In this document: positions 1-25,724 of the stretch, one piece after another | How positions within the stretch are numbered: the stretch's first letter is position 1 | Layout of the letters: each line of letters opens with the position of its first letter | Source: Spirogloea muscicola | Taxonomy: Eukaryota; Streptophyta; Zygnematophyceae; Spirogloeales; Spirogloeaceae | Direction of reading: 5' to 3' | Assembly: GCA_009602725.1 (NCBI GenBank) | Contig: WELB01000123.1 | Coordinates: forward strand, 1 to 25,724 | DNA length: 25,724 bases | The notes under the pieces: model-generated | What the model saw: the letters and a program-made list of their open reading frames with translations, nothing else | Database searches by the model: none | What the model was told of the DNA's origin: nothing | Translations under genes and position numbers: made by a program

Positions 1-106
1 GGTGGGAGCGGTCAAATGCGTCGGTAGTCACCACATCCAGAAGCAGAAGGCAAGGGCTGTAGATAGTTATCCGAGAAAGAATGTACAAGGTCCTAAGGGC
101 CGAAAG

Positions 107-140
107 GCGCCTAAGAAGAAGAAGGCGCCTAAGAAGAGTG
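107..140. repeat. Two tandem copies of an AAGGCGCCTAAGAAG unit
   Basis: The unit AAGGCGCCTAAGAAG occurs twice back to back, about 18 bases apart. It lies directly upstream of the first copy of the dispersed hairpin repeat. An open frame through it reads as a Lys/Pro-rich peptide, but there is no independent sign of a gene, so I treat it only as a short tandem repeat. The rest of 1-600 holds nothing I can assign. Confidence 0.6.
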
Positions 141-232
141 CTCGCCCATTGAGAATAGGGGCTGGAGAAACCAGCCCGAAAAAGAATGAACAGAGTACGA
201 GAAGGGGGCCAGGTGAAGCGCTAAGAAACAGA
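138..232 (+). repeat. Dispersed hairpin repeat, copy 1
   Basis: The segment holds a perfect 7-bp inverted repeat, GGGCTGG (159-165) and CCAGCCC (171-177), with a 5-base loop. The flank GTGCTCGCCCATTGAGAATA upstream of it is shared with an inverted copy at 5303-5346. The downstream flank, beginning AAAAAGAATGAACAGAGTACG, is shared with a copy at 3615-3698. The two flanks are therefore shared with different copies, so the ancestral element is probably about 100 bp. No target-site duplication or terminal inverted repeat is obvious. Confidence 0.75.
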
Positions 233-779
233 AACTAAGCAGCTACGAATTACTCAGTAACCTCTGCTAAGCAGCCGCGGGTCGAAGATGCTAGGCTCGT
301 TGAAGTGGGTCCCCTGGCCTAAACCACACAGCTATGCAGAAGAGTACAGCGGATAGGTACTTAGTAATTCCAAGCAGCAAGTCGGAGTAATTTGCAGCTG
401 GGGAAGGGGCACTTTGACGAGCAGGGGATCTGTAAAATTTGTCAATCTGAAGAGAGGGGAAGAAGCCCTTCCACAAGGCCCATCCGCCCGGCCGAGCGGT
501 GCGAGGCGCGGCCGGAACGATGGTTGCCGGTCGTTAGAGCAGACGGCGCAAGCAAGCCTTCCTGGGCTGCTGGCACCAGATCGCCTCCCTGCTCCCCATG
601 TGCTTCCCCTGCCTCCACGACCCTGTACGCAATGTGGAGGAAGGCTCCTTCCCCTTCCAAGCGGATCTGAGGAGCATCCGCGACTCAGCCATCAGCTCTT
701 TCCCCTCTCTCCAACCTCTACTCACGCCATTCTCCACCCTCGCCCAAGCTTCTGATAGAGGGGCACAATCCAGACTGAT

Positions 780-1600
780 TATGGCAGTGGAAGACGAACG
801 CCGCAGAAGGTTGAGGAGGCTGCCAGAGATTCAGAACAATCCAAGGAGCTTGGCAAGACTTACTTCTCTGGCTACACCTGGTGCCACTGACTGGATCACC
901 TCTCCCACGTCGCCAACGCCTTCAGCATCAGCTCCGAGGCCTTTCGGACATCCCTTCAAATCTTCCTCGGCCTCCCGCCTACTGCCTGATTGGGGTGCGC
1001 CAGTGCGAGTGCAGCTTCCGTGCAGAGGGTGCTGTGCTCGCCACTCACACGCTGAGATGCCCCACTAGACCAGAAGTGGTGGGCATTCACAACCTCCTTC
1101 GCGATGCCCTGGCGGGCTTGATGCGCGACGACGCCGGCTACTGAGCGGTAGTGGAAGTCAACAATATCATGGACGACAATATCACCACGGACGCCCAGGG
1201 ACGTCATCATCGCCGCACACTTGACGTTGTGGGCGTGCAACCTGGTGGAGGACCACGGGCCTGGTCGGCGTTGTTGTTACGGAGGCATATAAGGGCCCAG
1301 CATCGACACACATCGCTGGGAACAAAGAAAACTGCGGCACTACTCCGATTACCCCCAATGCGATCAGCTCCTGCCAGCGGCAATCGACATCTATGGCTGT
1401 CTGGGTCCTCGTTTCCACACGCTCCTTCCAAACATTGCCAATCTAGGCTACACTCGACGTGCAGATGTGTTTCCGGCTGAGATGAGCTTGCCAGCTGCAT
1501 ATCTGTCGCTCTTGCGACGACGAGTTTCGGCCTGTTTGCAGCGTGCTCAGGCTAGTGCCTTGCACCAGAAAGCTGGGCGAGCTCTAGTTGGTGGCAGAAG
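780..1600 (+). pseudogene. Frameshifted retroelement ORF remnant (C-terminal region)
   Basis: Three plus-strand frames in succession carry pieces resembling the C-terminus of reverse-transcriptase-type retroelement proteins. About 855-905 reads ARLTSLATPGATDWITSP. At 894-989 another frame reads ISSEAFRTSLQIFLGLPPTA and then stops. About 1000-1143 reads a C-x-C...H-x3-C...HN-x-LRDAL cluster and stops. About 1330-1600 reads PAAIDIYGCLGPRFHTLLPN followed by LLRRRVSACLQRAQASAL. The order P-x2-W, LGLP, Cys/His plus HN-LRD, then a P-x-A-x-D-x-YG-x-LG block is what I recall for intact elements of this kind. At least two frameshifts and several stops make it a dead copy. The reverse transcriptase core itself is not visible, and the exact clade is uncertain. 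Confidence 0.5.
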
Positions 1601-1765
1601 GGCTCCGTTTCTGGAATCTAGTATTCATGCATCTGTTAGTAACCTTTATGTTTTGACCCGTGGTTATCGAGCGGGTCAATCTGCTGTAGGTTATGTAGAT
1701 CTTTAGATGTGCTTGCCTTTGTACTTGGCCATTTGGCCTACATTTGTTTCTTATTCACGGAATTC

Positions 1766-1839
1766 CTTCCACAAGGAAGCGACTTCGTTCTTCCACAAGG
1801 AAGCAAGTTGTGGAAGAAGAAGCACCACTTTAGAAGTGG
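1766..1839. repeat. 15-bp direct repeats with inverted partner and small hairpin
   Basis: CTTCCACAAGGAAGC occurs at 1766-1780 and again at 1790-1804. TTGTGGAAG at 1808-1816 is the inverse of its first nine bases, so the second repeat and this partner can form a stem. CCACTT-TAG-AAGTGG follows at 1825-1839. The cluster lies about 40 bp upstream of an orphan TATA box. It may be the end of a degenerate mobile element or a regulatory array; I cannot tell which. Confidence 0.55.
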
Positions 1840-1880
1840 GCGATGCTCGTAAATAGCCAGCCTATACATCAGTGAACAAT

Positions 1881-1890
1881 GTATATAAAA
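1881..1890 (+). promoter_or_regulatory. Strong TATA-box-like sequence without an identified gene
   Basis: The sequence GTATATAAAA is a near-ideal TATA box. No coding gene can be supported in the next 2.5 kb on this strand. It could drive a non-coding transcript or a dead transposon, or be chance in AT-richer DNA. Confidence 0.3.
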
Positions 1891-2722
1891 GCGGAAAATG
1901 CAGAGATTTGAGAAGCAAGGCTAGCCAGCCCGAACAGAAGGGACAAGGTCACTTATAAGATGATCCGAAAGACCAAGGCTCTCCCAGTGGTTGGACATCC
2001 ACGCGCGAATTATGGCAATCGGCATCCCTGGTTACTTCGTCCACCCTTTGCTGGTGAGTGGCAATTTATACCGAGGGATTGACGCTCCTGCTCTGATGGG
2101 CTGAATACGCTGGCGCTCAACTGCCGCCCATCTTTGATTTCGGAAAGAATATGGCTCCACCTGGGCCGCCGCAGCCAGTGGCTGACCTCTGCTGCAGATC
2201 GTTAACGAATCTTCGTTTAAGCCGACTCTATATTTCTGACTGCTCCAAATTGCTGGTGCTCTACTCCCTCTCTGTCCAATCTTTGGGCTGACCTGTCTCA
2301 GCTCACTGGTCCTAAGATAGCGCTCCCTCTGGAGGGGCTGACAGAGGAAGACAGGGAGGGTGATGAACGTAAGCGGCCACCCGCAAAAGACTTTAGCGAG
2401 TGTTGGGCAAGTCCGCGCCAATCAAGAACTAAGGGAGCTCCTTCAAAGGTGCAATAGCAGTGAATGGCCAGCCCGAGAGGGTTGCACAAGGACAGGCTTG
2501 TGAAGTCAGCATATGGTTGCTCATAACAGGGGCGAGAGTGAGAAGACTATTCATCGCGTCATCTCTAAGTACATGGGCACTGCTGTTAATGGCGTCAGCC
2601 TTAATCGAGAGGCATGGTAAGTCGAGCAGCGATCTGCCAAGTGGCTCAGGAGATCTGCTTGATATTGGAGCCGTTATCCACTTAACATGAGCACATATCG
2701 TTTTTGTCTGGCCGTTCAATAC

Positions 2723-2765
2723 CAGCAAAGGCCTTGAGCCCTGACGGAGCTCAAGGCCTTTGCTG
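2723..2765. repeat. Perfect 17-bp inverted repeat (9-base loop)
   Basis: The left arm CAGCAAAGGCCTTGAGC (2723-2739) and the right arm 2749-2765 are exact reverse complements, separated by CCTGACGGA. The resulting hairpin resembles a bacterial intrinsic terminator stem but lacks a clean T-run right after it. No gene ends next to it on either strand. Confidence 0.85.
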
Positions 2766-3424
2766 CTGTTCTTACGGCTTGCTGCTCTTACTCTGCTTCT
2801 TGGTTGAAACAGATTGTTGCAAAGGTGTGCAGGCGGTCGGTCACTTTGCCCCAGGCAAGGGTGACGTGCTTCCTGATATATGGCACTTGCCACACTGTCT
2901 ATATCATCTAAACCTACAGGTTAGATCAGCTCAACTGCCAAGTCCTTCAAGAAGACGACACGAAGAAGGACATGATGCGCATTGAGCGTTCACAGAGCCA
3001 ACTCGCGGGTGGCAAGTGTCGTCTTCAAATTGTCCCATTGTGCCGCAATGTTCAACAGCCAGCTGTTGCATTAGCAATCCTGTGCAACAAATGCAATCAC
3101 GAGAGAGCACCATTCCCAATTTCACCTGCCTGGCAAGGTGGCTTGCCTGCCGAAGGAGCCTTTTCGATGCGCCTTAGTAATGTATGCACGTCCAAAGGTA
3201 TCATGATCCTGTAACGCAGACGTGGCAATGCAGCCGCTTTTGTCAGTGTTCGTATTCCAAGGACCTACAGTATTCGGACCTCCAATTGCAGAAGCATCGC
3301 AGGCATGGCCACGTGGATGTGTGATGAGTGCTTACCCCCAGCGGCGCCTCCTTAACAAGTCCTTCTTCGGGTCGGCGGTCAGGTCACAATCCGCTAGCAG
3401 CAGCCTGTTTTGGGGCCTTTCACT

Positions 3425-3464
3425 AGACCCCGTATACTCTGGGCCACCAGAGTAGACGGGGTCT
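3425..3464. repeat. 18-bp inverted repeat with one mismatch (4-base loop)
   Basis: AGACCCCGTATACTCTGG (3425-3442) pairs with CCAGAGTAGACGGGGTCT (3447-3464), with a single mismatch and loop GCCA. It is followed by TTAGAAC, not a T-run. Its unusual stem length, close to the hairpin at 2723-2765, sets this non-genic region apart from the rest of the window. Confidence 0.85.
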
Positions 3465-3614
3465 TTAGAACGTCCTTCGCTCTTTAGAACCTCCTATTTG
3501 CCCGAGACGTCTATATGCATACTTGGACTGGCCTTATACCACTATCTTGGCTGGGGTGTGTGTGTCGCTTGGGCTGGCATCTCACAGCTACCGCCTCCTC
3601 TGCGAAGGAGCACT

Positions 3615-3698
3615 GTCCCCTATTGAGGATGGGGGCTGGAAAAGCCAGCCCAAAAAAGAATGAACAGAGTACGAGAAGGGGCCCAGGGGAAGCGCAAT
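3615..3698 (+). repeat. Dispersed hairpin repeat, copy 2
   Basis: GGGCTGG (3633-3639) and CCAGCCC (3645-3651) flank a 5-base loop. From CCAGCCC through AATGAACAGAGTACGAGAAGG to about 3698 the sequence matches copy 1 with roughly three differences over 50 bases. Upstream, the match to copy 1 is looser (CCCCTATTGAGGATGG against CCCATTGAGAATAGGG). Same orientation as copy 1. Confidence 0.75.
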
Positions 3699-4261
3699 TT
3701 CCTCTCTCTCTGCTGCTTATTTAGGCCCCTCTGGACCCGGCTTCATTGCCGCTTGGTGGCTCGCTCAGGTGTTCCGCATGCACCTATCAGTCTCGCTCCA
3801 CTTCCACGCTTCTGCAGTGCACTTGCACGCAGGCCGCGCTTTAGCTGCTGCTTCCGGGTTTCACCGTGGTGCCACTCTGCCAGCTATGCTGACTTGCGGC
3901 TGCTGACTAGGGGATCCTGAGCTCTAACTCCCAGTAGAAAATTGTGTAGCTGGGTGACGTAGCACTTTCTTGCCCCCTCGAAGCTTGTAATGTTCTTGGG
4001 CTGCTTTACACCATCACCTCCTGTTGAAAAGAGCTTCATGTGGTGGACCTTGTCATTCTTCTGTGCTGGCTGTTCACAGGGATGGTCTCCCTTCTGCAGT
4101 ATCTGCCTCTGGGCCATGCTACTCTCTAAGAGACAAGCGCGGCCAGATTTACTGGTGGCTGGGAGAGGCCAGACCAAAGGGATGGACTCTCTAGGCCATG
4201 GACCGCTGGATATGGACAGGTACATACGAATCACCTGCGCTAGCGAGCCAGCAGCGTTGAA

Positions 4262-4335
4262 GGCTGTGGCAAGCCAGCCCGAAAGACAGTGGCTCTCCCA
4301 AAGGAGGCGAGGGCTGTGAAAAGCCAGCCCGAAAT
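4262..4335 (+). repeat. Two partial hairpin-repeat units
   Basis: AAGCCAGCCCGAAA occurs at 4271-4284 and again at 4321-4334. Each is preceded by an imperfect GGCTG arm (4262-4266 and 4311-4316) that can pair with it. They look like decayed or minimal units of the family seen at 159-177, 3633-3651 and 5305-5323. A related AGCCAGCCCGAAC occurs near 1923. Confidence 0.5.
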
Positions 4336-4644
4336 GTATTGACAACGTCCGAAGGCACCCATGTAGGATGAGATATTTATCTCTTGTTAGGATCGCAAGT
4401 CAGAAAGACTAGTCGCCGGATAGCAAAGCAGAAAAACGGCTGAAAGTCATGAAGGACAAGTGCCACGAGCTGCAGGCCAGGCAGAGAGTGAGGTTTTGGC
4501 TACTCCCTTTTCCGCTATGGAGTTGCCGCACGCTGGTATTCACGCCACCGCGTCGGGCATGTGGCTCCCTTCACCTGCGCTCGACACGTGGTGGGTTGCC
4601 AGGTGGCTCCGCCTGACACGCCGGCGGCACCCCCCCCAGACCAC

Positions 4645-4648
<4 letters not shown>

Positions 4649-4709
<61 letters not shown>
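4649..4709. repeat. (CT)n microsatellite, about 61 bases, ending at an N
   Basis: An uninterrupted CT dinucleotide tract runs from 4649 to the ambiguous base at 4710. The N suggests that the true length is unresolved in the assembly. It lies about 330 bp upstream of the proposed first codon of the channel gene. The remainder of 4450-5040 is GC-rich and I see no supportable gene in it. Confidence 0.95.
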
Positions 4710-5041
4710 NCCCCTCCTCCGGATCTCTTTTCCTCTCGGTATTACACGCTTTTACCCATGTTGTCGGAGCCGACGGAGTCCCGAGGCACGGCCTGCGCCC
4801 TCGAGGGCCAGCGCTAGGCGCGCAGGCAATGCAGCATTGCCACACCGTCGGCAGTGGCCAGCCGCAGTGCAGGCGGCGGTCGTCAAGGCCCCTCGCGAGC
4901 AGATGCAATCGCCGCGCAGGCAGTCGCACCCGCCCTCCCATGGCTGCTGGGCGCAACGGCCCAGAAGCTGCGGTTGCCGCTTGACCAGCTCAGTGGCAGG
5001 GCCGCGGGCTAGCGCTACTGGCGGCGCCTGCCAGTGCCGCC

Positions 5042-8000
5042 ATGGCGGCCAGAGCGGGCGACCGGTCACAGGAGCTGGTGAGCCAGCGCGAGGGCGAGGA
5101 GGGTGCACCCGTCGACGGCCCGCAGGCACCAGTCGGCTCGGCGGGGCCGGAAGGTTCCGACCTTGCAGCCCACCCACCTCTCTCCTCACCCCCTGCTGAC
5201 TGCCGCCACTGTTGCTGGCTTTTGCTGGGCGCCCATGTCAATTAGTTGGTCGGCTGAGACAACGCTCGGCTGACGGCCACGGGAGGGGGGGGGGGGGTTT
5301 GGTCGGGCTGGTTGTTCCAGCCCCTATTCTCAATGGGCGAGCACTTTCTTCTTGGTCTGCGGCTGGCGGAATGTGCAGACTTCCGCACAGGCCTGGCCTC
5401 CAAGACCGAGACCGACAACCATGGCCAGATCGGGCAGCGCGCCGAGTACGAGTCCGACCAGCCGGCCAGCGAGGACGAGCTGCTCGGTGCGGACTCGCCG
5501 TCGAGCTCCGCCCAGCTCTGCAGCAAAGCGCCATGCCATCGCCCGCCGATCTGATGGCCGTCGGTGGCACTACCGCTGCGCCATCACAGCGGCGGACTCG
5601 CAGCTGCAGGAGCATGGCCACCGGCCGGGAGCAGTCCTCGACGGCGCCGCTGGCAGCGGCAATGGCCAGGACTCACGGTGACCGGCAGCCTCTTTCCTTG
5701 CCTCCTCCCTCCTCCTCCCTTCGCCCCCACCGAGCCAGCGCCCACGCAGCGCCTCGCTGGCCCTCTCGGCTGACCATCCAGCTAGCGAGCGCACGTCTAC
5801 TGTCCAGATCATCCGGACAGCCGCAGCAGCCGGGGACTCGCCTCCGGGCAGTGGCCCGGAAGCTGCGACCATTGGCAGCATTGCGGGGCGTGCGTGACCA
5901 GGTGGAGGCAGGCACCGCCACCGCGCCCGGCGGCGGACCGCTGGGCCCTGACGAGTCGCGGTGAGCGAGCTAGCAAGCGAACAGACGCGGGCGAGCACCG
6001 CCCACCGCCCCATTGCCGCTGCCAGCGACTCGTTCAGCAGTGCCCCCATTTTCGTTTGCCGGTGTCATAGAGCCGACGACCGGGGCCGCTTCTACTCGGA
6101 GGAGGGTGGTGGCCAGCGGCAAGGTGCAAACGAGAATCAGAAGCCGGAGCACCGGTGAGATTGAGCTGCTGCAGCCATTCACCTGCCGCCATGCTCGTGA
6201 CCTTCGTTCTGCTGCCGCTGCCGCTGACGCGGCCGCCTCCACCACCGCTGCCAGCGCTGCATCCGCAGCTCCCTGACTGTTGTTGCCATCGAGAACTGTC
6301 TCTTGCCAGGAACCCCTTTCAGCGATATGTGCAGGAAGGTCAGGGGAAGCGCCGTAGCCATGCTGGTGCCAAGGAAGGCAATGCTGAACGGCCTGCAAGG
6401 TGCGCTCCAGCTCAGCCCTCAGCGCAGCTGGCAGCTGGCAGTGGCGCTCAAACCCTGTCTTGGGTCCTCGCCTTTCTTACTGAGCGGAAGCTGTGGACTG
6501 GGAGCTGCCGCAGCTACCGGCGGGACAACAGCAGCGGCAGCGACTCTGATGGCAGCCACAGGAGCGAGGACGACAAGGAGGAGCGTGGCGCAAAGGCGCG
6601 GCCAGCTCCTCCGCCAGAGGGAAAGCCGTCAGCCATGGGCACCCTGGCGACAGCTCTGGCGCCGCTGCGGGGCCTCCCAGTGGTGCACCCGTTCTCGAGC
6701 TTCCGCCGCGACTTCAACATCGTCATATCCATCATCATCTTCTACAACCTTGTGCGCACCCCCTTGCCCAAGCGACCGTGCTTAAGTTGTGACGCAGGTC
6801 CTGGTCGCTAGCTGGCCCTCGCTGCTGTTGACTGCACTGCTAAGTGTGGGAAACTCATGAGAAGAGCGTGGCTGCTGATCATGTCCTTCAGGTGGAGGCT
6901 CCATACCGCATAGCAATCAACATTGCGCCGACTGGTGGGTGGCTGGCTCTGGACACGACCATCTCGTTCATCCTGCTCGCCGATGTCGTGCTGGGCTTCA
7001 AGACTGGATACGTCAAGCGCGGCGGGTATGACGTCAGCGACGGCGTGCGCGTCCTGCGGCCGCAGCAGGTCATCATGAACCAGGCAAGCATCTGTGCCCC
7101 TGCTGCTGTGCAACGGCGGCAGCATCATGGGCGTGTTTGCCGATTGGGCAGCAGCTGCTCATGACTGCTGCATGCTGCAATCATGCTGATCACTGCCAGC
7201 AGTGCTCTGAGGCCTTGTCTTGCAGAAGCGCATAGTCAAGAACTATCTACGCACGTGGTTCATTGTCGACCTTGCCTCCTCACTGCCAATTGACATCATT
7301 GTCTCCTCGTCGTCCGCGCATGCAAACTGGGTCACCGCCGTGAGCTCCCCCACCCAGTACTGCCGCTGAGTTGGCCCTCTTGCTGTCGACCGCTGAAGAC
7401 TGCTTGCACTACTATTGTAGCCCGTGGACGACTCCTGCTCTCTGGAGTCTACTGCCTGACTGCAGCTTCGACCCAGGATGTGCTGCACCACCTTCGTCCT
7501 CTGTACAGCTCAATGTCATTCCTGAGGCCGAGTCAGACCGCGCTGCCTCTGCTGCTTTCTCTCTTCCGCAGATCTTCAGGCTGCTGAAGTTGCTGCGAAT
7601 ACACCGCATGTTTACAGCCGCATCACAGCTGCGGCAGAGCTGGACATGGACAGAGAAGGAGAGCATTGGCATCCTGCTCATGGTTGTGGGGGTGAGTGCT
7701 GCACTTCCAAGCACAACCTGTCCCAGCACAGAGGATATGTACACTCCAACATACCGCAGCTTCATACACATCCTAGTACTTCATTACTAGAATACTCCTA
7801 CCAGCTATACTACTTCTAACAACCTGATTGTTGCCGCAGTCGTTAGATCTTGAGCATATCTGTGGACCTCAGGCATGACCTCATGGCAATCGTCTCCCAG
7901 GATTTAAGATAGTGCTTCAGCATGAGAGTTGGACAACATCTCTTGACAAATTGATGATCATTGGCAGCTTTGGCGTCCTGGGCCTGCAGATCCTTTTCTA

Positions 8001-10647
8001 CTGCCACGTGATGGCCTGCATCGAAATTCTCATTGGTCGCCTGGAGACGCCACCATCCAGTTGGCTGGATATCACAACGCGTAACTTGGATGGAGTCTCG
8101 GTGCCACTACGCGGCAACACCATGCAGCCATGGGGGGTCATCTATGTCGCAGCCGTCTACTTAATTATGCAGTCGTTTACCTCAGTTAGTAGTCTCTAAC
8201 CCCTGTGCTCAATTCCCTCTGCTTATACTACAATGTCTCAAAGTGACACAATTTTCTGCAATAGTCAACGCTGACACTCCACTTGTCAAGAAGCACAATC
8301 TTGTGGACCATGGCATGCTGCTTCTATGCTGTAACGCCCTGCTCTCAGAGCATACTACCTGAACTCCACATCCTGAACCCTCCTACCCCATCAGGATCTG
8401 AGCAAATTCTCATGCCCTTGGCTGCTTACCAGGTGGGATACGGTGACGTGCACCAAAGCGACACGATCGCGGAGCGGCTCTTCAATGTGTTCTTCAACCT
8501 CTGCAATGCACTCATCCTGAGCTACATCGTTGGGCAGATTGTAAATCTGGTGCAGAATCGTACAACCAAGAAGGAGGCAGTGCGCGAGCGCTTCACAACG
8601 CTGCACAACTTCATTGACAAAGAGGACCTCCCCGAGTGGCTCTCGACGCGCATGGTTGTCCACCTCAGCCGCCAGTGGCAGTCGCAGCTTGGCCAGGGAT
8701 ACAATGAGTACGACCTCATGTCCAGCTTGGGTGTACGTTGACGAGCCCAAAAACTCCATGTCACCAGTACTTTCACAGAATGTGGTCCACAGCCATTTAC
8801 TTGATGATGACGGATCAGTGGTACTCAGTCTTGCTGCGGAATATACCTGACAAGCCATGTACTTCCCAGACCTGTTTCTGACGGTGTGGAAAAGGACTGT
8901 TAAGAAGTGAGTGCTGAGTTACTTGTGTGCAGGATGAGCTCAAGTTGGACCTCTTCGTGCATTGGTGGCGGTCGAATGTTCCCCCTGGGTGAGCTAGCAG
9001 TGCAACTCCTGCCACTGTAGCACTTGTGCAGTCATCTGTTGCATGTGTGCTGTCTTGGGCACTTCAGCTTACGCGATTGTCTTTGTCTTTCAGCCCCCTG
9101 CTGCCGCACAAGTACGGCTTTCTGGAGCGGTTGCAGAACAGCAATCACCTGCAGTTCGTTGCACCTGGTGATTTCATCACGTACGAGGGCGAGGTCACAC
9201 GCCACCTCTATGTAGTCCGCTCTGGCCTGGTGAGCAGCAGACTCCTTGATGCAGGCGCCATCTACCTTGGAACATCACGACACATCTGCCGTACTCCACA
9301 CATTTTTTCTGTCTTATTTCTCTGTTTATTGTCCAGCCTGGCGGCGGAATGAGGTCTTCACATACTGGCATTGGCACAGGTGGATGTTGCAATGTACAAG
9401 CCTGCCAATCAGGCGAAACACCTGCAGAGCTTGGAGGAGACCCCAGCCAAAGACCACAAACTTGAGAATGGGCGGCGGATCCTTGAGGACGACACAGACG
9501 ATCAGCCAGACCGGAGCTCGGGCCTGAAGCAGAAGCTCGAGGCGATGCTACCGCACTCGAGAGAGTCGTCCAGCCGTGGCGGCTCGTGGTACCATGAAAA
9601 GGGCTCCTACTTCCGGGAGCCGACGAGGGGGGAAGAGGCCACATCGCTGGACGCGCAGGGCAGCGTGGCAATCGACCCGTCGCAGGCGGACCATGTGGAG
9701 CTGGGGACGAAGGAAGCCAAGGAGGCTGCGGCAGAGGAGGAGCGGCGGCTGACAGATAACAGCCTGCACCGAGCAGAGGGCCTGGCCACCGAGGCCGAGC
9801 AGTACAGCGGGCACGGCATGGGCCACGCGCTGCACGCCCTGTGGAGCGAGCACAAGGAGAAGGCGGAGCAGAAGGACTCGCATGCCGACGAGTCGGCTCA
9901 CACCGGTGCAGACCCAGCAGAGGGGCCGGCTGAGGAAGCCGACCAGTCTGGAGAAGGTGGCGACCATGGAGGCAGGGGAGCAGCTGACTATGAGGAGCAG
10001 CCAGCGGAGGAGCCAGCAGCTAATGGGCAGAGGGATGAGGAGCCGCGTGAGGGCAACAAGCCCCGGAATAAGCTGGTCCGACTGAAGCGTGTGGGCGTCG
10101 GCGAGGTGATTGGTCTGAAGTCGCTGGAAGTTGCGCTCAAAGCCTCGGCCGGCAGCAATAGCAAGTGGGATGACCAGCGCGCCTCTGCGATAGTGATGCG
10201 CCATAGCACCAGGGTCAGTGTGCCCCCCATCCACTTACCACTCCTTGTTTCTTAGGTGCTCTATACTGCAGGTCCCATTGCATTCCAGTCCATGTCGACG
10301 GTCTTGATGCATTAGTAAGATTCGAATTCATAGCCAGTCATGTCGCTTGCGCAGGCCGTGACAGAGTGCAAGCTGATGGTGATCTTGATTGATGACCTCC
10401 TGGACACACTGGAGGAGTACCCAACCCTCCTCTCTCGCGCTCGAGTACGGGCCAACATACACTTCACAAGCTCAGCACTTCGTCAGAATGCACTCTTTTG
10501 TGGACAGTGCTGCTATGCTTGGTAGTAGCCTGTGACATTGTGAAGTGATTGCTGGCTCTGGGCGCTGCTGTCTTTCAGGTGAGGCTGGGCCTGACAAAGG
10601 GCGAGTCCAGCCTGGCCGAGGGAGCCAACACGGCTGGCGGCGTCTGA
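5042..10647 (+). CDS. Voltage-gated K+ channel with C-terminal CNBD (multi-exon)
   Basis: A six-transmembrane channel subunit of the plant Shaker/CNG/HCN/EAG superfamily, predicted to conduct K+ across a membrane with voltage and possibly cyclic-nucleotide control. Exons I support: 6514-6751, 6892-7083, 7226-7339, 7572-7691, 7921-8184, 8433-8732, 8933-8988, 9094-9229, 9380-10213, 10355-10444, 10579-10647. Together they give about 803 residues. S1 is VISIIIFYNL joined to VEAPYRIAI, S2 ends ADVVLGFKTGYV, S3 is WFIVDLASSLPID, S4 is FRLLKLLRIHRMF, S5 holds the H-x2-AC motif, and the pore is TSVGYGD. A C-linker and a split CNBD follow; the frame stops at 10645-10647. The N-terminus is tentative: ATG 5042 (CGCCATGG context) to 5153, then an exon from 5379, with further small acidic low-complexity exons before 6514. 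The family call is firm; the exons between 5379 and 6514 are not resolved. Confidence 0.88.
5285..5346 (-). repeat. G13 run followed by inverted copy 3 of the hairpin repeat
   Basis: A run of 13 G (5285-5297) is followed by a copy of the dispersed repeat in inverse orientation. GGGCTGG (5305-5311) and CCAGCCC (5317-5323) flank a 5-base loop. About 29 bases (5318-5346) match copy 1 exactly on the opposite strand. The copy lies inside the proposed first intron of the channel gene, close to the acceptor at 5377-5378, so it would be transcribed and could fold in the pre-mRNA. Confidence 0.75.
5379..6513 (+). other. Unresolved N-terminal exons of the channel gene
   Basis: Several stretches read like cytosolic protein but their boundaries are uncertain. 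An acidic segment starts at acceptor 5378 and reads TETDNHGQIGQRAEYESDQP then ASEDELLGADS. LQEHGHRPGAVLDGAAGSGN follows near 5605 and ends at a GTGACC donor. A Gly/Pro segment ends GPLGPDESR at a GTGAGC donor near 5962. The proposed intron 5154-5378 is phase 1 on both sides and would place ATG 5042 upstream. This part is probably a disordered N-terminal tail; transcript evidence would be needed to fix it. Confidence 0.4.
7572..8184 (+). other. Channel S4 voltage sensor, S5 and pore-helix exons
   Basis: Exon 7572-7691 begins with IFRLLKLLRIHRMF. It has R, K, R, R at every third position, the classical S4 gating-charge pattern. Exon 7921-8184 carries S5 with YCHVMACIEILIG (H-x2-AC is typical of S5 in CNBD channels) and the pore helix ending SFTS. 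Exon 7572-7691 ends QSWTWTEKESIGILLMVVG and the next begins HESWTTSLDKLMIIGSF; the two resemble each other. A second good acceptor ahead of 7990 (CCTGGGCCTGCAG) keeps frame and would skip the second copy. Confidence 0.8.
8433..8988 (+). other. Channel selectivity filter, S6 and C-linker exons
   Basis: Exon 8433-8732 starts with VGYGDV. Joined to the previous exon's ...FTS it gives TSVGYGD, the K+ selectivity signature. S6 follows (FFNLCNALILSYIVGQIVNL) and then a C-linker with HNFIDKEDLPEWLSTRMVVH. The exon ends ...DLMSSLG at a GTACGT donor. Exon 8933-8988 continues DELKLDLFVHWWRSNVPPG, the helix leading into the CNBD. Filter spacing predicts K+ selectivity, not the non-selective GYG variants of HCN or the filterless CNG pores. 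Confidence 0.85.
9094..10444 (+). other. CNBD interrupted by an acidic insert
   Basis: Exon 9094-9229 has the first half of a cyclic-nucleotide-binding beta-roll: APGDFITYEGEV then HLYVVRSGL. Exon 9380-10213 continues VDVAMYKP, then runs 222 residues (9404-10069) of Glu/Ala/Asp/Ser-rich low-complexity sequence. It resumes at KLVRLKRVGVGEVIGLKSL and DDQRASAIVM. Exon 10355-10444 gives TECKLMVILIDDLLDTLEEY and the final helix. The conserved GE and Arg of the phosphate-binding cassette are present, but the cassette is longer than usual. Ligand binding is therefore uncertain. Confidence 0.8.
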
Positions 10648-11242
10648 GGTCTCTTGCACACAATTTTCGACGCTGAGGGGTCGACAAGCACACCTGTGCA
10701 GAGGCAGACGCTGGGGCATGTCCCAGCTTGTACCTGATTGGTGCCTGTATGGACTTAGCAACTAAAACAATTCCAAGACATTAACACTTTGACCTAATTA
10801 TCTGCAGCAGAAATATTCACCATGTGAAGTCCTAGATTTTTTAAGTTACTCTTTTGCGCATTGCCTGTAGCATTCTTTCATATATTAGCATACACTTTTG
10901 ATGTTGCCACAATGATTCCATCAAATGCAAAATTTTACAAGGCTTTCTGCTTGCAGTAACCTAAGCACCTGAATGCAGGTAGGGTTGAGTGCCCTAGTAA
11001 CTGCTTACAGTCTGCAGTGAAGTAGCCCGACCACATCTAAGGGTAATGACTGCCTCGCTCTGTTTCCATGTTGGCTGTTTGTTTGCTTGGTCTTGAATAA
11101 AGACTAACTTCCTCCCTGCTGCAAGCCCTGTCACCTTGCACACTAAGAAGTCTAGCAAGTGGTAACAAGTAAAGAGAGAGGGAAGAAAGCCACACGCCTT
11201 AGTCTTCTCCAAGAAGCCCTTTAATGCGCACACCAATTGCTC
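10648..11242. other. Convergent 3' intergenic region
   Basis: This AT-richer stretch between the channel stop (10645-10647) and the coiled-coil gene stop (11243-11245, minus) presumably holds both 3' UTRs. I find no TGTAA signal for the channel on the plus strand. A minus-strand candidate is at 11005-11009. No gene is seen in it. Confidence 0.6.
11005..11009 (-). terminator. Candidate poly(A) signal TGTAA
   Basis: TTACA on the plus strand reads TGTAA on the minus strand, about 234 bases past the coiled-coil gene stop. TGTAA (UGUAA) is the usual poly(A) signal of volvocine and related green algae, so it fits the suspected lineage. A five-base match is weak evidence by itself. Confidence 0.35.
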
Positions 11243-12581
11243 TCATCTGGTTGCACACATTGCAACAGTAGCTGATAAGAAGCTCTGGTAGCCCCTTACA
11301 CCACTATCCTTGATGATGCAAAAGCCAAGTAACCTCCAGTGTGCTTCAAAGTGAGATCTTTATCCAGTAAATAGGACTCACCCCTTTCAGAGAGGCCACT
11401 GCCTCTTTGTGGTGGTCGAGCGCGTCGGCGACCAGTTGCAATTCTGACCGCAGGTCTTCCACTTCGTCACCAAGCAGGCTCACCTGCCGCGTGATTTTGC
11501 AGGGCCAAGTGAGGACAGGCCAATCACTGGCATGCCATATGATTCTTTAAGTGGCGGTTTGGTGCTAAGTCGAAGCTTGCCATTCATGTGCCTAGCTTTT
11601 ACTACCAAGTACCTCCTTCTCAGCTTTTTGTAGATTGGCCAGCAACTTCGACTGCTGTTCCTCTGCTTTTAGTAGCTGCTCATCCCGTATTGACACCCTT
11701 CCAGAAAGAACACAATGTTCAGCTAGCAAGTTAGTACTCTTGAGCATGCCAGTTAAGGCAATGCCAACAGGTATAAGTTGCCCAGACCACATAGACAGTC
11801 GACCCATGCTTGATTGAGTTGCAGTAGAGGCAAGAAACCTCTGTGTCATGTCCTCGTGAGCTTTCTGTATTGCCCTGAGCTTCTCCTCAGACGTACGCTT
11901 GCTCCTTTCGACCTAGCAGGGGTAAGATGTGCTGGTCAAGAAAGGGAAAATGACTACATCATACTGTGCACCCATATTGTACTTGCATCAGCACATGGCA
12001 AGGTGAATAGCACTCACCTTAGCTAGTTCCATCTCTAGCACATGCCTCTGTTTTGTAACATCCTCCTTGGCCTTCTCCACCTTGAGGCACAACTTTGTTA
12101 TCTCTTCCTGTTGCTTAGCATCCTGGGCCTCCTTTACTTTGAGCTCCCTCCTCAGCTCTAGCATCTGCTCTTCTAGCCTGGCCTGAAAACCACACTGTTG
12201 GCGCTTGTTCTCATCGAGCGCCTCTTCCTTCTCCAAGACCTGTTGTCTTAAATTTGAGATAACCTGTACTTTCTCGATTACTTCCACCACCTTTTCAGCC
12301 AGTGCAGTGGTCAACTCATGTACAGAGCCTTCCAAGGATTGAGTATGTATTCTGCTTGTTGTTAACTCTCTTTGGGACTCAGCAAGTTGGGCCTCCTTTG
12401 CTTGGACTGCCTCAGCCAATGTAACTACCTCACTCTGCAAACTCGAATTCTCGTGGACTTGTGCCTGCAGTTGTAGCTGCATCTGAGCTTTCAGATCCGC
12501 AAGCTCCTCGCCACTTTGCTGGAGAGCTGATCTCTCTGCTGCCAACTGTGCTGCAGCATTATCGTGCAGCTCCTCCAGACT
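11243..12581 (-). other. Coiled-coil gene, C-terminal exon group
   Basis: Exons in transcript order: 12581-12018 (188 residues of continuous coiled coil, including LEEQMLELRRELKVKEAQDA), 11912-11839, 11697-11613, 11483-11382, 11284-11243. For the first, the acceptor TGTACTGTTAAAGCAG is chosen because it keeps phase with NVFLTK; the nearer TTTGCAG at 12601 would shift frame into a stop. The 74-nt and 85-nt exons share a split codon (AG/G). The last exon reads SFLSATVAMCATR and stops. Confidence 0.8.
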
Positions 12582-15500
12582 CTGCTTTAACAGTACAGAA
12601 CTGCAAAGAGCATAAGCGTTGCAGGGCAGACAGAAAAAATAGGGCAAAGTACCACCATTGAGGGCTAAGTCCTTATACGCAATGCATAAGTATATCACAA
12701 ATACCTTGGTGAGGAAGACATTCCTGTCTGAAGCAGCTGCTAGGTCCACTTTGATTCTGTCCAGATCTGCTATAGCACTCCTAGTTTTTGAACAGCTTGA
12801 AGCAATCTCTTTGTCTTTCGTATTTGCTAGTGCCTGGAGGTGACAGGAAGTAGCTTACAGGTCAGCCCAGGAATTTAAGATGCTGTTATAGTGCGCTAGG
12901 AATTTTTCGCAATATTCGTTGTCAGTAGAAGTTGCCACTGTTCTAGCCAGGAAGGTGTCTGCACTAACCTGCAATGATGTGAAGAGAAGTAGATGGAAAA
13001 TTTTCATGCACACACTCTGGTGCTGAAGAAGCTTCTGAATACAGTGCTCTTGCTTGAGCTCTGCATTAGTACGAGCATTGCCCATCTCTTTCAACTGAGC
13101 CACCTCTGACAGCAACGCCTGTCGAAGGACACACCACAAGAACACTTAGTAAAACCTTGAGGATCCAGTAGGTATGACATCTATCATCTGATTTCACGTA
13201 GGCCTCTTCACACAGCCAGAGAATTCCTTTTTATAAGGCTTTGGAATATGCTGCCTTGAGCATGCTCAGCACCTCATTTTGCAGCTGAAGCTCCTTGCCG
13301 TACCGCACTTGCACGCCAGCCTCCAGTCCCATGTACTCGTCAAGCTGATCAATCTCCTTTCGCAGCCTGAACTAGCCTTTGCAAAGTGAGCACCAACTTG
13401 ATGCAGCAAGTCAGCAACAGGTATGCTGCACTGGGAGGAACTTCTGCAGACTCATGTTAAGTAGGTGAGCCTGTGACAATGTTGTGGACCTTCTGTAGCC
13501 GGCCTTGAAGCGTTCTGCATCCTCATTCAAATTCTGTATGATCTCCTGGGAGGCTCTGTCCCTTGACTCGAGCTCCCTTTGATGTGCAGTCTGCATTAGG
13601 GAGGCAGGCAAATTATTACGCTGGACTAGCATGCTGGCTTGTGACGTGCTCAGCACCACCTCCGAGCTGCCGACAGTGTCCTTTACTAGCTTGATTGCAT
13701 GGGGGTATGGATACTTGGACCATTTTACATGCATGTATGACTGCAGTCAGGCAGGTTGATAAGATCGAATAGTACATGGCACATAGCGATATCAGCAGTC
13801 ATGACATACCTGCAACAAGAGCATGGCAACCCTCCCTTCTTCTTCAGCGACCCGCTTCGCGTTTTCCTGGTCTACTAACTCCTCTCTCAAACTGATGTTC
13901 CTAGCAGGAAAGACATCAACAAGATCACTGCACATGGAGCCTTGTGGCTTGCGTGCCGAGCCCATGCCCATTTTGTGTTGTTTTGTTGCTGTTTTTGAGG
14001 GTGTCGATGAGAGAAGCGCTTTTCACAATCGCTTACTGCTAGAGCCAGTATGAGCAAGCAATGTTGCTCTTACCTTGATACGGAAGTTCCAAGCATTGCC
14101 TTCTGTTGAACAAGCGCCGCAATCTCAGCAGCAGATGTCGATCTTTCCTGCATTGCTGATGTACTAAGATGCTCCACCTGATCCAGACTCAGGAGCACGT
14201 AAGACATGGCATCAATCATAAAGCTTCAGATGGCAGTGTTGGTCATAGGCAAAGCTTCAGGATATACACCTTGCAAAGAGCAGCTTCAGCATCCTCAGAC
14301 TGATCCTGTAGTGCGCCTAGACAAGCCTGCAGATCATTGCAACCACTAGACTGTCAGCTTTCCTGATTGCATGTTGCTGTCAGGACAATGTTGCTGTAAA
14401 TTTGACATGACTGTGCAGATTGCAATCCATGCACGGACCTCAAGGAGCTCCTTCGCAGTTTGTAGCTCATTCAGAAGATTGGCCTTCTCCTCCATGTGGA
14501 CCACCATGCTCTCTTGTTCCCTGGCCTTGTTGTTCTGGCCGTTTGCCAACCGAGCCCATGTGCAAGAGGACATCATCAAGAGTCAGCCAGACTCGGTTTT
14601 TGTAGAGCAATATTAATCTCTGCTTGTACCAAGTATCCTGTACAGGCGTGACAGAATGAAAATGCCATTTGGATGACTTCAGAGCGCTCACATCAGCTTC
14701 AAGGCAGAAGAGCTTCTCCAGGTCCACTACAATACTCCTGAACTGCAGGACATCAGTCATATCAACAAAAGTCAGCAGTGGCAATTGAGATAAGGATGTA
14801 CCTTCAGCACAGATACTGCTTGGTGCAAGAAGCTGGGTGCAAGAAGGCAACTTCTGAAAAGACTATTGTTGCTTAACTCGGCGGTTAGGACAGTAATGAG
14901 CTTTATTGTTACCTGCTCTACCAGCTGCATGGCTGACCGAAGCTGATCAGCCACCTGCCCTTTTTCTTGCATCAGCTCCACAATGCGAGCCTGCTTCTGG
15001 AAAGCCTGGAAATTAGCAATCTCGTTCAATGTGAGCCAATCGCTTCTCTTTTCTCCACCATTTATACTAACAAGAAAGTTGCTGTTAGAAAATTTTCTAT
15101 AGACCTCTAAATGACACTGTAAGTTGCATAGTTTTGTGACTGACCTCCTGTTGTGCTGCTGCAAGCAGATTGTTTAATTGACTGAGCCCCATCTCAACAA
15201 TCTCCAGCTGTTTCTCGGACGCATCCTTTGGGATGCCCATCTCTTGCTTTTCTGCCTGGGAGGTTTGAATGATGTCAATTTGATCATGCAGCTGAGTATA
15301 TATCAGGTCAACATAGCAAGGGCCAGGAAAAACAACAGTCAAGCCTTGACCTTTTGCAGGTTTTGCACCTCGTGGCCAGGCACGAGCGAGCTACCGACCT
15401 GAGACTCCGACCAGACAGTGCTTGTTGCTGTCTGCAGCTCGCATCGTCCTCCCAGTGGCTTCTCTGACTTTGACTCGAATAATACTTGCTCGGTACCATC

Positions 15501-18500
15501 TGGAAATCGTGCACACGCAGTTGCCTGGCACGTGGAAGAGCAACAAAGATAAAGTGGGCACACAGGCCCCTGCTGAATGAATCTTGGGTTCTTTTGTGTT
15601 CAGGTATTACCTGTACGAATCTGGTGCACATGAGCATACATGACAATGACACCGCAGCTGTCCACTAGAAGTACCTGATTCTCTGCAACCTCTACTAGTT
15701 TCCGAAGAGCCCTAAGCTCTGCACACTGCCAATCCTCATGCCTGACGTTAGGTTCTGTGCATTTCACCTTGGGGAATTATAGATCCTTTTCAAGCAGACA
15801 GGAGACCTTCAGCATATGAGGACAAGATAAAGCCCATGCGCTGCTCATGATGTCTTACTTTCTCGTTCAGACTAACGGAGGATTGTAGAGTCTGTTGCAA
15901 TTGTATCCTTTCACTATTGAGTAGCGCATGTGCTTCATGCTGTTGTATCTGCAGGATGTCAGCGTACAACACGTTATCAACTATGGCAAGTCCTGGATAA
16001 GAGCAGACACAATGTGGCTTTCAGGATGTGACAGTACCTCTGCCTGTGTGCAGCAAATTATGCGCTGAGCTTTTTGGAGACCATCTTCAGTTTCTTCTGT
16101 CATTTGTGCTGCCAGAAAGAGCTCACACACAGCGTCTCCAGCTTCTGCCATGGTTGCACTTATCTCCTTCTCCTTCAGCTTCCCAGACCCACAAATCCTA
16201 GCAGAATTTACTTATATTGACAGACAGGCTGCAGGACTACAAGCTCATCAGCAGATGTGACGGTCCAAAACACGCAACTTTTTAGCAGCTATCCATTCTT
16301 CAAGTGCTCCAAAGCTACTGGCGTGTATGATTCTGATGTCTCCTACCTTTGGTTGTTGAGCATATTACACCTATTTAGGCCATCATATACGGCTCAGCCG
16401 TGCCCAAGTACTAATACTCATTAAGGTATTGGTCGACTGTCTGTTGCATTCACCTCAAGAGTAGCATTCATCTCCTCGAGTCGCACACGAAGATCCTTGA
16501 TATCCCATGCTGCTGTCTGGTACTTGTGCTGAGAAGAGTATATAAAATGCAATAATCTCATTTGGCAGGGCTGTGCAATGGAAGAAACAGTGAAGCGAGA
16601 CCAGATTTTGCAGTCAGCTTGTTGGGCGAGCTACACCCGACTGTCCTTTACCTCAGTTGCTGCAATCTGCTGTGTATGTCTGTAAATTAAGTCTGCAGTG
16701 GCTTGCATGTTCATTGTCTGCAGCTGTTCCAACTCCTCTGATTTCTGCAAACAGACACATGCATCAGTAGGTGTCAAAGGGTATGACAAACTTGTCACAA
16801 TTTTGGCCTGCTTCTGGCAGTTTCATCTACACTTCTTCATGGAAGTTTCATTGATTCTGTGAGCAGGAGGACAAGTGAAGCATGCACTAGCTAACACCTC
16901 GGCCTCTGCCAGTACCTATGCACCTGAATATTCTTCAGTTGCAGTGTACACTGCATATTTGGCTTCTTACTGAGTTGGCAAAATTGCAAAACAAAGCGTG
17001 CTTCCCCTAACCTGCTTCACTAAGCATTGCAGCTCAGTTTGCAGCTGTGTGATAAATGACCCAGCCTCTTCTTGCCGTCCAGCGGATTCTGCTTCAGTGA
17101 AAGAGAGACAGTCTTGCAACCTGTTGCAAGTCTCTAAGCGACTAATAGACTGAGCTGCTGATTCCAATTGATCTTTCAGTTCTTCAATTACCTATCAATC
17201 AGCATCAACGAGGTCATAGGTCAAGTCTAGGTACTGCTCAGGGGCCCTCCACGTCCTACTTGTGATTGTTATTTTAGCAACTATAGAAGCATGGGTATGC
17301 TAATCCTAAGTGCCTGCACGGTCATGGCTCCAGACAGATATGTTGTAAGACATTGATGATGCTGGCATGGAACAGCCAATAAATCCGAAATATTTGCAAC
17401 ATGTAAAAGTGGCATTGGCTGCCCTTAATTTTCTGTAGAAGCTATTAGGCAATACCAGCAAGGATTACCTGGACATAGCATGCGTTTTCAAACTCGAGTC
17501 TCCTCGCCACACCTTGGCTAGCATAGGTCGCCTGCTCCAAGTACTCTTTGTGGTCCCTCTGCACTTTCAGAGAAACCTGTAGCTCACCAACAACATCTAG
17601 AAGGCCTCCTGTTCTAACAGGGTGTGATGGTAGCTTCGATGCCCCTGTATTTGACGTCAGTAGACACTGTTGGCCAACTTGGGATGCTGCCAAGGCCTGC
17701 TTCAGCTGCTCCACCTCCCTCCGCAGTAGATTTTCGACTTCTTCCCTGGCAGCTAGTAGCTCCTCCTTCTCCTCTACCAGTTCCCTCATGCGCTCCTCTG
17801 ATGCATGCGCAAGACGATTGAGCTGTTCCGGCAGCTTAGCATTCTCCTTGTGTGCTTTGTCAAGGACCTTCTGCAACTTGACGACCTCCAGTTGCAGCAT
17901 GTTTCGCTCATCACGTACAGCCTCCAATTCTCTTTGAGCCTTATAAGCCTTTCCTGCACCTGCAACTGCCTCTGCCAAGAGCTTGTTTGCGAGCTTTCCC
18001 TGCTGCTCATCCTGTCTAACCTCAAAGATGATATCCACTGCTGAGATTGCTGTGGTATTCTGGCTAAGCTGCCTTACCGGCGTCTGCGTCGTCCGGCTGT
18101 TCTCATTGTTCGAAGTGTCACCGGCAAGTTGTTGGAGGCCAAGTGGGTAAGTACACACTCTCTCATACTCGGAGTAGGACACCTCTTGCCAAACTGCATG
18201 GTTTGACAGCAGGCAACACATATCTGCTACTCCTCGCGCTTTCTCCTGTTGCCACAGTCCCTCTGCTAAGTGCAGTTGCAGGGCCTGGCACATGGTGGAC
18301 GCAGGGCTTCCAAGTACTGATCTGGTCTTGTGAGAACCCCAAGCACCTTCTTGAGCATCTGATCCTACTCTCTCATCCTTCGTGACTCTGCTTCTGTCTG
18401 CGGGGCATCAATGCAACCATAGAGTCAACTGCAGCTCCTACCATTAACCCAGTAGCTATGATTACGAGGACATCTTATGGATTCAAGTAGAGCCTGTCCG

Positions 18501-20057
18501 ACAAATGCAATGGGGTATGTGGAGGCAACGCACTGCTGCCAAGCTTTTGGATTTCATCTTGCGCTTCAGTGGAACCCAGCTTTGTCTGTGTTGATGTATG
18601 TAGCTCCACTTGGAGCTCCCTGAGCTGCACTGGTGTGACCTGCTCAGCCCTGCTCAAGGTGACATGTTAGGTCAAGAGCAGTGTACTACTAGCATGCTGT
18701 CTGCTCAAGAAGTTAAGACAGGCAAGACAGGAGGCCAAGGATGTGCAACCTCGAAGCAACCGAAGCTTACTCTTCGATAGCAGCTGTTGTAAGTGGCTCC
18801 TCAAGAAGGTGATGCTTTGCAAACTGCAATCGGACCTCGTTGACTTTAGCTGCCAGGGCGTCCTTCTCGATCATTAGGGCTTCGTTCAGTTCAGACCGGC
18901 GTGCTAGCTCCCTGGCTCCATGAGCAGCCTCTTCCTGAACAATGTAGTGAATGGATATGAGGCCGCTTCCTGGACTGAGACAAAAATGCTTGACGAGTGT
19001 AGCTTGCCTATGGACGCATCCAGGACAGCTTGGTCTTTGATTGTCACCTTGAACTTGTCAGCTCGGGCCTCAGCATCTTGCCGCAGGTGCTGCAGCTCCT
19101 TCACTTTGCTACTCAGACTCCTCACAGAAGCTTCTGCTTCCTGCAGGCCAGGATGATCTCTAAGTGAGCCTCAAAATTGGCACTACCTGCTAGTGATGCT
19201 TGATAATGCCATTGCACTCAAGTCTAAATCTCATGATCTTTTTAGAGAGTGAAAGTTCTCAATGATATGTCAGCAGCAGACCTGATACTTTTGTTGCAAA
19301 GTGGCCAAAGTATCTCTTTCAACCGTAGGTAAACCTCCTTCCCAGAGATTGTATGGAAGAGGACCCCAGACGTTCCTGTCGTTGTCTCAATAATGAAACA
19401 GATTAGAATTTTGTTGCTCAAGACTTTGTGAGATGGCCTAGGTCAAGATTGCCAAGCTTAGGTTCAGAGCCAATGTCGATCATGACTGAGGAGAGCAACA
19501 CTGATAGGAACGTGCTGCTTGAGCTCCTACTAGAAGATCACGGCCAGTGTGACAGGTCCAAGCAAAAGAAGGTACATCATGAATCAATTAAGTCCCATGA
19601 AGGACTTCAATTCTGTAAAGCCCATCCTCTACTGTGTAGTCGCACTGACACCCCCGCAGCGATTAACATCAGATGGCCTCTGGTCAACCTTGGCAGGCAA
19701 AGAGGAGAAGGTTGTGATATGAAGACATTTTAGCAAAGGCTGTTTGCAGCAGCCTGTTGTCCCGTTGTCCCAAGTGCTGCCACATACCTCACTGTGGGCA
19801 GGCAGTCGTCCTGGGATGAGGAAGGTGACTGCAGGAAACGTCCTCGATCTTCCCCTGCCAAACTTTGCCAAAACTGCCAATTTCAAGGGACATTCACATC
19901 ACATGAGCAAGCCCACTTGGCTTGACGATTCCAGCTGACCTACATCCACTGGCCGCACTCCTAAGAATCACTATAGCTTACCGGTGATTTGCTTGACAAA
20001 TTGGGGACTCCAAAGAGAAGGGGACTGCACGTTTGCCTGGAATTCTTGGAGGACCCC
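11243..20057 (-). CDS. Large coiled-coil protein, about 34 exons, function unknown
   Basis: I do not recognise the family. A chain of exons with matching phases runs from 20057 down to a TGA at 11243-11245 and totals 4,365 coding bases, about 1,454 residues. Apart from about 150 N-terminal residues that look non-helical (GVLQEFQANVQSPSLWSPQF, PLPYNLWEGGLP), most exons encode Glu/Lys/Gln/Leu-rich segments with heptad character, such as LRSELQLVADALDHHKEAVA and KQARIVELMQEKGQVADQLR. A rod-like structural or tethering protein of the cytoskeleton, basal body or Golgi is possible, but that is inference. Introns are 60-450 bp, mostly phase 0. No start codon context is fixed: ATG 19483 lies in a later exon, and exons upstream of 20057 may exist. 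Confidence 0.82.
12705..17191 (-). other. Coiled-coil gene, central short-exon group
   Basis: Proposed exons in transcript order: 17191-17012, 16915-16898 (18-nt candidate microexon), 16744-16652, 16528-16454, 16178-16038, 15948-15859, 15725-15675, 15524-15351, 15291-15145, 14996-14913, 14742-14692, 14534-14439, 14326-14270, 14177-14074, 13900-13810, 13590-13490, 13366-13273, 13118-12969, 12833-12705. Lengths are 18-180 bases. Most start and end in phase 0; the exons ending at 14074 and 13490 end in phase 2 and are matched by their partners. The 3' end of exon 13118-12969 is ambiguous: a GTTAGT donor gives 12969 and a GTGTGC donor gives 13014, both in phase 0. Confidence 0.75.
17469..18284 (-). 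other. Coiled-coil gene, long exon (272 residues)
   Basis: This is the longest exon of the gene, 816 bases and phase 0 at both ends. It starts ALQLHLAEGLWQQEKARG after acceptor ATGTGCCAG and ends EFENACYVQ before GTAATC. The middle is strong coiled coil (LVEEKEELLAAREEVENLL, RREVEQLKQALAASQ), preceded by a Ser/Thr/Asn-rich linker. The first part up to the linker could instead be intronic, because an acceptor exists before LSQNTTAISAVD. Confidence 0.75.
18369..20057 (-). other. Coiled-coil gene, N-terminal exon group
   Basis: Proposed exons in transcript order: 20057-19982 (ends phase 1), 19873-19788, 19688-19652 (37 nt), 19485-19425, 19375-19282, 19140-19048, 18934-18771, 18649-18534, 18397-18369 (29 nt). 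Each junction restores frame. The acceptors and the GTAAGC, GTATGT, GTGTCA, GTCTTG and GTCTGC donors are read directly on the minus strand. Coiled coil begins at TVERDTLATLQQKYQ and continues EAEASVRSLSSKVKELQHLR. The 37-nt and 29-nt exons and the first two exons are the least certain. The 5' end could lie further right, since open coding-like sequence (VDLVELENATFVLH) continues to about 20170. Confidence 0.55.
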
Positions 20058-21662
20058 CTGGCACAGCACAGGTGACTGCCCTCCAACATCAGCGCTGCGA
20101 GGACGCATGATGGGGATACACAATGAAGCACGAAGGTGGCATTCTCTAGCTCCACAAGGTCCACATAGGTTGGTCACACTGCAGGACAGCAGGAAGCCGG
20201 GCTCCAGGCGGAGAGTGCCACAGGGTAGGCTGACATCCATTCATGCCTACCCTGTCATGCCGTACCTTCCCCACGATCTGCACACCAGCACTCTGTGCAC
20301 GGGCTAAGACCTTGTTCTTCTGCGGGCTTTTGTAGCGATTTGACCCCCATGGCCTGCCAGGATCTGACGTGCGTGCCAGCGATGTCGACAAATTACACAG
20401 TCAGCGAATATGGCTGGGGCCACGACCTCAGAGTGCCGCAAGGAGCGTCTGATAGAGAGAAATTGGACACACTAGAATGAGGGGCGAGCAGCACGCTTCA
20501 GCAGCAACATGCAGAGCGTCGAGAGACCGAATCTGATGCTGGCACACCTGTCGGTGAGTGCGCATTCTCGTCGCCGTACCGGCCGACGCCAGGCGCAGGC
20601 TCCATCTCACGCTGAGTATTGGCGCAGGCCCGTCAATTCGCCTTGCGCGAGCTCCACAGCCGCAGACCGCACAGCTTGCTGTGGGCACGCTCACTAGCCG
20701 CACTGTGCCTCGCCGCGGCGGGCCTCGACAGGAGTGGACGGCTGCCTAGCCTCGCTGCGAGAGACGGCTGCGGGCGCAGTGGCGCAAGCGGAGCCGACCG
20801 CCGCCGCGGCGCACGACGCGCTGGACAGGCCGCCGCAGCTCGCGGCCCCAACGGCGGCGGCGGCGGCGGCTTGGAAGCTGCGCCGCGGTTCGAACAGGCT
20901 GCCGAGGTTCGAACGGGCAGACGATCGCGGAACGTTGTTTCCGGAGAAGCGCCGTCGCAGGCCTGACGTCCCGTCCTGCGCTGACGGCGAGGTCTGACGG
21001 CGGCAGCCGGGCTCCACACCGTTAGCGCATTGTTTCCGGCAGACGCCTTCTCTCGTCACTTGCGCGCTGGCCCCAGAGCCACGCCGCCGCCGCCGCCGCC
21101 GCGCGCCTCCGCCGCCGCCCCGCGNGCGGTGCGCCATGGTGCGGCGGTGCCATTGCCAGATGCAGCGGCCGCGCCGCCGCATCCGCCGCGCAGAATCGTG
21201 AGGCGCCGCGCGGCGCCGGGTGCGCGCGGGGCGACTCCGCACGTCATGGGGGCGCTCGCGCCGGGCTGCCGCGGCCTCGACTGAGCAGCCACGGCGCCAT
21301 CGCGTACACCGCCTGCGGTGATCAGCAGCCGAAGAGAAAGCCGCTTCTACGCGGTCTCCTGCCGTGAGCTGCCGTCCAGTGGGGGCGCGCCATGTGGAAG
21401 GCATGGCGTCCAGCGCGCCGCGCCGCTCGCGGCCTGGCCCGGGTGAGCCAGCGGCAATTTAGTGGTAGTAGCCGTGAGGTCATTGAGCAGCCTGCTGTAG
21501 GATTTGCTGCTGGCTGCCACTGTCCAGCTCCAGTGCTTTGGCGATGGTGGTCGAGGTCCTGCAAGTGGTCAAGTTGCACTGCTGAGCGCCGAGTGCCGGG
21601 TGCCGAGCGCTGAGCGCCGAGCTCGCAGCTTCTCGAAGCTCGTGCAACGGATCATAGCTGCC
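20058..21662. other. GC-rich divergent intergenic / 5' region
   Basis: The region lies between the 5' end of the minus-strand coiled-coil gene and the 5' end of the plus-strand prenyl synthase. From about 20740 to 21300 it is extremely GC-rich, with CGG/GCC trinucleotide tracts at 20852-20870 and 21082-21118 and an N at 21125. Both strands stay open over long stretches (for example 20694-21404 minus), as expected from composition alone. It probably contains the promoters, 5' UTRs and possibly first exons of both genes. I cannot place a transcription start. Confidence 0.5.
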
Positions 21663-24280
21663 ATGGCTGGCCGTCGCTTGCAGGCGGCGGAGAGGGCGGC
21701 CGCGCGGCAGCTCTGGTGCGTGCCACCAGCGACGGCCGCTGTGCCGTGGCCTGTGCCAAGGTCAGGCGCTCGCGTGCATGGAACCGCCGCCACCATCGAG
21801 TCCTGGAGACTGCCTCCTACTGCCCATGGCGGGCATGGTGCTGCTCGAGGCCTTCCTGGATCACCGCTGCAGCTGAACGCTGAGGACGGCCCCGAGCGGG
21901 ACGAGGAGGCGATGGTCCTGCTCCCTTCTTCGATTGCCGAGCAGCATCCGGTGGCTGCTGCCTGCCGCCGCTGCATGTGCTGCTGCTGTCGGGCCTCACT
22001 TTGTTCACCTGCCATGTCGCAGCAGCTCAACCCTTTTGCGCTCGTCGAGGAAGAGCTTGCTATGCTGGCCAAGCGCATGCGCACCATGGTGTCATCCGAG
22101 GTGCGCCCGCTGCATATTCCAACACCTCATGGCCACTGCCTCTAGTGTCATAGCGGAGCTGCAAGGCCTCAGGCAGGAACACTCCGTCACGACAGAGGAT
22201 GACTTTGAAGGTCTGACAGCTTTCTGAAAGGGCGTCGGGGCAGGTGCCGAAGCTCGCCACAGCGGCAGAGTACTTCTTTGGCCTCAACGCGCAGGGCAAA
22301 CGCTTCCGGCCAGCGGTGAGGTCGGGCCCCGTATTTTGCTTTCGGCAGTGGGAGTGGCCGCCGTGCAGCAGCCTTTCCACCGAGCACCAGCTGCTTGACT
22401 GATGGGTCTGCACGTGTGCCACGGTGCAGGTGCTGCTGCTCATGGCTTCAGCATTCTCTGGAGTAGCTGTGCCGCCTGTCAGGCCGCCCTTGGTGCAGCC
22501 CTGGGACGACCTCCTGAGGCAGCGTGAGCGGCAGCAGCGTATCGCTGAAATTACCGAGATGATTCACGTGAGCTTGTACCTCTGCCTGACTGCGTTGTAA
22601 ACCCTGTCGTGGTTGTAGCTGCTACATTGCCTTGGCAGCCTTTGGCGGGGTGTTGTCGTCAATCTGGCCACGAGACCACTGGGATACAATATCGTCCGCC
22701 CCCTCCACCACGCAGGTTGCGAGCTTGCTGCATGATGACGTTCTGGACCTTGCTGAGACTCGTCGGGGCGTCAAGTCGCTCAATTATCTCATGGGCAACA
22801 AGGTGCGGGTTTTGGTCTGATTGCTGGCTACATTCCTACACAAAGTGTCACAACAGCTGCTTCGACTTGTTGCACCCGCCTTGGGCCAGTGCCGTCTGCA
22901 GCGTGAAGTCCATGCCAGAATACCATAACGCTTTGTAGCTACGCGACTGTGGGTGGCAGCTGGCAGTGCTGGCGGGCGACTTCCTGCTGGCGAGAGCCTC
23001 CGTGGCTCTGGCGTCGCTGCAGAACACGGACGTGGTGGAGCTCCTCTCGCGCGTGCTCGAGCACCTCGTGTCTGGAGAGATCATGCAGATGACTGCCGAG
23101 CCCCACCAGTGCTGCAGGTGACGGAGGGTTGCCTGCTCCCTACCTCACACGTAAGAATGCAGAAAGCCTGCACTGAGAGGAGAGCCCAACCTCACGAGCG
23201 TTAGCTACCAACGAGCTTTGCTGAAATCAAAGGCTGCATTCTTTCAGCTATCTCTTAGCTTCTATCTTGGTGCTTTCAACGACTTGATTACGTGCTGAGC
23301 TTCATATTGCAGTCTTAACATTCATAACTGTGTGTGGGGCAGCATGGAGTACTACCTGCACAAGACCTTCTGCAAGACGGGCTCGCTCATCGCTAATGGC
23401 TGCAAGGCGGTGGCAATTCTTGGCAACCAGCCGCCGGCTGTGGCAGAGCTGGCATACAGCTATGGGCGGCACCTTGGGCTTGCATTTCAGCTTGTTGATG
23501 ACGCACTCGACTTCACAGGCTCGCTGGTGACACTAGGCAAGCCCGCGCTGTCGGATCTGCGCCAGGGCCTCGCCACAGCGCCCACACTGCTGGCGGCTGA
23601 GGAGTATCCAGCCATGCTCGACCTTGTGCGCCGCAAATTCGTCTCCCCTGGCGATATAGATCAGGTATTGCATATTATGTACTCCTCTGGCGCCTCATGT
23701 TCCGGCGCTCATTCAGCCAAAGAGAAGGAGCGCGAGGATCTTATTGCCTCTTGTGCATTCCTATGGGCAGGCGCTGGCGTGGGTGCGAGACAGCCGTGGA
23801 ATTGAGCGGACCCACCAGCTGGCAGCAGAGCACGCTGCCAAGGCTGCTGCAGCCGTTGATGCATTCCCGCCAGCTGCCTCAGATAATGCAGGCACGCTGC
23901 CCCTCTGCCTCGTGCTCGGTCAATGGGCCTCAATTATCTTTTCCTCACCTTCTGTCCTCCACTTTCTCTTCGAGCCACTTAGTGCCTTTGCACCAATTTT
24001 GCTAACACTAGAAATTGTCAGTAGAGTGGAGTTCGCCCTATGCCTTCTGCCATTAGAATGCTATATGCTCTGCAGAAGGTAAGGCGTCTGAGTTGTCGAG
24101 CTCTCTGCAACATGCTTGTATCACCCTCCACGCCCTCCACTCAGGGCAGTTTGCTTACTGCCACTGTGGACTGCACTACTTACCCCCGTTGATTTGCCTG
24201 TGTGTTCTTTTTTGTTGTTAGCCCTATGCCGGCGGGCGCTTTTGCAGATGACGCAGTTAGTGCTGACGCGTACAAAGTGA
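21663..24280 (+). CDS. SPS: Solanesyl diphosphate synthase-type long-chain prenyl transferase
   Basis: A trans-prenyltransferase that adds isopentenyl diphosphate units to an allylic primer, making the side-chain precursor of plastoquinone or ubiquinone in plastid or mitochondrion. Exons: 22023-22100, 22244-22315, 22430-22567, 22716-22802, 22960-23117, 23343-23664, 23771-23891, 24222-24280. The 344-residue core has GKRFRP, the first aspartate motif LLHDDVLDLAETRRG, GDFLLARASVALASL, the second motif LAFQLVDDALDFTG, and C-terminus RALLQMTQLVLTRTK. Ala sits five residues before the first Asp, as in long-chain enzymes. The exon ending 23891 uses a GC donor (CAG/GCACGC); a GT donor after 23918 also keeps phase. 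The N-terminus is tentative: ATG 21663 (GCCATGG) is in frame through 22100 and begins with an Arg/Ala-rich, targeting-like stretch (MAGRRLQAAERAAARQLW), but an intron may interrupt 21750-22022. Plastid and mitochondrial isoforms cannot be told apart here. Confidence 0.9.
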
Positions 24281-24518
24281 GCTGAATTAGCCTCCATAGT
24301 ATTCTTGGTCAACAGCACAAGTTCCTGCCTCCTTACTGGCTGTGCTAGAACTTACTTCCCTTAGGCCTGATCACCCCCTTTTTTGCCCTTCGAAGCTGGT
24401 TATATCCTTCTTTGCCCTTCAAATCCGTTGCCGACTGGTCACAAGCCAGATTGACTGGCTCTTACTCCCCAAATTGTGGACTGGCTGCAAGCCCAACCCA
24501 CTCTGACAGCACGTCAAT
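24281..24518. other. Short convergent 3' region
   Basis: The stretch lies between the prenyl synthase stop and the candidate last exon of the EGF-like gene. It contains TTTGCCCTTC twice (about 24382 and 24411) and a small hairpin AGCCAG-N5-CTGGCT near 24444-24460 that recalls the hairpin repeat of 1-5350. No gene is seen. Confidence 0.45.
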
Positions 24519-25724
24519 TTAACGGTGCACTTGGAAGGCATGACTGACTGAATAACTTAATGCAGTGATTTGATGAAGGTTCCTGCCTTGCGAGGGGGCG
24601 TGTGGCACGTGGCCTAGCATCCGTGCCTCTGTTGTGAGGTATGGGTTGGAAACGGGAGGGATCTTGATGAGACTAAGCCCTACTTCACAGATCGAATGTG
24701 AAAGCTCTGGCCCGTGCATGGTGAGCAGAACTGCGTCCAAGCAGCTCTCATGCTGGGGCTGCAAGGCAAGCAATGCAGTATTAGCAATGGTGCTCCATTC
24801 AAGTGATGTCGGTCACTAGGAAGGCAGTATTACTTCTTGGAAGGACAGTGAGTTACCTCAACCCTCATAACTCAGAGCTTGACATTTAAAGCCGAGAGCA
24901 TACACAAATTGCAGAAGAGATGATGGGTGCAAGAAAGGGCAGTTGGGCAGGTAGAATGCATGAAAGCGGGTGGGGTGGCTTGGGTGGGGGCACTTACAGC
25001 AGACTAGGCCATTGCCTGTGAAGTTGGCATTGCAGGTGCAGATGGGGTTGCAGTTGGTGGGGTCGTCATCATCCACACATGTTGCATTGGGGTCGCAGGG
25101 ATCCAGGCTGCAAGGATCGCAACCTGCGGACCGCAACGTGATGGTGGCACAGTGGTGACTGACTTGAGAACATGATCGAATGCTGACAACATGGTGGTGA
25201 AAGGGTAGGGAAGCTCACTGCAGGCGACTCCGTCGCCATAGTAGCCAGCATTACAGAAGCACTTGGATCCGCAGTTGCCGTTGTCGATGCACGTGGCGTT
25301 GCCATCGCACATAGCGACCTGGCAGGGCAGGCACTCTGGGCAGCGGCAGCCACGCTCTCAGGTGACCCGTCAGAGTGGCTCCCTCAGAGAGGAGGCAAAA
25401 GAGCGTGAAAGAGGGAGGCAAAAGGGGGGGGGGATGAGTCCCCACCGCATCTGCCGGTGCTAGTGGGGAAGAAGCCATATCTGCAGGTGCAGGTGGCGGT
25501 GCAGTCGCCATTGTCGACGCAAGTCGAGTTGCCATCGCAACTGTTGCAAGGATCGCAGGCTGCACTCCAGCAGGCGTGCCGGGAAGCGCCGCACAGACAA
25601 GTTAGCAGTTGCTTCTGAGCCGGTGGTGGAGCGGCGAGCTGGCAGAAGAGGCGCTGGCAATGGGAGAGCTTACGTGGTGGGGGGGCGACTGGGGGTGGCG
25701 GTGGCGAGAGGAGCGGCGGCGGAG
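24519..25724 (-). CDS. EGF-like repeat protein with proline-rich segment (partial)
   Basis: A probable secreted or surface protein whose 5' end lies beyond the right edge. Exons in transcript order: Pro-rich 25724-25674 (ends phase 1 at GTAAGC); EGF-like module 1, 25559-25446; module 2, 25335-25219; module 3, 25123-24998; candidate last exon 24758-24519 ending in a stop. Each module has eight cysteines around a C-[DG]-x-N-[AS]-T-C-[VI]-D core: CDGNSTCVDNGDC, CDGNATCIDNGNCGSKCFCN, CDPNATCVDDDD. Modules 2 and 3 end GYYGDGVAC and FTGNGLVC, the EGF G-x-G-x-C ending. All three module exons are phase 1 at both ends. The last exon (QHESCLDAVLLTMHGPELSH) fits phase but has no recognisable domain. A cell-wall or extracellular-matrix role is plausible but inferred. 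Confidence 0.8.

Follow-up and report, generated by a model that had tools for sequence, protein, structure and literature searches.

The cyclic-nucleotide-binding domain (CNBD) of plant Kv channels is described in passages of PMC8644596 as not needing cyclic nucleotide, and the same passages place the binding of partners in the C-terminal ankyrin/KHA region of these channels. A survey of eukaryotic channels describes, in parts of its text (PMC7576140), an oomycete CNBD from which beta5-8 and the cassette are missing, as well as dinoflagellate CNBDs without some strands; it reports CNBD deletions, and the word "insertion" is absent from its available main text. Our literature search, with most subscription journals outside its coverage, found no report of a CNBD channel with a large natural insertion between beta4 and beta5. 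Insertions at this loop are known from protein engineering. In the sensors G-Flamp1 (6M63) and cAMPinG1 a fluorescent protein sits in the beta4-beta5 loop and cAMP is still bound, and cpGFP has been placed in the same loop of PKA-RIalpha, as described in part of PMC11093745. Screening was used to optimise the engineered sensors. The Kd of G-Flamp1 is 2.17 uM, whereas that of a FRET sensor built on the same CNBD is 0.066 uM.

The window analysed here, a stretch of 25,724 nucleotides from Spirogloea muscicola (contig WELB01000123.1), contains a K+ channel gene on the plus strand at 6635-10647, with 11 exons and 763 amino acids in a predicted spliced model. The encoded protein is a K+ channel of six helices whose filter reads TSVGYGD, with a C-linker and a CNBD, and its features are as follows.

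6635-6751, plus strand: exon 1, modelled Met at 6635 and start of S1; PDB alignments begin at about residue 12-20, and the start codon is provisional.
6892-7083, 7226-7339, 7572-7691 and 7921-8184, plus strand: exons 2-5, S1-S5 and pore helix (Pfam Ion_trans).
8433-8732, plus strand: exon 6, VGYGD of the selectivity filter, S6 and start of the C-linker (Pfam Ion_trans_2, E 1.9e-7).
8933-8988, plus strand: exon 7, C-linker (aligned to KCNH5 and HCN1).
9094-9229, plus strand: exon 8, first CNBD helix and beta1-beta3, PLLPHKYGF...LYVVRSGL (PF00027 and our own CNBD profile).
9380-10213 (or ending at 10192), plus strand: exon 9, beta4, insert, and presumed beta5 to beta6.
9380-9403, plus strand: beta4 (VDVAMYKP), the start of exon 9 (spliced model, Pfam and own profile).
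9404-10069, plus strand: insert of 222 codons in the beta4-beta5 loop, acidic, with a low-complexity second half.
9677-9892, plus strand: possible helical core of the insert (single-sequence AlphaFold2, weak).
10070-10213, plus strand: presumed beta5, phosphate-binding cassette and beta6, assigned by eye only, the cassette without profile support.
10355-10444, plus strand: exon 10, beta7-beta8 and alphaB (AVTECKLMVILIDDLLDTLEEYPTLLSRA; PDB matches, and positions 85-114 of our own profile).
10579-10647, plus strand: exon 11, short alphaC, C-terminus and stop (spliced model).

Pfam Ion_trans matched residues 27-316 (E 8e-18), indicating that a six-transmembrane channel domain is present, and the best PDB match was KCNH5 (E 4e-28), with HCN1 at 3e-27 and AKT5 at 5e-21. 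The TVGYG-type K+ selectivity filter reads SVGYGD across the exon 5/6 junction; the exon 4/5 junction of the model is uncertain. The C-linker is followed by a CNBD, as most PDB alignments cross the C-linker and end at residue 435-442. By Pfam, neither the model nor the upstream frame has a PAS-type domain, and no KHA or ankyrin match follows the CNBD. The open frame of exon 1 runs upstream to 6071, with a further Met at 6191. At the other end, in the predicted last exons, 29 residues follow LEEYP to the end of the protein, with about 12 before TKGESS, and the longest open stretch on the plus strand directly 3' of the gene (10648-11300) is 43 codons.

A preliminary description of this DNA had reported an open, acidic insert of 222 residues at 9404-10069, and its coordinates held. 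The segment comprises 666 nt, or 222 stop-free codons, in exon 9 between beta4 and beta5, and has a net charge of about -25. With the preceding Pro it forms a run of 223 residues, of which 51 are acidic, 26 are basic and 13 are His (E 15%, A 13%, G 10%, S 8%, D 8%), and the second half of the insert is of low complexity. Plus-strand frame 0 is the sole stop-free frame of the six across 9404-10069, and was also open in 5 of 2000 dinucleotide shuffles of the insert. GC by codon position was.73/.47/.76, the same pattern as in the other exons (.57/.39/.75). The three minus-strand frames scored 38 to 47 for codon choice, above the 18.9 of the plus frame, so that this measure is no guide to the strand. 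We found no Pfam match to the insert and no PDB match at E<=10. Internal repeats were rejected as its origin, as one 36-nt pair at 75% and one 24-base repeat in two copies are too little. Exons 6 and 9 were compared with viral contigs, and exon 6 with bacterial and archaeal genome contigs, and no relative was confirmed; since these collections consist of viruses, bacteria and archaea, the search says nothing on absence in algae. The insert is genuine at the level of the DNA, and its location in one open exon is a prediction.

If the main transcript spliced out all or part of 9404-10069, the mature CNBD would have a loop of normal or reduced length. We scanned exon 9 for in-frame GT/GC-AG pairs of at least 60 nt, using a splice-site profile built from just ten unverified introns, a basis that leaves some room for such splicing. 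Pairs cutting most of the insert (donors no later than 9460, acceptors no earlier than 10000) scored at most 3.9, below all ten modelled introns (5.0-19.6), so that good sites for excising most of it are lacking. An internal in-frame GC-AG pair at 9846-9983 (138 nt) scored 12.8, inside the range of the modelled introns, and a shorter isoform via this pair is possible; it would still leave 176 residues of the insert. The frame is open throughout, and the GC of the insert is exon-like (0.65, as compared with 0.46-0.59 in the ten modelled introns). We consider it very unlikely that the main transcript is spliced in this way. The donor of exon 9 is ambiguous, lying after 10213 or 10192; the latter gives an HCN-like spacing from the Arg to beta7 and 7.8 rather than 5.8 bits, and is the poorer splice site (-0.2 vs 3.3).

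To compare the two flanks and the loop with the CNBD family, we used 83 CNBDs gathered by patterns that partly required FGE and by similarity to MlotiK1, a selection that understates natural variation. In 83/83 of these similarity-selected domains the interval from the beta4 Val to the beta5 Gly was 10-19 residues, as compared with 235 here, confirming that the insert lies in what is normally a short loop. The CNBD span of CNGA chains is 8 residues longer than that of HCN2. The N-terminal flank, in which VRSGL and VDVAMYKP bridge the intron at 9230-9379 in the spliced model, matched PF00027 at positions 3-34 of 89 (E 1.1e-4; 22.6 bits, below the curated cut-off of 27.5), and scored 18.7 bits at positions 15-57 of our own 83-sequence profile. 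The C-terminal flank matched positions 85-114 of this profile, a score reached by one of 2000 shuffles; scored within the full protein, the same stretch gave 1.2 bits, and it had no Pfam match. Against the PDB at E<=10, 15 of its 16 matches were HCN or KCNH CNBDs at the homologous strand-and-helix site, each singly weak (E 0.57-1.9), and the last strands and alphaB are HCN-like (STRAVTECKLMVILIDDLLDTLEEYP). These results support the view that the two flanks belong to the CNBD family and stand in the expected order, the N-terminal one clearly and the C-terminal one weakly, as judged by profile and PDB matches.

The phosphate-binding cassette gave a different picture. Read by eye, it has Gly-Glu at 10100-10105 and Arg at 10178-10180, with 24 residues from Glu to Arg, as compared with 8 (81/83) or 9 (2/83) in the comparison CNBDs. 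The arithmetic of the lengthening by about 15 residues proposed earlier is thus correct, but the identity of the segment as a cassette was not borne out: it scored -1.5 bits on a cassette sub-profile, and 1754 of 5000 shuffles scored at least as high. The same test recognised 12/12 known cassettes when each was left out (16.1-46.7 bits; 0/500 shuffles each). A recognisable cassette is therefore absent here by the profile test, and the claim that both halves keep family residues applies to the flanks, weakly on the C-terminal side, and not to the cassette. The cassette of the plant Kv channel KAT1 scored 0.2 bits, with 180/5000 shuffles as high. Since the cassette is unrecognisable, alphaC is short as modelled and plant Kv channels offer a precedent, the CNBD is probably ligand-independent.

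The insert had also been taken as a possible sign that ligand binding is lost. This did not hold, as engineered insertions at the same loop keep binding, albeit weaker in G-Flamp1; the insert alone shows neither lost folding nor lost binding, and on sequence grounds a loss of binding is better indicated by the degenerate cassette. Because the sensors were screened and G-Flamp1 lost affinity, they bear on the tolerance of a natural insert by analogy only. A further explanation is decay of the CNBD, in which the insert and the degeneracy of the cassette would mark a non-folding domain kept as the tail of a working pore. The unrecognisable cassette, the weak C-terminal half and the short modelled alphaC would fit such decay, as would the oomycete and dinoflagellate domains that lack strands in the partial account cited above (PMC7576140). 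However, the last strands and alphaB have stayed HCN-like where an unconstrained domain would be expected to drift, the spliced model runs through 763 codons without stop or frameshift, and plant Kv channels with an equally poor cassette score (KAT1) have CNBDs that are solved and folded. Decay thus appears distinctly improbable to us.

AlphaFold2, run on exon 9 alone as a single sequence (mean pLDDT 56, pTM 0.21), weakly suggested helices in the insert at 9677-9805 and 9818-9892 (block pLDDT 59-87). It also proposed a small two-stranded element at 9587-9616 (block pLDDT 77). The large disordered lobe envisaged in the preliminary description may not be wholly disordered, given these weakly predicted helices. 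The insert might be a dedicated regulatory or docking module that acts through phosphorylation, partners or the effect of charge on gating, and replaces the absent ankyrin and acidic KHA regions. In agreement with this, neither region was recognised after the CNBD, where plant Kv channels bind partners according to passages of PMC8644596; the loop is close to the ligand pocket, engineered insertions there couple to the state of the CNBD, and a helical core may be present. On the other hand, the insert matches no Pfam or PDB domain, half of it is of low complexity, and the amphipathicity of the helical segment is ordinary, being reached by 71/1000 shuffles. We regard a dedicated module as rather doubtful. 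A bolder version, in which the lobe is the evolved counterpart of the cpGFP insertions and the gating ring reads its binding or phosphorylation state, so that it would replace both cyclic nucleotide and the missing ankyrin/KHA region as control input, seems to us unlikely.

We prefer, as a fairly probable explanation, that an intact six-transmembrane CNBD-family K+ channel carries a natural coding insertion of 222 residues in the beta4-beta5 surface loop of a CNBD of the plant-Kv/KCNH type. If the insert is translated as modelled, the two flanks would most likely remain packed as a single beta-roll. Its main role may be that of a ligand-independent component of the gating ring and tetramer in the cytoplasm, in the way reported for plant Kv channels. 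The lobe would lie on the outer face, acidic and mostly disordered, perhaps with a helical segment, in four copies per channel. We infer that it is somewhat likelier to be a tolerated, lineage-specific expansion than a docking or phosphorylation surface. A tolerated expansion would be a modest curiosity on the robustness of the beta-roll; if the insert proves to be expressed and conserved, the beta4-beta5 loop would be a natural regulatory entry point in CNBD channels, and the finding could guide algal channel biology and sensor design.

As a whole, the channel looks like a modest variation on a known type. It has in common with plant Kv (KAT, AKT, SKOR, GORK) and KCNH (EAG/ERG) channels the six-helix channel, a VGYG-type filter, the C-linker and the CNBD, and it shares a poorly scoring cassette with KAT1. 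In contrast, the CNBD span of plant Kv channels is within 1 residue of that of KAT1 in 21 chains, with no such insert, and these channels have a KHA region and, except for KAT1, ankyrin repeats (passages of PMC8644596), neither of which was recognised here. HCN channels resemble it in overall architecture and in the beta7-alphaB sequence, whereas HCN2 has a compact cassette (22.5 bits when left out, interval of 8) in place of the unrecognised interval of 24. At the insertion site it resembles G-Flamp1 and cAMPinG1, in which a cpGFP segment about 240 residues long occupies the same CNBD loop. There the segment is an artificial, folded beta-barrel in a cAMP-binding CNBD, whereas the insert described here is natural, acidic and probably disordered, a natural example, at the level of sequence, of a break in the CNBD at the loop used by sensor engineers.

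The + strand channel gene, which encodes a six-transmembrane K+ channel with a C-linker and a cyclic-nucleotide-binding domain (CNBD), was modelled with 11 exons giving 763 amino acids and no internal stops, nine of its ten introns being GT-AG and one GC-AG. Candidate start codons lie at 6635, 6191 or elsewhere, and the exon 4/5 junction (7692-7968) is uncertain: an acceptor before 7921 brings HESWTTSLDKLMII into S5, which then appears longer than the S5 of relatives, and no cleaner in-frame acceptor for this junction was seen by eye. Downstream of the gene, no + strand open stretch of more than 43 codons was found up to 11300. The features observed are as follows.

4648-4709: perfect (CT)31 microsatellite, adjoining an unresolved base
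6071-6634: open reading frame 5' of the modelled Met, with a further acidic, Ser-rich stretch (RRDNSSGSDSDGSHRSEDDKEER), insert-like in style
6635-10647, + strand: channel gene
7084-7225, + strand: intron 2, an apparent GC-AG intron (CAG/GCAAGC), after 7083
9380-10213, + strand: exon 9, 834 nt
9404-10069, + strand: acidic insert of 222 codons
11592-18407, - strand: several open stretches with many Glu, Lys, Leu and Gln residues, coiled-coil-like by eye
23299-23802, + strand: polyprenyl synthetase exon (PF00348, E 4.4e-24)
24858-25357, - strand: EGF-like repeats (PF12947, E 2.9e-5 and 2.2e-4, under the curated cut-off), possibly of a secreted or cell-surface protein

Three of the minus-strand stretches within 11592-18407 were tested and gave no Pfam match at E ≤ 0.01. 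For the channel model, Pfam matched Ion_trans (E 8e-18), Ion_trans_2 (E 1.9e-7) and cNMP_binding (PF00027, E 1.1e-4), the last at residues 409-440 only (profile positions 3-34 of 89) and, with 22.6 bits, under the curated cut-off of 27.5; no ankyrin or KHA domain was recognised, and the protein ends 29 residues past the LEEYP of alphaB. The selectivity filter, TSVGYGD, spans the exon 5/6 junction. By sequence comparison with the PDB (60 of 109 distinct sequences at E ≤ 0.1 listed), the nearest solved structures among the matches listed were KCNH5 (4e-28), HCN1 (3e-27) and KCNH1, followed by plant AKT5 (5e-21), AKT1, KAT3 and KAT1.

Exon 9 encodes beta4 (VDVAMYKP), then the insert, then KLVRLKRVGVGEVIGLKSL. 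We compared this arrangement with 83 CNBDs, namely MlotiK1, HCN2, CRP and the best 80 of 451 confirmed bacterial loci searched with an alignment of those three. In this set, which is weighted towards domains that resemble MlotiK1 and keep the FGE intact and is biased against large insertions, 10-19 residues separate the conserved beta4 Val and beta5 Gly (HCN2 12, CRP 17), as compared with 235 in the channel. The matched spans of solved chains exceeded that of HCN2 by at most 8 residues among 60 of 163 matches listed, and those of the plant Kv rows (21 of 39 rows) lay within 1 residue of that of KAT1, these tables being a rough guide because the program may split chains at large insertions, as with 6m63. 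Judged by these comparisons, the insert is therefore placed in the beta4-beta5 loop, far outside the range of the sets (KCNH loops left out), in agreement with the preliminary description of an interruption at a normally short inter-strand loop.

The part of the CNBD before the insert scored 18.7 bits over positions 15-57 of a profile of the 83 sequences. The part after it scored 6.1 bits, with its best stretch at positions 85-114, a value reached in one of 2000 shufflings of these residues (1768 reported); scored within the full protein, this stretch gave only 1.2 bits. Searched alone against the PDB, the latter part had 16 matches at E ≤ 10, comprising 14 HCN CNBDs, one KCNH CNBD and one unrelated protein; the 15 HCN/KCNH matches shared the same aligned site, each with an E of 0.57-1.9, and are mutually close relatives. 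The order and places of both flanks fit a single interrupted domain, as had been proposed from the sequence.

The insert has a GC content of 65.3%, as compared with 46-59% in the ten introns, and by codon position.73/.47/.76, as compared with.57/.39/.75 in the other exons. One of its six frames is stop-free, namely the + frame, which continues the reading of both flanks, and this frame was open in 5 of 2000 dinucleotide shuffles. Its codon-choice score of 18.9 was reached by none of 2000 shuffles (mean -51.3, SD 12.8); however, the three minus-strand frames scored 38.0 to 46.7, so this test leaves the strand undecided. Minus-strand open stretches at 9195-10019 (274 codons) and 9548-10234 (228 codons) overlap the insert and are probably shadows of GC-rich coding DNA. 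In-frame intron pairs that would excise most of the insert, with a donor no later than 9460 and an acceptor at 10000 or beyond, scored at most 3.9, as compared with 5.0-19.6 for the ten modelled introns, each left out of its own training set. An internal in-frame pair, 9846-9983, scored 12.8, and its excision would cost 46 residues.

The insert has a FoldIndex of -0.31, as compared with about +0.2 for either flank, and 35% of the insert residues are charged and 12% large hydrophobic. Thirty-residue windows with an entropy below 3.2 bits (n=64, 61 within the insert) start at residues 540-666, which confines low complexity to the second half of the insert. AlphaFold2, run on exon 9 alone as a single sequence without beta1-beta3, which lie in another exon, left the insert mostly unstructured (mean pLDDT 56, pTM 0.21). 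It also proposed, with low confidence, a short piece of two strands at 9587-9616 and helices at 9677-9805 and 9818-9892 (block means 59-87). The large disordered lobe suggested earlier would probably apply to most of the insert, and may not extend to these putative helices. For the lobe we favour, by a small margin, a tolerated expansion over a docking or charge module.

The lengthened phosphate-binding cassette of the preliminary description fared less well. By eye, Gly-Glu and Arg are present 24 residues apart, but profile support is absent: the putative beta5 and cassette stretch scored -1.5 bits, equalled or exceeded in 1754 of 5000 shuffles (3746 reported). The exon 9 donor is ambiguous here, lying after 10213 (AGG/GTCAGT), the better splice site, or after 10192 (ATA/GTGATG), which gives a better profile score and places LEEYP at an HCN-like distance from the cassette Arg (exon 10 from 10355). 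To gauge the power of this test, twelve known cassettes, from HCN2, CRP and 10 members of the bacterial set of 80, were withheld from the profile in turn; all 12 scored 16.1 to 46.7 bits, and for each none of 500 shuffles did as well. In KAT1, a plant Kv channel, the cassette reached only 0.2 bits, a value equalled or exceeded by 180 of 5000 shuffles. The channel cassette therefore resembles that of the plant Kv group, unlike those of ligand-binding CNBDs, which strengthens a ligand-independent reading without changing the overall confidence. The CNBDs of plant Kv channels are described as adopting an active position in the absence of cyclic nucleotide and as having a critical part in tetramerisation (PMC8644596). 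Given the degenerate cassette and the last helix, which is short as modelled, the CNBD here would most likely act in the same way.

A eukaryote-wide survey of CNBD channels describes CNBDs with deletions, one without beta5-8 and the cassette, and the word "insertion" is absent from its main text as far as available (PMC7576140). The literature searched, which was covered in part, gave no account of a natural insertion this large at this loop. Long low-complexity inserts occur in many algal proteins. Engineered parallels are described. In G-Flamp1, Pro285 and Asn286 of the MlotiK1 CNBD flank the inserted cpGFP, with linkers selected by screening; the cAMP-bound form has a 2.2 A structure, and the Kd is 2.17 uM, as compared with 0.066 uM in a FRET sensor built on this CNBD (PMC9468011). 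This site (SVSVATP/NPVELGPG) aligns with LVDVAMYKP and the insert that follows. In cAMPinG1, the PKA-RIalpha beta4-beta5 loop carries cpGFP, the site being picked as near cAMP, exposed and flexible (PMC11093745). Since both sensors, as described, tolerate a whole folded protein in the same CNBD loop, the insert is compatible with a folded domain and is, taken alone, no argument against ligand binding, and the earlier suggestion that it signals lost binding does not follow from the insert alone.
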